Shown piece after piece: positions 1 through 64,000 of a stretch of DNA of 64,000 bases (positions are counted from its first letter, which is position 1; the number at the start of each line of letters is the position of its first letter). The position numbers and the translations under genes are program-made. This DNA is from Lentimicrobium saccharophilum (GTDB lineage: Bacteria; Bacteroidota; Bacteroidia; Bacteroidales; Lentimicrobiaceae). Under the pieces are notes generated by a model, which worked only from the letters and a program-made list of their open reading frames with translations, did not search any database and was not told the origin of the DNA. Where the stretch lies: the NCBI RefSeq assembly GCF_001192835.1, contig NZ_DF968182.1, positions 1,242,968 through 1,306,967 of the forward strand, given 5' to 3'.

Positions 1-1211
1 ACGGCCATGTGCCATGGTGTACGGTAGGTCTCCGACCTGATCAGAAAATACTCGGACTGGTTATCCGGGAGTGTCTCAAGGTTGAACAGGAATCTTAAGG
101 ACAGCGGATTCCCTGCTTCACCATAAGTCCACTGCTCCGACAAAGTATTGCGGTAAACAAGATTCGGCGGCCCAAAAACCATGTATATCATTCCACGGTC
201 CGATTTCCATCCTTCACGGCTTAAACTGAAAAAACGGTTGGCCTCCTCCACCCTGCCATAGTATCTTCTTATCTGAGACAAGGCCCTTTCGGAATGCCCG
301 GTAAGTTTAATCCAGAACTCATCAATGGCAGCCCGGGGCGGCAACTGACTCATTTCCCTGTATTCTGCATCGGTTGAGATATACCTGAGCGATTCCCGCA
401 TCTGACCGGTTGAACCGATATCTGGAAATCCGTCGTAGAACCTGTGTATAACCATCACCGGACTTCCGCCACCATATAATAGATATCTGCCTTCTCCCGG
501 CACTGTGCCGGAAGAGGTGACACCATCCCGGAATTTAACTCCAAAAACACTGTCAGCAGCATTTATGGCTATGTTATCCGGAAAGCCAAAAGGCGGAGTT
601 CCCGGCAAATACTTTTCAGTAAAGTATTTAAAGTGCAGGGAATCAGAAAGCCTGTTTGACCGTATCCGAACCTTTTCATTTCTATACAGGAAGTTGCGCA
701 TCAATGGTATCCCTGACTCATCCAGCAGCAGAAAATCATGAACATTATAGATCTGCCTCTTTTGCAAACTGAGAAATGCACCATAATTATTACCTGCATT
801 AAGATCAAGCAACTCTATACTAAGCACATAATCATTTCCAGCCAGGGCCCGGATGGGAACTGAATCCATAAAGATGGCCCTACCCGTCAGGGAATCCATG
901 CCGGTAAATGAAGCAGAATCAATCAAAACGCCCTTTTCAAAGCCATCAAACAACTGATAGCTAAGTCTGAACCGGGATTTGCCAGCCCCGTTATCAGGAA
1001 GGTATCTGAGGCCTTTCATCGGTATGCGGACATATAGGTTGGTGATACTGTCGTTCAGATTGAACAGGGCATAAGATAATCCGGCCAATTGCAGGTCAGG
1101 CTTGTAAAAGTTGGAAATATTTCTGTAAGAAAGCTTCGCAGGGCCTTTACAGTATGCCAGTGCCATAGCGGTCAGAAGCGTTGCAAAGAAGAACGTCAGT
1201 CGGGACTTCAT
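1..1211 (-). CDS. GWxTD domain-containing protein (partial, C-terminus beyond window)
   Basis: The reading frame opens with ATG at 1211 and is still open at the window edge, giving about 403 residues. The N-terminus is a hydrophobic signal-like segment (FFFATLLTAMALAYC); it could be a lipoprotein signal, but Tyr just before Cys is atypical. Near the visible end it reads RRYYGRVEEANRFFSLSREG, then GWKSD, then RGMIYMVFGPPN, and further on EQWTYGE. This is the GWxTD domain, with the usual Thr replaced by Ser. The family is common in Bacteroidota and is envelope-associated; its molecular function is unknown. Family is secure, function is not. It is the last visible gene of a minus-strand unit and is separated from the peptidase at 1398 by 186 bp. 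Confidence 0.85.
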   Translation of the reverse strand, partial: MKSRLTFFFATLLTAMALAYCKGPAKLSYRNISNFYKPDLQLAGLSYALFNLNDSITNLYVRIPMKGLRYLPDNGAGKSRFRLSYQLFDGFEKGVLIDSASFTGMDSLTGRAIFMDSVPIRALAGNDYVLSIELLDLNAGNNYGAFLSLQKRQIYNVHDFLLLDESGIPLMRNFLYRNEKVRIRSNRLSDSLHFKYFTEKYLPGTPPFGFPDNIAINAADSVFGVKFRDGVTSSGTVPGEGRYLLYGGGSPVMVIHRFYDGFPDIGSTGQMRESLRYISTDAEYREMSQLPPRAAIDEFWIKLTGHSERALSQIRRYYGRVEEANRFFSLSREGWKSDRGMIYMVFGPPNLVYRNTLSEQWTYGEAGNPLSLRFLFNLETLPDNQSEYFLIRSETYRTPWHMA

Positions 1212-1397
1212 CCGTGTATATTAAAAAGTTCGGCAATTAAACAGATTTTCTAACGATGCATGGTTTGCAATCCAACAACCGTATTAACCGGAAAATCAAA
1301 AAATCTGACTAACCTTAATGAATGGTAAATTTAATACATTTTGAGCAGTAGACCAGGCTGGTTCTGCAGATCAGGAAACAATTAATGCAGGAAATGA

Positions 1398-2474
1398 TTA
1401 CGCAACCCTGATTCGTGAGCCGATTCTGAGCACTTTGGTTGGTTTGATGCCGTTAATTCTGCACAATTGGTTTACCGTTGTGCCGTATCGTCTGGCTATT
1501 TTCGAGAGGGTGTCTCCCGACCTTATCGTATGATATTTACTTCCGGATGAAGCCGTTCCATCATTTGCCAAAGATGAAGCACTCCGCCCTAAGCTCCAGA
1601 ATTCTTTGGATATCAGCAATGTATCCACCCGAAGGGTGTAATTCTCAAAATCGATAATCTTGCCGGGATTAAAATGCTCACCGCGAAAACGGGTTTCGAA
1701 ATGCAGGTGGGTGGTGCTCGCCCTGCCTGTTCTGCCACCCAATCCGACCGGCTCTCCTGCTTTGACTTCCTGATTGATATTTACCAGAATTTTTGACAAG
1801 TGGCTGTAAACCGTCTCCAGACCGTTATGATGCCTGATCACCACCATTTTTCCGTATCCGCTCATCACCCTGGCAATCCTCACCTTCCCGTCAAAAGCGC
1901 TCACTACGGTGTCACCTGTCTCAAGCTTTATATCCATACCGGCATGAAACCGGCTTCCCCGCTGCCCATACTTAGAAATAAGCTTTCCTTTATGCGGAAA
2001 AGCAAAAGGTGTTTCCGCCGGATTATTCAACAGCAGCAGCACCGAATCAGACATACCGGCCGCATCAATCCTGCCTGTCCTTATATACAGCGTATCCCAC
2101 CTGTTATTGTATAATACATCCGAGGGCACAAAAATCATATCTTCCGGCACAAAATTGTCACCGTCCTCTTCAGTAAGCAACTCCTCTTCATTAGTTGATT
2201 CAGCGTCATGCTCCGGCATCTTTTGTATTCTCAGATATTCCCGCTCTTCATTCAAAAAAGCACTGGTATCAATGGTAAATGATTGTGCAAAGCCGGGAGG
2301 TGGTAATACAGCCAGCAACAAAAAAGCGGTCAAAATACTCTGATATCTGAAAGATATGCCAGATCGATCAAGAACCGACCGGAAGAAAGGATACAGCTTT
2401 CCATATAACATGCAGAAATATCTGTGCAGGACGCAAAGTAGAAATTTCTGATTTATTTCCGGATTAGCTCTCAT
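1398..2474 (-). CDS. M23 family metallopeptidase with C-terminal LysM domain
   Basis: Predicted peptidoglycan endopeptidase acting in the periplasm or at the outer face of the wall. The N-terminal half is a signal or anchor (FRYQSILTAFLLLAVL) and a linker. The peptidase M23 (LytM/lysostaphin-type) domain spans about residues 160-270. Its zinc-site motifs are intact (HAGMD, and HLHFE further on), so it should be catalytically active rather than an EnvC/NlpD-type degenerate activator. The last 45 residues are one LysM repeat (YHTIRSGDTLSKIARRYGTT) that would bind glycan. A -7-like TACTTTTG lies at 2492-2499 on this strand, leaving a very short leader to the ATG at 2474. The internal ATG at 2411 is a reasonable alternative start with a tidier signal peptide. 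Confidence 0.9.
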   Translation of the reverse strand: MRANPEINQKFLLCVLHRYFCMLYGKLYPFFRSVLDRSGISFRYQSILTAFLLLAVLPPPGFAQSFTIDTSAFLNEEREYLRIQKMPEHDAESTNEEELLTEEDGDNFVPEDMIFVPSDVLYNNRWDTLYIRTGRIDAAGMSDSVLLLLNNPAETPFAFPHKGKLISKYGQRGSRFHAGMDIKLETGDTVVSAFDGKVRIARVMSGYGKMVVIRHHNGLETVYSHLSKILVNINQEVKAGEPVGLGGRTGRASTTHLHFETRFRGEHFNPGKIIDFENYTLRVDTLLISKEFWSLGRSASSLANDGTASSGSKYHTIRSGDTLSKIARRYGTTVNQLCRINGIKPTKVLRIGSRIRVA

Positions 2475-2491
2475 GGCATGTTATCATGTCA

Positions 2492-2499
2492 CAAAAGTA
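2492..2499 (-). promoter_or_regulatory. Candidate -7 element of the M23 peptidase promoter
   Basis: Read on the minus strand this is TACTTTTG, a full match to the Bacteroidota -7 consensus TAnnTTTG. It sits 18-25 bp upstream of the ATG at 2474. I see no convincing -33 element. Confidence 0.45.
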
Positions 2500-2592
2500 C
2501 TATTTTGCCGGAAAACGCGACACCCGCAATCCGGATACTGAGCATTACACAAAGATTGTCATTATTATAATAAATTAATTATAAAGCAATTA

Positions 2593-2625
2593 CAAAAAAA
2601 AGACCGGCCCTTTCAGGGCCGGTCC
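2593..2625 (-). terminator. Rho-independent terminator of the FadL-type gene
   Basis: GACCGGCCC at 2602-2610 pairs perfectly with GGGCCGGTC at 2616-2624 around a 5-nt loop. On the minus strand the stem is followed by eight T (plus-strand A 2594-2601). It lies just after the stop of the gene ending at 2648. Confidence 0.9.
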
Positions 2626-2647
2626 TTAGTTAAAAATTAACTTTTTT

Positions 2648-4255
2648 TTAGAAACTGATATCGACTCCAAGCGCCACGGTGAAGGCGCTGCGGTTATAGG
2701 TTTCGGTGTATGCAGGCAACGGAGCTGCTGCCGGGAAATCTCTGGTATCTTCAACATAAGAAGTGTTCATAGCGCCCAGGTTGATCCCGATTTTCTCGTT
2801 AACCATGTAACGAAGACCGGCAGCAATACTATTTGTTGAAAGACTATGACTCAGGTCGGTCTGATACAAATCCATCACACCGGTCTGGGTGCGCAGATAA
2901 CCAGCGCTGACCAGCCATTTGTCGGTAAGGGCATATTCAAGTCCCAGGGCAAATTCCCAGAAATTCTTATCCATCACTTTATCATTCTTCACATATTCGC
3001 CCTCAAGCTTTTTGCCGTATTCTGCACTTTTATCAAAATAATAATGCAGGCCGGCGCTTATATTAAGCTTTTTGGTTGCCTCAAAGCCAATTCCGGCAGT
3101 AAACATTGCCGGCAGATCACTTGGCACTTCTGCTTTATCAGGGTACAAACCGACATCATCCACTTTGGTGCTGTTCTTTACCTTAATGCTGGCTTTATGC
3201 TCATATTTCAGTCCGACATTGAACCGTTCAAACTTCAGGTTTACACCGATAATGGGAACGATGCCGGTTCCGCTCTGCGATGCATCCACTTCTTTATCCT
3301 GGGTTGCTGCAGCATTCCCGGCCATTGCCTGCTGCTGAGCTACAAATACAGGTGTAGCCGCACTGTAGGCACCCTGAATCTGCTCAACCGACAGAGTCAT
3401 CGGATCGATGGATGAATTGATAAGGGCAAAACCTCCTGCAATCGATTCTACATCTTCAGATGTCAGATATCCGGCCTGCTGAGCCTGTTCGAGTGTGAGG
3501 CTCCCACCGCCACCTGCTACCAGTGGTTCCAACGACCCGGCTATTCCTGAAAGTCCCTGAAACATAACTGACATTGCATCGAAGAAATCTTTTGCAGGCA
3601 CCATCTCACCGGTATAATTCAAAGCAGGAAATAACGGATTGATCATAATATCTGATAAATGGCCTTTGTAGTTGTTGTTAAGCATTACGTAACGCAATCC
3701 AAGGCTGACAGAGAGTACCTCGTTCACCTGATAGGAGGCTCCGGCCTGAATGCCATAAAATACAGACTTGCCTTCAAATTCCGTATCGAAACTATACTTT
3801 GTTGTTTGGATTCCTCCATTGCTCAATGCACCTGGAATGCCGGCTACCTGCATCTCAAAGGAAGGCAGACCGTCCTCAAACAAGGCACTGCCTCCACCAC
3901 CAATCGGATTGAAACCGAGTGAGAATGCGAGTTTACCGGTTTTGTAAGCTGCATAAACCGACGGAAACAGCGGAGCAACAACATTTCCTTCAAAACCATC
4001 ACGATTAAGCCCTGGAAAACTGGTATAAATTTTCCTGGTCTGTATAATATACTGATTGTTGAGAGAAAGGTGGAATCCATCCTTAAGCTGCGTAAGTCCG
4101 GCAGGATTGTAATACACACCATCCAGACCCAAAGAAGCATCCCTCGCAGGCATGCGGATAAAAGAGGCACTCTGATTCGTGTTGTGCACTATACCGCCGG
4201 CAAATGAAGCGATAGCAAAGGCACCGAATGATAAAATCAGTAATGTTTTTTTCAT
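2648..4255 (-). CDS. Outer membrane protein transport protein, OmpP1/FadL/TodX family
   Basis: A 535-residue beta-barrel protein with a clear signal peptide (MKKTLLILSFGAFAIASFAGG). The N-terminus after cleavage (NTNQSASFIRMPARDASLGL) is the typical FadL start, followed by YYNPAGLTQLKDGFHLSLNN, matching the family motif NPAG. The C-terminus ends in aromatic/hydrophobic alternation (FTVALGVDISF), the outer-membrane insertion signal. FadL-type channels take up long-chain fatty acids or other hydrophobic compounds; the substrate here cannot be read from sequence. An acidic/Ala-rich insertion around residues 225-320 is longer than in E. coli FadL. Monocistronic, with its own strong terminator. 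Confidence 0.9.
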   Translation of the reverse strand: MKKTLLILSFGAFAIASFAGGIVHNTNQSASFIRMPARDASLGLDGVYYNPAGLTQLKDGFHLSLNNQYIIQTRKIYTSFPGLNRDGFEGNVVAPLFPSVYAAYKTGKLAFSLGFNPIGGGGSALFEDGLPSFEMQVAGIPGALSNGGIQTTKYSFDTEFEGKSVFYGIQAGASYQVNEVLSVSLGLRYVMLNNNYKGHLSDIMINPLFPALNYTGEMVPAKDFFDAMSVMFQGLSGIAGSLEPLVAGGGGSLTLEQAQQAGYLTSEDVESIAGGFALINSSIDPMTLSVEQIQGAYSAATPVFVAQQQAMAGNAAATQDKEVDASQSGTGIVPIIGVNLKFERFNVGLKYEHKASIKVKNSTKVDDVGLYPDKAEVPSDLPAMFTAGIGFEATKKLNISAGLHYYFDKSAEYGKKLEGEYVKNDKVMDKNFWEFALGLEYALTDKWLVSAGYLRTQTGVMDLYQTDLSHSLSTNSIAAGLRYMVNEKIGINLGAMNTSYVEDTRDFPAAAPLPAYTETYNRSAFTVALGVDISF

Positions 4256-4448
4256 GTGGTTCGTATTTGGTTAGGTTAGCTAAAATATTGCAATTATTAA
4301 ATATTTCAAAATAATTTACTTCCTAACAGAAAAAACATCCGGGTGACGGCTTAAATCCTTGGAAAATAGTCAATGAAAATGCTTTAAAACCTGCTTTAGG
4401 AAAATATCAGAGCAGTATTAAAGAACGGAAGTCTTAAACGCTGGACAG

Positions 4449-5129
4449 CTAATCAAGTTTCCAGTCAACCGGTGATAAACCTGAATCAACAAGAAACTGG
4501 TTTGTCAGGGAAAAATGCCTGCACCCGAAAAATCCTCGGTATACACTCAGAGGAGAGGGATGCGGAGCTTCCAGTATAAGGTGTTTTGATGTATCGATAA
4601 GAGATCTCTTATTCTGTGCATATTTTCCCCAGAGAAGAAATATTAGTTTATCCCGTTCAGATGACAAGGCGCTGATTACAGAATCGGTAAATGTCTCCCA
4701 CCCCCTGCCCTGGTGAGAACCAGCCTGATTGGCCCTGACCGTGAGTGTTGCATTCAGAAGAAATACACCCTGATCAGCCCATTTCGATAAGTCACCGCTT
4801 TGCGGGTACGGATAACCAAGATCGGTCTGCAACTCACGTAAAATGTTTTGCAGCGAAGGAGGAAAAACGGTACCTGCCGGCACCGAAAAGCAAAGCCCGT
4901 GCGCCTGACCCGGACCATGATAGGGATCCTGCCCCAGCAGCACTACTTTTACCTTGTTAAAAGGAGTCCGGTTGAAGGCTTCAAAAATTTTTGATCCGGG
5001 CGGATATACGGTATATCGGGATTTTTCTGAAACCAGGAATGACTTGAGTTCACCGAAATATGGCTTACCAAACTCAGCAAAAAGTATTTTCTTCCAGCTT
5101 TCTTCAATTTGTGGATTAATTTCTGACAT
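4449..5129 (-). CDS. ung: Uracil-DNA glycosylase, family 1
   Basis: Removes uracil from DNA as the first step of base-excision repair. All family-1 motifs are present in 226 residues, the usual length: the water-activating loop GQDPYHGPGQAHGLCFSV around residues 66-83 (catalytic Asp in GQDPYHG), LLNATLTVR in the middle, and the minor-groove intercalation loop HPSPLS near the C-terminus. It faces away from the plus-strand genes that follow. A TATGTTTG element on the minus strand at 5152-5159 could serve as its -7 box. Confidence 0.97.
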   Translation of the reverse strand: MSEINPQIEESWKKILFAEFGKPYFGELKSFLVSEKSRYTVYPPGSKIFEAFNRTPFNKVKVVLLGQDPYHGPGQAHGLCFSVPAGTVFPPSLQNILRELQTDLGYPYPQSGDLSKWADQGVFLLNATLTVRANQAGSHQGRGWETFTDSVISALSSERDKLIFLLWGKYAQNKRSLIDTSKHLILEAPHPSPLSVYRGFFGCRHFSLTNQFLVDSGLSPVDWKLD

Positions 5130-5151
5130 CAGGCGTTACTTTTAAGCATTT

Positions 5152-5159
5152 CAAACATA
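5152..5159 (-). promoter_or_regulatory. Candidate -7 element for ung
   Basis: The minus strand reads TATGTTTG, a match to TAnnTTTG, 23-30 bp before the ung ATG. It lies in the divergent intergenic region shared with the small lipoprotein gene. Confidence 0.4.
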
Positions 5160-5201
5160 AACAATATAAACTTGTTTTTTAAGTTACTTTATCAGGCACT
5201 T

Positions 5202-5209
5202 TATCTTTG
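5202..5209 (+). promoter_or_regulatory. -7 element of the small lipoprotein promoter
   Basis: TATCTTTG matches TAnnTTTG exactly. A T-rich -33-like tract (TTTT, 5177-5180) precedes it by 21 bp. The expected transcript starts near 5216, about 25 nt before the ATG at 5241, which supports that start over longer readings of the frame. Confidence 0.6.
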
Positions 5210-5240
5210 CAAAAAAAATGTCACTCAACTGAGTAAAATT

Positions 5241-5369
5241 ATGAAAAAAATTGTTGTATCACTACTGGTTGTAGTTTCTCTGGGATTAATTCTGTCTGCG
5301 TGCCAGTCGAGTAAGAAGTGTGCTGCTTACGGCGAAGCAAGCAGATATAAGATTGAGAGAAACCGTTGA
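5241..5369 (+). CDS. Small lipoprotein, 42 residues
   Basis: Encodes a short basic signal peptide, a hydrophobic core and a canonical lipobox (LSAC) with the lipidated Cys at about residue 20. The mature part is only about 23 residues (CQSSKKCAAYGEASRYKIER). The ATG at 5241 follows a textbook -7 promoter by about 30 bp. Short Bacteroidota lipoproteins with a K/C/Y-rich tail of this kind are often seen but have no assigned role. A weak terminator-like hairpin follows. I see a real small gene here because promoter, lipobox and stop all agree, but I cannot name a function. Confidence 0.75.
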   Translation: MKKIVVSLLVVVSLGLILSACQSSKKCAAYGEASRYKIERNR

Positions 5370-5391
5370 TGATTTCAGATCATCCTGCTAC

Positions 5392-5419
5392 AGCCTGTGA
5401 TAAGTCATGGGCTTTTTTT
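5392..5419 (+). terminator. Weak terminator-like hairpin after the small lipoprotein gene
   Basis: AGCC at 5392-5395 can pair with GGCT at 5409-5412, followed directly by a run of T. The stem is only 4 bp, so this is tentative. Confidence 0.4.
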
Positions 5420-5420
5420 G

Positions 5421-5451
5421 TTTGATACGGCATATTGTTTGTGTACTTTTG
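5421..5451 (+). promoter_or_regulatory. Bacteroidota-type promoter, -33 TTTG and -7 TACTTTTG
   Basis: TTTG at 5421-5424 and TACTTTTG at 5444-5451 are separated by 19 bp, the canonical spacing for the Bacteroidota primary sigma factor. This sets the transcript start near 5458 and therefore favours the ATG at 5474 for the next gene. Confidence 0.75.
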
Positions 5452-5473
5452 CTTAACCCTTATCCGGATATTA

Positions 5474-6238
5474 ATGAATCGTTTCTTTTATCTTTTCCCG
5501 GCGGTGTTGCTGCTTCTTTTCAGCAAATCCGATCTTCATGCGCAGGTCGATGAGGAGTACGACAGTATTGCAGACAATGTGCTTTTCCGGAAAGAGATGA
5601 ATGGAAGCCTGATCATTCACAGCAATGGCTGGGGACTTGAATTCAGGGCCGGCAGGAACCAGAGCATTTTCACGAAGTGGATGTTTGAAGCCAATCTGCT
5701 TGAAATGAAGGACAGCAAGGAGATAAAATCCATCAATCCGTTTTTTACCAATACACGCAGCTATTACTACGGAAAACTGAATGCCATTTATATGATCAGG
5801 GCCGGAGCGGGACAGCAACGGATGCTCAACAGGAAACCTTACTTCGGCGGCGTTGAGCTCAGGCTCTTCTATTCGGGAGGGCTTTCAGTTGCGTTTACAA
5901 AACCTGTTTACCTTAACATCATCAAGCTTGATGAAAGCACCTATCGTTACATCACGGTCACAGAACGTTACGATCCCGAAAATCATTTCCCGGATAATAT
6001 TTATGGCCGGGCTTCTTTCACCAAAGGTTTCAACCAGCTTAAGCCATATCCTGGCATTTACCTCAAAACCGGTCTGAATGTAGAGTTTGGCACGATCAAT
6101 CAAAAGCCAAAAACCGTGGAAGCCGGCATTGCACTGGATGTATTTGCCAGACCGGTTCCCATCATGGCCTTCCGCGATCCGTCTCAATTCTTCTTTACAC
6201 TCTACCTTAGTGCAGGGATCGGTAAAAGATACGATTAA
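5474..6238 (+). CDS. Conserved secreted protein, probable outer-membrane beta-barrel-like
   Basis: A 254-residue protein with a signal peptide (NRFFYLFPAVLLLLFS, cleavage near HAQ). The body alternates polar and hydrophobic residues (SLIIHSNGWGLEFRAGR, WMFEANLLEMK, YYYGKLNAIYMIRAGAG), a pattern seen in small Bacteroidota outer-membrane proteins, and ends FFFTLYLSAGIGKRYD. I do not recognise a named family. The start at 5474 was chosen because the promoter at 5421-5451 lies just upstream; a longer frame beginning near 5435 would start inside the promoter. Confidence 0.75.
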   Translation: MNRFFYLFPAVLLLLFSKSDLHAQVDEEYDSIADNVLFRKEMNGSLIIHSNGWGLEFRAGRNQSIFTKWMFEANLLEMKDSKEIKSINPFFTNTRSYYYGKLNAIYMIRAGAGQQRMLNRKPYFGGVELRLFYSGGLSVAFTKPVYLNIIKLDESTYRYITVTERYDPENHFPDNIYGRASFTKGFNQLKPYPGIYLKTGLNVEFGTINQKPKTVEAGIALDVFARPVPIMAFRDPSQFFFTLYLSAGIGKRYD

Positions 6239-6457
6239 GCTTATCAGGAATTATTATAGTTTAAGAAAAAAAAACTGAAACCGGCCCCAAACAAAAAAGC
6301 AATCCTGATATATTGTGTGACAACACACATTGCTCATTGTTTTAACCAGCTATTAGCCACAACCGGCCTTATCAGCCATTGCCGGCAAGCAGATTTCTCC
6401 TGCAATCTACATCCTGCCTGAATCGTCTTTAAAACAGAGAACTGATTAATCACCAGT
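6239..6457. other. Intergenic region without a recognised gene
   Basis: First part of a 371-bp gap between converging genes. It contains an A-rich stretch (6265-6275) and no open frame with protein-like composition. The 68-codon minus-strand frame overlapping it has no ribosome site and no family resemblance. The second part of the gap holds the repeated element and a terminator, listed separately. Confidence 0.5.
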
Positions 6458-6559
6458 AATAAACCTGAATTACTCAATAGGAAGGCTGGAAGGTTTATAC
6501 GATTGATTTTATTAGTGTAATCCTGATTAAGTAGTGTCAAAAGCTTGATCCGTGGTAAA
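6458..6559. repeat. Copy A of a dispersed intergenic element (copy B downstream of mscL)
   Basis: This stretch aligns with 25054-25209. Shared blocks in the same order include AATAAACC, TAGGAAG, TTGATT, GTAATC, TTAAGTG/TTAAGTAG and GCTTRATCCG. Identity over the first 65 positions is about 70 percent. Copy A lacks the roughly 50-nt hairpin that copy B carries before its last block. It is noncoding in both places. It could be an old mobile repeat or a structured RNA. Confidence 0.6.
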
Positions 6560-6590
6560 AAAAAGCCCTGGCTGAATAAACAACCAGGGC
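6557..6590 (-). terminator. Rho-independent terminator of the fibronectin-repeat T9SS gene
   Basis: GCCCTGG at 6565-6571 pairs with CCAGGGC at 6584-6590; on the minus strand the stem is followed by eight T. It lies 20 bp after the stop of the gene ending at 6610. Confidence 0.85.
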
Positions 6591-6609
6591 CTTGAGTCAG
6601 ATATTTTTA

Positions 6610-8085
6610 TTAATGCCTTACAATAATTTTGGTCGTGGCAGCAGATCCTCTCATTTCCATCAGGAGCATATAAACACCATCGGGCAATGGACCAAGATCA
6701 AAGTTACTGATTAATCCGGCTTCAACCTGAACATCCCGGCTGATGCGGGTTTTTCCAAGCAGGTCTAGAACCTTGATGGTCGCTGTACCATTGATGGAAT
6801 TTTTCATGCGGATGGTCACGAAATCATTCGCCGGTGCAGGATATACACTCAACCCAGAAACCGAACCAGGATCATCGATACTAAGCGCGACGCAACGGAA
6901 ATTCCATGTTTCGCTCCATTCCGTGGTATCGCGGCTGCTGATGGCATTGACCCTCCAATAATATGTACCTGCACTGTCGAGAACATGAAGGGGCACTTTA
7001 AACTGCTCATCCCCGGCCGACGTAGTTGCAGTAATGCTGTAATTCCTGGCATCTGTAAATCCAGCATTTGAAGCAAGTTGTAGTTGATATTTGAGCACTC
7101 CTGTCATTTTTTTCCAGGCCAGCGAGGGTTGCAGTACAACATTCGTGGAATTGTTGAGCGGTGAAGTTAAGGTAACCGAACTTACCGTTGTAAAAGACCT
7201 TGATGCTGAAAAGAGAGTATCTTTTGAATGATTGGCAGACATTTTCCAGTAATACGTAGTACCAAAAAGCAAAGTATCAGGCCTGGTGCGGGTGGCTGTC
7301 GCCAAAACATTATATACATCATAATGGATCATTTCAGGCTCCTGTGAAAGATAGATATTGTATTTATTGATGCCTTTCACGGCTGTCCATTGAAATTCAG
7401 CGTCAGGAACCACATCGATGGCATTGTCGTTTGGCCTGCTGAGGTTGAAGGTACTTGTAACGTTGAAAAAGGTCGTTGCTGTCCAGGCGGAAGTGTCAGC
7501 AGCATGCCTTGCCCTGAGCCTGAGGTAATGGCCGGTTCCGAACAGCAGGTTTGCAGCATTCACCTCTTTCAGTGTTCCGTTCACGGAAGTGATATAGGCA
7601 AAGGGACTGTCAAAGTTGGCGGAAGTATCAACCTGATAGTCAAAATTACTTACTCCGGTAATGGCATCCCATTGCAGCAGCACATTGGCATCCTGGTTAT
7701 TTGCATTGTTGGCAGGGCGCCTCAGGATGGGCCGGGCCACCACGGTGAATGCGCGGGTTTCAGTCCAGTCTGATGTACCTGTCTGATCCACGGCCCTCAC
7801 TTTCCAGTAATAGGTCTGACCAAACATAAGATTTGCCATATTGTACCTGGTGAGATCGGTTGAAAATTCCACCGGATTGGTAAATGCCTCATCCTGACTG
7901 AGATGAACGATGTAATGAAGTCCTGTTGTTCCAACTACGGCATTCCAGTCGAGCAATACATTCGGAGCAACGCCGGTTTGGTTGTTGCTGGGGGAAACAA
8001 GTTCAGGGGTATAGATGGTCGGAGAAGCAAGTATCACCTGACAACTGATCGCTAAAAACAGCAATGAGAGAAATATTTTTTTCAT
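6610..8085 (-). CDS. Secreted protein with four fibronectin-like repeats and T9SS sorting domain
   Basis: 491 residues: a signal peptide (KKIFLSLLFLAISCQVIL), then four repeats of about 95 residues, each opening with a phrase like LVSPSNNQTGVAPNVLLDW and containing YYWKVRA-type strands (YYWKVRAVDQTGTSDW; YYWRVNAISSRDTTEW). These are fibronectin-III-like units. The last 80 residues begin LSVYPAPANDFVTIRM and end DGVYMLLME and TKIIVRH, the type A C-terminal domain recognised by the type IX secretion system. Predicted to be exported and anchored on or released from the cell surface, with a role in adhesion or binding. It lies 57 bp downstream of the BNR-repeat gene and is probably co-transcribed with it. 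Confidence 0.9.
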   Translation of the reverse strand: MKKIFLSLLFLAISCQVILASPTIYTPELVSPSNNQTGVAPNVLLDWNAVVGTTGLHYIVHLSQDEAFTNPVEFSTDLTRYNMANLMFGQTYYWKVRAVDQTGTSDWTETRAFTVVARPILRRPANNANNQDANVLLQWDAITGVSNFDYQVDTSANFDSPFAYITSVNGTLKEVNAANLLFGTGHYLRLRARHAADTSAWTATTFFNVTSTFNLSRPNDNAIDVVPDAEFQWTAVKGINKYNIYLSQEPEMIHYDVYNVLATATRTRPDTLLFGTTYYWKMSANHSKDTLFSASRSFTTVSSVTLTSPLNNSTNVVLQPSLAWKKMTGVLKYQLQLASNAGFTDARNYSITATTSAGDEQFKVPLHVLDSAGTYYWRVNAISSRDTTEWSETWNFRCVALSIDDPGSVSGLSVYPAPANDFVTIRMKNSINGTATIKVLDLLGKTRISRDVQVEAGLISNFDLGPLPDGVYMLLMEMRGSAATTKIIVRH

Positions 8086-8141
8086 TTTCCTTGAATTTTT
8101 CTGATTTACAAACTTACGCCGATGGACGGCTTCAGCTAATG

Positions 8142-11015
8142 CTATTTGGTTACAACAAACTTGGCTGTTTTAACAGATGAGCCTTCTGTTACCTTCATAA
8201 GATAGGTTCCGTTGACCAGGTCAGAAGCCGGAATAGTCAGCTGATGTTCTCCACGGCCGGGCATGCCGAAATTAACAGACTTAACGAGCTTTCCTTGCAG
8301 GTTGTAAAGGCTGACCTGAAGTGAGCTGTTCCCGTTCAGACTGACATTGAAATGAATCTCTGACTGAACAGGGTTGGGATAAACACTCAGTGTGACTGAT
8401 TTTCCCTGCGGATCAGGACCGGGGCCGTCAATCCCCACAAACATGCGGTTCTCAAAAATTCCGTTTCCGTGTGAAGCCAGGTAAATAGCCCCGAAGTTAC
8501 TGACACCGGTAATTCCATCTATCCAGGGTCTGCTAACCGTTTGCTGGCGAACCATCATTACCGGAATCTCACCAAGACCGGTATTCTCAGCGGTCCATGA
8601 CGGACTTGAGCCAAGTGATTCAGTAGTAAATACGCCAAGATCAGTACCGAGGATAACCCTGCTTGAACTGTTCATTTCGATCAGGCAGGAGTAAACCGGC
8701 ATGGCCGGGAGGTTACCCTGGATCGGGTTGAAATCAGGAAACTGAGCCAGCGCGTTGGTGGAACGGAAAACATATTCGCTGTTTCCATAATTACCCAGGG
8801 TAACAATAACATGATTGTCGTCGTTGGGATCAACAGCGATTGAGGTAACGAACCGGGCCCCGAAATCCTTAACAATACCGGATGAAATGATACAGGCAGA
8901 ACTACGCACATCGGCCCGGAGTGAATCGTAAGCCAGGGCAATATTGGCGATCCTGAGCAGTTTGCCATCGGTAGTTCCGACATAGAGGTAATTTGCATCC
9001 GAGGAGTAAGCCAGGCATGACGGCACTCCGGTAAGGTTGGCAATGCGGTCCCATGAAGGCAGTTTGCCGAAATCCAGCACATCTCTTGACATATAAACGG
9101 CGTTCGTCATCCCGACAAAGAAGATTGAGGAAACGGGATCAACGATATGCAGCGAGTCTCCGTTTGCAAGCGGTTGTGTCAGGGTATAGCGGAAGGGGAA
9201 CTGGGCATTCTTACTCTTGAGCGACAATACATCACCGGTGTTGTAATTGGCTTTGGCATGAAAAGTAATGCTGTCGCGCGAATTCGGGTTATTGAAGTCT
9301 TCCCAGATTCGGAATGGCGTAATAAACACATTCCCGTTATTATTGGTCACTTCTCCGTTATATATAAAATTATTTGCTTGCGAAACACCAAGGTCGGTTG
9401 AGCGCCAGAGGCGACCACCGGTAGAGGAATAAAAAACAGCGCGAGGATTAATCATCGACATTTCAACTGTCCCTCCAACAAACAAGTTAATGGGTATATT
9501 ATTCTCATCAACAGGAATAATCTTGGTTCCGGTTTCAGGTGTATTGCCTTCCTGATCAAGAAAAACAACGCCATTGCCCTGGGATCCTCCTACTACGCGG
9601 CCCTTGTCATCATATGCCACAGAATAAAACATGGAAGTAACATAATTCTTGTTAATCAACTTAATGGTGACATAGTCATCTTCAGTCAGGGCAAGTCCTT
9701 GGTCTGAAGCCATATATGCATTTAATTCATTTGCCGGGTTAATAAATATCTGGTGGAAATAAAGCCCTGCATTGCCCAGGGTTTTCTGTTGCCACTGGTA
9801 AAAACCATCATCAAGTACTTTAAGGCCTTCCCATACATTGACGCCGCCGACATAAATTTTATCGGGATTCGTCGGGCTTACCACGATGGAAGCAGCATAA
9901 TCGCCATAATGTGTTGTATTGGCGGCATTGCCGAATACATTGAAAACCGGGCTGGCTCCGGGACCGACAAGGCGCCAGGTTTCACCCTTGTTTTTCGAAA
10001 CAAAAATTCCTTTCAGCTGGCCGCGCAATGTTCCGCTAAGGGTACCGTCAGAAATAAGCACTGCATAAAGTGTGGAAGCATCGGAAGGAGCAAAAGCAAC
10101 CTCAATGCGTGCCACGCCTTCTGCAGGCAGGCTATCCTGACCCGCGCCCGTTGAACGCAGAATAAAACCATCGGCAGAGCCGGAAGGTGAAACATATAGT
10201 TTATTATCAACCGAAGCAGCGATGGCACCATCGGGACCAATCTTTACTTCGTTGCTGGTTCCGGAAAGATTTTCGCCACCTGACTTTGCCATCGACCAGG
10301 ATTGTCCTCCATCGGAAGAATATTTCAAACCGTAATTGGTTGCGGCTATCACCCTGTTGTTATCACCAGCGGCAATTTTGTTGACAAAAGCCCATTCGGC
10401 AGTCGGGTCATTATAGGTTCCCGGATCAGTTGAAGCCAGTTTGGTAAAACTGCTACCATCCGTTGATTTATAGATTCCCTGACCAATAAAACCGCTGAAA
10501 AGGTTGAAACGGTCACTGGCAAAGGTCTCTCCGGTTCCTACATAAATATCGCCGCTTTTTGACTGGGTAATGCAGCTGACATTTAGAATTACCCCGCCTG
10601 CCTGAATCTGATTCCATGTTAGTCCACCTGAAGTGGATTTCCATAAACCACCCGAAACGCTTCCGGCAAAAACTGTGCGGCCGGAATTGTCCCTGTTGTC
10701 CAATATCACAGCACGGGTGCGGCCTGCAAAGTTATCCGGTCCCATCGATGACCAGTTAAGGCCGATCGCCCCTGACTCTCTTAACCCTGAAGCCTGGTTT
10801 CTGGCTTTTAAAACATCAGCAGGGTTTACCTGACCGGTACTGTAATTGCCGCGGATCTGCGACAGGTAATCCCAGCCGTTTTCAAGCCCCTCCGCAAGAT
10901 TTCCCTTAACAGAGCTACTGACAATTTGCCTGAATGAGCCTGAAGTAGTCAGCAAAATCATTCCGGCTCCAAAAATTAAAGCAAGAAAGCCAAAGAGTAA
11001 TCGTCTATTTTTCAT
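8142..11015 (-). CDS. Large T9SS-exported protein with BNR/Asp-box (sortilin-like propeller) repeats
   Basis: 957 residues with an N-terminal hydrophobic signal (LLFGFLALIFGAGMILL). Many Asp-box motifs (SxDxGxxW) occur along the chain: STSGGLTWNQI, YSSDGGQSWSMA, SKNKGETWRLVG, STDLGVSQANNF. Together with their spacing they predict one or two beta-propellers of the sortilin/VPS10 or glycosyl-hydrolase-74 type. The C-terminal 85 residues (LSVYPNPVQSEIHFNVSL, NGTYLMKVTEG, AKFVVTK) are a type IX secretion sorting domain. No catalytic signature of xyloglucanases or sialidases was recognised, so binding or scaffolding is as likely as hydrolysis. First gene of a two-gene unit. Confidence 0.88.
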   Translation of the reverse strand: MKNRRLLFGFLALIFGAGMILLTTSGSFRQIVSSSVKGNLAEGLENGWDYLSQIRGNYSTGQVNPADVLKARNQASGLRESGAIGLNWSSMGPDNFAGRTRAVILDNRDNSGRTVFAGSVSGGLWKSTSGGLTWNQIQAGGVILNVSCITQSKSGDIYVGTGETFASDRFNLFSGFIGQGIYKSTDGSSFTKLASTDPGTYNDPTAEWAFVNKIAAGDNNRVIAATNYGLKYSSDGGQSWSMAKSGGENLSGTSNEVKIGPDGAIAASVDNKLYVSPSGSADGFILRSTGAGQDSLPAEGVARIEVAFAPSDASTLYAVLISDGTLSGTLRGQLKGIFVSKNKGETWRLVGPGASPVFNVFGNAANTTHYGDYAASIVVSPTNPDKIYVGGVNVWEGLKVLDDGFYQWQQKTLGNAGLYFHQIFINPANELNAYMASDQGLALTEDDYVTIKLINKNYVTSMFYSVAYDDKGRVVGGSQGNGVVFLDQEGNTPETGTKIIPVDENNIPINLFVGGTVEMSMINPRAVFYSSTGGRLWRSTDLGVSQANNFIYNGEVTNNNGNVFITPFRIWEDFNNPNSRDSITFHAKANYNTGDVLSLKSKNAQFPFRYTLTQPLANGDSLHIVDPVSSIFFVGMTNAVYMSRDVLDFGKLPSWDRIANLTGVPSCLAYSSDANYLYVGTTDGKLLRIANIALAYDSLRADVRSSACIISSGIVKDFGARFVTSIAVDPNDDNHVIVTLGNYGNSEYVFRSTNALAQFPDFNPIQGNLPAMPVYSCLIEMNSSSRVILGTDLGVFTTESLGSSPSWTAENTGLGEIPVMMVRQQTVSRPWIDGITGVSNFGAIYLASHGNGIFENRMFVGIDGPGPDPQGKSVTLSVYPNPVQSEIHFNVSLNGNSSLQVSLYNLQGKLVKSVNFGMPGRGEHQLTIPASDLVNGTYLMKVTEGSSVKTAKFVVTK

Positions 11016-11400
11016 ATTCTTGTAGTTTATGGATATTACGATTTCAAGTCAACAAAAACAGTGGCACAAGTTACATCTTTTTTAAAGATGAACAAGATTC
11101 ACCTCCTTTTTTCCAAACAAAAATAAACCAAAAATCCAATACCGACCCAACTTTCAGCAATAAAATATATTGAATTGGCATCCGGTATCAGGCGGCAAAT
11201 GTAGGAGAATTTGACAATTTAAAAAAGACCGGTTAAATCTTCGGAAAAAAATAATGTGTCTGACAAAAATATTCTGTCTGAAATGCCGTTTGAATCGCTT
11301 TTTTCATACGTTTGCCGGTAGCTTCACATAATCCACTACCTGTACAGGCTATTGTTTGACGGCAAGAATTATGTAATTATAAATCAATTAGTTAAAAACC
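11016..11400. other. Divergent intergenic region, 385 bp
   Basis: Separates the minus-strand T9SS genes from the plus-strand peptidase, so it should carry two promoters. It is AT-rich. The only clear structure is a 7-bp inverted repeat, CATCTTT and AAAGATG at 11074-11090, around three T. I see no good TAnnTTTG element with a -33 partner and no small gene. Confidence 0.5.
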
Positions 11401-12597
11401 ATGAGAATTATTGCACTGGTAATCATGTCCGGGCTGGCGGCATCCTTTTCCTTTTCATATGCCCAACAGGACAGCGTAAAGAAAGAAGGTTTTCAGTTTG
11501 AAATAATCATAAACAATCCGGCTACTCCCGTTAAAGACCAGTACCGGTCAGGAACCTGCTGGAGTTTTGCGACCGTTTCGTTTGTGGAATCAGAACTTCT
11601 CAGGCTGGGCGCCGGAGAAAAAGATCTTTCGGAAATGTATTTTGTTAACCATGCCTACCGCGAAAAGGCAGAAAGGTATGTACGTCTTCACGGATCTTCA
11701 AATTTTGGTCCCGGTGGCCAGGCCCACGATGTTATGAATACCATCGCGAAGTTTGGTTTTGCCGGAGAAAATGACTATCCCGGACTCCTTGCCGGCGAAT
11801 CAAAGCATTTACACGGGGAACTGGATGCTGTGTTGAAAGCATATCTTGATGCGGTTTTGCAAAAGAAAGACGGTAAACTGTCGAAGGTATGGCCCCATGC
11901 CTTCGCCGGCATCCTCGAGGCCTACCTGGGCCCTGTGCACGATCAGGCCAATGGAAAAAATGCCGGCGCATTGCCTGTTTATGCTCAGGCAGCAGGTTTT
12001 AATCCTGCAGATTATGTTGAGCTCACTTCCTATCTGCACCATCCGTTCTATCAGAAAATCAATCTTGAAATACCCGACAACTGGTCGCAGGACCTTTATT
12101 ACAACCTTCCGCTCGATGAGCTGATGGATGTGATGAACCATGCCATTGAGAAAGGTTACACTATCTGCTGGGACGGCGATGTGAGCGACAAAGGATTTTC
12201 CCATGCAAAAGGCGTTGCCATCCTGCCCGAGATTTCAGGCAGCTCTCTTGAAGGAACTGAACGGGCCCGCTGGGAAAAGCTTACCGAAAAAGAGAAAAAT
12301 GCCGAGCTTTACAGCTTCAGCAAACCAGTGACGGAAAGAATCATCACCCCTGGTATCAGGCAGGAAGATTTCAATAACCTGAAAGCTACCGACGATCATC
12401 TGATGCATATTACAGGACTTGCAACTGACCAACTCGGCACCAGGTATTACATTACCAAAAATTCGTGGGCAGCCGACAGCAATAAATCAGGAGGTTACCT
12501 CAATATGTCGGAAGCCTATGTACGCCTTAACACCATAGCTGTGATGATTCATAAAGATGCCGTTCCGCCGCTGATCAGAAAAAAACTGGGCATCTGA
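11401..12597 (+). CDS. C1 family (papain-like) peptidase, bleomycin hydrolase/PepC-type
   Basis: 398 residues with a signal peptide (LVIMSGLAASFSFSYAQ). The catalytic Cys lies in SGTCWSFATV (about residue 54), the catalytic His in DDHLMHITGLA, and the Asn in YYITKNSWAADSNKSGGYLN, the order and motifs of bleomycin-hydrolase-type cysteine aminopeptidases. The usual NSWG is NSWA here. Unlike cytosolic PepC this one is predicted to be exported to the periplasm. Relatives are common in Bacteroidota and take part in peptide use. No partner genes: the Bat locus begins 145 bp downstream with its own promoter. Confidence 0.9.
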   Translation: MRIIALVIMSGLAASFSFSYAQQDSVKKEGFQFEIIINNPATPVKDQYRSGTCWSFATVSFVESELLRLGAGEKDLSEMYFVNHAYREKAERYVRLHGSSNFGPGGQAHDVMNTIAKFGFAGENDYPGLLAGESKHLHGELDAVLKAYLDAVLQKKDGKLSKVWPHAFAGILEAYLGPVHDQANGKNAGALPVYAQAAGFNPADYVELTSYLHHPFYQKINLEIPDNWSQDLYYNLPLDELMDVMNHAIEKGYTICWDGDVSDKGFSHAKGVAILPEISGSSLEGTERARWEKLTEKEKNAELYSFSKPVTERIITPGIRQEDFNNLKATDDHLMHITGLATDQLGTRYYITKNSWAADSNKSGGYLNMSEAYVRLNTIAVMIHKDAVPPLIRKKLGI

Positions 12598-12718
12598 GTT
12601 TCCTCTTTTATTCAAATTTTCAGGGAATTGAGGATTGCAGAATCAGCAAAGTCCCTGAAAGCCTTATGGTTTAACAATTTTTAACACCGGTTCTGCACTC
12701 CGGCAGCATTGGTAGTAA

Positions 12719-12726
12719 TACTTTTG
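12719..12726 (+). promoter_or_regulatory. Candidate -7 element of the Bat locus promoter
   Basis: TACTTTTG matches TAnnTTTG and ends 16 bp before the moxR ATG. No clear -33 box at the ideal distance. A 9-bp inverted repeat (TTTCAGGGA 12618-12626, TCCCTGAAA 12652-12660) lies upstream and may end the peptidase transcript, although it has no T tract. Confidence 0.5.
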
Positions 12727-12742
12727 CAAAAAAAACATTGCC

Positions 12743-13735
12743 ATGATTGAAACTGATATCAAGGAACTGAACGACCGCATCCAGAAGGAAAGTGCTTTTG
12801 TTGATCTCATTGAGATGGAGATGCACAAAGTTATCGTAGGTCAGAAACACATGGTGGAACGACTCCTGATCGGATTATTGTCGAACGGGCATATTTTGCT
12901 GGAAGGAGTTCCGGGTCTCGCCAAAACGCTGGCCATTAAGTCATTGGCCAATATTATAGATTCCAGGTTCAGCCGCATTCAGTTTACCCCCGACCTGTTG
13001 CCTGCCGACCTTATAGGAACCATGATCTACAGCCAGAAAAAGGAAGAATTTCTGGTCCGGAAAGGCCCCATATTTGCCAACTTTATCCTTGCCGACGAAA
13101 TCAACAGGTCTCCTGCCAAAGTGCAGAGTGCACTGCTGGAGGCAATGCAGGAAAGGCAGGTTACCATCGGAGAAAATTCTTATCCGCTTTCAGAACCTTT
13201 CCTGGTGCTTGCCACTCAGAACCCCATTGAGCAGGAAGGAACCTATCCTTTGCCGGAAGCCCAGGTTGACCGTTTCATGCTGAAGGTAATCATTGGCTAT
13301 CCCAGCCGTGAAGAGGAAAAACTCATTATGCGTCAGAATATGTCGGGTAGCTTTCCGGAAACAAAAACAATCATTTCACCTGAACAGATTCTGAAAGCAA
13401 GAAATCTGACCCGGGAAGTTTACCTTGATGAAAAAATTGAAAACTATATTACCGATATTGTTTTTTCCACAAGATTTCCTGCAGAAAACAAGCTTAAAAA
13501 ATTTGAAGGACTGATTGCTTACGGAGCCTCACCCCGTGCAAGCATCAACCTGGCCCTGGCCGCCAAAGCCTATGCCTTTATCAAACGTCGCGGTTATGTT
13601 ATCCCTGAAGATGTCCGTGCCGTTGCCCATGATGTAATGCGGCACAGAATCGGGCTTACCTATGAAGCTGAGGCCGAAAACATCACTACCAATGATATCA
13701 TCAACGAAATACTCAACACGGTTGAAGTTCCCTGA
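12743..13735 (+). CDS. moxR: MoxR family AAA+ ATPase
   Basis: 330 residues. Walker A GVPGLAKT around residue 60, Walker B ILADEINRSP around 115, then the sensor segment LATQNPIEQEGTYPLPEAQ and the arginine-bearing RASINLALAAKAYAF. MoxR ATPases act as chaperones that mature or activate von Willebrand factor A proteins encoded next to them. It opens an eight-gene run with DUF58 and BatA-E, the standard Bacteroidota arrangement. The substrate is inferred to be the VWA-domain proteins of this locus. Confidence 0.95.
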   Translation: MIETDIKELNDRIQKESAFVDLIEMEMHKVIVGQKHMVERLLIGLLSNGHILLEGVPGLAKTLAIKSLANIIDSRFSRIQFTPDLLPADLIGTMIYSQKKEEFLVRKGPIFANFILADEINRSPAKVQSALLEAMQERQVTIGENSYPLSEPFLVLATQNPIEQEGTYPLPEAQVDRFMLKVIIGYPSREEEKLIMRQNMSGSFPETKTIISPEQILKARNLTREVYLDEKIENYITDIVFSTRFPAENKLKKFEGLIAYGASPRASINLALAAKAYAFIKRRGYVIPEDVRAVAHDVMRHRIGLTYEAEAENITTNDIINEILNTVEVP

Positions 13736-13783
13736 TCGGGACGATACTGACCGGAAACCAGTTTCTCATTAAGCTAAATTCTG

Positions 13784-14659
13784 ATGGAAACCAGCGATAT
13801 CCTTAAAAAAGTCCGCAAGATTGAAATCAAGTCCAGAGGCTTGTCCAACCAGATTTTCTCCGGACAATATCATAGTGCGTTCAAGGGTCGCGGTATGGCA
13901 TTCAGCGAAGTAAGGGAATACCAGTACGGTGATGACATCAGAAACATCGACTGGAATGTTACGGCGCGGTTCAATCATCCTTATATTAAAATTTTCGATG
14001 AGGAACGCGAACTTACGGTTACTTTGCTGATAGACGTGAGCGGATCCAACGAATTCGGCAGCCGGCAGTGGCTTAAAGAGGAAATGATGACCGAAATTGC
14101 TGCTGTACTTGCTTTTTCGGCAATACAAAACAACGACAAAGTAGGGGTCATTTTTTTCAGCGATAAGGTTGAAAAATTTATTCCGCCCAAGAAAGGGCTG
14201 AGCCACATTCTGCGCATCATCAGGGAACTGATTGATTTCAAGCCGGAAAGTCAGAAGACCAATATTTCTGAAGCCCTGAGGTTTCTGACAAATGCCATGA
14301 AGAAGCGTTGCACGGCGTTTCTTATTTCCGATTTTATGGACAGCGGATTCGAGGATGCCCTCAGAATAGCCGGAAACAAGCACGATCTTGCAGCCCTGCA
14401 TATCATCGACGAAAGGGATTTAAGCATCCCTGACATGGGTCTGGTAAGGATGTACAGTAAAGAAGCCAATAAAGCAATCTGGGTCGACACTTCAAGCCGG
14501 GCCGTCAGAAATGATTATGCCGCTTACGCTGAAAGCAGGATGAAGATGCTTGAACTGGCATTCCGGAAAAGCGGGGTGGATGTTGCGCGGTTCAGAACCG
14601 GTCAGGATTATGTAAAACCTTTGCTGGGACTTTTTAAAGCAAGAGAATCGAGAAGATAA
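13784..14659 (+). CDS. DUF58 domain-containing protein
   Basis: 291 residues, cytoplasmic, no signal. It contains the DUF58 signature GRGMAFSEVREYQYGDDIRN followed by IDWNVTARF, and a degenerate VWA-like domain with LLIDVSGSNEFG (DxSxS retained) and FLISDFMDSGFEDAL. DUF58 proteins nearly always follow moxR, and the pair is thought to link the ATPase to the membrane VWA proteins. It starts 48 bp after moxR and is followed at 21 bp by the next gene, so the three are one transcript. Confidence 0.93.
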   Translation: METSDILKKVRKIEIKSRGLSNQIFSGQYHSAFKGRGMAFSEVREYQYGDDIRNIDWNVTARFNHPYIKIFDEERELTVTLLIDVSGSNEFGSRQWLKEEMMTEIAAVLAFSAIQNNDKVGVIFFSDKVEKFIPPKKGLSHILRIIRELIDFKPESQKTNISEALRFLTNAMKKRCTAFLISDFMDSGFEDALRIAGNKHDLAALHIIDERDLSIPDMGLVRMYSKEANKAIWVDTSSRAVRNDYAAYAESRMKMLELAFRKSGVDVARFRTGQDYVKPLLGLFKARESRR

Positions 14660-14680
14660 GCAGACCACAGTTAATGCAGG

Positions 14681-15700
14681 ATGGAGATGAAGGGAGCGTT
14701 AATCATAAAAAACACCGGTAAGCTGACGGGATTGTTTATTCTGCTGCTGCTTTGCCCGTTTCACGGCATAGGGCAGAAAGCGACACCCGATACAACCAGA
14801 TTCCTGATCGGGCAGCAGATCAACGTTACACTGGAATTGCAGGTGCAGGAAGGCACGCTGGTTAACTGGCCGGTTTTCGGCGATACGATTACAAAGTCAC
14901 TTGAAATAATATCCGTCTCCGGAATCGATTCGCTGAAGCAGGAAAACACCAACGATATTTTACTCCGCCAGATAATCAGAATTACATCATTCGACAGCGG
15001 CTATCACGTACTCCCTCCTGTTTCATTTGCGATAAAGGAAGCCGGATCAAATGAATTTAAAGATCTGCTTTCAGAAGCATCCCTGCTGGAAGTAATGAAT
15101 GTGGCCGTTGATTTATCTGCCGATATCAAAGACATTAAACCGGTGCTGAAAGCGCCTTACACGCTCCGTGACTTTCTGCCGTACTTTTTAATACTGCTTG
15201 GGCTGGGGCTTGCGGGGCTGCTTTTATGGTACTACCTGCAGAACCGGAAAAAGAACAAACCTCTGATCAGATTTCCTTTGAAACCGGACAAGCCGGCCCA
15301 CCTGGTTGCCATTGAACAGCTTGAAGAGCTGAAAAGAGAACAACTCTGGCAAAAGGGTCAGGTAAAGGAGTATTACACCCGGCTTACCGATATTCTAAGG
15401 ACATATTTTGAGGCACGTTTTCAGGTGGATGCCATGGAAAAGACCTCTGATGAGATTCTTGATGCCATGCGTGATCACCTTGCCGATGCAGGAAGAATGG
15501 AAGATCTGCGAAAAATTCTGACGCTTTCGGATATGGCAAAATTTGCCAAAGCCCGGCCGTTGGGCGCTGACAATGAACTCAGCCACACCCTGGCCGTTTC
15601 CGTTGTCAACAGCTCCATTCCTGCTCCATCGAGACCGGAGACGGGCTCTGTTCAACAGCCTGAAAGAAATGAGCAATCAGATACAAATATCAATCACTGA
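14681..15700 (+). CDS. Bat-locus membrane protein, BatD-like
   Basis: 339 residues: a signal peptide (GLFILLLLCPFHGIGQK), an Ig-like periplasmic segment of about 130 residues (IGQQINVTLELQVQEGTLV), one transmembrane helix near residue 170 (FLPYFLILLGLGLAGLLLWY), and a cytoplasmic tail resembling the C-terminal part of BatD (YYTRLTDILRTYFEARF; EKTSDEILDAM). It sits between DUF58 and BatA and ends 5 bp before BatA. Proteins of this layout recur at this position in Bacteroidota. An ATG at 14687 is an alternative start. Probably envelope-embedded and part of the Bat complex. Confidence 0.8.
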   Translation: MEMKGALIIKNTGKLTGLFILLLLCPFHGIGQKATPDTTRFLIGQQINVTLELQVQEGTLVNWPVFGDTITKSLEIISVSGIDSLKQENTNDILLRQIIRITSFDSGYHVLPPVSFAIKEAGSNEFKDLLSEASLLEVMNVAVDLSADIKDIKPVLKAPYTLRDFLPYFLILLGLGLAGLLLWYYLQNRKKNKPLIRFPLKPDKPAHLVAIEQLEELKREQLWQKGQVKEYYTRLTDILRTYFEARFQVDAMEKTSDEILDAMRDHLADAGRMEDLRKILTLSDMAKFAKARPLGADNELSHTLAVSVVNSSIPAPSRPETGSVQQPERNEQSDTNINH

Positions 15701-15705
15701 CAGTC

Positions 15706-16701
15706 ATGTTTGAGCACTTAAAATTTGCCAATCCTGAAGCGTTGTATCTCCTGCTGCTGATTCCTGCTGCCATTGTCTGGTACTGGTTCAGGGGACAGGA
15801 CACCAAAGCACGGTTACAGGTCAGTGATTTCGGGGCGTTTCTCAATAAGCGGAAAACCCTGAAGCAAAGGCTCCGTCATTTAACCTTCATCCTTAAAGTA
15901 ATCGCTTTCTCGCTGCTGATCCTCTCGCTGGCCCGTCCCCAGTCCACTACATCACGCCAAAACGTCAGTGTGGAAGGTATAGATATTGTATTGGCGATGG
16001 ATATCTCAGGCAGTATGCTGGCCGAGGATTTTAAGCCAAACCGCCTGGTAGCGGCCAAAGAAGTGGCGAAGGATTTCATCAAAGGACGGCCCAGTGACAG
16101 GATCGGCCTGGTTGTATTCAGCGGTGAGAGTTTCACACAGTGCCCGCTCACTACTGACCATGCAATATTATTTAATCTGCTTGATGAGATTAAAAGCGGA
16201 ATGATCGAGGATGGCACAGCCATCGGCGATGGCCTGGCAACGGCTGTAAGCCGGCTCAAAGAGAGTTCTGCGGTTAGTAAAGTCATAATACTGCTCACCG
16301 ATGGCGAAAACAACCGGGGCTTTATCGATCCCGCATCAGCGGCTGAAATTGCAAAGGTATTCGGACTCAGGGTTTATACCATCGGGGTCGGTACCATCGG
16401 CACTGCACCCTATCCGGTTCAAACCCCTTTCGGGATGCAATACCAGCAGATGGAAGTAAGGATAGATGAACCACTGCTCAGACAGATTGCTGAAATGACA
16501 AACGGCAGGTATTACAGGGCGACAAATGCCGGCAAGCTGAAAGAGATTTACCAGGAGATCGACCAGCTCGAAAAATCCAAAGTCGATGTGACTGAATTCC
16601 GGAAGAAAACCGAAGAATTTTTGCCTTTTACACTGGCAGCGCTGGTCCTGCTGCTACTTGATTTTGTCCTGGGTATCTCTTTTTTCAGGAAATTCCCCTG
16701 A
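15706..16701 (+). CDS. batA: BatA, VWA domain-containing membrane protein
   Basis: 331 residues. Two N-terminal membrane helices (ALYLLLLIPAAIVWYWF and FILKVIAFSLLILSLARP), a VWA domain with an intact MIDAS metal site (VLAMDISGSM, with the TDGENN loop later), and a C-terminal helix (FTLAALVLLLLDFVLGISF). The family was first described in Bacteroides fragilis, where the bat operon affects aerotolerance; the biochemical role is unsettled. Followed at 35 bp by its paralogue BatB. Confidence 0.93.
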   Translation: MFEHLKFANPEALYLLLLIPAAIVWYWFRGQDTKARLQVSDFGAFLNKRKTLKQRLRHLTFILKVIAFSLLILSLARPQSTTSRQNVSVEGIDIVLAMDISGSMLAEDFKPNRLVAAKEVAKDFIKGRPSDRIGLVVFSGESFTQCPLTTDHAILFNLLDEIKSGMIEDGTAIGDGLATAVSRLKESSAVSKVIILLTDGENNRGFIDPASAAEIAKVFGLRVYTIGVGTIGTAPYPVQTPFGMQYQQMEVRIDEPLLRQIAEMTNGRYYRATNAGKLKEIYQEIDQLEKSKVDVTEFRKKTEEFLPFTLAALVLLLLDFVLGISFFRKFP

Positions 16702-16735
16702 CAAAAAATTTTTAAATTAAAGACAGGAAGAGACA

Positions 16736-17778
16736 ATGTTTAGATTCGAACATCCTGAATATTTAAACCTGCTGATGCTGCTTCCTCTGCTGCTCGTAGC
16801 TTACCTGTTCTACCTGCAATGGAAGAAACGCGCTGCGCTCAGGTTTGGAGAAAAACCATTGGTTACACGGCTGACACCGGATGTTTCGCCTGGCAGGTCA
16901 CACATAAGGTTTTTACTTCTTTCACTGACCATCGCCTCAGTTTTACTTGCGCTTGCGAATCCCCAGATCGGCTCGAAACTTGAGAAAGTGCAGCGCAAGG
17001 GTGTTGATCTCATCATTGCCCTTGATGTGTCAAACAGCATGTTGGCGCAGGATATTCAACCCAGCCGGATTGAGCGGGCCAAACAATCCATTTCCAGGCT
17101 GATCGATGAACTGGAAAACGACCGGATCGGACTGATCGTTTTTGCCGGGAAGGCATATACCCAGCTCCCCATTACCACGGATTACGGTGCAGCTAAGCTC
17201 ATGCTCTCTACGGTAAAACCCGACATGGTTCCCGTTCAGGGCACGGCCATCGGGCAGGCAATAGAAATGGCCATGGCATCGTTTAAAGAAGAAGAGGCGG
17301 GAAAAGCCATGATAATCATCACCGATGGTGAAAACCACGAAGATGATGCTGTGGAGAAAGCTTCCGAAGCAGCGCAAAGAGGTATCAAAGTGTATACCAT
17401 CGGCATGGGCCTTGCCGAAGGGGCCCCGATACCGGTTTACCGCGACAATCAGTTGGCGGGATTTAAAAAGGACAGAAGCGGGAGTACCATCATAACCCGT
17501 CTTGACGAAACCATGCTTCAACAGATTGCGCAGGCCGGCGAAGGTATTTACGTGCGGGCAAGCAACACCCAGGCCGGGCTGCGTAAGGTATTCGAGGAAA
17601 TCAGTAACCTTGAAAAAAATACTTATGACACGAAAAGCTTTTCCGATTACGAAGACCGGTTTCAGTATTTTGTGGCACTGGCAATTATACTAATGGTCCT
17701 GAATTTCCTGCTTAATGAACGTAAAAGCCGCTGGGCAGGAAAATTCCGGATTTTTAAACCCGAACAGCCTATCAGATT

Positions 17779-17782
<4 letters not shown>
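16736..17782 (+). CDS. batB: BatB, VWA domain-containing membrane protein
   Basis: 348 residues, paralogous to BatA: two N-terminal helices (LNLLMLLPLLLVAYLFY, FLLLSLTIASVLLALANP), a VWA domain with an intact MIDAS motif (IIALDVSNSM and IITDGENHEDDA), and a C-terminal helix (FQYFVALAIILMVLNFLL). The last four bases overlap the start of batC, which implies translational coupling. Predicted to sit in the inner membrane with the VWA domain in the cytoplasm or periplasm, depending on helix orientation, and to work with BatA. Confidence 0.93.
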
Positions 17783-18468
<686 letters not shown>

Positions 18469-18522
18469 CTTGTGCCGGAAAATTAAGGTGAAATTCAATA
18501 TCAGAACATAGTTATTTGGCCG

Positions 18523-20367
18523 ATGAAAAAGATACGATTTTCTGCATTACTGGTTATGTTTACCTGGATTTCGTTTGCCAGCGGGCAGGATCTGGATTTC
18601 AGGGCCTCTGCCAGAGAAGTTGTTTCCGTCGGTGACCAGTTCCGGCTGATTTATTCCATTAACGGGCAGGCTTCCGGTTTCCGCGCCCCGGTTATCAAAG
18701 ACTTTTCGGTACTTGCCGGCCCAAGCCAATCGACCAGCACCAGCATGCAGATTATCAACAACCAGGTTTCGCGTTCGGTTGAGTATTCATTTACCTACAT
18801 CTTACAGGCCACCAACGAAGGAACCTTTACCATTCCGCCTGCATCCGTCAATGTGGATGGCAAAGCCTATCAATCCAATCCGGTTACCATCAAGGTGGTA
18901 AAGGGCAGCGCACCTGCATCGCCCGGAGCACAGCAGCAGACCCAGCCCCAGGGTGGAGAAATCACCGCAAAAGACCTTTTTGTAAGGGCTTCAGTGAATA
19001 AATCAAACCCTTATCAGGGGGAACAGGTAATTATTACCTACAAAATTTACACCCGTGTTCCGGTTGCTGAATACAGTATAACACGGGCACCGTCCACTGC
19101 CGGATTCTGGTCGCAGGACCTGATCAAAGACAACACAAAACTGAATCAATACCGCGAAACGGTTGACGGCAGCGAATACGTAGTGGCGGAGATTAAAAAA
19201 GAGGCGCTGTTTGCTCAGAAAAGCGGCAATCTCACCATTGAACCTCTTGAAATGGACGTGGTAGCACAGATTCAGCGGAAAGCAAGCCGCAGAGGATTCA
19301 ATGACCCCTTCTTCGACAGCTTCTTCAATGACAGTTTTCTTGGAAGCACATACCAGAATGTAAGGAAAACACTTAGATCCAACCAGCTGAATATCAATGT
19401 ACGACCATTGCCATCGGCAAACAGGCCCAGCGAATTCACCGGAGCTGTCGGAAATTTCAGCATCAGTAGTTCCATCGACCGGGAACAGCTCAAGGCCAAT
19501 GAGGCATTAACTCTTAAATTTACCATAACCGGCAAAGGCAATATCAAACTGGTAGAAAAACCCAATCTGGTTTTCCCAAGCGATTTTGAAGTTTATGATC
19601 CAAGGATTACCGATAATATTGCTGCTTCTCAGGCCGGTGTTTCCGGGTCCCGTACGTTTGAGTACCTGGTTATTCCGCGTAATCCGGGTGATTTCACGAT
19701 AAAGTCTTCCCGTTTTGCCTTTTTCGATATCGAATCAGGAACGTACAAAACGCTGAATTCTCCCGACTTCAGGATAAAAGTTGAAAAAGGAACAGGCAAT
19801 GAAGCAAACGTGGTTGCCGGCAGCTCCAATAAGGAGGACTTTAAATATATCGGCACCGATATAAGATTTATCAAAACAAGTCCTCTGAAACTGAGACCGG
19901 TGAACAGTTATTTTTTAAGTCATCCGTTATTCCCTTTGTGGCTGGCTATTCCTCCGGTGCTGCTTGCGGCATTTATGCTGATCTGGCGGAATGAACTCAG
20001 GAAAAGAAACAACCTGGCACTTATGCGCAACCGGAAGGCTACGCGGGTAGCCAGGAAGCGGCTGAAAGCAGCGGAACATTTCCTGAAGCAAAAAAATCAG
20101 GATGCTTTCTGGGCCGAGGTCTCAAATGCTTTATGGGGTTACATCAGTGATAAATTCAATATCCCCGGATCAACGTTATCGATGGATTCGGTGAATCAGG
20201 CCCTGAAAAACAAAAACGTAAATGAAGACCTGATTACCCAGTTTATTTCTGCGCTTAACAACTGCGAGTTCGCAAGATTCGCACCCGGAGATAAGTCGCA
20301 GGTAATGGACAAACTTTACAGGGAAGCCATTGAGGTAATCACAAACACCGAACAGCATTTAAAATAA
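18523..20367 (+). CDS. batD: BatD family protein
   Basis: 614 residues: a signal peptide (FSALLVMFTWISFASGQ); tandem Ig-like domains (ASAREVVSVGDQFRLIYSIN near 30, ASVNKSNPYQGEQVIITYKI near 155, SSIDREQLKANEALTLKFTI near 315); one transmembrane helix near 475 (LFPLWLAIPPVLLAAFMLI); and a basic cytoplasmic tail that ends with a helical part (DAFWAEVSNALWGYISDKF). This is the BatD/OxaA-associated architecture (BatD domain at 30-300). It starts 54 bp after batC and precedes batE by 25 bp. Confidence 0.92.
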   Translation: MKKIRFSALLVMFTWISFASGQDLDFRASAREVVSVGDQFRLIYSINGQASGFRAPVIKDFSVLAGPSQSTSTSMQIINNQVSRSVEYSFTYILQATNEGTFTIPPASVNVDGKAYQSNPVTIKVVKGSAPASPGAQQQTQPQGGEITAKDLFVRASVNKSNPYQGEQVIITYKIYTRVPVAEYSITRAPSTAGFWSQDLIKDNTKLNQYRETVDGSEYVVAEIKKEALFAQKSGNLTIEPLEMDVVAQIQRKASRRGFNDPFFDSFFNDSFLGSTYQNVRKTLRSNQLNINVRPLPSANRPSEFTGAVGNFSISSSIDREQLKANEALTLKFTITGKGNIKLVEKPNLVFPSDFEVYDPRITDNIAASQAGVSGSRTFEYLVIPRNPGDFTIKSSRFAFFDIESGTYKTLNSPDFRIKVEKGTGNEANVVAGSSNKEDFKYIGTDIRFIKTSPLKLRPVNSYFLSHPLFPLWLAIPPVLLAAFMLIWRNELRKRNNLALMRNRKATRVARKRLKAAEHFLKQKNQDAFWAEVSNALWGYISDKFNIPGSTLSMDSVNQALKNKNVNEDLITQFISALNNCEFARFAPGDKSQVMDKLYREAIEVITNTEQHLK

Positions 20368-20392
20368 AGGCAGTCAACACAAGTTTAACGAC

Positions 20393-21148
20393 ATGAAACT
20401 CAAGACAGCTATCGTTATTGTATTTGCGGGTTTTTACCTCTCGCTTTCAGCCAATCCGCAGGCGGATTATGAGAAAGCCAACAAAGCGTATATGGCCGGG
20501 TTTTATGAGAATGCCATATCCATATACGAAAGAATCCTTGAAAATGGCGTTGCCGCCCCCGATCTCTATTACAACCTTGGAAATGCCTATTTCAAAATTG
20601 ACGATATCCCGTCAGCCATACTGAATTATGAGAGAGCGCTGAAATCGGATCCGGGGAACGAAGATTACCAGTATAATCTCAGGGTGGCGAACAATAAAAT
20701 TGTTGATAAAATAGATGTATTGCCCGAATTGTTCTATATCCGATGGTGGAAAGGTTTAAAACTACTGCTCTCACCTGACGGATGGGCAAAACTGGCTCTG
20801 TTTAGCTTTACCCTCATATTTATTACTGTTGCTGTCTTTCTTCTTTCGAGCCGGATGGGGGCCCGCAAGCTGATTTTTTCATTCGGTCTGTTGCTTCTTC
20901 TGATAAACCTGATTTCCGGAATAATTGCCTGGCAAACATACAGGGATGCCAAAGATCAGAAAACTGCCATCATCTTCACGCCTACCTTGCCGGTAAAAAG
21001 CTCTCCCGACGAAAGCAGCATCGACCTCTTTGTCATTCACGAAGGGCTTAAGGTAACGGTAATTGATAAAATCGGCGAATGGCAGGAGATCAGGATTGCC
21101 AACGGCAGCAAGGGCTGGATAAAGGCCGGCCAAATCAAACCCATATAA
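20393..21148 (+). CDS. batE: BatE, TPR and SH3-like domain protein
   Basis: 251 residues: a signal peptide (IVIVFAGFYLSLSANPQ), two TPR units (ANKAYMAGFYENAISIYERI; LGNAYFKIDDIPSAILNYER), two membrane helices (WAKLALFSFTLIFITVAVFL and FSFGLLLLLINLISGIIAW), and a bacterial SH3-like domain at the end (FVIHEGLKVTVIDKIGEW, GSKGWIKAGQIKPI). This layout is typical of the last gene of the bat operon. The ABC permease gene follows after only 8 bp. Confidence 0.92.
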   Translation: MKLKTAIVIVFAGFYLSLSANPQADYEKANKAYMAGFYENAISIYERILENGVAAPDLYYNLGNAYFKIDDIPSAILNYERALKSDPGNEDYQYNLRVANNKIVDKIDVLPELFYIRWWKGLKLLLSPDGWAKLALFSFTLIFITVAVFLLSSRMGARKLIFSFGLLLLLINLISGIIAWQTYRDAKDQKTAIIFTPTLPVKSSPDESSIDLFVIHEGLKVTVIDKIGEWQEIRIANGSKGWIKAGQIKPI

Positions 21149-21156
21149 TCTGAAAC

Positions 21157-22098
21157 ATGCTGCAGGCCGCAAGCTTCATTGCAGTTATCCACCTGCGCAG
21201 AACATGGCGTATTATCACTGCGCTCGGACTTTTCAGGACCATCTTCCTTCTGGTGCTGATCGTTTTCGGATTTGTTTCAACATTGAGACCTGGGATGCTT
21301 CCGCTGCAGGCTGCACTGATTCTATCGCTGATTGCACAGGCACATCTCACCCGGAAAGACCATAATTTACTGATGAGCCTTTCTTTAAACAGACCGGCCT
21401 TTTTCATCATAATATACAGCCTGATGGCCGGACCGTTTTTATTGCTGTATCTCTTTCTCCGGGATTTTAATGCATTTCTTATGCTTGCCGGTGGATTGTG
21501 TCTTATTTCGCTCTACAACAAACCTGTGAAGTTCAGAAAAAGAAAACTATATCTTTCCTTTCCCTTTATTCCTGTTGATGCCTGGGAATGGCGCGCCGGG
21601 CTGAAAAATTCATGGTTCATTATTTTGCTGTCATGGCTGATTCTGTTGATCTTCTATCGTCAGGATTTCCTTTTCCCGGGGAGTATCATATTATTCTCAC
21701 TGCTGGCCGCGGGCTTCCAGATGAATCATGAAAGCGTGGCAATGGTCAGGGCTCTTGGATTAAGCAGCCGGCAATTTCTGATCAGAAAAATCCTTCTTCA
21801 GCTGATGCTTTTTATGGCCATTTCAGCCCCTTCTATCATTGTCGGCATGATTATTCATCCCGAAGGCAATATCGCTTTGCTGATGGTCACACTGAACAGC
21901 CTGCTGGTTCAGGCATTTGCAGTTACGATTAAATATTCAGGTTACCGGCAGGGGCAGCACACCCAATATCAGATGTCCATCATTTTCATTTTAAATATTG
22001 CATTTGCCATCCCTGTGCTTCTCCCCCTTCCAATGATTATGCTGGCTATTTATCTGCGAAGGGCCGGTTTACAGTTAAAAACAGTATTGTATGCTTAA
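21157..22098 (+). CDS. Polytopic membrane protein, probable ABC exporter permease
   Basis: 313 residues with about eight hydrophobic helices and basic loops, and no soluble domain. I recognise no family motif by eye. Its last 8 bases overlap the start of an ABC ATPase gene, so it is almost certainly the permease half of that transporter. Substrate unknown. Being directly downstream of batE, it may share the Bat transcript. Confidence 0.75.
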   Translation: MLQAASFIAVIHLRRTWRIITALGLFRTIFLLVLIVFGFVSTLRPGMLPLQAALILSLIAQAHLTRKDHNLLMSLSLNRPAFFIIIYSLMAGPFLLLYLFLRDFNAFLMLAGGLCLISLYNKPVKFRKRKLYLSFPFIPVDAWEWRAGLKNSWFIILLSWLILLIFYRQDFLFPGSIILFSLLAAGFQMNHESVAMVRALGLSSRQFLIRKILLQLMLFMAISAPSIIVGMIIHPEGNIALLMVTLNSLLVQAFAVTIKYSGYRQGQHTQYQMSIIFILNIAFAIPVLLPLPMIMLAIYLRRAGLQLKTVLYA

Positions 22099-22774
22099 AC
22101 TGGAAGACCTCTGCTTCAGTTATGAAAAAGCGGTTGTTATAAACCATCTGAACTGGTTACTGGAACCCGGGAAGGTGCATGGACTTGTAGGCATGAACGG
22201 ATCCGGTAAAACCACTCTTTTCAATGTTTTATCCGGGATGCTTGTGCCGCAAGCCGGCTCCGTAATTTTCAACGATCAACCCCTGCACCCTGATAAATGT
22301 GCAATGATGGAGACTTCTCCATTTTTCTATCCTATGATCAGCGGTAAAGAATATCTTGAAATCTTCAGGCTGAAAAATCCCGGCTTTGACATAGCCTTAT
22401 GGAACGGTCTCTTTCACCTTCCTCTGACAGAGGTGGTTGACAATTACTCGACCGGGATGCAGAAAAGACTTGCCCTGCTGGGACTGATCGCTTCGGGCCG
22501 CTTACTGCTGATTCTGGATGAACCCTTCAACGGACTTGATTTTGAAGCAGTAAGAATGGTTCAACAGATCATTCCTGCACTTGCTGACAAAGGTAAAACC
22601 ATTTTACTGAGCTCACATATCCCGGAATCACTGACTTCTGTTTGCCATACCATAAGCTTTATACGGGATGGAAAAATTGATTTCACCCTCCATAAGGATG
22701 AATTCGGAAAACTGCCGGAGCTTATTGATTCTGAAAGCAAAATACCCGGCGACATTCTGCAGAAAATGAACTAA
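22091..22774 (+). CDS. ABC transporter ATP-binding protein
   Basis: 227 residues, a single nucleotide-binding domain with all motifs: Walker A GMNGSGKTTLF (about residue 34), a Q-loop-like region, signature YSTGMQKRLALLG (the STGMQ variant of LSGGQ, as in many exporters), Walker B LLLILDEPFNGLD, and the H-loop LSSHIPES. STGM-type signatures and the small permease suggest an exporter or lipid/peptide efflux pump rather than an importer, and no binding protein is encoded nearby. Confidence 0.9.
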   Translation: MLKLEDLCFSYEKAVVINHLNWLLEPGKVHGLVGMNGSGKTTLFNVLSGMLVPQAGSVIFNDQPLHPDKCAMMETSPFFYPMISGKEYLEIFRLKNPGFDIALWNGLFHLPLTEVVDNYSTGMQKRLALLGLIASGRLLLILDEPFNGLDFEAVRMVQQIIPALADKGKTILLSSHIPESLTSVCHTISFIRDGKIDFTLHKDEFGKLPELIDSESKIPGDILQKMN

Positions 22775-22810
22775 TCAGGTGCATTCACCCGATTCAGGCG
22801 GATTCCCGCT

Positions 22811-22841
22811 ATTGACAACTGCGAAAATATCCTTATATTTA
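22811..22841 (+). promoter_or_regulatory. Candidate promoter of the TonB-domain gene
   Basis: ATTG at 22811-22814 and TATATTTA at 22834-22841 are 19 bp apart; the -7 box matches TAnnTTTG at 7 of 8 positions. It ends 19 bp before the ATG at 22861. Confidence 0.5.
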
Positions 22842-22860
22842 CAAAAAATCCCTTATCCTG

Positions 22861-23664
22861 ATGAAGTGGACCTGGTTCCTGATACTTTGTCTGTTCCCAT
22901 GCTTTATCGCTGTACCTCAGGAATATATACATATTCAACCGGTAGGTGGCAAAGGGCAGCTCCGGCACTTTATTGATCAGGAACTGGTTTATCCTGAAAC
23001 ATGTCTGGCCTCAGGCACTGAAGGCAAAGTAATGATCGCGTTCAAAGCCTCGGAAAAAGGACAAATTAAACTTATCAGGTTTCATCAGAAACTCAGCCCC
23101 GCCTGTGATCGTGAAGCAATGAGAATATTCAGGATGATTGAATGGCATCCCGCGACGAATCTGGGCATCCCCGTCGCAGACTCAGGTATGTTTGAAATGG
23201 AGTTCAACATTAAGAAATACAAGAGATTGTGCAAAAGCCGGGGGTATTCCGGGCATTTCTACCCGTTTGAGCCAACCGACACTTCCGGAATAGTTTATAA
23301 CTACCGCAACCTTGAAACAGCCCCCCACCCCATTTTTACCAACGACAAGATTAACCTGGCCGCTTTTATCGCCGCTAACCTCAGATACCCCGATGCAGCC
23401 ATCAAACAAAACCTGAGCGGAGTTGTTAAGGTTGGTTTTATTGTTGAACCTCACGGAAGGCCATCAAACATTCAGATCCTTAATTCGCTGGGAGCCGGCT
23501 GCAATGAGGAAGCCATCAGAATTGTCAGGTTGATCAAATGGATGCCGGGAACGGTAAACCACTTGGCGGTCAGGACAAGAATGAGTATTTCAATCAACTT
23601 CAGCCTGGAACCGGGTAGCGACGGGAATACAGTACCTAATATCAGATCAAGTTACGGAGGATAA
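22861..23664 (+). CDS. Protein with two TonB C-terminal domains
   Basis: 267 residues. After a short signal or anchor (WFLILCLFPCFIAVP) come two copies of the TonB C-terminal fold: residues about 25-120 (FIDQELVYPETCLASGTEGK, REAMRIFRMIEWHPATN) and about 155-255 (FIAANLRYPDAAIKQNLSG, EEAIRIVRLIKWMPGT). Each has the YP motif, the GxVxVxFxV-type strand and the EAxRIxxxxxWxP motif. There is no Pro-rich spacer between membrane and first domain, so it may not be a standard energiser that reaches outer-membrane receptors. Single-gene unit with its own promoter. Confidence 0.85.
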   Translation: MKWTWFLILCLFPCFIAVPQEYIHIQPVGGKGQLRHFIDQELVYPETCLASGTEGKVMIAFKASEKGQIKLIRFHQKLSPACDREAMRIFRMIEWHPATNLGIPVADSGMFEMEFNIKKYKRLCKSRGYSGHFYPFEPTDTSGIVYNYRNLETAPHPIFTNDKINLAAFIAANLRYPDAAIKQNLSGVVKVGFIVEPHGRPSNIQILNSLGAGCNEEAIRIVRLIKWMPGTVNHLAVRTRMSISINFSLEPGSDGNTVPNIRSSYGG

Positions 23665-23693
23665 AAACCATTAACTAACTAAAAACCAAGACT

Positions 23694-24599
23694 ATGCGAA
23701 AAACATTGTTCTTATTGCTGCCATTGATTTTTTTTATGTCACCGAACTCCTTCTCCCAGAAGGCTGACACTACCGGCATCTGGACCCGGGGAATGAAAGC
23801 TTCCTTTGCCTTTAACCAGGTATCACTTACCAACTGGGCTGCCGGTGGAGAAAACAGCCTGGGCGGAAATTCATTCCTGAATCTTTTTGCCAACCTGAAG
23901 CAGGGCAAGTCTACCTGGGACAACTCTCTCGACCTCGCATACGGTCTTGTTAAACTGGGAGATGCAAAAATCAGGAAAAGCGATGACAAGATTGATTTCG
24001 TTTCGAAATACGGGCATAACGTAATTCATAAGAACCTGTTTCTGAGCGCTAACCTCAGCTTCAAATCTCAGTTTACCGAAGGCTACAATTATCCGAACGA
24101 CTCCGTGATGATCTCCAACTTCATGGCCCCCGGTTACCTGATGCTCGGTCTTGGTATGGACTGGAAACCTTTTCCTTACCTTTCGGTATCCTTTTTGCCG
24201 CTTACCGGAAGGCTTACCTTCGTTACCGACCAGACCTTGTCAGATGCCGGCGCTTATGGGGTTGACCCGGGCAAACATGTCAGACCTGAATTCGGCGCCG
24301 CCTTCAAAGCGGTATTTGATAAAGACCTGGTTGCCAATGTAAACCTCAAAAGCAAGCTAGAGCTTTTCTCTAATTACCTCAACAAACCCCAGAACATCGA
24401 CATTAACTGGGAGGCAATGCTTATGCTGAAGGTAAATAAATTTCTTTCTACCTTTATCGGATTGCAAACCATTTATGACCATGATATCCTGATTGCGGAC
24501 AAAGACGGTAATCTGGCACCCCGCACCCAGTTCAAACAGACTTTTGGCGTCGGACTTACCTATACCGTATCGGGAACACATGCCAACGTAAAACCATAA
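23694..24599 (+). CDS. DUF3078 domain-containing outer-membrane-type protein
   Basis: 301 residues with a signal peptide (LFLLLPLIFFMSPNSFSQK). The sequence after cleavage (WTRGMKASFAFNQVSLTNWA, AAGGENSLGGNSFLNLF, GLVKLGDAKIRKSDDK) is the DUF3078 signature, common and almost restricted to Bacteroidota. Amphipathic strands and the final aromatic-containing strand (TFGVGLTYTVSG) predict a beta-barrel. Function unknown. It begins 29 bp after the TonB-domain gene and is followed by mscL at 42 bp. Confidence 0.88.
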   Translation: MRKTLFLLLPLIFFMSPNSFSQKADTTGIWTRGMKASFAFNQVSLTNWAAGGENSLGGNSFLNLFANLKQGKSTWDNSLDLAYGLVKLGDAKIRKSDDKIDFVSKYGHNVIHKNLFLSANLSFKSQFTEGYNYPNDSVMISNFMAPGYLMLGLGMDWKPFPYLSVSFLPLTGRLTFVTDQTLSDAGAYGVDPGKHVRPEFGAAFKAVFDKDLVANVNLKSKLELFSNYLNKPQNIDINWEAMLMLKVNKFLSTFIGLQTIYDHDILIADKDGNLAPRTQFKQTFGVGLTYTVSGTHANVKP

Positions 24600-24641
24600 C
24601 AAACCCAATAAAACCATCTATTAACCCTTAACACACACAAG

Positions 24642-25058
24642 ATGAAACTTTTAGACGAATTCAAATCATTTGCCATGCGTGGTAATGTTGTTGACATGGC
24701 TGTAGGTATCATTATCGGTGGTGCATTCGGCAAAATTATCTCATCGTTTGTAGCCGATGTGCTGATGCCACCTCTTGGGTTACTGCTGGGCGGCATTGAT
24801 TTCAAGGACATGACTTATGAAATGAAAGCTGCCGTTTTGGAAGGAACCGAGGTGATTACCCCTGCCGTTACAATTAACTACGGGTTGTTTATTCAGAATG
24901 TTGTTGATTTCCTGATCATTGCATTTGCAATATTTATGGCCATCAAAGCAATGAATTCCATGAAGAAAAAGGAAGAAGAAGCACCCGCTGCACCGCCGGC
25001 TCCCACCAAGGATCAGGAACTGCTCTCAGAAATCCGTGATCTGCTCAAAAATAAATAA
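24642..25058 (+). CDS. mscL: Large-conductance mechanosensitive channel MscL
   Basis: 138 residues. Opens with the S1/TM1 signature [20 protein letters not shown] and continues with [20 protein letters not shown], the pore-lining helix, then TM2 ([20 protein letters not shown]) and the C-terminal bundle helix ([15 protein letters not shown]). An Ala/Pro linker (APAAPPAP) joins TM2 to the bundle. It releases osmolytes when membrane tension rises. Length is normal. The region after it is structured and noncoding. Confidence 0.97.
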
Positions 25059-25209
25059 ACCCGTATTAATCATTAGGAAGCCTTGAAGGGCTGAACTGTT
25101 GATTCTAAGAGGGTAATCAAGGTTAAGTGTTTGTTCAGTGCAATACTGATTGTGCTGATTACAAACACTTAATCGTTTAAACATTGCCAAATGCTTAATC
25201 CGGGATAAA
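25054..25209. repeat. Copy B of the dispersed intergenic element, with an inserted hairpin
   Basis: Aligns with 6458-6559 (see that entry). It starts inside the last codons of mscL and runs to GCTTAATCCGGGATAAA at 25193-25209. Compared with copy A it has about 54 extra bases, which coincide with the long hairpin at 25123-25172. Confidence 0.6.
25123..25172 (+). ncRNA. Long hairpin downstream of mscL, candidate structured RNA
   Basis: TTAAGTGTTTGT (25123-25134) and ACAAACACTTAA (25161-25172) pair perfectly over 12 bp. After a 2-nt bulge, TCAGTGCAAT and ATTGTGCTGA extend the stem by ten pairs (two of them G-U) around an ACTG loop. A Rho-independent terminator follows 57 bp later, so a transcript covering both could be a small RNA or a long 3' untranslated region of mscL. 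Confidence 0.45.
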
Positions 25210-25228
25210 CTGCTTCCGATGATTGACC

Positions 25229-25259
25229 AGCCTGCTGAAAAGCAGGCTTATTTTTTTTG
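25229..25259 (+). terminator. Rho-independent terminator after mscL and the intergenic element
   Basis: AGCCTGCT at 25229-25236 and AGCAGGCT at 25241-25248 form a perfect 8-bp stem with a GAAA loop, followed by TTATTTTTTTT. It is 170 bp past the mscL stop. Confidence 0.9.
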
Positions 25260-25340
25260 CGCTGCAACACGCACTGACTTTATAAATCCGGCAATTAATG
25301 ACGACATAATCCTTATACACTCTGATATGTAAGATTTTCT

Positions 25341-25348
25341 TAATTTTG
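25341..25348 (+). promoter_or_regulatory. -7 element of the mscS promoter
   Basis: TAATTTTG matches TAnnTTTG exactly. The transcript would begin near 25355, so the ATG at 25364 is the first usable start; earlier starts in the frame fall inside this element. Confidence 0.55.
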
Positions 25349-25363
25349 TACAAAACACCGGGT

Positions 25364-26257
25364 ATGCAGTTTCTGTCTTTTGATTTTACCACCTTTTCAG
25401 CGTCAAATCATAAATTAATACAGTATATCGTTGTCGCGTTGATCATCGGTTTGGTTGCTGTAATTCTTTCGCGTATTTTGCAGAAACTGATGAAGGTCTA
25501 CTTTGAGCGCTCGAGCAGGGTGCTGAAGGTGGATCCGACAAGGTACAAGTTCCTCAGAAACGCGGTAAGTTTCGTCATTTTTATGCTGGCGGTAACGCTG
25601 ATTTTTTATACAATTCCCGGGTTGCGCACCATTGGCATTACATTATTTGCCGGAGCAGGAATATTTGCCGCAATTATAGGATTTGCATCCCAGGAAGCAT
25701 TTTCAAATATTGTAAGCGGCATCTTTATTGTGATTTTCAAACCTTTCAGGGTCGGCGACAATATTAAAATAGGAGATCTTCACCAGGGAACCGTAGAGGA
25801 TATCACCCTGAGGCATACCATTATCAACAACTTCGAGAATCGCCGGATAATCATCCCGAATACGGTCATCAGCGGGCAAACCATTATCAACTCTACCATT
25901 GAGGATGAAAAGGTGTGCACATTTATTGAATTGGGCATCAGTTACGACGCCGATCTCGAAAAAGCCATTGAAATACTGCGCGATGAAGCTGAAAAGCATC
26001 CCTACTGTATCGACAACCGCAATCAGGAAGACAAAGAAAAAGGTATCCCCAAAGTTGTTGTAAGGGTGCTTGGTTTTGGCGATTCGGCCGTTAACCTGCG
26101 TGCCTATGCCTGGTCAGCCAATTCTGGTGAAGGGTTTGAAATGAAATGTGATATTTTTGAATCGCTTAAAAAAAGGTTCAACGCTCAGGGAATCGAAATC
26201 CCTTACCCGCACAGAACTTTGGTTTTTAAGAATCAGCCCCCTCATTCAATTCCCTGA
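25364..26257 (+). CDS. Small-conductance mechanosensitive channel, MscS family
   Basis: 297 residues. One N-terminal helix (YIVVALIIGLVAVILSRIL), a second (FVIFMLAVTLIFYTIPG), and then the pore-lining TM3 segment rich in Gly and Ala (LFAGAGIFAAIIGFASQEAF), followed by the conserved SNIVSGIFIVIFKPFRVGD and the beta domain (GTVEDITLRHTIINNFENR, IPNTVISGQTIINST). The C-terminal alpha/beta part ends IEIPYPHRTLVF, the usual MscS finish. A tension-gated osmolyte valve of the inner membrane. Followed after 2 bp by corA. Confidence 0.93.
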   Translation: MQFLSFDFTTFSASNHKLIQYIVVALIIGLVAVILSRILQKLMKVYFERSSRVLKVDPTRYKFLRNAVSFVIFMLAVTLIFYTIPGLRTIGITLFAGAGIFAAIIGFASQEAFSNIVSGIFIVIFKPFRVGDNIKIGDLHQGTVEDITLRHTIINNFENRRIIIPNTVISGQTIINSTIEDEKVCTFIELGISYDADLEKAIEILRDEAEKHPYCIDNRNQEDKEKGIPKVVVRVLGFGDSAVNLRAYAWSANSGEGFEMKCDIFESLKKRFNAQGIEIPYPHRTLVFKNQPPHSIP

Positions 26258-26259
26258 AC

Positions 26260-27324
26260 ATGGCTGCAGAAAAAATAAGAAACTACCGCAAGAAAGCTGG
26301 TCTCCCGCCCGGCTCCCTTGTCTATACCGGTTCGGTTGAAAGCGAATCAAAACTGGATCTCTTCAGTTTTGATTCAGAATCAATAGAAAGAATGCAAAGC
26401 GATGATGTTGAACAAATTATCAACGGAATTTCACCGGCCAGAAATTACTGGATCAACATTACCGGCCTGAACAATACAAGCATTATCAGCAAGTTGGGGG
26501 CCCATCACAATATTCATCCGCTGCTGCTTGAAGATATACTCAATACGGAGTCGGTCCCGAAAATTGAAAATACCGGCGATATGCTGTTCATCTGCATGAA
26601 GATGCTCACCTGGGATCAAAAATCTGCAGGTATAGATGCAGAACAGATCAGTTTCATCATAGGAGAAAAGCACCTGTTGTCGTTCCAGGAACGCGAAGGG
26701 GATGTATTTAATCCGGTGAGAGAGCGGCTGCTCAACGGCCTCAGCAAAGCCCGTGAAAAGAGTATCGACTTTCTGGCCTATATTCTGATAGATAAAATTA
26801 TTGACAACTATTTTCTTGTTCTTGAAAAAATCGAAGACCGGATAGAGCAGGCTGAAATGGAGTTGCTGCGGGATACTGACCGCATAACGCCCCTGGAGAT
26901 GATGCGCCTGAAGAAGCAATTGATTCTGCTCAGGAAATATGTTTATCCTTTGCGCGACGAAATCCGTAAACTTCAGCACGACGATTCAAAACTCATTGAC
27001 CGGAAGACGATTAAATATATCAATGACCTTTACGATCATCTGCAAAACATCGTTCAGAACATAGAGGGATTTCGCGATACCATCACCGGATTGATGGAAT
27101 TATATTCTGCCAGCCTGTCGAACCGCATGAACAGCGTAATGAAAACCCTTACGATGATCGGTGCGATTTTTATTCCCCTGACATTCATCGCAGGCATCTA
27201 CGGGATGAATTTTGATTACATGCCCGAACTCACTTATCCATGGGCTTATCCGGCAGTGATGCTGCTGATGCTTGCCCTGGCTTTGGGCATGTTTTTCTAT
27301 ATGAAATCCAGAAAATGGTTTTGA
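26260..27324 (+). CDS. corA: Magnesium/cobalt transporter CorA
   Basis: 354 residues. A long acidic cytoplasmic funnel domain, the extended helix (MNSVMKTLTMIGAIFIPLTF), TM1, the diagnostic IYGMNF signature loop, and TM2 (VMLLMLALALGMFFYMKS) with a basic C-terminus (RKWF). Pentameric channel for Mg2+ (also Co2+ or Ni2+). It starts 2 bp after mscS, so the two are probably co-transcribed. Confidence 0.96.
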   Translation: MAAEKIRNYRKKAGLPPGSLVYTGSVESESKLDLFSFDSESIERMQSDDVEQIINGISPARNYWINITGLNNTSIISKLGAHHNIHPLLLEDILNTESVPKIENTGDMLFICMKMLTWDQKSAGIDAEQISFIIGEKHLLSFQEREGDVFNPVRERLLNGLSKAREKSIDFLAYILIDKIIDNYFLVLEKIEDRIEQAEMELLRDTDRITPLEMMRLKKQLILLRKYVYPLRDEIRKLQHDDSKLIDRKTIKYINDLYDHLQNIVQNIEGFRDTITGLMELYSASLSNRMNSVMKTLTMIGAIFIPLTFIAGIYGMNFDYMPELTYPWAYPAVMLLMLALALGMFFYMKSRKWF

Positions 27325-27405
27325 ATACCCATGAAAAATTCCCGGAAAAACAGACCAATTGAACTAATTCTGTTTTGCAATTTTTAACATCCATCCGGAA
27401 CGATT

Positions 27406-27437
27406 TTTGCAGAAATCGCTGATAATTCGTAATTTTA
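27406..27437 (+). promoter_or_regulatory. Promoter of the gene at 27457
   Basis: TTTG at 27406-27409 and TAATTTTA at 27430-27437 are 20 bp apart; the -7 box matches 7 of 8 consensus positions. Confidence 0.5.
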
Positions 27438-27456
27438 TCCGTCAATTATTCCTGAT

Positions 27457-28074
27457 ATGATACATATTCGTTTTCTGGTTGCACTGTTATTTATTCCGGC
27501 TTCATCGCTGCTGTCACAGACTTTTAACAGCAGGGCTTTCAGCCCGTTTTCCCCGGGGGCCGGATTACCGCTGTGGACAGCACAAACCATGCCTGCATTC
27601 AGTTTACAAACAGGGGCGGAATTCGGCATGTTCAACAACGGAAGCATGCTTAACACCTATCTGGCCCCGGTTTTCAGCCAGCCGTTGGGGAAAAAGCTGA
27701 CCTTGTCGGCAGGTGCCATGATCAGTAATACGACTTTTCACAATGTATGGATGTTTGATCAGGCAGGGGAATTATCGGATTTCAGTGGCAATCTGACTAC
27801 TATGACGCTGTTCGGAAGTGGCTCTTACCAGTTAAACGACCGGGTTACGGTGACGGGTGCCGCTTACAAAACCATCAATCCTGCTTTCAACAGCCGGCTG
27901 AGCCCCGACAATCTTCGGATGGAAGCACAGGGAGTCAGTATGGGCGTGGGATACCGGATTAACGACAACCTGCATATAGGGGCTGAAATCAGGATGCAAC
28001 AGGGAAATTCCAGCTTTTACACACCATTTGCTAATCCTGCAACTCCCTTCAGGAATAGCTTATTTGGTTTCTGA
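27457..28074 (+). CDS. Secreted protein of unknown function, probable small outer-membrane barrel
   Basis: 205 residues. A signal peptide (IRFLVALLFIPASSLLSQT), then alternating strands with Gly/aromatic turns (LSAGAMISNTTFHNVWMF; VSMGVGYRINDNLHIGAEIR) and a C-terminal Phe (SLFGF). These features predict a short beta-barrel of about eight strands. The Ser/Pro/Gly-rich N-terminus (SPFSPGAGLP) may be exposed. I do not recognise a family. It is 31 bp upstream of yaaA, perhaps on the same transcript. Confidence 0.7.
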   Translation: MIHIRFLVALLFIPASSLLSQTFNSRAFSPFSPGAGLPLWTAQTMPAFSLQTGAEFGMFNNGSMLNTYLAPVFSQPLGKKLTLSAGAMISNTTFHNVWMFDQAGELSDFSGNLTTMTLFGSGSYQLNDRVTVTGAAYKTINPAFNSRLSPDNLRMEAQGVSMGVGYRINDNLHIGAEIRMQQGNSSFYTPFANPATPFRNSLFGF

Positions 28075-28105
28075 ATAGTCCATCATTAACATTAAAGTAC
28101 GTCAG

Positions 28106-28870
28106 ATGCTGATCATTATTTCTCCCAGCAAAACCCTTGATTTTGAAAATAAAACAAGCATCAGAAGTGGTGCTGAACCCGAAATGATCTCACGGTCGAA
28201 AAAGCTGGTTTCGTTGCTGAAGAAAAAAACGCCCCGGCAATTGGCTGAATTAATGGATATCAGTCCGAAATTAGCCGAACTTAACGCGTTGCGCTACAGC
28301 GAGTGGACGTTTCCCTTTCCCGAAGGGAAAAGCCGGCCGGCCCTGGCAGCCTTCAAGGGCGATGTTTATGAAGGGCTCAAAGCATGGGAACTGACAGACG
28401 GACAAATAGACTTTGCTGACAACCATCTGCGGATACTCTCCGGTCTTTACGGCATCCTGAAGCCGACTGACCTGATACTGCCCTACCGGCTTGAGATGGG
28501 CACTGCATTGCAAGGGAAAGACTACAAAAACCTTTATCAGTTCTGGGGCGAATCAATCACAAAAAGCACCCGAAAGGCTTTGAGAGATTCAGGTTCTGAT
28601 ATACTGATAAACCTGGCCTCTGACGAATATGCAAAAGCAATAGATTTCAAGGCGCTTAAAGCAAGGATAATAACGCCTGCATTCAGGGAATTCCGCGACG
28701 GTAAATATAAGTTTGTCAGTTTCAATGCCAAGCGCGCCCGCGGCCTGATGACCCGGTTTGCGATCGACCGCAGAATCAGCGACCCTGATGATTTCAAGCA
28801 TTTTGATTATGAGGGCTATGGATATATGGAAGGGCTTTCAAAAGGAGATCAGTGGGTATTTGTCAGATAG
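28106..28870 (+). CDS. yaaA: Peroxide stress protein YaaA (DUF328/UPF0246)
   Basis: 254 residues, cytosolic. Begins with the family signature LIIISPSKTLDFE and contains WTFPFPEGKSRPALAAFKGD, LRILSGLYGILKPTDLILPY and RLEMGT, all strongly conserved in the family. E. coli YaaA lowers intracellular free iron during peroxide stress and so limits Fenton damage to DNA. Full length. The repeat array begins 140 bp downstream. Confidence 0.95.
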   Translation: MLIIISPSKTLDFENKTSIRSGAEPEMISRSKKLVSLLKKKTPRQLAELMDISPKLAELNALRYSEWTFPFPEGKSRPALAAFKGDVYEGLKAWELTDGQIDFADNHLRILSGLYGILKPTDLILPYRLEMGTALQGKDYKNLYQFWGESITKSTRKALRDSGSDILINLASDEYAKAIDFKALKARIITPAFREFRDGKYKFVSFNAKRARGLMTRFAIDRRISDPDDFKHFDYEGYGYMEGLSKGDQWVFVR

Positions 28871-29009
28871 CATTTAATAGCTGCAATGGTCGGTTTAAGC
28901 AGATAAGCGCATAAAATCCTTCGGGAATTCCCTCTCCCGAAACACAACTGTAATTCATCAGAATTTTAAGTTCAACCAACCCAGGCGAGTCAAAACGTAT
29001 ATAAGATAA

Positions 29010-29863
29010 GGACATCAGCCCCCGGCTGATGTTTTAGTTTAACAGGCAGAAGAAACAAGAAAAAATCACCAGTTTACAGGGGATGACCTGCGGTTATCCC
29101 CCGGGGGGGCTTCAGACAATCAGGACATCAGCCCCCAGCTGATGTTTTAGTTTAACAGGCAGGATAAACAAGAAAAGGATCACCTGTTTGCGGGGGATTA
29201 CCTGCGGTTATCCCCCGGGGGAGGGCTTCAGACAATCAGGACATCAGCCCCCGGCTGATGGTTTAGTTTAACAGGCAGGATAAACAAGAAAAGGATCACC
29301 TGTTTGCGGGGGATTACCTGCGGTGATCCCACGGGGGAGGGCTTCAGACAAACAGGACATCAGCCCCCGGCTGATGTTTTAGTTTAACAGACAGTTGAAA
29401 CAAGAAAAGGATCACCTGTTTACAAGGGATTACCTGCGGTGATCCCACGGGGGGAGGGGCTTCAGACAATCAGGACATCAGCCCACGGCTGATGGTTTAG
29501 TTTAACAGGCAGGAGAAACAAGAAAAGGATCACCTGTTTGCGGGGGATTACCTGCGGTGATCCCACGGGGGAGGGCTTCAGACAAACAGGACATCAGCCC
29601 CCGGCTGATGTTTTAGTTTAACAGACAGTTGAAACAAGAAAAGGATCACCTGTTTACAAGGGATTACCTGCGGTGATCCCCCGGGGAGGAAGCTTCAGAC
29701 AATCAGGACATCAGCCCACGGCTGATGTTTTAGTTTAACAGGCAGTAGAAACAAGAAAAGGATCACCTGTTTACAAGGGATTACCTGCGGTGATCCCACG
29801 GGGGGAGGGGCTTCAGACAATCAGGACATCAGCCCCCGGCTGATGTTTTAGTTTAACAGGCAG
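29010..29863. repeat. Tandem array of seven full and one partial 113-118-bp hairpin repeats
   Basis: Units begin at 29010, 29123, 29239, 29355, 29473, 29589, 29706 and 29824, each with GGACATCAGCC. Each unit has (1) a perfect hairpin CATCAGCC-CCC-GGCTGATG (sometimes CAC in the loop) followed by TTTTAGTTTAACAGGCAG, so it looks like a plus-strand terminator; (2) an A-rich spacer; and (3) a second structured part in which GGATCACC or GGGGATTACC can pair with GGTGATCCC. Unit lengths are mostly not multiples of three and there is no open frame, so it is noncoding. Units 3-4 closely match units 5-6, a sign of block duplication. The array lies between yaaA and a tRNA-Ser gene. Confidence 0.9.
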
Positions 29864-29904
29864 GAAGCTCAGACGAGTCTGACTTACTGCCTGTTAAACT
29901 AAAA
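29846..29904. repeat. Inverted repeat joining the array end to the tRNA-Ser terminator
   Basis: TTTTAGTTTAACAGGCAG at 29846-29863 is exactly complementary in reverse to 29887-29904. The 23 bp between contain the palindrome CAGACGAGTCTG (29870-29881). The whole could extrude as a cruciform, or form one long stem-loop in RNA. The right arm is the distal end of the tRNA-Ser terminator. Confidence 0.85.
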
Positions 29905-29924
29905 TGCCCCGCTTGCGCGGGGCA
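29895..29924 (-). terminator. Rho-independent terminator of tRNA-Ser
   Basis: TGCCCCGC (29905-29912) and GCGGGGCA (29917-29924) form a perfect 8-bp stem; on the minus strand it is followed by TTTTAGTTT. The flanks (AATCAGGA before, TTTTAGTTTAACAGGCAG after) are the same as those of the hairpin in the tandem repeat units. Confidence 0.85.
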
Positions 29925-29935
29925 TCCTGATTGGC

Positions 29936-30025
29936 TGGCGGAGAGAAAGGGATTCGAACCCTTGGTACCCGTAAGGGTACAACGGTTTTCGAGACCGCCC
30001 CATTCGACCGCTCTGGCATCTCTCC
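29936..30025 (-). tRNA. tRNA-Ser (anticodon CGA)
   Basis: 90 nt on the minus strand. The 7-bp acceptor stem begins GGAGAG and pairs with CTCTCC, with discriminator G and an encoded CCA (plus-strand 29936-29938). The anticodon loop reads CTCGAAA, giving anticodon CGA for the codon UCG. There is a long variable arm (TGTACCCTTACGGGTACC) as expected for tRNA-Ser, and the T loop reads GGTTCGAATCC. Its terminator follows directly. Confidence 0.97.
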
Positions 30026-30042
30026 GGAATCGTTTGGGATTG

Positions 30043-30050
30043 CAAAATTA
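30043..30050 (-). promoter_or_regulatory. Candidate -7 element of the tRNA-Ser promoter
   Basis: The minus strand reads TAATTTTG, a full match to TAnnTTTG, 18 bp before the mature tRNA 5' end. A TTTG lies 23 bp further upstream (plus-strand 30074-30077), a slightly long spacing. Confidence 0.5.
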
Positions 30051-30174
30051 GCAAATTATTATTAGTACAGAACCAAATAATTCCTCACTTTTACCTCTTT
30101 AAAAATAAGTGTGGCACAGTTATTGAAATTTACGGCAGAAATAAACCCTGATCTTATCACCAAGCATCTAAACT

Positions 30175-30987
30175 ATGTATAAAAAAATCCTTCTTGCAAC
30201 ACTGACTCTGCTGGTATTTATTGGCAGTCTTTCCGCCCAGGATATCATCATGAAAAAAAACAATGATCTCATTAAATGTAAAATCAGGGAGATCGGACTG
30301 GATGAGATTAAATATAATCTACCGGAATATTCAGCTGACGTTTTATTTTCAATTGATAAGGATAAAATCATCAAGATTATTTTCGAAAATGGCCAGGAGA
30401 TGGAGTTTCAGAAAGAAATGACAAATCCTGAAAATTACCTCGACAATAAAAAGAATGTGCTGAAAATTGATTTTCTGTCTCCGCTGACCGGCAATACTAC
30501 TTTTGCTTACGAGCGCAGTCTGAGACCCGGCCGGAGTGTTGAAGCCACCCTGGGCATCATCGGTCTCGGTGTGGATGCCGGCGACAGAAACCCGGGCGGA
30601 GTTTTCACCCGGTTCGGGTACAAGTTTATCAAGGACCCGGACTTTTATCTGCGCGGGATGCGTTATGCCCATATCCTGAAAGGCAGTTATTTAAAGCCAG
30701 AGATTGCTGTTGGATTCTTTAATCACGACACATGGATGTACAGAGATTATTCAAGCAGTTATTATGAAGAAAGCAGGGAAAGCGTTTTCTCGGGAACCAT
30801 ACAACTGGTAATCGGCAAACAGTGGATTGTTGACAATGCCTTTGCTGTTGATTTTTTTGGAGGCATCGGCTACGGGTTTACCACCGACGAGTCATACACC
30901 CCTTACCATTACGGCTACAGTGTGATGGACGAGAGCTTCCCGATGGCCTTTTCTGCAGGACTGAAGATCGGGTATCTATTCAAATAG
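30175..30987 (+). CDS. Conserved secreted protein of unknown function
   Basis: 270 residues. A signal peptide (KILLATLTLLVFIGSLSAQ), then a short domain common at the N-terminus of Bacteroidota surface proteins (DIIMKKNNDLIKCKIREIGL, DEIKYNLPEY, DKIIKIIFENGQEM). The second part is a probable beta-barrel (FDFLSPLTGNTTFAYERSL-like strand, GRSVEATLGIIGLGVDAG, VDFFGGIGYGFTTDES) ending AFSAGLKIGYLFK. The mix of an N-terminal small domain and a C-terminal barrel is frequent in the phylum but uncharacterised. A terminator follows at 31021. Confidence 0.75.
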   Translation: MYKKILLATLTLLVFIGSLSAQDIIMKKNNDLIKCKIREIGLDEIKYNLPEYSADVLFSIDKDKIIKIIFENGQEMEFQKEMTNPENYLDNKKNVLKIDFLSPLTGNTTFAYERSLRPGRSVEATLGIIGLGVDAGDRNPGGVFTRFGYKFIKDPDFYLRGMRYAHILKGSYLKPEIAVGFFNHDTWMYRDYSSSYYEESRESVFSGTIQLVIGKQWIVDNAFAVDFFGGIGYGFTTDESYTPYHYGYSVMDESFPMAFSAGLKIGYLFK

Positions 30988-31020
30988 AAAAAAGACTTTC
31001 AAAACCCATAACAAGATAAG

Positions 31021-31070
31021 TCCGGCCGGCGCTACCACCCCTAAAGCTGCAGGCCGGATTAATTCTTTTT
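31021..31070 (+). terminator. Terminator of the gene ending at 30987
   Basis: TCCGGCC at 31021-31027 pairs with GGCCGGA at 31052-31058 around a 24-nt loop; TTAATTCTTTTT follows. Confidence 0.7.
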
Positions 31071-31159
31071 ATTCCCATCCTTACCGGCAATGAATCAGCG
31101 CTTTCTGTCCGGGGTTATAAATGCCACCGTACCCTTAGATAGAAAATGATTTTTTTTCA

Positions 31160-31175
31160 ACGCAAACGTTTGCAT
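31160..31175. promoter_or_regulatory. PurR/LacI-family operator-like palindrome
   Basis: ACGCAAACGTTTGCAT contains the perfect 12-bp palindrome GCAAACGTTTGC and differs from the classical PurR consensus ACGCAAACGTTTGCGT at one position. Operators of this form, with a central CG step, bind LacI/GalR-family regulators. It is 137 bp upstream of the candidate -7 box of the act operon. No LacI-type gene lies in this window. Confidence 0.45.
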
Positions 31176-31288
31176 TTTATTTTATTCAGGCATATTGAAA
31201 TCCAATCAGTTACATGTATAGAAATAGCTCACTACTTACTTAGACTGTGTATAATTAGAAGATTGTCATCACTTTATTGAAAACTTTT

Positions 31289-31320
31289 TTTGAAAGATTG
31301 TGTTTTGTGCACTAAATTCG
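31289..31320 (+). promoter_or_regulatory. Candidate promoter of the act operon
   Basis: TTTG at 31289-31292 and TAAATTCG at 31313-31320 (7 of 8 to TAnnTTTG) are separated by 20 bp. The transcript would begin near 31327. Confidence 0.45.
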
Positions 31321-31460
31321 CATTATAAGAACTGCCGGAAACTGACACACACAATCCGGGAATCCGAATTTTTACATGACGTCTGACTACACACTGGGAC
31401 TGCATTTTTTTTTAGAATACAATGCCGGAGTTTTTCATCTGCCGGCTGACGAATTATAGT

Positions 31461-31497
31461 ATGGTTTGATCCTTCGGGATCAAACCATTTTGTTTTT
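31461..31497 (+). terminator. Terminator-like hairpin with UUCG loop in the act leader
   Basis: ATGGTTTGATCC (31461-31472) and GGATCAAACCAT (31477-31488) form a perfect 12-bp stem closed by a TTCG tetraloop, followed by TTTGTTTTT. It is a canonical intrinsic terminator shape, but it sits between the candidate promoter and the first gene. It could therefore be an attenuator, or the end of a short leader RNA. Confidence 0.75.
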
Positions 31498-31538
31498 AAA
31501 GATATTCCGAATTGAACCATAACACACAGCAAACCGCT

Positions 31539-32990
31539 ATGAGGCACTCTATCGCGACATCCATCTTCAGAAAGGCAATTGCCGGGATTCTTCCGCTCTT
31601 TGTTCTGTCGATATTTCTTCCGGCCGGGTCAATGGCCCAGAATGATGGTAAAAAGTTGTTTGAAAAGCATTGCACGGTTTGTCACAAACTGGGCGAGGGT
31701 AAACTTGTCGGGCCTGAACTGGTTGGAATCACCAAGGTCCGCGAAAGGGAGTGGCTGGTAAAGTTTATCAGAAATTCCAAGGAACTGATCGATGCCGGTG
31801 ATCCGATCGCCGTGAAGGTATTTGAAGAAAACAATAAAATTCCGATGCAGGCTTTTACTAACCTGTCTGATGCCGAGATCAACGGCATCATCGATTACAT
31901 CGAAAACTGGGAGCCCCCGAAAGCACAGGAATTTACAGCTGATGTCAATAAAAAGGACGGTTTTACGGAAACTGAAATTCTGCGGGGTGAGCGGATGTTT
32001 TACGGCCTGATCCCTTTTGAAAACGGAGGAACTACCGCCTGTAATTCATGCCATTACACCAAAAACAGCGACAGCCTCAACTGGAATCCTTCAGCCATGG
32101 ATCTGGCACATGCCTTTATGGAAAAGGATGGGATGAATATTTATGCCTCAATGAGCGAGCCGGCTTCATCGGTGATGGAAAAAGCCCACGCGGATTATAA
32201 ACTGAATGAGCAGGAGATATATTACATCTCAGCCTATCTTTCTCATTTAGTACACAAGGAAATTAAACCATTCAAAATTTTCCCGACCCGCTTACTGATA
32301 TTTATTTTGTTTGCAGTCCTGATGACACTGGCACTGATCGACCTGATTTTCACCCGTAAAGTCCGGTATCGGTTCATTCATGTCATCATTCTGATGGTCG
32401 GCATCGCTGTTCATTTTAATATTGCCATGGTTGAAGCACAGAATCTGAGCCGTACAAAGGATTATGCACCCGATCAGCCCATAAAATTCTCTCATAAAAT
32501 CCATGCCGGCGACAATCAGACCGATTGCCAGTATTGCCATCATATTGCCGACCAAAGCAAATCGGCCGGAATCCCTTCAAACGATGTTTGCATGAACTGC
32601 CACAATGTTGTTCAGGAAGGACGGAATTCAGGCAAATTTGAAATCAACAAAATCCTCCGTGCACAGAAAACCGGAAAACCCATTGAATGGATCAGGATTC
32701 ACAATATGCAGGAACATGTGTTCTTCAGCCATGCCCAGCATGTGAATGCCGGGAAAATTGCCTGTGAAACCTGCCATGGCCCGGTGGCTGAAATGGATAT
32801 TATGCGGCAGTTCTCCGACCTGTCGATGGGCTGGTGTATTGATTGCCACCGCAACACCAGGGTGAATTTCAAAGACAATGAATATTACTCAACCTACATG
32901 AAGTTGCATGACGAACTGAAATCAGGCAAAATTGACTCTGTCACCGTAGAACAGATCGGTGGACTTGATTGCATGAAGTGCCACTATTAA
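31539..32990 (+). CDS. actA: Alternative complex III subunit ActA, multihaem cytochrome c
   Basis: 483 residues from the ATG at 31539 (a TTG at 31512 is a less likely start). A signal peptide ends GSMAQ. The N-terminal half is a c-type domain with two CxxCH sites, CTVCH (about residue 45) and CNSCH (about 168). Then come two hydrophobic helices (LLIFILFAVLMTLALIDLIF and FIHVIILMVGIAVHF). The C-terminal half has five more CxxCH: CQYCH, CMNCH, CETCH, CIDCH and CMKCH, the pentahaem module of ActA. ACIII oxidises menaquinol and passes electrons to the oxidase. Seven sites in total is more than the pentahaem subunit usually described. Confidence 0.93.
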   Translation: MRHSIATSIFRKAIAGILPLFVLSIFLPAGSMAQNDGKKLFEKHCTVCHKLGEGKLVGPELVGITKVREREWLVKFIRNSKELIDAGDPIAVKVFEENNKIPMQAFTNLSDAEINGIIDYIENWEPPKAQEFTADVNKKDGFTETEILRGERMFYGLIPFENGGTTACNSCHYTKNSDSLNWNPSAMDLAHAFMEKDGMNIYASMSEPASSVMEKAHADYKLNEQEIYYISAYLSHLVHKEIKPFKIFPTRLLIFILFAVLMTLALIDLIFTRKVRYRFIHVIILMVGIAVHFNIAMVEAQNLSRTKDYAPDQPIKFSHKIHAGDNQTDCQYCHHIADQSKSAGIPSNDVCMNCHNVVQEGRNSGKFEINKILRAQKTGKPIEWIRIHNMQEHVFFSHAQHVNAGKIACETCHGPVAEMDIMRQFSDLSMGWCIDCHRNTRVNFKDNEYYSTYMKLHDELKSGKIDSVTVEQIGGLDCMKCHY

Positions 32991-33039
32991 AAGCATTTTC
33001 TGAAACCTGCATTATCAGGCATTTAATAAAAAGATTTAA

Positions 33040-35991
33040 ATGGAAAAGAAATACTGGAAAAGCCTTGAAGAGCTGAACAATCAGCCCGAAGACAATAAAT
33101 CAGCCGATCGTATTCCACAGGGAAAAAACCTGCTGGATGTGATCCATGATGAAATCGCCGATAAACCTTCTTCAAGAAGGAATTTTCTCAAATTCTGCGG
33201 TTTTGGCTTTGCATCCGCCGCCATCATAAGCAGCTGCGAGAACCCGGTAAAGAAAGCCATCCCCTACCTCAACAAACCGGAAGATGTAACCCCCGGCATG
33301 GCCAGCCATTACGCTTCCACCTACTTCGATGGCTCGGATTACAGCAGTATCCTTGTGAAGGTCAGGGACGGCAGGCCCATCAAGATTGAAGGAAATGCCC
33401 TTTCACCCCTCACCAAAGGAGGAAGCTCTGCCAGGGTGCAGGCTTCGGTGCTCAGCCTCTACGACGGCCACGCCAGGCTCAAAAACCCCTCGAAAAGCGG
33501 AGAAGACATCGACTGGCAAACACTCGACAATGAGGTTATTTCAAAACTGAAAGAAATCAGTGATGCAGGGGAAGCCATCGTGCTGCTCACCTCCAGTATT
33601 ATCAGTCCTTCTACAATAAAACTGATAGAAGAATTTAAAACCTTCTATCCAGGAACCCGTCATGTAATCTATGATCCGGATTCCTTCAGCGGCATGCTGA
33701 TGGCAAATATGACAACATACGGACAGGCTGTCATCCCTGATTACCGCTTCGAAAAGGCAGAAGTCATTGTTTCCTTTATGGCCGATTTCCTCGGCACCTG
33801 GCTGAACCCTCAGGAGTTTGCTTCCGGATATGCCGCCATGCGAAGCCTCACCAATGGAGAGCAAAAACTTTCCTACCACATCCAATACGAAACCGGGGTG
33901 AGTATTTCGGGCAGCAAGGCCGACAAGCGCGTGCGCATCAGACCTTCAGATGTGGGGGGCCTGCTCACCGGCCTGTACAACAGCATTGCCACCCTTGCCG
34001 GAGCCGAAACACTTCCCGGCGGCACCGCACATGAATCCTTCGGTGAACTGGCACCAAAGCTCTGGGAAAACCGGGGCAAGTCGGTGGTGATTTGCGGCAC
34101 CAATGATCCGGATGAACAAATCCTGGTAAACGCCATCAACAACCTGCTTGGCAATGAAGGAAATACCCTCAGCTACGCCACTCCACTGCTTACCCGGCAA
34201 GGGTTCGACAGTGAAATGGAAACGCTTGTTGCTGAAATGAAGTCCGGCAAAGTGGGCGGTCTGATTCTGTGGGATGTAAACCCTGCCTTTGATTATTACA
34301 ACCCTGAAGCTATTAAAGAAGGGCTTAAAAACCTGAAAGTCAGTGTTTCCTTCAATACCTCACTCGACGAAACCCTCGAAAATATCCTTTATTCGGCACC
34401 AGCACACCATTATCTGGAGTCGTGGGGAGATGCGGAACCCAAAAAGAGGTATTTCAGTCTCGCCCAGCCTGCCATAAGACCCATTTATAATACGCGGCAG
34501 GCACAGGAAAGTTTGCTGAAATGGATGAATTCCGACAGGGATTACTATACTTATCTGAAGGATTTCTGGCAAAGCAATATCCTGAAATCCGGAGAATCTG
34601 CATGGCGGAAGGCCTTACAGGACGGGGTATTTCAGCTTGACGCAGCCGCAACTGAACCAGGCTTTACCGGCTCAGGGGTACTTCCTGCCGCGCAAAAACT
34701 CTCAGAATCTGTCAAGACACAGGGATTCGAGATCCATCTCTATCAGACAATCGCCATCGGTACCGGCCGCTATGCCAATAATCCATGGCTGATGGAAATG
34801 CCCGATCCCGTGTCAAAAGTGTGCTGGGACAATTTTGCTGCCGTTTCGCCCGGCACCGCGCAGGAGATGGGCCTCATCAAAGGAAGCATGATCAAAATCG
34901 GCAACCTCGAACTGCCTGTGCTGATCCAGCCCGGACAGGCCGACAAAACGATATCCGTGGCACTCGGCTACGGGCATAACGCTTTTGGCAAAGTTGCCGA
35001 TGGCGTTGGCGTGAATGTATTCCCGCTCAGCACCATCAGCAAAAACTGCCGGACTTATCGCATCAGCGGCGTTGAACCTGAAAAAACCGCAGGAGAGTAT
35101 AAACTGGCCTCCACCCAGATGCACCACAGTATGGAAGGCCGGCCGATTGTGCGCGAAACAACGCTGGCCGGTTATCTGGAAAAGCCTGACTCAGGAAATG
35201 AGTTACATGCGGAATTTGAAAAGAAACATGTTACCCTCTATAAGGAAACCGAATTCAAAGGGCACCACTGGGGCATGGCCATCGACCTTAACAAGTGTAT
35301 CGGCTGCAGCGCCTGTGTGATCGCCTGCCAGGCTGAAAATAACGTGCCTGTGGTTGGTAAGGAAGAGGTGATGAAATCACGCATCATGCACTGGATCCGC
35401 ATCGACAGGTATTACAACGGAGACGGACAGGATCCTGAAATCGTCTTTCAGCCTGTGATGTGCCAGCATTGCGACAATGCTCCCTGCGAAAATGTATGCC
35501 CGGTTTCTGCCACCAACCACAGCAGTGAAGGTCTCAACCAGATGGCCTACAACCGCTGTGTCGGAACCAAATACTGCATCAACAACTGCCCGTATAAGGT
35601 TCGTCGTTTCAACTGGTTCCGTTATGTAACCAACGACAAGTTCGATTATAATATGAATTCCGATCTCGGCAGAATGGTGCTGAATCCTGATGTAACGGTG
35701 CGCGAGCGCGGGGTTGTTGAGAAGTGTTCATTCTGCATACAGCGTATTCAGGAGAAGAAACTTCTGGCTAAGAACGAAAACCGTCCGCTCGCTGACAACG
35801 AAATTCTTCCGGCATGTGCACAGGCTTGTCCATCCAAAGCAATTGTCTTCGGCGATCTTAACAATCCCGAAAGCCAGATATCGAAGATGTTCAGTGATCC
35901 GCGCAACTATCATCTGCTGGAAGAGCTGCATACCCTGCCTTCGGTGGGATACCTGACCCTGGTAAGGAACAAACCCGGAACAGAAGCCTGA
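33040..35991 (+). CDS. actB: Alternative complex III subunit ActB, molybdopterin-like plus iron-sulfur protein
   Basis: 983 residues. A twin-arginine signal (SSRRNFLKFCGFGFASAAII) ends in a lipobox-like ISSC around residue 64. A long region similar to molybdopterin oxidoreductases follows (residues about 90-700); in ACIII it holds no cofactor. The C-terminal 260 residues have four Cys clusters of an FeS electron-transfer subunit: CIGCSACVIAC, CQHCDNAPCENVCP, CVGTKYCINNCP, and CSFC with CAQACP later. It links ActA to the membrane subunits. Starts 49 bp after actA. Confidence 0.95.
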   Translation: MEKKYWKSLEELNNQPEDNKSADRIPQGKNLLDVIHDEIADKPSSRRNFLKFCGFGFASAAIISSCENPVKKAIPYLNKPEDVTPGMASHYASTYFDGSDYSSILVKVRDGRPIKIEGNALSPLTKGGSSARVQASVLSLYDGHARLKNPSKSGEDIDWQTLDNEVISKLKEISDAGEAIVLLTSSIISPSTIKLIEEFKTFYPGTRHVIYDPDSFSGMLMANMTTYGQAVIPDYRFEKAEVIVSFMADFLGTWLNPQEFASGYAAMRSLTNGEQKLSYHIQYETGVSISGSKADKRVRIRPSDVGGLLTGLYNSIATLAGAETLPGGTAHESFGELAPKLWENRGKSVVICGTNDPDEQILVNAINNLLGNEGNTLSYATPLLTRQGFDSEMETLVAEMKSGKVGGLILWDVNPAFDYYNPEAIKEGLKNLKVSVSFNTSLDETLENILYSAPAHHYLESWGDAEPKKRYFSLAQPAIRPIYNTRQAQESLLKWMNSDRDYYTYLKDFWQSNILKSGESAWRKALQDGVFQLDAAATEPGFTGSGVLPAAQKLSESVKTQGFEIHLYQTIAIGTGRYANNPWLMEMPDPVSKVCWDNFAAVSPGTAQEMGLIKGSMIKIGNLELPVLIQPGQADKTISVALGYGHNAFGKVADGVGVNVFPLSTISKNCRTYRISGVEPEKTAGEYKLASTQMHHSMEGRPIVRETTLAGYLEKPDSGNELHAEFEKKHVTLYKETEFKGHHWGMAIDLNKCIGCSACVIACQAENNVPVVGKEEVMKSRIMHWIRIDRYYNGDGQDPEIVFQPVMCQHCDNAPCENVCPVSATNHSSEGLNQMAYNRCVGTKYCINNCPYKVRRFNWFRYVTNDKFDYNMNSDLGRMVLNPDVTVRERGVVEKCSFCIQRIQEKKLLAKNENRPLADNEILPACAQACPSKAIVFGDLNNPESQISKMFSDPRNYHLLEELHTLPSVGYLTLVRNKPGTEA

Positions 35992-36032
35992 AAACGTTGA
36001 AAATATGAAGCTAATGTATAACATCCTGCTCT

Positions 36033-37418
36033 ATGTATAAAACTGAAGTGAGAGGACCACTGATTCTGGGCGACAAAAACTATCGCCAGATCAGCAGCGA
36101 CATCATTGCCCCGATCGATCAGCCGATCCCCACCTGGTGGAAAGCGGTATTCGGGATTAGCATGCTGGCGACCCTGTTTGGCATATACGCCATGTATAAA
36201 ACAGTGTCGGAAGGGATAGGAACCTGGGGGGTAAACAACTCCGTTGGCTGGGGATGGGAAATCATCAACTTTGTATGGTGGATCGGTATCGGACACGCCG
36301 GTACGGCTTTTTCCATCTTCCTGCTGATTCTGCGCCAGAAATGGAGAACATCCATCAACCGTGCTGCAGAGGCTATGACTGTTGTTGCCGTCGGCGCAGC
36401 GGCCATTTTCCCCGCGCTGCATATGGGACGTGTATGGCTGGCATTCTTTATATTCCCCTACCCGAATACCCGCGGACCGCTCTGGGTTAACTTCAATTCC
36501 CCATTGTTCTGGGATTTCATCGCCATTTCTGCCTACCTGCTAATTTCAGCATCTTTCTGGTATTATGGAATGGTGCCTGATTTTGCAACCATCAGGGACA
36601 AAACCACCTCAAAAATCAAAAAAGCCGTTTACGGATTCTTCGCTTTCGGATGGACCGGATCATCCAGGGAATGGCTGCGCTATGAAGCCCTCAGCTATGT
36701 GCTTGGTGGCATTGCCGCGGTGCTGGTAGTTTCTGTTCACTCCATTGTATCCACCGACTTCGCGGTTTCGGTGATCCCGGGTTGGCACACCACCGTATTC
36801 CCACCTTACTTTGTGGTGGGGGCAATTTTCTCAGGTTTCGCCATGGTAATGACCCTGATGATCATTATCCGAAAAATATATAAATTCCAGGATTATGTGA
36901 CTGATTCCCACCTGAATGCTATTGCCAAGATCCTGATTTTCATTTCATTGATCATGGGAACAGCCTATGCTACGGAAATTTTTATAGCATGGTATTCAGG
37001 CAGCCAGTATGAGATGTTTACCTTCTTCAAAAACCGCATCACCGGCGATTACACATTCCAGTTCTGGGCTATGGTGGTATGCAATGCCTTTATTCCCCAA
37101 CTGTTCTGGTTTAAAAAGGTAAGGCAGAACCTGACCCTGGCATTTATCATTTCGTTGTTCATCAACCTTGGCATGTGGTATGAGAGGTTTAATATCCTGA
37201 TCACTTCCCTGTCGAAAGATTACCTGCCTTCGAGTTGGACAACCTACAGCCCCACCTGGGTGGAAGTAGGGGTTTACATCGGCACGCTGGGAATATTCGT
37301 ATCCGGTGTACTGCTGTTCTTCAAGTACATCCCGATGATTGCCATCAGCGAAGTGAAGAGTATTTTAAAGGTGACCAGTATAAACAAGAATGACAAAAAA
37401 CATATCAGCCATGAATAA
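36033..37418 (+). CDS. actC: Alternative complex III subunit ActC, NrfD/PsrC-like membrane protein
   Basis: 461 residues with about ten transmembrane helices. Motifs include WWIGIGHAGTAFSIFLLILR around residue 90 and FPALHMGRVWLAFF, characteristic of the NrfD family quinone-binding subunits. Also FAVSVIPGWHTTVFPPYFV and YERFNILITSLSKDYLPSSW near the end, as in ActC. It forms the main quinol-binding membrane part of the complex. Its tail overlaps actD by 8 bp if actD begins at 37411. Confidence 0.94.
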   Translation: MYKTEVRGPLILGDKNYRQISSDIIAPIDQPIPTWWKAVFGISMLATLFGIYAMYKTVSEGIGTWGVNNSVGWGWEIINFVWWIGIGHAGTAFSIFLLILRQKWRTSINRAAEAMTVVAVGAAAIFPALHMGRVWLAFFIFPYPNTRGPLWVNFNSPLFWDFIAISAYLLISASFWYYGMVPDFATIRDKTTSKIKKAVYGFFAFGWTGSSREWLRYEALSYVLGGIAAVLVVSVHSIVSTDFAVSVIPGWHTTVFPPYFVVGAIFSGFAMVMTLMIIIRKIYKFQDYVTDSHLNAIAKILIFISLIMGTAYATEIFIAWYSGSQYEMFTFFKNRITGDYTFQFWAMVVCNAFIPQLFWFKKVRQNLTLAFIISLFINLGMWYERFNILITSLSKDYLPSSWTTYSPTWVEVGVYIGTLGIFVSGVLLFFKYIPMIAISEVKSILKVTSINKNDKKHISHE

Positions 37419-37938
37419 CAATCATATCATCGGCGTATTCGACGATGAAGACACATTGATGGAGGCTGTGCACGAAGTGAAAAAAAACGGCTTCGAGATC
37501 GGCGAGATATACACCCCCTACCCTGTACATGAGGTCATCGAAGCCATGGGCAAGAAATCAAGGTTCACGCTGGCAGCCTTTATTTACGGGTTTCTGGGTG
37601 CGGCGGGTGTACTCGCGTTTATGTACTACACGGCTGTGATCGACTGGCCGGTAAATTACGGCGGCAAGCCCACCAACGCCTTCCCATCGTTTATCGTTGT
37701 CACCATCGTGATCACCATCCTTACTGTGACCCTTGCCAGCCTTTTCACCTTCTCCGTCAGGGCGCAGATATACCCGGGCAAGGCATACATCCTGCCCGAT
37801 GCAAGATCGACCGACGACAAGTTTGTGATGATTTTCGACAAAGCCCTGAGCGGCAGCAAAACCGGAGAACTGGAAGGAATTCTAAAAGAGAAAGGTGCAG
37901 TTGAAGTGTACGAAAAAGAGTTAAAACCACAAAAATAA
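37411..37938 (+). CDS. actD: Alternative complex III subunit ActD, DUF3341 protein
   Basis: 175 residues from the ATG at 37411 (an upstream ATG at 37390 would add seven). N-terminal ferredoxin-like part (HIIGVFDDEDTLMEAVHEV, GEIYTPYPVHEVIEAMG), two helices (FTLAAFIYGFLGAAGVLAFM and FIVVTIVITILTVTLASLFT), and a cytoplasmic tail. DUF3341 is diagnostic of ActD. Overlaps actC and is followed by actE after 5 bp. Confidence 0.93.
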   Translation: MNNNHIIGVFDDEDTLMEAVHEVKKNGFEIGEIYTPYPVHEVIEAMGKKSRFTLAAFIYGFLGAAGVLAFMYYTAVIDWPVNYGGKPTNAFPSFIVVTIVITILTVTLASLFTFSVRAQIYPGKAYILPDARSTDDKFVMIFDKALSGSKTGELEGILKEKGAVEVYEKELKPQK

Positions 37939-37943
37939 GCGGC

Positions 37944-38522
37944 ATGACAAAAAAACGAATCAACCGGGCTACCATTGCCGCCCTGTGTATAATGGTTATG
38001 ACAGTTTCATGTGATCGCTCAAGAAACGACAAGGGTTTCGAGTATTTCCCAGATATGGCGCATTCGCTGGCCTACGAAACCTATGCCCCTAACCCCAACT
38101 TCGGCGACAGCATGACCATGCGTTTGCCGGCCGAAAATACCATTTCGCGTGAAATCATGCCTTATCCATATCCCAATACGCCTGAAGGCAGGGCACTGGC
38201 TGCCGTTGAACTTTCCAACCCGCTGGAGTTGACCGAAGATCATCTGAAGGCAGGGAAAGAAAAATATGCCATATTCTGCCGGAATTGCCATGGTGCGCTG
38301 GGCGACGGCAACGGCTACCTGCACACCAGCGGCAGGTATGCCATCAAACCGGCTTCGCTGCTCTCAGACAAGATGCTGGCAGCACCTGAATCGGATATTT
38401 TTCACGTAATCACAGCAGGTTATCAGGTGATGGGCGCACACGGGCATATGATCAGGCCTGAAGACCGCTGGAAAATTGCCATGTTTGTGAAAAACGAATT
38501 GCAAGCCAACACTGTAAAATAA
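37944..38522 (+). CDS. actE: Alternative complex III subunit ActE, monohaem cytochrome c lipoprotein
   Basis: 192 residues. Lipoprotein signal (ALCIMVMTVSC, lipobox TVSC), then a class I cytochrome c fold with one CRNCH site around residue 113 and a C-terminal Met ligand candidate in VITAGYQVMGAHGHMI. ActE is the likely exit point for electrons to the downstream oxidase. Starts 5 bp after actD. Confidence 0.93.
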   Translation: MTKKRINRATIAALCIMVMTVSCDRSRNDKGFEYFPDMAHSLAYETYAPNPNFGDSMTMRLPAENTISREIMPYPYPNTPEGRALAAVELSNPLELTEDHLKAGKEKYAIFCRNCHGALGDGNGYLHTSGRYAIKPASLLSDKMLAAPESDIFHVITAGYQVMGAHGHMIRPEDRWKIAMFVKNELQANTVK

Positions 38523-38532
38523 AGGAGCTGAG

Positions 38533-39696
38533 ATGGATACAAAAATCACGCTGTCAAAGGGCTTTCAATATACAGCCATTGCGATGATCACTGCCGGTGC
38601 GGCTGTGATTATCTACAGTTTCATTGCTGACCCTGCAAGGGCCTGGGCCAATCTGCTGCTCAACAATTACATGTTCCTTTCCCTGGCCATTGGTGCCAGC
38701 TTTTTCATCGCCATCCAGCATATTTCACAGTCAGGCTGGTCGTCTATGTTTAAAAGAGTACCCGAAGCCATGATGGCTTACATCCCCTATGCCGGTATTA
38801 TCATGCTTCTTTTGTATTTCGGCATGCATTCGGTTTACCACTGGACCCATGCGGAAGCAATAGCATCAGACACGCTGATTCAGCATAAATCTCCCTATCT
38901 CAATATTCCGTTTTTCTTTATCAGGATGGTATTGTTCTTCATTGCATGGATGGTGATGACCCGCCTGATCAGAAATGCCTCGCTGGCCGAGGATACCCAG
39001 GGTGGCATGCTGTGGTTCGAAAAAAGCGAAACTTACTCGAAAATCCATATTTTCCTGCTGGCAGTAACCTTTTCATTCGCTTCCTTCGACTGGATCATGT
39101 CGCTGGATGTCCACTGGTTCAGCACCATTTTCTCGCTTAAGAATTTTGTCGCCGCATTTTTCCACGGTTCGGCAACAGTGGTCCTCGTGGTGATCCTCCT
39201 TCATGAAAAAGGCCATTTTAAAGCGCTTAACAAAAGTCACATGCTCGATTTCTCCAGGTATATCTTCATGCTTTGTATTGTGTGGGGGTATTTTGCTTTC
39301 TCCCAATTCATGCTGATCTGGTACGGAAATATCCCTGAAGAAACCGAATACTTCGCCCATCGCTGGCACAGCGGGTTCAAAGTGATTTTTTATGTCAATT
39401 TCTTTATTAACTGGTTCCTGCCTTTTGTTTTCCTGCTTCCCCAGGTGCTCAACAAGAACATCAGGGTTGTGAAAACAATTGCCATTCTGTTGATCGCAGG
39501 CCAGTACCTCGATCTCTATGAGCAAATCTTTCCGGCCGTGCTGCACCACCCTGTTTTTGGCATTACCGAGATTGGCTTTTTCATTGGTTTTGCAGGTCTT
39601 TTCATGTTTATAACGGCCAGAGCGCTGGCGGCAGCCCCGCTGATCCCCCGCAACCATCCTTACCTTGAAGAGAGTTTGCACCACCATGTACATTAG
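38533..39696 (+). CDS. actF: Alternative complex III subunit ActF, membrane quinol subunit
   Basis: 387 residues, ten hydrophobic helices. Relative of ActC/NrfD (FKRVPEAMMAYIPYAGIIML, FASFDWIMSLDVHWFSTIF, YFAFSQFMLIWYGNIPEE), the last two being conserved in ActF. A His-rich tail (HHHVH) closes the protein. The start has a good ribosome site (AAAGGAG, 6 bp before the ATG). It ends the act operon; a promoter-like region follows. Confidence 0.94.
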   Translation: MDTKITLSKGFQYTAIAMITAGAAVIIYSFIADPARAWANLLLNNYMFLSLAIGASFFIAIQHISQSGWSSMFKRVPEAMMAYIPYAGIIMLLLYFGMHSVYHWTHAEAIASDTLIQHKSPYLNIPFFFIRMVLFFIAWMVMTRLIRNASLAEDTQGGMLWFEKSETYSKIHIFLLAVTFSFASFDWIMSLDVHWFSTIFSLKNFVAAFFHGSATVVLVVILLHEKGHFKALNKSHMLDFSRYIFMLCIVWGYFAFSQFMLIWYGNIPEETEYFAHRWHSGFKVIFYVNFFINWFLPFVFLLPQVLNKNIRVVKTIAILLIAGQYLDLYEQIFPAVLHHPVFGITEIGFFIGFAGLFMFITARALAAAPLIPRNHPYLEESLHHHVH

Positions 39697-39717
39697 TACC
39701 TATTTTTGTTAACTTTG
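39675..39717 (+). promoter_or_regulatory. Candidate promoter of the SCO-cox operon
   Basis: Two -7-like boxes, TATTTTTG at 39701-39708 and TAACTTTG at 39710-39717, both match TAnnTTTG. TTTG at 39675-39678, inside the end of actF, is 22 bp upstream of the first. They would give a leader of about 180 nt before the SCO gene, so cox may be expressed independently of act. Confidence 0.45.
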
Positions 39718-39899
39718 ATTATCATGATTTCTGAATTCCTTTTCGTAATTAAGCCGGCTTACACGCACTGCACAGATGGACTGCAGATCGCTGAACACAA
39801 TATAAGATGCTTTACGGGAAGGGTTTTCAATACGCAAAATCCTGAAACCGGTCGGGGTTGCGCAATGGTTTTGAAACGCTGTAATTTAAAAAGAGTAGT

Positions 39900-40697
39900 A
39901 TGAAAAGATTTATTCCTATTAGCCTTATCGCGTTCCTCATCCCGCTGATGATGCAGGGACAAACCATAAAAGCAACTCAGGACATCAAATCTCCCGAACT
40001 GGAGATAGGCATTGTTGAACATCTGGATGAATATATTCCCGATGACTTGATGCTGATAGATACAACCGGCCAGGCGGTTAACCTGAAACAGCTGATTGAC
40101 AAACCCACTGTACTTATGTGGGTATATTACCGCTGTCCGGGCATCTGCAGTCCTTTAATGACCAGCGTAGCTGAGGTGATCGGAAAAACCGACCTCATCC
40201 TGGGTAAGGATTTCCAGGTAATTACCATCAGTTTCGATGCACGGGAAGGAAGTGATCTGGCCATCCGTAAAAGAGAGAACTATCTCAATCTTATCGGTAA
40301 ACCTGTTGATGAATCAGGCTGGATGTTCTATACGGCAGACAGCGCAAACATTGCCAGGGGAACCGAAGCCACCGGCTTCCGGTTTAAGAAAGCCGGGAAT
40401 GATTTTATGCATTCAGCGGCATTGATCATGATCAGCCCTGACGGAAAAATAACCCGCTATCTCCAGGGAACCTACTTTCTCCCATTTGAATTCAAGATGG
40501 CACTTATCGAGACGTCTCAGGGAAAAAGCGGACCCACCATTTATAAAGTACTTCAGTTCTGCTATACTTATGACCCCGCCGGTCAGCAATATGTGCTCAA
40601 TGTCACAAAAGTTGCCGGTAGTCTGATCCTGATCATTGCATTGATTGTTTTTCTGATTCTTGTACTGAAACCCCGAAAGAAAACCACAACAAACTAA
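39900..40697 (+). CDS. SCO1/SenC family copper chaperone for cytochrome oxidase
   Basis: 265 residues. A signal peptide (ISLIAFLIPLMMQGQT), a thioredoxin-like domain with the copper site YYRCPGICSPLM (CxxxC) around residue 84, and the distal His in FMHSAALIMISPDGKI near 175, and a C-terminal membrane helix (SLILIIALIVFLILVL) that most single-domain SCO proteins place at the N-terminus. It delivers copper to the CuA centre of subunit II. It overlaps the coxA start by 1 bp (TAATG). Confidence 0.93.
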   Translation: MKRFIPISLIAFLIPLMMQGQTIKATQDIKSPELEIGIVEHLDEYIPDDLMLIDTTGQAVNLKQLIDKPTVLMWVYYRCPGICSPLMTSVAEVIGKTDLILGKDFQVITISFDAREGSDLAIRKRENYLNLIGKPVDESGWMFYTADSANIARGTEATGFRFKKAGNDFMHSAALIMISPDGKITRYLQGTYFLPFEFKMALIETSQGKSGPTIYKVLQFCYTYDPAGQQYVLNVTKVAGSLILIIALIVFLILVLKPRKKTTTN

Positions 40698-42319
40698 TGA
40701 GCAAACAACATATGACTGATTTTAACAACTCACATAAAGAGCCTAATTACCTGGAATACAGGGGGAAATATAAAGGCATACTCGGATGGATTACATCCAC
40801 TGACCACAAACGGATTGGTCTTTTATATTTCTATTCGATGATGTTCTTTTTCCTTGCCGGCGTTGTAATGGGGCTGCTGATGAAATATGAGCTGATCTCT
40901 CCGGGTGAACAGATTATGGGCGCCCAGACCTACAATGGTCTCTTTACCCTCCACGGGCTCACCATGATTTTCCTCTTTGTGATCCCCGGCGTGGCGGCCG
41001 TTTTCGGCAACTTTTTCCTTCCCATCCTGATCGGAGCCAAAGACGTCTCTTTCCCGAGACTGAACCTGATGAGCTGGTATCTTTACATCATCGGCGCCAT
41101 TGTGGTACTGATCTCCCAGTTTATCGGTGACGGCCCGCCCGATACAGGCTGGACCTTTTATGCGCCTTACAGTCTTAAAACCAACACCAACGTGGTTGCA
41201 GCCGTTACCGGCGCCTTTATCCTGGGATTTTCATCTATCCTTACGGGGCTGAACTTTATTGTCACCATGCACCGCCTGCGCGCCCCCGGCATGGGCTGGC
41301 TGCGCATGCCGCTCTTCGGCTGGGCACTTTACGGAACCGGCTGGATTCAATTGCTTGCAACTCCGGTGGTAGGCATTACTTTCCTGATGGTCATTGCCGA
41401 ACGTCTGCTCGGTATCGGATTCTTTGACCCGGCCATAGGCGGCGATCCCATCCTGTATCAGCACCTGTTCTGGATATACTCCCATCCTGCTGTATATATT
41501 ATGATTCTGCCGGCCATGGGCGCCATCACTGAAATCATCCCGACATTCGCCCGGAAAACGATCTTCGGCTATACCGCCATTGTAATCTCGAGTATGGCAA
41601 TCGCTTTTGTCGGGTATTTTGTCTGGGGGCATCATATGTTTACCTCCGGAATGAGCTCTACTTCCCGCTGGGTCTTCTCCCTGCTTACTTTTTTGGTTGC
41701 CATTCCTTCCGCCATCAAAGTTTTTAACTGGACTGCAACACTTTACAAAAGCTCCATCAATCTTCAGACCCCGTTTTACTGGGCCATCGCCTTTGTATTT
41801 GTCTTTATGATCGGAGGCTTCTCCGGTCTGGTGCTTGGCTCTCTGGCAACCGATATTCATGTGCACGATACCGCTTTTGTGGTAGCTCACTTCCATTACA
41901 TTGTATTCGGCGGGACCGGATTTGCCTTTTTCGGCGCCCTGCATTACTGGTTTCCCAAGATGTTTGCAAAGGTTTATAACTTTAAAGTTGCAAACATTGG
42001 TCTGATCGTTTTCTTTATCGGATTCAACATGCTCTATTTCCCGATGTTCTACCTCGGACTGCTCGGTATGCCGCGCCGCTACTACGATTACCTGCCCATG
42101 TTCCACTCGGCAAACATTCTCTCTACCGTCGGTTCGTGGATTATGGCAACCGGGCTGCTGATCATCATCATCAACCTGATCAGAGCACGCAAAGGCAGTG
42201 GCAAAGAGATAGATGATCCATGGGATGGTAAAACCCTGGAATGGACGATCCCTTCTCCACCCATTGTAGAAAACTTCGAACAGATCCCTGAAGTGAAACA
42301 TGGACCTTACGAATACTAA
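40697..42319 (+). CDS. ctaD: Cytochrome c oxidase subunit I (A2-type haem-copper oxidase)
   Basis: 540 residues, about twelve helices. Haem and copper ligands are present: TLHGLTMIF (haem a), YSHPAVY (CuB His and the cross-linked Tyr), WGHHMFTSGM (two CuB His), and HDTAFVVAHFHYIVFG (haem a3 and a). The motif YSHPAV instead of GHPEV marks the A2 subclass, which lacks the Glu of the D-channel and uses a Tyr-Ser pair, as in Rhodothermus marinus caa3. It reduces oxygen and pumps protons. A long antisense open frame (42694-41231) overlaps it but is a shadow. Confidence 0.96.
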   Translation: MSKQHMTDFNNSHKEPNYLEYRGKYKGILGWITSTDHKRIGLLYFYSMMFFFLAGVVMGLLMKYELISPGEQIMGAQTYNGLFTLHGLTMIFLFVIPGVAAVFGNFFLPILIGAKDVSFPRLNLMSWYLYIIGAIVVLISQFIGDGPPDTGWTFYAPYSLKTNTNVVAAVTGAFILGFSSILTGLNFIVTMHRLRAPGMGWLRMPLFGWALYGTGWIQLLATPVVGITFLMVIAERLLGIGFFDPAIGGDPILYQHLFWIYSHPAVYIMILPAMGAITEIIPTFARKTIFGYTAIVISSMAIAFVGYFVWGHHMFTSGMSSTSRWVFSLLTFLVAIPSAIKVFNWTATLYKSSINLQTPFYWAIAFVFVFMIGGFSGLVLGSLATDIHVHDTAFVVAHFHYIVFGGTGFAFFGALHYWFPKMFAKVYNFKVANIGLIVFFIGFNMLYFPMFYLGLLGMPRRYYDYLPMFHSANILSTVGSWIMATGLLIIIINLIRARKGSGKEIDDPWDGKTLEWTIPSPPIVENFEQIPEVKHGPYEY

Positions 42320-42331
42320 TCCGCGGATATT

Positions 42332-42955
42332 ATGGAAACAATGACGCACCAACATCACGCTGATGCCCATCGCGACGACACAGCGTCCAAGATTGGCATG
42401 TGGCTGTTTATTTTTACCGAAATCCTGCTTTTCGGAGGGCTCTTTATCGTTTACTCTGTTTACAGGCACATGAATCCTGTTGCTTTTCACCTGGCTCATG
42501 AAGAGCTGAGTATCACTATGGGGTTTATCAATACCATCATTCTGCTTGTCAGCAGTGCCACTGTCGCCATATCTATATCGGCCATACAGAAAAATGACAG
42601 GAAACTGACTTTGCTGATGCTCGGCATCACCCTGCTCCTGGCACTCACATTCCTGGTTAACAAATACTTTGAATGGGGCGGTAAATTTGAGCATGGTATG
42701 TATCCGGGGTCAGAGCTGATGAAAAACCTGAGCAACGGAGATATGCTGTTTTTTAGCCTCTACTTTTTCATGACTGGTCTGCACGGGGTTCATATCATTG
42801 TGGGCATGGTGCTGCTTGGGATTACGCTGTATAAAGTAAAAACGGGAGCAGTTAACAGCGGCAGGTATGCCCTGCTCGAAAACAGCGGCCTTTATTGGCA
42901 CCTTGTAGACCTGATCTGGATTTTCCTGTTCCCTCTGTTTTATCTGATACATTAA
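42332..42955 (+). CDS. ctaE: Cytochrome c oxidase subunit III
   Basis: 207 residues, five helices (KIGMWLFIFTEILLFGGLF at the start; LYFFMTGLHGVHIIVGMVLL; YWHLVDLIWIFLFPLFYLI at the end). The last two are strongly conserved in subunit III. A His-rich N-terminus (HQHHADAHRD). It stabilises the oxidase. Placed between subunits I and IV, 12 bp from each. Confidence 0.94.
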   Translation: METMTHQHHADAHRDDTASKIGMWLFIFTEILLFGGLFIVYSVYRHMNPVAFHLAHEELSITMGFINTIILLVSSATVAISISAIQKNDRKLTLLMLGITLLLALTFLVNKYFEWGGKFEHGMYPGSELMKNLSNGDMLFFSLYFFMTGLHGVHIIVGMVLLGITLYKVKTGAVNSGRYALLENSGLYWHLVDLIWIFLFPLFYLIH

Positions 42956-42967
42956 TAACCGGCACCC

Positions 42968-43252
42968 ATGGAAAACGAAAAACATCATATCGTACCGTAT
43001 TTAACACACATCATGGTCTTACTCGGCCTGATTGTGCTGACTGTAATCACTGTGCTGATTACCAGTGTGGAACTTGGCGCCTACAATACCACCGCGGCCT
43101 TGATCATCGCATCCTTAAAGGGCGCAGTGGTGCTGCTGTATTTCATGCACCTAAAATTCGATCATAAAATATACTGGGTTATGGTGAGCATTGTTATTGC
43201 CATATTTGCTGCCGTGATCGTGGTTACCTTTTTCGATTACCTTTACAGATAG
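42968..43252 (+). CDS. ctaF: Cytochrome c oxidase subunit IV-like protein
   Basis: 94 residues with three helices (HIMVLLGLIVLTVITVLITS, TTAALIIASLKGAVVLLYFM, YWVMVSIVIAIFAAVIVVTF). The second has the conserved KGAVVLLYFMHLKFDH seen in the CoxIV/CyoD-like small subunit. Lies between subunits III and II. Confidence 0.9.
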   Translation: MENEKHHIVPYLTHIMVLLGLIVLTVITVLITSVELGAYNTTAALIIASLKGAVVLLYFMHLKFDHKIYWVMVSIVIAIFAAVIVVTFFDYLYR

Positions 43253-43260
43253 GAGAATCT

Positions 43261-44196
43261 ATGTACTCAGGAGCATCAAACTTTGTTACAACAACCGATA
43301 CAGCGTTTGCCGTAATTATCGGCATATCGGTAATTTTTCTGGTCGGAATCACGGCAACCATGCTTTGGTTCGTTTATCGCTACAATAAAAAAAGGAATCC
43401 GGTTGCCACACAGATTCACGGGAGTAATACCCTTGAAATCGTCTGGACAGTTATCCCGACCATCCTGGTCCTGATTATGTTTTTCTATGGCTGGTCAGGC
43501 TACTCTCCAATGAAAAAGGCGCCGGAAGATGCCATGAAGGTCAGGGCAACAGCCAGGATGTGGTCATGGCTTTTCGAATATGAAAACGGCATAAAGACTG
43601 ACACACTCTATATCCCTGTCAATAAAGCCGTCGCTCTTGACCTGATTTCCGTTGACGTGATTCACAGCCTCTATATTCCCGCATTCAGGGTGAAAGAGGA
43701 TATGGTACCCGGTAAAACCAATAAAATGTGGTTTATCGGGCAAAAGGAAGGGGATTATGAATTATTCTGCACAGAATACTGCGGACTTTCTCATTCTTAT
43801 ATGTTTACAGAAGTTAAAGTTCTCCCCCAGCCGGAATTTGATGACTGGTATGCGGCCATGGCTGACACCTCAAAGCAGTCAGCTGTAGCAGCCAAACCCG
43901 GGGCTGCCGGAAAACGGCTTGTACAGATAAACGGATGCCTTGCCTGTCATTCCGCCGACGGTACCAAGCTGATCGGCCCCACCTTCAAAGGCCTCTATGG
44001 CAAGGCCCATACGGTAATAACAGGAAATTCGGAACGCGAAATTGTTGCGGATGATGACTATATCATCAAATCTATTTATGAGCCAAACGAAGATGTAGTC
44101 AAAGGTTATGTTAAGGGTCAGATGATCTCATACAAAGAGCAACTGAGCGAAGAGGACATCGCCCATATTATTGAATATCTGAAGACACTTGAATGA
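43261..44196 (+). CDS. ctaC: Cytochrome c oxidase subunit II with fused cytochrome c (caa3 type)
   Basis: 311 residues. Two N-terminal helices (AVIIGISVIFLVGITATMLW and LEIVWTVIPTILVLIMFFYG), a cupredoxin domain with the complete CuA motif CTEYCGLSHSYM near 175, and a C-terminal cytochrome c domain with CLACH near 226 and a Met-containing segment (VKGQMISYKEQLSEEDIAHI). The fused haem defines the caa3 subtype and is the likely entry point for electrons from ActE. Good ribosome site (AGGAGA). It overlaps ctaB by 4 bp. Confidence 0.96.
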   Translation: MYSGASNFVTTTDTAFAVIIGISVIFLVGITATMLWFVYRYNKKRNPVATQIHGSNTLEIVWTVIPTILVLIMFFYGWSGYSPMKKAPEDAMKVRATARMWSWLFEYENGIKTDTLYIPVNKAVALDLISVDVIHSLYIPAFRVKEDMVPGKTNKMWFIGQKEGDYELFCTEYCGLSHSYMFTEVKVLPQPEFDDWYAAMADTSKQSAVAAKPGAAGKRLVQINGCLACHSADGTKLIGPTFKGLYGKAHTVITGNSEREIVADDDYIIKSIYEPNEDVVKGYVKGQMISYKEQLSEEDIAHIIEYLKTLE

Positions 44197-45065
44197 TTGA
44201 AAAAGCATATTCACGTTATGCTGCCCTCTCTCGTCTGTGTAAATTCAGAATTTCCTTACCGGTAGCTCTCACAACCTTTACCGGTTACCTGATTGGAATG
44301 GGGGGAATCGCTCCGGAAATAATCTTTCCGGTAAGCGGCGTATTTTTACTTGCAAGTGCCGCCTCTGCCCTGAATCAGATTCAGGAATACAAAACAGACC
44401 TGCTGATGCCGCGAACGCGCAGCAGGCCCATCCCTGCCGGCGAAATCAGCCGGAAAGCTGCGATGGCCTGGACGATTTTCTTTGCTGTCGCCGGCACCGC
44501 TATACTCTGGTACTTTTCAGGATGGTTGCCGGCTTTTTTGGGATTACTCACCTTTGTCTGGTACAACGGCATCTACACCCCCCTGAAACGCATTACCGCA
44601 TTTGCGGCTGTTCCCGGCGGCGTGGTTGGCGCCCTGCCCCCGGTAATCGGATGGGTGGCAGGAGGAGGCGACATTGCCCACCCTGCCGCATTCGCCCTTG
44701 CCATGTTCTTCTTTATCGGACAAGTACCTCACTTTTGGTTGCTGCTCCTGCGGTTTGGGGAACAATACGAAATGGCCGGCATCAAATCACTCACTTCCCG
44801 GCTATCACATGTACAGATACGTCGCCTTACCTTCATTTGGATTGTTGCCACGGCAGTGTCGGCCATGCTATTGCCGGGGTTTTATGCATTCCATCATGAA
44901 ATATCCGCCTGGGCCGTGTGGATACTCTCAGGACTCCTGGTGGCTGTGTTTGTAAAACTGCTTAAACCTTCACTGGAATCGGTGAGGTTCAAATCATCCT
45001 TTTTACTGATCAACCTCTACTATCTTCTGATCATGGTAACCTTCGGCCTGGATGTATTGATCTGA
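44193..45065 (+). CDS. ctaB: Protohaem IX farnesyltransferase (haem O synthase)
   Basis: 290 residues, about nine helices of the UbiA prenyltransferase family. The first Asp-rich motif is changed: NQIQEYKTDLLMPRTRSRP has E where the usual motif NxxxDxxxD has D; the second Asp and the RTRSRP run are intact. It converts haem B to haem O, the precursor of haem A, as needed by the oxidase just upstream. Length is normal. Confidence 0.93.
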   Translation: MIEKAYSRYAALSRLCKFRISLPVALTTFTGYLIGMGGIAPEIIFPVSGVFLLASAASALNQIQEYKTDLLMPRTRSRPIPAGEISRKAAMAWTIFFAVAGTAILWYFSGWLPAFLGLLTFVWYNGIYTPLKRITAFAAVPGGVVGALPPVIGWVAGGGDIAHPAAFALAMFFFIGQVPHFWLLLLRFGEQYEMAGIKSLTSRLSHVQIRRLTFIWIVATAVSAMLLPGFYAFHHEISAWAVWILSGLLVAVFVKLLKPSLESVRFKSSFLLINLYYLLIMVTFGLDVLI

Positions 45066-45211
45066 CAATTGCCGTAAAGCAGAGATCTGTGTTCCATCCG
45101 GTAACGCAGCAGGTAAATAACCAGCGCCAGGGAGAGGAAAAGAAAAACCACCTGTAAAACTGCAGCTAAAGGCGGCGCCTCATCAGGCCAAAACCAGCCA
45201 GGTAAAACCAT
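45020..45211 (-). CDS. Possible small membrane protein, 63 residues
   Basis: Reads MVLPGWFWPDEAPPL, then a hydrophobic helix (AAVLQVVFLFLSLALVIYLL) with a basic flank. It overlaps the end of ctaB by 46 bp antisense. Upstream the frame stays open with protein-like sequence (RFFRYPPP) but offers no better start. No ribosome site is evident. It might be real because the adjacent gene on this strand is a conserved small membrane protein, but chance is not excluded. Confidence 0.33.
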   Translation of the reverse strand: MVLPGWFWPDEAPPLAAVLQVVFLFLSLALVIYLLRYRMEHRSLLYGNCQINTSRPKVTMIRR

Positions 45212-45269
45212 TGGAGGCGGATACCGGAAAAAACGCGGGACCGCCTGTAAATCACCAACTTCTATAAAT

Positions 45270-45455
45270 TTACATCCCCAGTGACTTCATTGCTTCATAC
45301 ACCAGAAACGCAGGCCACACCAGGGCTTTGAGAAAACCAAGCACACCCATCCAGAAACCGGTGGCATGCGAAATAAAATAAACTGCTGCGCCAATCAGCC
45401 CTAATCCGTAAATGGCTCCGGAAGGACCGCTTTCATGCATCTGAGTCTTTGCCAT
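45270..45455 (-). CDS. Conserved small membrane protein, 61 residues
   Basis: A short protein with a hydrophilic N-terminus (AKTQMHESGPSGAIYGLGL) and two closely spaced helices (IGAAVYFISHATGFWMGV; LKALVWPAFLVYEAM). The words MHESGPSGAIYGLGLIGAA and FWMGVLGFLKALVWPAF recur in many bacteria as a small uncharacterised protein, so I regard it as real. Function unknown; probably inner membrane. It lies just outside the oxidase operon on the other strand. Confidence 0.82.
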   Translation of the reverse strand: MAKTQMHESGPSGAIYGLGLIGAAVYFISHATGFWMGVLGFLKALVWPAFLVYEAMKSLGM

Positions 45456-45650
45456 AAGATAACCGTTTTATATTATAAAATTAGATGAATTTACTATGCG
45501 GATTACAAACATTACCAGAAAGTAAATCCTGAACTGAGTATTTCCGGATGCATAAAATTGTCTACATAAAAAAGTGTTCCCCAACCTCAAAACCAGGATT
45601 CTCCCCGGTAATTCATATCAGCAAAAAAGACCCGGCCGTTGTCAGCTAGC

Positions 45651-45674
45651 AAAAAAAGGGGGCCGGAAGCCCCC
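45651..45674 (-). terminator. Rho-independent terminator of the cytochrome c lipoprotein gene
   Basis: GGGGGC at 45658-45663 pairs with GCCCCC at 45669-45674; on the minus strand seven T follow. It lies 24 bp after the stop at 45698. Confidence 0.85.
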
Positions 45675-45697
45675 ATTAAAACATGGTAAACGGTCTT

Positions 45698-46156
45698 CTA
45701 TCTTTCAACGGTAATGTCCTTAACCTCATCAACGGTAATCAGTTTACCGTCATTGCCAAAATTCTTTAATACATAATTGATCACGGCAACCGCATCTTCA
45801 TGATTATCCAGCTGAGGCGGCATGGGTGCGGGATAACTTACAGTACCGCCTGAAGCTACTTTCTCTGAACCATTCAACACCTGGGCCACAGCCATTCTGG
45901 TGTTGTTCAGCAGGAAGTCAGAGCCGGTAAGAGAAGGAAATACATTGGGAAGACCCTGACCATCAGCCTGGTGACAGGCAAAGCACTTCTCCTTATAAAT
46001 CTGCTCTCCGCGTGCCAGCTGTACTGCAGGATCCACGGTTTCTTCAACCTGAGCAGACTCTGTGGTACCTTTCTGTCCTCCGCCACCACAGGCGGTGATC
46101 ATTACGATCCCGAAAACCGATGCTAAACTTGCGATAAGTAAACTTTTTGCTTTCAT
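45698..46156 (-). CDS. Cytochrome c class I lipoprotein
   Basis: 152 residues. Lipoprotein signal (ASVFGIVMITACGGGG, lipobox ITAC), an acidic linker (VEETVDPAVQLA), then a cytochrome c domain with CFACH near residue 63, the loop GQGLPNVFPSLTGSDFLL, and a Met ligand in YPAPMPPQ. Ends DEVKDITVER. A soluble or outer-leaflet electron carrier; it may serve the oxidase or a peroxidase. Own terminator, close to the act/cox module but on the other strand. Confidence 0.9.
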   Translation of the reverse strand: MKAKSLLIASLASVFGIVMITACGGGGQKGTTESAQVEETVDPAVQLARGEQIYKEKCFACHQADGQGLPNVFPSLTGSDFLLNNTRMAVAQVLNGSEKVASGGTVSYPAPMPPQLDNHEDAVAVINYVLKNFGNDGKLITVDEVKDITVER

Positions 46157-46238
46157 AATATTTGGTTTAGTAAATTGTAAAGTTAAGAATAAAGAACAAC
46201 AATCAGCCTTTCAGGGCTGCTTTTATCTGTAAATTAAC

Positions 46239-46268
46239 AAAAAAGGCTGAACCCGAAGGTAACAGCCT
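46239..46268 (-). terminator. Terminator of the gene ending at 46293
   Basis: AGGCTG at 46244-46249 and CAGCCT at 46263-46268 pair; ACC and GGT extend the hairpin inside. On the minus strand TTTTTT follows. Confidence 0.7.
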
Positions 46269-46292
46269 CTTAAACGATCCACCCGGAAAGTT

Positions 46293-46877
46293 TTAATTCA
46301 ATGGTGTATAGACTATAGATAATAACTCACCGGACTTACCGGGGATTACCGGACATTTATCAACAATGGTGGTCATCGCATCTTCCGGGATATTCGCCGT
46401 AACGGTAACTTTCAGGTTACCACAGTTACAACCGGTGTATTCTGCCATGAACCTGTTTGAAATCCAGACACCCTGATTAAACTCATTTACCCCCTGATAT
46501 TCATACACATATCTGTTTCTCAGGGCAATATTATTCAAATAATCGCAGGCATATTTAAACCTTTCCTGGGTGGCAACCGTAGTATACTTGTAATTGACCC
46601 CGTTTTCATCGAAATCGTAAATATGGGCCACATTTGACCTGTTTTTGTTTTCTGATCTGTGGCAATAGAATACCAATCTGTTGGGAAATGATGAAACATC
46701 CCATGATTCATCGGGATTTTCGTTATTCCACCTGGCATATTCCATTTTTATAATGGTGCTGTCAAGCCCTAGCATCAGGCCCGGAGCTTTTGCTTTTATT
46801 TTACTTACAGGCTTCACTTGCCCGAAACACAAAAGCAGGGAAAGTATAAAACCAGATAAAAGAATGACTTTTTTCAT
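46293..46877 (-). CDS. Secreted protein of unknown function
   Basis: 194 residues. A signal peptide (VILLSGFILSLLLCFGQV) and a body with no recognised domain. Features: MEYARWNNENPDESWDVSS, a strand-rich central part (RLVFYCHRSENKNRS, VAHIYDFDENGV), and a Cys pair (GCNCGNLKV) near the end, with further Cys at about 112 and 178. Disulfides are possible. Bounded by its own terminator downstream and a bidirectional terminator-like hairpin upstream, so it is a monocistronic unit. Confidence 0.7.
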   Translation of the reverse strand: MKKVILLSGFILSLLLCFGQVKPVSKIKAKAPGLMLGLDSTIIKMEYARWNNENPDESWDVSSFPNRLVFYCHRSENKNRSNVAHIYDFDENGVNYKYTTVATQERFKYACDYLNNIALRNRYVYEYQGVNEFNQGVWISNRFMAEYTGCNCGNLKVTVTANIPEDAMTTIVDKCPVIPGKSGELLSIVYTPLN

Positions 46878-46918
46878 AACGGTCCGGGTTAAAATTCAAG
46901 TTAAATGAATTGGTAAAA

Positions 46919-46960
46919 AAACCGGACCAGATAAATCTGGCATGACAACCGGTCCGGTTT
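46919..46960 (-). terminator. Bidirectional terminator-like inverted repeat
   Basis: AAACCGGACC at 46919-46928 and GGTCCGGTTT at 46951-46960 are perfect 10-bp complements; inside them CCAGATAAATCTGG (46927-46940) forms a competing small hairpin. Runs of A on the left and T on the right allow function on both strands. It probably ends the four-gene operon that finishes at 47146. Confidence 0.7.
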
Positions 46961-47145
46961 TCTATGTTACAAAAATACACCCGGATATGGTCTTGTGCAA
47001 TCCGTCAAAATACTACTTTTACGGGCACCGGAGATAAAACAGACCGTAAGTAGAAATACCCATAAGTCAGTATCTAAAGGCAATGCATAAGAAAAATCCG
47101 GGAAACTGATTCGTTAGCCCGGATAATACAACACGGTAACAATGC

Positions 47146-48159
47146 TTAAAGTTCGTCAGCCTGCAAAAAACGCACTTCATTCAGGCAACGGATGGAACGG
47201 TCCGAAAAATAATCAGCGGCCGGATACAGCAGAAACGCCCCCTGGGTTTTTATGCCGTACATCGGAACAATGAGCACTTCGGCCTGATCGTTCCGGTTAA
47301 ATATTTCGCTGTAGGTAAACACGGCACGATAACCGTCAGGAGCCGAAACCAGCACCATTCCGGTCATCAGGTTCTGTTTTGATACAGGATAAAGGTCAGC
47401 GGTAAAATCCTTGAACATCACCCCGGCAAAAGGCGTTGTGCCGTGAATACCGGTACCCCTTCCATAAAAAACAGCGCCATACGAAACCATGTCACCGGTC
47501 AGTTTGCCTTCTTCAATGGTTCTGAGCAGCTTGTCACCGGCTTTGAACTGAAGTTCCGGTGCATACATATCAGGTATATTCCGGTCAATCTTAAATGCGA
47601 TTTTCGAAGAGCGTACGGTGATTTTCACCGGATTGCTGATATTGCGTTCCGTGTATAGATCAGAAGCCACCACGAGTTTTGAATCTACCGGGAGTGGCCA
47701 GAGTTCTTTGGTTTTTGAAGGTACGATCCTGCGCACAGCAGCAGCAATGATGATCTCATGCCTGTGGATCGGATAATACAACTCACCCCAGCTGAGCACT
47801 ACTTTTTGCCCGGAAGCATTTTCTACCTCCACAAAAAGATCAATGATGGGCGGAAACTCCGCTTCATTCTTTTTTTTCAGGATCGCAGCATTCAGGATAT
47901 CGTAAAGCGAATAGCCCTCATAAAGATAGGCTCCGGTAAATTTCCCGTTTTCGCCTTCCAGCAGGGTCTCTTTTACGATCACCTCCCTGCGCTTCAGCGC
48001 TGAAAAATCAACCTCTCCGGGATTTGCCACCTCGCCGGCTATTACAACTTTGCTCATTTTAAGTTCATTCAAGGGGGCATCGTCATAAAAATCGTTGGTC
48101 TGTGCCTGCAAAAGACCGGTGAAAATCATTGCAATTGCTGTGATTATAATTCTTCTCAT
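47146..48159 (-). CDS. Secreted protein resembling the molybdopterin-binding (sulfite oxidase) fold
   Basis: 337 residues with a signal peptide (IIITAIAMIFTGLLQAQ). The first part has the pattern of the oxidoreductase molybdopterin-binding domain: IAGEVANPGEVDFSALKRRE, then GAYLYEGYSLYDILNAAIL, then VEVENASGQKVVLSWGELYY. A second half repeats it in part (TTPFAGVMFKDFTADLYPVS, VLVSAPDGYRAVFTYSEIF). I see no Cys in the position that ligates molybdenum in sulfite oxidase, so it may bind another ligand. The fold assignment is by eye. Last gene of the operon with the TonB receptor and two lipoproteins; it may be a periplasmic binding component. Confidence 0.6.
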   Translation of the reverse strand: MRRIIITAIAMIFTGLLQAQTNDFYDDAPLNELKMSKVVIAGEVANPGEVDFSALKRREVIVKETLLEGENGKFTGAYLYEGYSLYDILNAAILKKKNEAEFPPIIDLFVEVENASGQKVVLSWGELYYPIHRHEIIIAAAVRRIVPSKTKELWPLPVDSKLVVASDLYTERNISNPVKITVRSSKIAFKIDRNIPDMYAPELQFKAGDKLLRTIEEGKLTGDMVSYGAVFYGRGTGIHGTTPFAGVMFKDFTADLYPVSKQNLMTGMVLVSAPDGYRAVFTYSEIFNRNDQAEVLIVPMYGIKTQGAFLLYPAADYFSDRSIRCLNEVRFLQADEL

Positions 48160-48224
48160 ATCAGATGTTTTGTTTAAGGTGATTAAGATTCATGTTAAAA
48201 GAACCAGGCGGTATCCGGATGTTG

Positions 48225-50567
48225 TCAGAAACCAGCTTCCAGACCTGCTGTAATAAACCGTCCGGGCCCTACGTTAAATTTGCTGTCGTAGATTTTTTCG
48301 TCAAACAGGTTCTGCAGGTTCAGCGAGACTTTAAGGTGTTTGCCGACGGGCCTCCAGAACCTCAGATCAAGGGTTGGGTATCCCGGATATTTGTCCCGGT
48401 TTAAAATTTCATCCACGGTATTCTGATCATTTATATAAGCAGCCCCTGTATACCGGAATGAGGCTCCGGCATTGACAAACCTGTTTGTCCAGATCAGTCC
48501 TGCGTTGATGATGTGACGGGGTACGTCCGTCATGGTTTTGCCGGCAAGATCAATGGTATCATTTGCGGCGATCTTGACATAATCCAGTATTTCAGCGCTG
48601 GCAAAGGCGTATCCGGAATAGAAGGTAACAGCCGGTGTGATTTCAATATTTACGGATAATTCAGCGCCATAGATTTCCACTTCGCTGATATTGGCCCTGA
48701 TAAGAATCGGACGTTCCCCGAAACCCATATCAATGGTCTGTCCGTTGGTTACATAGTACTGAAAATCGCTCCCCCTCGAATAATATGCGGAAGCTTCGAG
48801 GGATATACCATTGAGCGGGCCGTTGGCAAAAGGCCTCAGGTCGATGCCGGCCTCAAAATTATTAAGATACTCGGGCCTGAGGTCAGGACTGGCCACTTTG
48901 AAACCGCCTTTAATCCGGCCGCTGCGGCACATATCATCAAGCACTGCCGGCCTGAATCCCCTGGAATAACCTGCATAAACCCGGCCCTGCTCATTCCAGC
49001 GGTAATGAGCCGAAATACGCGGACTTACAGCGCTGCGTGTATGTGTGGGCATGGCCTTGTTCTGGTATGCTTCCATAAAGAACGACTCCTGTGTGGGCGC
49101 TTCCGTGTAAAATAAGCCATCATAGAAACGCGCAATATCGTAACGCACCCCGGCAAGAATGCGCACCCTGTCATTGAACAGGCCGATTTCATCCTGGGCA
49201 AACATTGACCAGGTGTTCATTTTCCCCGCATTGTAAATGATATCTGTAGAAGTGTAATACTTGTCATAAGCATCCACACTTCCGTTGCGCAGGTCGAAAC
49301 CTCCCGTCAGTTTATGATTTTTGCCCAGTTCACGCGTAACCGTGGTAAGCCAGCCAAAATCCCTTCTGGTACTGAGCACCTCATACCAGGTGTAATCATC
49401 TTTGAGATACTCATTAACCTTTTTGTAGTCCTCATTCAGGAAATAAGCGGAGGAGTGCAGGGTGTAACTACCCAGGTAGCCTTTATAATTCAGGGTGATT
49501 CCGTAAGAGTCGTGGTCCGTGGTATTGCCCCGCGGCTGAAACACCTTTTCTCCGGTTCCGCGATTGTCGTTGTAATAACTGAGGCTGGCCCCGATGCTGT
49601 GCCTGCTCCCGATGTTGTAGTTCGTTCTGAACGAAGCCCCCCCTTCACGCAGGTCGCTTTTTACAATGTAAGGGTTGGCCTGCTGCTCGGCATCCGGCTG
49701 GGTGATATAGCCGTCGCTGGCACGGTAAAAGGTGTTCGCCGTCCAGGTCCAGGAATTGCCGGGTTGTTTAACTTTGATCGCTCCCCCGGCATTTAATCTC
49801 CCGCCCATAGTGTTGAATGATCCATATGATAAGCCGGCGTTGACAAACAGCTTCTCAACTGATTTTTTTGTGATGATATTGATGATTCCGCCCATGGCAT
49901 TCCCTCCATAGATGGCAGAGCCGGCGCCTTTGGTCACTTCCACTTTCTCAATCTGCGCGGCATCAATCATGTTCCAGTCGAAACCGCCCCCATCGCTTTT
50001 ATTCATCGGAATGCCATCCACCAGTATCAGCACCCTTCCCTGCTCCTTGCCACTCATTCCGCGCATGGTAACCGTAGCTTTGGTACTGAAGATTCCGAAT
50101 GAACGGCCGTAATTCACCCCCGGAACAACCTTCAGCACCTCATCAACGCTTTGAAGCGGAAGGGCCTGCATTTTGGCCGGGCCAACCTGTTCTATCCTTA
50201 CCGGGGTATTGGCGATCCTGCTATCGGTACGGGTCGCTGAAACCACAAAGGTTTCCATATCGGTGGTCGCGGGTGAAAGCAGGATGCGGAGACCAGTTGC
50301 ATCTGCGGCAAAACGCCCGCGAAAGGTCTGATATCCAAGGAAACTGATGGTAAGGGTTACAGAATCCCCTTGTAAAGTACATAACCTGAAAGCCCCGTCC
50401 TTATCAGTAGTGGTGCCTTTCCCGGCCTTCACCAGTATGCTTGCTCCCGGCAATGGCGAGAGACTCGCGGCATCGAGCACGCGGCCTCCGAGGCAGGGCT
50501 GGGCAATTATACTTTCGGCGGATAACAGCAGGGCGGCAAAGGCCCAGATCATATATCGGTTTCTCAT
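48225..50567 (-). CDS. TonB-dependent receptor with carboxypeptidase-like N-terminal domain
   Basis: 780 residues: a signal peptide, a CarboxypepD_reg-like domain (GGRVLDAASLSPLPGASILV, residues about 25-110), a plug domain (VVSATRTDSRIANTPVRIEQ, VDEVLKVVPGVNYGRS, RVLILVDGIPMNKSDGGG, GAGSAIYGGNAMGGIINII) and a 22-strand barrel ending in an aromatic strand (AGLEAGF). Imports a substrate across the outer membrane with TonB energy. The size and the lack of a SusD partner point to a metal chelate, corrinoid or similar small compound rather than a glycan. Confidence 0.92.
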   Translation of the reverse strand: MRNRYMIWAFAALLLSAESIIAQPCLGGRVLDAASLSPLPGASILVKAGKGTTTDKDGAFRLCTLQGDSVTLTISFLGYQTFRGRFAADATGLRILLSPATTDMETFVVSATRTDSRIANTPVRIEQVGPAKMQALPLQSVDEVLKVVPGVNYGRSFGIFSTKATVTMRGMSGKEQGRVLILVDGIPMNKSDGGGFDWNMIDAAQIEKVEVTKGAGSAIYGGNAMGGIINIITKKSVEKLFVNAGLSYGSFNTMGGRLNAGGAIKVKQPGNSWTWTANTFYRASDGYITQPDAEQQANPYIVKSDLREGGASFRTNYNIGSRHSIGASLSYYNDNRGTGEKVFQPRGNTTDHDSYGITLNYKGYLGSYTLHSSAYFLNEDYKKVNEYLKDDYTWYEVLSTRRDFGWLTTVTRELGKNHKLTGGFDLRNGSVDAYDKYYTSTDIIYNAGKMNTWSMFAQDEIGLFNDRVRILAGVRYDIARFYDGLFYTEAPTQESFFMEAYQNKAMPTHTRSAVSPRISAHYRWNEQGRVYAGYSRGFRPAVLDDMCRSGRIKGGFKVASPDLRPEYLNNFEAGIDLRPFANGPLNGISLEASAYYSRGSDFQYYVTNGQTIDMGFGERPILIRANISEVEIYGAELSVNIEITPAVTFYSGYAFASAEILDYVKIAANDTIDLAGKTMTDVPRHIINAGLIWTNRFVNAGASFRYTGAAYINDQNTVDEILNRDKYPGYPTLDLRFWRPVGKHLKVSLNLQNLFDEKIYDSKFNVGPGRFITAGLEAGF

Positions 50568-50579
50568 TTTTAAGAAAAA

Positions 50580-51515
50580 TTATTGCTGAATCTTGATTTC
50601 GAGCAGCATGGTCCCTTGTTCATGCTCATCGGCCAGAACAATTTTAAGCAGGCCGTATTTACCCTGCTGGGTCTTGAAAGGGATTACCTTGCCTGAATAG
50701 GCATATTTGCAGTTACCGCTCACTTTCGTGGGATTGTAACCTGTGACCAGTAAGCTGTCATTTACCGCAGCGTCAAAAGCCGCCGGAGAAATCAGGTCGT
50801 TATCTGAAGTATTGTAGTCGAAGAGGGTTGAATTCTTCTCAGGCCAGTTATTGATCAACGGATAATATCCTACCACCGAGGTGTATCCGGGACAGGTAAG
50901 CGAAGGCGATGGCAATCCGGAAGTAAAATAGAAGTAAGGAACAATATCAATGGTACTCTCTTTGCCTGCGACGGAAACGTCATCGTAAACCAGACCCAGG
51001 TCGGCATCGAGGTATGAAGGGGAAGTGAAATTCTGCTGCATACCCAGCACTAAATCAGCATAGTGGCGGATCGGCCCGTAACTGGTACCGGCCCCTTTGC
51101 GCACCACGATACTGGCAGTGGCGGTATCACGGTCGGCATTCATCACCAGCACCCGCCAAACCTCTGAAGCGGCCTGACCCTTCGGAAAACTGAAGTCGGC
51201 ATCGAAGCCCTCATTGCCGGCATATATCCCCTTATCAAGCTGAACAGTCGTATCATTGCCCGTAATGCGTTCAATGCGCAGGTACGTGAGCGGAGACCCG
51301 CTTCCGGAAGCAAGTACGCCGATATTGATCTTGCCGCCAGGGGAGACTTCCTCGCCCGGAGCCGTATAGGCACTCCCGGATTTCAGAATGACCGAAGCAC
51401 TGTTGATTTCCTCTTCCTGGCTGCAGGAAGCCAGAAAAAATGAACTTACCGAAAACAAACAAAACTGCAGGGCCAGAATAAAGCCCCGCAGTTTCAACAA
51501 AGATTTTGTATCCAT
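50580..51515 (-). CDS. Lipoprotein of the TonB-receptor operon, paralogue 1
   Basis: 311 residues. Lipoprotein signal ending LASC (Cys about 30). The N-terminal half resembles an Ig-like domain (SVILKSGSAYTAPGEEVSPG, DTTVQLDKGIYAG). The C-terminal half (HYADLVLGMQQNFTSPSYLD; VPYFYF; LISPAAFDAAVNDSLLV; VIPFKTQQGKYGLLKIVLA; TMLLEIKIQQ) matches the corresponding half of the neighbouring lipoprotein, so the two are paralogues. No named family recognised. Directly precedes the receptor gene (12 bp), consistent with surface capture of the same substrate. Confidence 0.78.
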   Translation of the reverse strand: MDTKSLLKLRGFILALQFCLFSVSSFFLASCSQEEEINSASVILKSGSAYTAPGEEVSPGGKINIGVLASGSGSPLTYLRIERITGNDTTVQLDKGIYAGNEGFDADFSFPKGQAASEVWRVLVMNADRDTATASIVVRKGAGTSYGPIRHYADLVLGMQQNFTSPSYLDADLGLVYDDVSVAGKESTIDIVPYFYFTSGLPSPSLTCPGYTSVVGYYPLINNWPEKNSTLFDYNTSDNDLISPAAFDAAVNDSLLVTGYNPTKVSGNCKYAYSGKVIPFKTQQGKYGLLKIVLADEHEQGTMLLEIKIQQ

Positions 51516-52400
51516 TTACTGTTTCTGAATTTTAACGGCTATTTCAAGGGTACCGGTTTCCTCTCCCGAAACTGCAATCACCTTGATCAGACCATACAAA
51601 CCCGACTGGATCTTAATGGCATATACATCACCGGCGGTCAGCACACTGGCTTTTTTACGAGCCTCGTCTGCATTATAAGCATCGATGATAACTGCGTCAT
51701 TCTCAATAGCATCGAACTGGGCAGCGGTGAGTTCGGTTTTAAAGAAGTTGGTCAGGTTTTTGGTGGTATAATTATCGGGTGAAGAAGCGCCTTCGAAAAC
51801 TCCGGTAATGTTCGATCCGGGGGAGCCCAGTGACATCATGTTCTGATGTGACACCGTGTTCTCAAAAAAGCAGAAAATGTCGATTTTCTCCTGATTCTGG
51901 AAAGCGGTAGCCTGGAAATATTTCGTTGCCTGATTTTCGCTGAATGAAAGGAAACTCTCGGCATCAACATTATCCTGTGCACCCATCAGAATGGTGGTGT
52001 AGGCGTTGATCGGCCCGAATTCTCCGGTAATGGTGATGGTTTCTTCTTTTTTGTTGCCGGCGATATCGGTGGCTGTGAATACCCAAACCTCCTGATCGGC
52101 AATACTTTTCGTTGTATAAAAATTAAACACAAAGCTCTGGGTATTGATGGTAGAATCGAGCAATACCTGATCGTTGGCTTTGATTCCGAATTTTACAATA
52201 TTGTCGGTTCCGTTGCCCTGAAGGATAATCCCGAACCTGAGGGTGTCTCCGTATGAAGCAGTAACATCACCGGTAACAAAACCCGCTTGCTGGTTGAAAG
52301 CAATTGCCGGGGGAACCGGCTCGTCTTCCTCTTTGGTACAACTGCTGAACATCAGTCCTGACAACAGGGCAAATCCGCATACAATAAGTAGTCTTTTCAT
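51516..52400 (-). CDS. Lipoprotein of the TonB-receptor operon, paralogue 2
   Basis: 294 residues from the ATG at 52400 (a start at 52439 would add a non-signal prefix). Lipoprotein signal MKRLLIVCGFALLSGLMFSS followed by C. Ig-like N-terminal half (GDVTASYGDTLRFGIILQGN, NTQSFVFNFYTTKSIADQEV) and a C-terminal half paralogous to the downstream gene (INAYTTILMGAQDNVDAESF; IDIFCFFENTVSHQNMMS; VYAIKIQSGLYGLIKVIAV; GTLEIAVKIQKQ). Its stop codon directly abuts the start codon of the next gene with no spacer, so the operon is translationally coupled. Function unknown. Confidence 0.78.
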   Translation of the reverse strand: MKRLLIVCGFALLSGLMFSSCTKEEDEPVPPAIAFNQQAGFVTGDVTASYGDTLRFGIILQGNGTDNIVKFGIKANDQVLLDSTINTQSFVFNFYTTKSIADQEVWVFTATDIAGNKKEETITITGEFGPINAYTTILMGAQDNVDAESFLSFSENQATKYFQATAFQNQEKIDIFCFFENTVSHQNMMSLGSPGSNITGVFEGASSPDNYTTKNLTNFFKTELTAAQFDAIENDAVIIDAYNADEARKKASVLTAGDVYAIKIQSGLYGLIKVIAVSGEETGTLEIAVKIQKQ

Positions 52401-52559
52401 GGATGGTGGTTGGTTTAATCGTTGTGAATAAAATTTCATATCGCAGGCAAAAATAGCAGGTGTTTTCCGATTATCAAACCTGTTCGTGAATTTAGAAGGA
52501 TTCTAAAGACCGGAAATATATGCCATCAATGAAATACAAGAAGAATCAGAATTATTATC

Positions 52560-54038
52560 TCAGGTAACCCTGTTAATTCCCAGACAAGTGTTAACGCTTG
52601 CCAGGTCCTCAGGGCGGTCGGTCATCACCAGCAGGTTATCACCCGGTTCAATGATGGTAGTTCCCTTGGGGGTAATGTATTTTTTATTCCGCTCGATCAT
52701 AACGATCAGCGCGGTTTGCGGAAACCCAACTTCTACCAGGGGTTTACCCGCTGCACTGCAATCTTCGGGCACTGTAATTTCAACCAGTTCGTTGTGAAAT
52801 CCTTCGGTAAGATCAAGCTCCAGCGGATATTTCTTTTTAGGCGGTTCCCACCGATACAGTCCAAGCCAGCGGGCGACAGGGGCCAGCGTTGTTCCCTGAA
52901 CGGCAACAGAAGTCAACACAACAAAGAAAACAATGTTGAAGATCATTTCGGCATTGGGTAAACCCGCCATCAGGGGAAATATCGCAAAAATAATAGGCAC
53001 AGCCCCCCTGAGTCCGACCCAGGATATCAGCAATTTCTCACGGATCTGCATCTTAAAGAAAGAGAGACTCAGAAACACGCTTAAAGGGCGGGCGACAAAA
53101 ATAAGCGCGAAAGATACCAGCAACCCGATTCCGATCACCGGAATAATTCTGGATGGATAGACGAGAAGTCCAAGTGCCAGGAACATAATGATCTGCATCA
53201 ACCATGCCTGGCCATCGAAAAACTTCAGGATACTGCGTTTGTGGATAAAACTGTGGTTGCCAAGAATCACTCCTGCAATGTAGATGGCAAGAAAACCATT
53301 TCCTTTGAGAAACGCGGCCAGCGAATAGATCAGCAGCACCATCCCAATAATCAGCACAGGATAAAGGCCATCATAGTCAAGGTGAATGTGGTTAAGCACC
53401 CATACCATCAGCCGGCCCAGCAGGGTACCAACCAGGCCTCCAAGACTCATTTGCATCAAAAAAGACAATACACCTTCCCAAATGCTTGTATCCGGAACCA
53501 GCAGCAATTGTGTCAGGGTTATGGTAAGGAAGAAAGCCATGGGGTCGTTGCTGCCCGATTCCAGTTCAAGCAAAGGCCTCAGCCGCTTTTTCAGTCCAAG
53601 GTTCTTGGAGCGGAGTATTGAAAATACTGCAGCCGCATCGGTAGAAGAGATAATAGCGCCCAGAAGAAGTCCTTCAACAAGCGAAAAATCAGTAAGTTGC
53701 CAAACAATCAATCCGACCGTTGCAGCGGTTAACAATACACCGGCAGTCGACAGGATAAGCCCCTTGAACAGAACGGGCTTCACACTTTCCCACCGGGTGT
53801 CAAGACCTCCGGAAAACAAAATGATGATCAGGGCAAAAACACCAAGCAACTGAACCAGTGCGGTATTTGAAAAATCAATACCTCCGGGCCCGTCAGTGCC
53901 TGCAAGCATACCGATCAGCAGAAAGAGGAGCAAAGAAGGAACCCCGAGTCTCCCGCTTGTTTTACTGGCTACAATACTGAGAAGGAGCAGAATAGCTGCT
54001 GTAAGAATCAGGTAATCTATACTTATTGCGGTCAACAT
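52560..54038 (-). CDS. Potassium/proton antiporter with TrkA-C domain (NhaP2/CvrA-like)
   Basis: 492 residues from the ATG at 54038 (one at 54056 adds six). Twelve or thirteen helices of the CPA1 family: FLLIGMLAGTDGPGGIDFSN, FSGGLDTRWESVKPVLFKGL, GAIISSTDAAAVFSILRSKN (the conserved TDxAAV), ELESGSNDPMAFFLTITLTQ (SNDP), and SWVGLRGAVPIIFAIFPLMA. The last 75 residues are a TrkA-C domain (ITVPEDCSAAGKPLVEVGFP, TTIIEPGDNLLVMTDRPEDL) that senses ligand. Exports K+ (or Na+) in exchange for protons. Monocistronic. Confidence 0.92.
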   Translation of the reverse strand: MLTAISIDYLILTAAILLLLSIVASKTSGRLGVPSLLLFLLIGMLAGTDGPGGIDFSNTALVQLLGVFALIIILFSGGLDTRWESVKPVLFKGLILSTAGVLLTAATVGLIVWQLTDFSLVEGLLLGAIISSTDAAAVFSILRSKNLGLKKRLRPLLELESGSNDPMAFFLTITLTQLLLVPDTSIWEGVLSFLMQMSLGGLVGTLLGRLMVWVLNHIHLDYDGLYPVLIIGMVLLIYSLAAFLKGNGFLAIYIAGVILGNHSFIHKRSILKFFDGQAWLMQIIMFLALGLLVYPSRIIPVIGIGLLVSFALIFVARPLSVFLSLSFFKMQIREKLLISWVGLRGAVPIIFAIFPLMAGLPNAEMIFNIVFFVVLTSVAVQGTTLAPVARWLGLYRWEPPKKKYPLELDLTEGFHNELVEITVPEDCSAAGKPLVEVGFPQTALIVMIERNKKYITPKGTTIIEPGDNLLVMTDRPEDLASVNTCLGINRVT

Positions 54039-54271
54039 TTCTTCATTATGAAGCATTCAATATAAAATCCAAAGTAAAGAAAATTTGCTGAAAATTGATT
54101 GCACTTCTCTTCAGATACCCTTAAAAACAAACGGATTAATTGTCAGCACACAAACAATCCCTCTTTTGAACAATCGGATTATCAGATGTGTTCAGTTATC
54201 ATTCCCGGACAGGCACAGTACTTTCACATCAGCGACCTGTCCTATATAATATAAACTCCATATCTGTCGTT

Positions 54272-54859
54272 ATGAAAACCATTTCCTTAATAATCGCTTT
54301 CGCAGCGTCCCTGAGTTTACTTACTTTCTGCGCACAAAAAGAGGTGCGTATTGAACAGAGTCAATCAGCAACCGCCGACACCAGCATGGAGGCCATGCTC
54401 GCCCACGGAAAATACCTCGTTACCATCAGCGGATGCCATGATTGCCATTCTCCCAAAAAAATGGGTCCGAACGGCCCGGAGCTCATCGATTCCCTGTTAT
54501 TGTCGGGATACCCATCCGGCCGGCCGGTCAGGGAAGCAGATGCTGATGCTGTAAAGCAGGGGTGGGCACTTATGAACGAGGACCTTACCATGGCTGCGGG
54601 CCCCTGGGGTGTATCTTTCGCCGCCAACATAACATCTGACGAAACGGGTATCGGAACCTGGACGGAAGAACAGTTCAGCAAAGCCCTGAAACAGGGTTGG
54701 TATAAAGGGATTGAAGGAGGCAGAAAGCTGCTTCCACCCATGCCATGGCAGAATTTCACAGAGATGAAAGATGAAGACGTCAGGGCGATGTATCTGTATC
54801 TCAAAAGCACCAGGCCGGTCAGAAATATTGTCCCTTCGCCTGTGGCTCCCCGGCTTTAA
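54272..54859 (+). CDS. Monohaem cytochrome c
   Basis: 195 residues from the ATG at 54272; the frame extends upstream to 54188 but the earlier part is not signal-like. Signal TISLIIAFAASLSLLTF with a Cys that could be lipidated (LTFC, an unusual residue before Cys). One haem site CHDCH near residue 53. The later part (GPWGVSFAANITSDETGIGT, QFSKALKQGWYKGIEGGRKL, LPPMPWQNFTEMKDEDVRAM) is the pattern of the cytochromes that act as electron acceptors of membrane dehydrogenases (gluconate/alcohol dehydrogenase cytochrome domains). Partner dehydrogenase not in this window. Confidence 0.88.
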   Translation: MKTISLIIAFAASLSLLTFCAQKEVRIEQSQSATADTSMEAMLAHGKYLVTISGCHDCHSPKKMGPNGPELIDSLLLSGYPSGRPVREADADAVKQGWALMNEDLTMAAGPWGVSFAANITSDETGIGTWTEEQFSKALKQGWYKGIEGGRKLLPPMPWQNFTEMKDEDVRAMYLYLKSTRPVRNIVPSPVAPRL

Positions 54860-55071
54860 GCATTCACTTCCGGACTGGCAAATCCGGTTTCCCTTTTACG
54901 GCATTCCATCAGTGCAGCCGGTTCGGTAATGGACCGGATGCTGTTGCTTTTTAATTGAGTATCTGAGAAAATCATTACAGGTATTTGTTTGACCCCTAAT
55001 CCATTCTGAAAAATGATCAGACCCGCAATCGATTGCATAAATATTTGTGTATCAGTCGCTTGAATTATGAG

Positions 55072-55079
55072 TATTTTTG
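55072..55079 (+). promoter_or_regulatory. Candidate -7 element of the large PEPCK-like gene
   Basis: TATTTTTG matches TAnnTTTG exactly. Transcription would begin near 55086, which makes the ATG at 55112 rather than 55067 the likely start. No ideal -33; TTTG at 55044 is 24 bp upstream. Confidence 0.45.
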
Positions 55080-55111
55080 CAGATTCAATCTGTTCCCAAA
55101 TTCCGGCCAAG

Positions 55112-58100
55112 ATGAAAAACGATAATCACACCACTGCTTTTGCCGAATCCGGCCGCTCATTGACAGCCCGGGACCTGATCCGGTACATCAACCTGAAGCT
55201 GGCGACCATGGGTCAGCCGGTATTCGACGACCAGCAGGCCACCGGCATAGAAACTCCCCTGGCAGATCCTGACTTTCTGGATCTCACATCAAATCTTGTA
55301 AATATTTACCGAAGCCGTACGCGACTGATTGCCGATGTTTATTCTCCGGTTGACAGGCGCATTCAGGCTTTTATCAACAGCTATCTCGAAGATCTCAGGC
55401 TGCCTGAAGTCCCCAGGCTGCCAGCCAACACCCTGGTAAGTGACAAACCCGGGGTTGCGCGGATGCTGAGTCTTCCTCCCCACGAAAACCATTACAGCAG
55501 CGAGCTGCTTGACTCATACCGCATCCGGCAGGGGGTGTTGCACAATCCGCGGAACGACCGCCGGACCACCCAGGGCTCCTTTCATATCGTGGAAGGCGGG
55601 CTTCCGGTTCCGCCCGACAAGATTGAAGTTCCAAAAATCACCTGGGCAAAATTCCTGGAATCTGCCTTTAATCCACCTGCCGCGCTCAACCGCCTTCCTT
55701 TCACATCTGCCCAGGAAAAGCAGGCGGAAGTATTCGTCTCCCTGCTCCTCCGTCCGGTGGTTTGCCCCGAAGTGAAAGGGGTGCTGAAACGCAAAACCAT
55801 GGAAGTCCGTTTTTTTGCACCTGGCAGCCTGGTTGCCAACATCGACTTTGTGGAATCCATCTTCGGGAATGCCGGCAACCCGTCGAATCCGGCCTGTGAT
55901 GCGGCCTTGGATCCGGAAAGCTGGACCGGCCATACAGGATGCATCGTGCTGGCCCCGCAATTGACGACATTGACGAAGAAAGCACTGGGTCTTCCCCATT
56001 ACGACGAGGCCACTGAACGTCAGCGCCGCGACGGAGTATGCTGGAAAGATGAAAACGAACTCTACAACGGCGGACAGGCCTTTAAGATTACCTGCCGTGA
56101 CGAACGCGGGGTGGTAATCACCCTGATCGCGGATAATTATTTCGGTTATTCCAAAAAAGAGATCAAGACTCAGATCAGCTATAGTGCCAACCTGTTTGGC
56201 CTGGTTGAAGAAGAGCATTCCGGAGGGGCCATCGCCTTCAGGAGAAAAAATATTGGCTCGAACTTCAACGGAGCGTTATTTATGAAAAACCGGCTGAAAA
56301 AGTCTTTCTATTTTTCTGAAGTGGTTGAAAAGTTCGGTCCACTGATGCACCTGAAACCTGAGGGTTATGGTGTAGACAAAAAATTCGGAAATATCATATA
56401 CATTCCCGAGGATACGGAAATAGACCTCTACAAAGGCACAGTCCGGTGGAATTACAAAGGCAGCAGTCAAACCATCCCGCTGAGACCCGGGCATTACTAT
56501 ATTTATCCGTCAGGCCACAAGCTGCATATGGAAAAACATCCTTCAGCGCCCTCGTGGCGGCTGGTGAGCACCCATGCCCGTGGCACATTCTGTCACAAGC
56601 CCAGCACAGTTTCGGGAGGCGGAAAGTCAGAGATCTCCAAATCCCTGCTTAACGCCATTATTTACGGGTCTTTCTTTGTGGATAATTTTGATCGGGATAT
56701 GAAAGCGGCCGATGAAATCATCCGCCGGGACTTTTCGGGAAGGTGGAAGAATCCTGAAGAGCACAGTGCGATTTCACGCCCCCTTCTTTCACCTGACCGT
56801 ACGCTTGGTTCGGTGATCAAACTGCTGAATCCTTCATCCCAGTATACTGATGAGTACAATGATTTCGTCAGGTCGATACCGGCGCATGTCAAAGCGCTGG
56901 TTTTCTATGTAAAGCGCTTTTACCGGCCGGAGCGCACCAGTGACGACTGGAAGGAATTCTTCTCCACCGACGTTATCAACGGACGCAAAGGCCATGAACT
57001 GCTTTTCAGCAACCGCAAGTTGAGCGCAAGCTACCTCAGGGTGGGTTTTGCAGCCGACAATTCATGGTACCTTCATAAATTACGTTCCGACTTCATTGCC
57101 GCAGCCAAAATTCAGATGGAAGATGACATTACCGCTTCAGTCACCCTGCCGGTAAAGCATCTTAAATACCTTAACCCCGACTACACAAATCCCAGCGTTA
57201 AGATCACGGAAAACTGCGAAAGCAAGTTCTTCCAGCGACCCGATGAAGCCATTCACAGAGGTTACGACAAAGAAACCGAGGCAGACCTGTCACAGCGCAA
57301 CAACTTCTGCAGCAATTACCAGCCATTGACTTCTGAAGACGGCAAACGTCTGATTGAAGATGCCATCAACTTTGACCGTTATACCCGTCCCATTCAGAAA
57401 CTGATTATAGAAGGCAGTAATGACAGTACGGGGAACTATTTTATCACGCCTTCGCATCCAAGAATTGTTAATGGTGCACCTTCCAAAAATCCCCGATACC
57501 TTCAGATCAGGCCCGACCTGGTAAATCCCATAGATGATCATCTGGCAGAGGTCGGCATGCGGTTTTCGATGCGCATTCCCCTTTCCGAGCAGATTTACAA
57601 TCCCATCCATGCCGTATTGCCGGGCCGGCGCAACAATCCGCCTGATCCTGCAGGCAATATCCGAGGGCTGAGTGTTTACGGCCCCATCCACTACCAGGAA
57701 CTGCCGGAGTTGTTTATGGACTATATCTGCAGCCTGACCGGTAAATCACCGTCAACAACCGGTGCCGGTTCGGAGGGCGCGCTCACCAAAGGGCCTTTCA
57801 ACATGCTGAGCCCTGTAACTGACCTGAACAATGCCCTGCTGAGCTACATCCTGACCGGATATAACGCTTTTTCGTCGGCTGCCGGGTTTATCGGTACCAA
57901 ATCAAGGTTCGACCATGATATCTCCCTGCTGATTCCTGAATTATGGAGCCGCATGGAAGTTAAAGACCGGGATCCTGAAAAACTCATTGAAGAAGGATCA
58001 CTCGAAAAACTGGAAGATTTTGATTACAAGGGCAAAAAAGTGCTTGCTTCACGCTTGGGTTACAGAATTACGGAAAATTTCACTTTCAGCTACCTGAAAA

Positions 58101-58633
58101 GCATTTTTGATGAACCTCAGGCTGTGTTCAATGAATTGATGCTTCGGCCTGAAAAACAGGACATGGACGCCTTCGTTGACGGAATCAACAATATTGTGGA
58201 AGCTCAGCAAAGGGTGGCCCGGGAATATTTTGAGGATGGGAGCGTTGAAGCTGCCATTCCCCCGCTGAAAGCCCTGCTCCATATCATGGCATGGGGAAGT
58301 TACGAAGGCAAAACAGCTGAACATCCGGATGTAAGAGGACTTTTTGACAGGGAATACGTGCTGAATTCAATCTGGTATCATGAAAGACTCCAGCGCAAAC
58401 AGCAGATCGATATCAACTTTCTGGACAAGAGCCTGACCTACCTCAGGCATTTTACTGCACAGGGGATCAATGCCGAGTATATTGAAGCCCTGGACCTTAA
58501 TGAAAGAATCAGCAATATTGAAAAGGAGCTGGAATTTATCAGTTCAGACGCCTATATTGAATTCCTCACAGGAACCATCGGTGCAGACCCGCTTTTCAGA
58601 AAACAGGAGCAACCGGACAACGTGAATGCATGA
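55112..58633 (+). CDS. Large cytosolic protein, candidate PPi-type phosphoenolpyruvate carboxykinase
   Basis: 1173 residues from the ATG at 55112, with no signal peptide and no membrane helix. At residues 502-506 it has the P-loop-like motif GGGKS inside TVSGGGKSEISKS, followed about 20 residues later by the acidic segment FFVDNFDRDM, which could be the second kinase motif. Before it, THARGTFCHKPS and FKITCRDERGVVITLIADNY are long hydrophilic runs. The size (about 130 kDa), the central P-loop and the soluble single-chain design fit the PPi-dependent PEPCK family known from Entamoeba and Propionibacterium, which is far longer than the ATP or GTP enzymes. I assign it from memory of that family, without a search. 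The reaction would be oxaloacetate + PPi = PEP + CO2 + Pi. Alternatively a conserved protein of unknown function. Confidence 0.55.
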   Translation: MKNDNHTTAFAESGRSLTARDLIRYINLKLATMGQPVFDDQQATGIETPLADPDFLDLTSNLVNIYRSRTRLIADVYSPVDRRIQAFINSYLEDLRLPEVPRLPANTLVSDKPGVARMLSLPPHENHYSSELLDSYRIRQGVLHNPRNDRRTTQGSFHIVEGGLPVPPDKIEVPKITWAKFLESAFNPPAALNRLPFTSAQEKQAEVFVSLLLRPVVCPEVKGVLKRKTMEVRFFAPGSLVANIDFVESIFGNAGNPSNPACDAALDPESWTGHTGCIVLAPQLTTLTKKALGLPHYDEATERQRRDGVCWKDENELYNGGQAFKITCRDERGVVITLIADNYFGYSKKEIKTQISYSANLFGLVEEEHSGGAIAFRRKNIGSNFNGALFMKNRLKKSFYFSEVVEKFGPLMHLKPEGYGVDKKFGNIIYIPEDTEIDLYKGTVRWNYKGSSQTIPLRPGHYYIYPSGHKLHMEKHPSAPSWRLVSTHARGTFCHKPSTVSGGGKSEISKSLLNAIIYGSFFVDNFDRDMKAADEIIRRDFSGRWKNPEEHSAISRPLLSPDRTLGSVIKLLNPSSQYTDEYNDFVRSIPAHVKALVFYVKRFYRPERTSDDWKEFFSTDVINGRKGHELLFSNRKLSASYLRVGFAADNSWYLHKLRSDFIAAAKIQMEDDITASVTLPVKHLKYLNPDYTNPSVKITENCESKFFQRPDEAIHRGYDKETEADLSQRNNFCSNYQPLTSEDGKRLIEDAINFDRYTRPIQKLIIEGSNDSTGNYFITPSHPRIVNGAPSKNPRYLQIRPDLVNPIDDHLAEVGMRFSMRIPLSEQIYNPIHAVLPGRRNNPPDPAGNIRGLSVYGPIHYQELPELFMDYICSLTGKSPSTTGAGSEGALTKGPFNMLSPVTDLNNALLSYILTGYNAFSSAAGFIGTKSRFDHDISLLIPELWSRMEVKDRDPEKLIEEGSLEKLEDFDYKGKKVLASRLGYRITENFTFSYLKSIFDEPQAVFNELMLRPEKQDMDAFVDGINNIVEAQQRVAREYFEDGSVEAAIPPLKALLHIMAWGSYEGKTAEHPDVRGLFDREYVLNSIWYHERLQRKQQIDINFLDKSLTYLRHFTAQGINAEYIEALDLNERISNIEKELEFISSDAYIEFLTGTIGADPLFRKQEQPDNVNA

Positions 58634-58726
58634 AATACCGTGAATCTTCTGTTCCAAACGGCACATGATTATTCCTTGATCAACACCGGAAGGTATTTGC
58701 GATCGTCTGGTTCCGGAAAGGATCAT

Positions 58727-59242
58727 TCACTGGCCTTCTGCCTGGTCCCTGAAGGCCAGTGTCATATTTACGGACCGCCAGGTTTCACCGCTTTTGCTGA
58801 GTATTGACGATTTCAGCGGGTTACGGACGAAGCCTGCCTTTTCGTAACAATGAATGGCCGGGAGGTTCCAATCATAAACATTCAGTTCTATTTGATGAAA
58901 TCCGAACTCCTCCCGGCAGATACGTACCAACTCTCCGACAAGTTCCTGGCCGAGTCCCCTTCCGCGTTGTCCGGGGTCCGCGATTAAAAGACGGCATAGC
59001 TTTCCGCGGGTAGCTGAAAGACGATAAATCTCGGCATGCCCGAGCGGTTTGCCTGAAATGCAGTCCATTACTACATAAGGGAACCTGCTGCTCTCAGCAA
59101 GGTATTGCTCAAGCTGAAAGTTATTCAGGGGATATTGAAAAACAGGACCGGCAAACTGATACAACAGCTGTTCGTTGTCGATCCACGCGATCAGCCTTGC
59201 AAAATCACGCCTTTCGAAAGGCCTGAGGCAAATATTTTTCAT
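58727..59242 (-). CDS. GNAT family N-acetyltransferase
   Basis: 171 residues from the ATG at 59242, the usual length; the frame runs open upstream to 59413, but that part is not domain-like. LRPFERRDFARLIAWIDNEQ at the start, YVVMDCISGKPLGHAEIYRL in the middle, the acetyl-CoA loop LLIADPGQRGRGLGQELVGE (Q/RxxGxG/A), and FHQIELNVYDWNLPAIHCYE, then KAGFV. The RimJ/RimL-like layout suggests protein or small-molecule acetylation; the substrate cannot be read. Single gene between two plus-strand genes. Confidence 0.9.
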   Translation of the reverse strand: MKNICLRPFERRDFARLIAWIDNEQLLYQFAGPVFQYPLNNFQLEQYLAESSRFPYVVMDCISGKPLGHAEIYRLSATRGKLCRLLIADPGQRGRGLGQELVGELVRICREEFGFHQIELNVYDWNLPAIHCYEKAGFVRNPLKSSILSKSGETWRSVNMTLAFRDQAEGQ

Positions 59243-59485
59243 CTTATTACATGCTGAATAAGCGAAATCAGGTCTGCAATTCCCTGTAAATAATCCGTTT
59301 TTCTCAGGATAATATTTATCCGGAATTAACCGGGATAAAGATAAATAATCCGGTTTCATGGCACGTGGCATTTTCAGGATATGAAGCAATGCCTCGGTTC
59401 TCCGGTTGAACACTTCTGCTGATTCGCTGTTTAAGAACCGATGTTCAACAAAGATCAGGGTAATTTCCGTGTAAGCATTAATTCC

Positions 59486-59830
59486 ATGAAAAAGGCACTG
59501 GCCATTTTATTGCTCTTACCGTCGCTCTGGCTGATCACCAACGGGTTGATCAACCGGCATTTACACAGAATGCCGTCGGGACTGATTGTAGAACATGCCC
59601 ACCCTTTCAAAAGCACCGGAAACACACCTCTACAGAAACATTCGCATTCAGAGGAAGAATATTTTTATTTCGATCAGATAACAACCCTGCAAACCTTAAT
59701 CATCGTCGCCATCACTATTCTGATGGCAACCGTTTTAATCATGCCGTTAAGGATTGAAAAAAAATCTGATGATGTTTTACAGTTTTTCAATCCCGTTTAC
59801 CGTTTGCGCCCTCCTCCAGTTATTTTATAA
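59486..59830 (+). CDS. Small His-rich membrane protein upstream of a TonB receptor
   Basis: 114 residues from the ATG at 59486. Two hydrophobic helices (ALAILLLLPSLWLITNGLI and TTLQTLIIVAITILMATVLI) flank a periplasmic loop that is dense in His: HLHRMPSG, then VEHAHPFK, then QKHSHSEEE. The His pattern suggests metal binding. A Pro-rich C-terminal end (YRLRPPPVIL). No family is recognised. It precedes a TonB-dependent receptor by 213 bp, in the same direction, and may be part of the same metal-related unit. Confidence 0.75.
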   Translation: MKKALAILLLLPSLWLITNGLINRHLHRMPSGLIVEHAHPFKSTGNTPLQKHSHSEEEYFYFDQITTLQTLIIVAITILMATVLIMPLRIEKKSDDVLQFFNPVYRLRPPPVIL

Positions 59831-60043
59831 AGTCTGAATTCACAGTTAAAGCTTCCCGGCACTTTCCAGAATTTAACATGATCAGGAATCCTTGCCTGAA
59901 ATGCCATAACAGAAAATTTTTGCATAATTAACAGTGCAGCTCTCATTCTCTGAAATACATAAGAGCTGGTACTAACGGATTCAGACTTCTTGCCTTGTTG
60001 CCAAAATAAAAAAATTACAATTCCTTACAATTTTTCTAACTGA

Positions 60044-62299
60044 ATGAAAATTAAGACAATCAACTTATCCCTGTTTTTACTGCAATGGACAGCAATTTTT
60101 GCCCAGTCAGATGCCACGCTATTCGGACATGTTGTGGATGAAACCGGCACGCATATCCCGTTTGTCAACCTCGTCATAAAAGACTCCCGAATCGGTACAG
60201 CCACTGATATTACGGGGCATTACATGATGAATAACATTCCTCCCGGAACTCACACCCTTATGATTCAGCACGTCGGGCACAAAACCAAAGAAATGGAATT
60301 TACCATTTCGAAGCGGGAAAGCAAAGAGTTTGACATTACTCTTGAGACAGTTACCGTCGCCCTGGAACAGGTAGTGATCAGCGGCAGCCTGAAGGAACAG
60401 TCGCTGCGCGATTCACCGGTAAAAATTGAAGTCCTTGGAGCCGCTTTCCTCCGGAAAACCCCATCCAACAACCTGATGCAGTCCATTGGCATGATCAATG
60501 GGGTACAGCAGGTAACTGCCTGCGGGGTATGCGGCACCAACGAGATTCGCATCAACGGGCTCGAAGGTTCCAACACAGCGGTGCTGATTGACGGCATGCC
60601 CATCATGGGAGCGCTGGCATCGGTCTACGGGCTGAACGGCATCCCCAACGCCCTGATTGAACGGGTTGAAGTAATCAAAGGAGCCTCCTCAACACTTTAC
60701 GGTTCCGAAGCCATTGGCGGCATCATCAATATCATCACCAGCAGCGCGGAAACGGCACCCAGATTTTTTTTCAATACCAACTGGAGTAACCTCGGCGACC
60801 GGAATGCCGATATCGGGTTCTCGCCCTTTCGCGGACGAAAATTTGACGCCCTTTTCAGTGGAAGCATCCATACAATGGAACGCTTTACCGATCTTAATAA
60901 AGACAACTTTGCCGACAAAGTCATCATCAGCCCTTCCGTATCGCTCTTCAACAAATGGAGTTTTCAGCGGCCTGCCGGAAAAACTGCCTCATTTGCCGTA
61001 AAATTCTACCATGAAAACAGGGCTGGCGGAACTCAGGAATTTCTGGGTGCATATAATTTCAAACCTGACAGTAAAGTCCGGGGAAGTGACAGCCTTTACG
61101 GCGAGACCATTTTCACAAACCGTTATGAACTGACGGGATCATACAGTCTTCCGGGAAGTGCCGGTTTGCGGCTGGATATTTCGCAGAGCGGACACTGGCA
61201 TGACAGCTGGTATGGAACAACCTTTTACAAGGGCGAGCAACACATCAGTTTTGCAAACCTCATCTGGTTGACCAATGCCGGGGAGAGACATAGTATTACT
61301 TCAGGATTTACCGCCCGTTACCAGGTTTATGACGACAACACACCGGTAACCGCCTCCGGCAGAGACAAACAGTTTATACCGGGCATCTTTGTGCAGGATG
61401 ATATCAGGATCAACACAAAGACAAATCTGCTGGCCGGAGCACGTTTGGATCATCACAACAGGCACGGACTGGTCTTTTCACCACGGCTCAGCGCTAAATA
61501 TGAACTTTCCGGGAATACGATATTCAGGATAAACAGCGGCACCGGTTTCCGCACGGTGAATATATTTACCGAAGACCATGCCGCCCTTTCAGGATTCCGT
61601 GAGGTCGTGATCAGCGAAAACCTTAAACCGGAGCAATCCTGGAATGTCTCGATCAGTCTGAATCAGACAATCAATCGCCTGGTAGGGCGCTGGGTTGTGC
61701 TGGATGCCGACCTGTTCTACACCCGCTTCAGCAATAAAATCCTGGCTGACTATGATACTGATACGGAGAAAATCATTTACCGCAACCTTCCCGACGGTGA
61801 TTATGCCGTAAGCCGCGGGGTGGCTGTTTCAGCCAATGGGAGAATCAACGGATTTTTTACCTGGTCAGCCGGATTTACCTGGCAGGATGTGTTTGCGGTG
61901 AGCAATACCGGATCAGAAAAAACCGGAAAAGAAGCCCAGCCGTTAAGTCCTGAATTCACAGGCAACTGGTTGTTGAGCTGGGATGCCAGGAAAATCAGAA
62001 CCACCGTGGACCTGACCGGAACTTTTACCGGAAAAATGCTGTTACCGACAGTTGATCCTGAAGTGGTGAACGATGATCGCCTGTCAAAACCATACAGCCT
62101 CATCAACTTACTGGTAAATTACAACCTCAACCAGAGTGTAAGGGTTTATGTAGGGATAAATAATATTCTCGACTGGCGGCAGAACCGCAATCCGGTCATC
62201 AACTGGCAGTCTCCGTTTTCGGATGACTTCGATGCCGCCAATGTATACGGGCCGCTTTATGGCAGAACCGTCATGATGGGGATAAGATTGCTGATGTAG
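60044..62299 (+). CDS. TonB-dependent receptor with a Cys-bearing plug motif
   Basis: 751 residues. A signal peptide (INLSLFLLQWTAIFAQS), a CarboxypepD_reg-like domain (GHVVDETGTHIPFVNLVIKD, residues about 25-110), a plug (VVISGSLKEQSLRDSPVKIE, AVLIDGMPIMGALASVYGLN, GASSTLYGSEAIGGIINII) and a barrel ending YGRTVMMGIRLLM. The plug has the motif TACGVCGTNEIRINGLEG, with two Cys, instead of the common sequences at this place. This variant is seen in a subgroup of Bacteroidota receptors. With the upstream His-rich protein it suggests a transition metal or its chelate. No SusD partner. Confidence 0.9.
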   Translation: MKIKTINLSLFLLQWTAIFAQSDATLFGHVVDETGTHIPFVNLVIKDSRIGTATDITGHYMMNNIPPGTHTLMIQHVGHKTKEMEFTISKRESKEFDITLETVTVALEQVVISGSLKEQSLRDSPVKIEVLGAAFLRKTPSNNLMQSIGMINGVQQVTACGVCGTNEIRINGLEGSNTAVLIDGMPIMGALASVYGLNGIPNALIERVEVIKGASSTLYGSEAIGGIINIITSSAETAPRFFFNTNWSNLGDRNADIGFSPFRGRKFDALFSGSIHTMERFTDLNKDNFADKVIISPSVSLFNKWSFQRPAGKTASFAVKFYHENRAGGTQEFLGAYNFKPDSKVRGSDSLYGETIFTNRYELTGSYSLPGSAGLRLDISQSGHWHDSWYGTTFYKGEQHISFANLIWLTNAGERHSITSGFTARYQVYDDNTPVTASGRDKQFIPGIFVQDDIRINTKTNLLAGARLDHHNRHGLVFSPRLSAKYELSGNTIFRINSGTGFRTVNIFTEDHAALSGFREVVISENLKPEQSWNVSISLNQTINRLVGRWVVLDADLFYTRFSNKILADYDTDTEKIIYRNLPDGDYAVSRGVAVSANGRINGFFTWSAGFTWQDVFAVSNTGSEKTGKEAQPLSPEFTGNWLLSWDARKIRTTVDLTGTFTGKMLLPTVDPEVVNDDRLSKPYSLINLLVNYNLNQSVRVYVGINNILDWRQNRNPVINWQSPFSDDFDAANVYGPLYGRTVMMGIRLLM

Positions 62300-62382
62300 G
62301 CGAAACTCCGGCACGGCAGTATTCCCGTTCCAAGGTGCAACAATCCGCTTAACCTGATTGTTAAGTAAAAAAAACAGCTTAT

Positions 62383-64000
62383 ATGGAAAAGCCCAGCAAT
62401 ACCCTCAAAAAGATTTACCATCCCTCGAAGGAAGTAAAAAAAAGAGCAAATGTAAAGGACTATGAACCCCTGTATCAGGAATCGATCAGCAACCGGGAAG
62501 ATTTCTGGGCAAAAGAGGCCAAACGGCTGGAATGGTTCAGGAAGTGGGACAAAGTCCTTGATGCATCCAATCACCCTTTTTATGAGTGGTTTCAGGGTGG
62601 GCGCATCAACATCGTACACAACGCGCTCGACCGGCACCAGAAAAACGCCACCCGCAATAAATTGGCCATAATCTGGGAGGGGGAGCCGGGCGATCTGCGC
62701 ACTTTCTCCTATCACGCGCTCCACCGGGAAGTTTCGCGGTTTGCCAATGTCCTTAAATCTATGGGAGCCAGGCCGGGTGAAGTGATTACCATTTACATGC
62801 CGCAAATTCCTGAAACAGTTATAGCCATGCTGGCCTGTGCCAAAATCGGCGCCATTCACAGCGTGGTTTACGGAGGATTCAGCGTGGAAGCGCTGGCTGA
62901 GCGTATCGAAGACGCCAACAGCCGCATACTGGTTACTGCCGACGGAGGATTCAGACGCGGAAAAGCTGTCGGGCTGAAGAGCATCGCCAATGAAGCGATG
63001 AAACGATCACCGACCATCGAAGTCTGCATTACCGTGAAACGTACCGGTGAAGAATGCTATATGGAGAATGACCGTGATTTCTGGTATCACGACCTGATGT
63101 CGATGCCGCTGGCTTGTTCCGATTGCGCTACGGTGGAAACCGATGCTGAAGACCCGTTGTTTATACTCTATACTTCCGGCACTACCGGGAAACCCAAAGG
63201 CCTGGTCCACACCCACGGGGGATACGCGGTATATACCGCATCCACATTCAGGTATGTTTTCGACATAAAACCGGAGGATCGCTTCTGGTGTGCTGCCGAT
63301 CCCGGCTGGGTGACCGGACACAGCTACATGGTTTACGGCCCGCTTATCAACGGGGCCACCATGATGATGTACGAAGGCGCCCCTAACCACCCTTACCCTA
63401 ACCGTTGGTGGCAGATGATTGAAAAATACGGCATCAACATATTATACACCTCACCTACCGCCATTCGCGGCCTTATGCGTTTTGGTCCATCGTGGGCCGA
63501 CCGGCACAACCTGAGTTCTCTGCGGCTGCTTGGATCCGTAGGTGAACCCATCAACCCCGAAGCCTGGAAATGGTATTACGAGGTAATCGGCAAAGGCCGG
63601 TGCCCCATTATGGACACCTGGTGGCAGACGGAAACCGGTGGTCATATGATCACCCCGCTTCCCGTGATACCGCTGAAACCGGGATCTGCCACCAAACCCT
63701 TCTTCGGCAACGAAATGGCCATAGTGGACGACAGGGGCAATGAAGTAAAAACCGGGGAAGAAGGCAACCTAGTCATCAAAAACCCATGGCCGGGAATGGC
63801 CCGGACCATTCTGGGCGATCCGGATCGTTTTGTGGAAAAATACTGGGAAAAATATAGTGAACAGAAATGGTATCTGGCAGGCGATTCGGCAAGAAAGGAT
63901 GAAGACGGATATTACTGGATTATCGGAAGGATTGACGATGTAATCAAGGTAAGCGGCTACCGTTTGGGATCCGCCGAAATTGAAAGCGCCCTGGTAAGCC
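62383..64000 (+). CDS. acs: Acetyl-CoA synthetase (partial, C-terminus beyond window)
   Basis: 539 codons from the ATG at 62383; the frame is open at the window end, so about 100 residues are missing. Family motifs: YGGFSVEALAERIEDANSRI, the P-loop-like AMP-binding core LYTSGTTGKPKGLVHTHGG, WCAADPGWVTGHSYMVYGPL, TSPTAIRGLMRFG, DTWWQTETGGHMITPLPV, and GDSARKDEDGYYWIIGRIDD. Makes acetyl-CoA from acetate, CoA and ATP. The catalytic Lys lies beyond the window. The N-terminal basic linker (LKKIYHPSKEVKKRAN) is usual for this enzyme. Confidence 0.95.
   Translation, partial: MEKPSNTLKKIYHPSKEVKKRANVKDYEPLYQESISNREDFWAKEAKRLEWFRKWDKVLDASNHPFYEWFQGGRINIVHNALDRHQKNATRNKLAIIWEGEPGDLRTFSYHALHREVSRFANVLKSMGARPGEVITIYMPQIPETVIAMLACAKIGAIHSVVYGGFSVEALAERIEDANSRILVTADGGFRRGKAVGLKSIANEAMKRSPTIEVCITVKRTGEECYMENDRDFWYHDLMSMPLACSDCATVETDAEDPLFILYTSGTTGKPKGLVHTHGGYAVYTASTFRYVFDIKPEDRFWCAADPGWVTGHSYMVYGPLINGATMMMYEGAPNHPYPNRWWQMIEKYGINILYTSPTAIRGLMRFGPSWADRHNLSSLRLLGSVGEPINPEAWKWYYEVIGKGRCPIMDTWWQTETGGHMITPLPVIPLKPGSATKPFFGNEMAIVDDRGNEVKTGEEGNLVIKNPWPGMARTILGDPDRFVEKYWEKYSEQKWYLAGDSARKDEDGYYWIIGRIDDVIKVSGYRLGSAEIESALVS

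Follow-up and report, generated by a model that had tools for sequence, protein, structure and literature searches.

The window, a stretch of 64,000 nucleotides from Lentimicrobium saccharophilum, contains a long open reading frame (ORF) that raises two questions: whether it encodes a phosphoenolpyruvate carboxykinase (PEPCK) of the pyrophosphate (PPi)-dependent type, and what such an enzyme would do in this organism. The ORF has no internal stop codon and two possible ATG starts, at 55067 and 55112 (Table 1). Two different close relatives, L002 and L024, share the 1173-residue form, which begins with MKND or MKNN, and the 15 codons between the two starts have no aligned residue in L002, L024, L049, L003 or L004; thus the comparison favors ATG 55112 as the likelier start. 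The dN/dS of the gene against L002, L024 and L049 is approximately 0.07, with synonymous sites near or at saturation in the more distant pairs, which indicates an ORF under purifying selection rather than one that arose by chance. The sequence-only reading had claimed an ORF of this extent with a P-loop-like motif around K505, and both claims are confirmed, the lysine being invariant among relatives.

A phmmer search against PDB chains matched only two distinct sequences at E ≤ 10, both of them solved PPi-PEPCKs: 6K31 (AiPEPCK; 1146 bits, 49.4% identity, 551/1116, E = 0) and 8E1U (Propionibacterium freudenreichii; 1125 bits, 48.3% identity, 539/1116, E = 0). The homology is colinear, at 48-49% identity with the same fold and motifs, and the aligned spans (residues 28-1161 and 21-1162) cover nearly the full length of the protein, which like the solved chains (1131 and 1153 residues) is a large single chain. 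The two solved enzymes are identical to each other at 693 of 1112 positions (62.3%); we take the Ai of AiPEPCK to be Actinomyces israelii, and both presumably come from another phylum than the window genome. A Pfam search of the protein returned no family at E ≤ 10, ATP-PEPCK (PF01293) and GTP-PEPCK (PF00821) included, and the only match in NCBIfam, at 15 bits to a flagellar motor family with a cut-off of 300, is taken as noise.

Residue conservation was assessed in an alignment of 82 environmental rows, comprising the window and 81 loci that remained of 93 loci with the gene after removal of three shorter than 1100 residues (L025, L065, L072) and nine exact duplicates; one row, L082, is the window's own gene from the upstream ATG. 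Reading frames were chosen by the peptide GGGKSEI, which all loci expected to have the gene contain. Both solved enzymes share 198 of the 224 invariant columns, K505, E670, D671, D672 and K878 among them. The invariance of KIQMEDDI among the scanned loci is partly due to selection, because it was itself one of the six exact peptide patterns used in the scan for relatives; in three loci found without the patterns (L099, L101, L102), K666, Q668 and E670-I673 are also kept. KIQMEDDI is a candidate metal-binding motif, and the active site would contain SGGGKS, which resembles a P-loop, and probably EDD as well; we infer this choice of catalytic residues, and the use of Pi and PPi by the window enzyme, from the homology. 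At the remaining 26 columns one or both solved enzymes depart from the invariant residue, and we know of no assayed enzyme from the Bacteroidota branch, so that a divergent member could be imagined that retains the fold with a changed phosphoryl donor or a regulatory role. Such a departure is quite improbable given the purifying selection, the retention of the named motif residues, and a single copy per genome in all matches except G003, which has two fragments.

The AlphaFold2 model (mean pLDDT 85.3, pTM 0.84, input alignment of 40 sequences) has pLDDT below 50 in loops 499-504, 712-717 and 878-896, in which conserved motif residues lie. Among the best 50 of 65 Foldseek rows, 8E1U (eight chains) and 6K31 (two chains) fill the first ten places (TM-query 0.87-0.91, with a TM of 0.91 between 8E1U and the model); rows 11-18 comprise seven chains of ATP-PEPCK plus a GTP-PEPCK (E ≤ 0.001), the ATP-PEPCK matches having E from 8.6e-06 and TM-target 0.57-0.64; rows 19-21 are further PEPCKs (E 0.004-0.006), and from row 22 onward E is at least 1.8. 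This ranking agrees with the similarity of structure across the three kinds of PEPCK described in PMC10441589, which, citing Chiba 2019, also gives PPi-PEPCK as a homodimer. ATP-PEPCK and GTP-PEPCK thus share a related fold with the window protein (TM-target 0.46-0.64 in rows 11-21) and a similar P-loop, but the window protein is about twice as long, has no significant sequence similarity to them and would differ in its phosphoryl donor. A misreading of what is really a conventional ATP- or GTP-PEPCK, which the P-loop resembling that of ATP-PEPCK might suggest, is hardly credible: ATP-PEPCK is a separate gene in the same genome, GTP-PEPCK was found in none of 24 genomes, the window's genome among them, and a profile comparison (hhalign) with the genome's own ATP-PEPCK aligned the P-loops alone (499-517 with 252-270) at a non-significant probability of 1.7%. 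The empty Pfam result, the restriction of PDB matches to PPi-PEPCKs and the PPi-PEPCKs at the top of the Foldseek ranking contradict that identity as well.

Taken together, the sequence, the modeled fold and the conserved residues make it very probable that the window gene encodes a PPi-dependent PEP carboxykinase (EC 4.1.1.38), an enzyme also named PEP carboxytransphosphorylase. The sequence-only reading had proposed this assignment, with profile and structure comparisons as its checks; it is supported by the near-full-length phmmer matches to both solved enzymes, by the 198 of 224 shared columns, and by a model of PEPCK fold whose best structural matches are PPi-PEPCKs, followed by ATP- and GTP-PEPCKs. 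Neither of the outcomes named in that reading as refuting it, a lack of profile similarity to PPi-PEPCK or a fold unrelated to PEPCK, was observed.

Table 1. Location of the putative PPi-PEPCK gene, its motifs and related genes (window positions unless a contig is given)
Feature	Position	Strand	Remarks
Putative PPi-type PEP carboxykinase gene	55112..58633	+	1173 aa plus stop; intact ORF, homology, predicted fold
P-loop-like motif TVSGGGKSEISKS	56606..56644	+	Residues 499-511 (K505); no variation across the 82 rows and the two solved PPi-PEPCKs
Motif KIQMEDDI	57107..57130	+	Residues 666-673; K666, Q668, E670-I673 without variation across the 82 rows and the two solved enzymes
Motif TGKSPSTTGAGSEGALTK	57737..57790	+	Residues 876-893; T876-G884, G886, E888-K893 without variation across the 82 rows and the two solved enzymes
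Acetyl-CoA synthetase (acs)	62383..63999	+	ACAS_N and AMP-binding; runs off the window; 3.75 kb downstream of the PPi-PEPCK gene
ATP-PEPCK	G000:C1:954273-955673 (window's genome)		Separate gene
PPDK	G000:C1:951223-953925 (window's genome)		ATP-PEPCK directly after

The sequence-only reading noted that Bacteroidota normally use the ATP enzyme. ATP-PEPCK is present in 270 and PPi-PEPCK in 10 of 395 genomes of the phylum, and the window's genome carries both. The search for an ATP-PEPCK elsewhere in this genome, also suggested by that reading, found a separate gene; thus the PPi enzyme here is an addition and not a replacement, and compared with the solved PPi-PEPCKs it is accompanied by an ATP-PEPCK in its genome. 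PPDK and ATP-PEPCK stand in tandem (L096:2703-7327), and PPDK, whole or in part, lies on the contig of ATP-PEPCK in all 19 genomes of the genus. The genome is also predicted to encode a membrane pyrophosphatase, PEP carboxylase (PEPC), pyruvate kinase (PK) and two PF00365 phosphofructokinases (PFKs). One PFK has the motifs GGDDT and PKTIDND, a pair that we take to mark PPi-dependent PFK, and the other has GGDGS and PKTIDND, a pair that we regard as ambiguous. The former, of 411 residues (L095, G000:C1:395500-399500), is likely a PPi-PFK by this motif pair.

The predicted reaction is PEP + CO2 + Pi <-> oxaloacetate + PPi. We consider it probable, with some reserve, that the enzyme mainly carboxylates PEP, the resulting oxaloacetate serving anaplerosis or a succinate/propionate branch, with ATP-PEPCK operating alongside. 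The phosphoryl group kept as PPi would pass to a PPi-type phosphofructokinase or to the membrane pyrophosphatase. Comparable proposals are made in PMC7650540, in which PPi from propionibacterial PPi-PEPCK could supply a PPi-driven proton pump, and in PMC8863071, in which PPi-PEPCK is suggested as a PPi source in Entamoeba histolytica and P. shermanii. Against the carboxylating role, PEPC and ATP-PEPCK could cover anaplerosis, and the direction of flux cannot be read from the sequence. Being reversible, the reaction could turn towards PEP when PPi is plentiful. It is rather unlikely that the enzyme works mainly in this gluconeogenic direction, with biosynthetic PPi, including that from acetyl-CoA synthetase, driving oxaloacetate to PEP. 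Extracts of Methylotuvimicrobium alcaliphilum did form PEP from malate once NAD+ was added, which the authors credit to malate dehydrogenase plus PPi-PEPCK, but extracts fed oxaloacetate lacked the expected products, probably because of inhibition (PMC6860931). ATP-PEPCK, beside PPDK, is moreover already available in the window's genome for conversion of oxaloacetate to PEP.

The nearby acs gene could also be read in favor of gluconeogenesis. The earlier reading placed it 3.7 kb downstream, and its position is correct, but the proximity does not hold up as coupling: an acs homologue is near the PPi-PEPCK gene in only six loci, from four genomes of the same genus, and L004 and L006, which are long loci of this genus, lack it. 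The absence of acs from many of the other loci is weak evidence, given their short length. Occurring in some same-genus loci only, the proximity gives no support for coupling, and we discarded coupling as a conserved trait. Apart from acs, the neighborhood of the gene includes a Na+/H+ exchanger, a cytochrome c-like protein, a GNAT acetyltransferase and TonB receptors; homologues of the first three, like those of acs, were found near PPi-PEPCK in same-genus loci only, and the TonB receptors have distant matches in other loci beyond the genus. No partner widely conserved across families was found among 800 neighbor ORFs, with groups assigned by record title. An ORF family of no assigned function is near PPi-PEPCK in six loci of Marinilabiliaceae, Prolixibacteraceae and an unclassified MAG; in the four nearest (L056:5-598, of 197 residues, and its kin in L032, L035 and L059) it lies 147-502 bases upstream on the same strand. 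A second ORF family is just downstream of the gene in four Prolixibacteraceae and the same unclassified MAG. Within the window, two adjacent lipoprotein-like ORFs (50580-52439; 311 and 307 residues), with no Pfam match at E ≤ 0.001, lie beside a TonB receptor. A promoter scan found 6 sites versus 6.2 expected, and terminator-like sites numbered 13 versus 6.3 expected.

The 395 genomes were an even sample of the phylum. Seven of the ten PPi-PEPCK carriers in it belong to one family, f59, which includes records titled Ignavibacteriae and Melioribacteraceae, and three, including the window's genome, lie outside it; thus few genomes of the phylum carry PPi-PEPCK, and those that do cluster in certain families. 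All ten except G444 also have ATP-PEPCK. The gene is present in 14 of 60 relatives and in 10 of 19 genomes of the genus, and its absence from the other nine, some genomes being incomplete, indicates that the genus can do without it. Scanning genome contigs gave 261 relatives, and 70 of the best 80 are Bacteroidota by record title, a share biased by a list that holds the nearest relatives. In a quick maximum-likelihood tree built from 73 rows (SH-aLRT support only, midpoint root, weak base, MAG labels possibly wrong), the window gene falls in a Lentimicrobium-type clade adjoining Marinifilaceae (SH-aLRT 98), and most Flavobacteriaceae cluster with Marinilabiliaceae. Two Rhodoferax sequences (L076, L077) join Mariniflexile within Flavobacteriaceae (98), a nesting that suggests acquisition of their putative PPi-PEPCK by transfer. 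Judged by sequence, PPi-PEPCK recurs in several families of Bacteroidota, usually beside the ATP version. PPi-PEPCK in Bacteroidota is not named in the titles and abstract openings of the matches listed for PPi-PEPCK, Breznakibacter, Lentimicrobium and Bacteroidetes PPi-PFK/PEPCK; the founding papers on the enzyme are Chiba 2015 and 2019.

Some carriers may have the PPi enzyme as their sole PEPCK. ATP-PEPCK was present in 20 of the 24 genomes searched for both other types and was not found in G046, G049, G057 and G444. In Breznakibacter xylanolyticus (L064, taken to be G046), PPi-PEPCK, PPDK, membrane pyrophosphatase, PEPC and PK are present and neither ATP- nor GTP-PEPCK was found. Among 46 carrier genomes, from 50 of the best 80 loci, ATP-PEPCK is present in 39 and was not found in seven. 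These are Labilibacter sediminis (L036), B. xylanolyticus, the two Rhodoferax, and three MAGs labeled Spirochaetales (L028), Saccharicrinis (L035) and Bacteroidales (L040); by record title, four of the seven are Bacteroidota. The search for GTP-PEPCK among these seven covered B. xylanolyticus, and some ATP-PEPCK absences may be due to incomplete assemblies. A coding gene for PPi-PEPCK is reported to have been identified in E. histolytica (PMC10441589), which is without other PEPCK types, ATP- or GTP-PEPCK being present as well in most PPi-PEPCK organisms (PMC8100219); thus a sole PPi-PEPCK has a precedent. As a tentative suggestion, the PPi enzyme may have replaced ATP-PEPCK altogether in some Bacteroidota, with succinate/propionate fermentation or gluconeogenesis proceeding via PPi, and the two PEPCK types may divide labor in the window's genus.

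The PPi-PEPCK family is already known, if little noticed, and the window gene is a further member; the useful additions are that the family recurs across several families of the Bacteroidota and, as a mildly new point, that ATP-PEPCK was not found in some carriers. Because no Pfam or NCBIfam model recognizes the protein, a PPi-linked step between PEP and oxaloacetate may be overlooked when Bacteroidota with this gene are annotated or modeled metabolically, and the isolates in which ATP-PEPCK was not found allow a direct enzymatic and genetic test.
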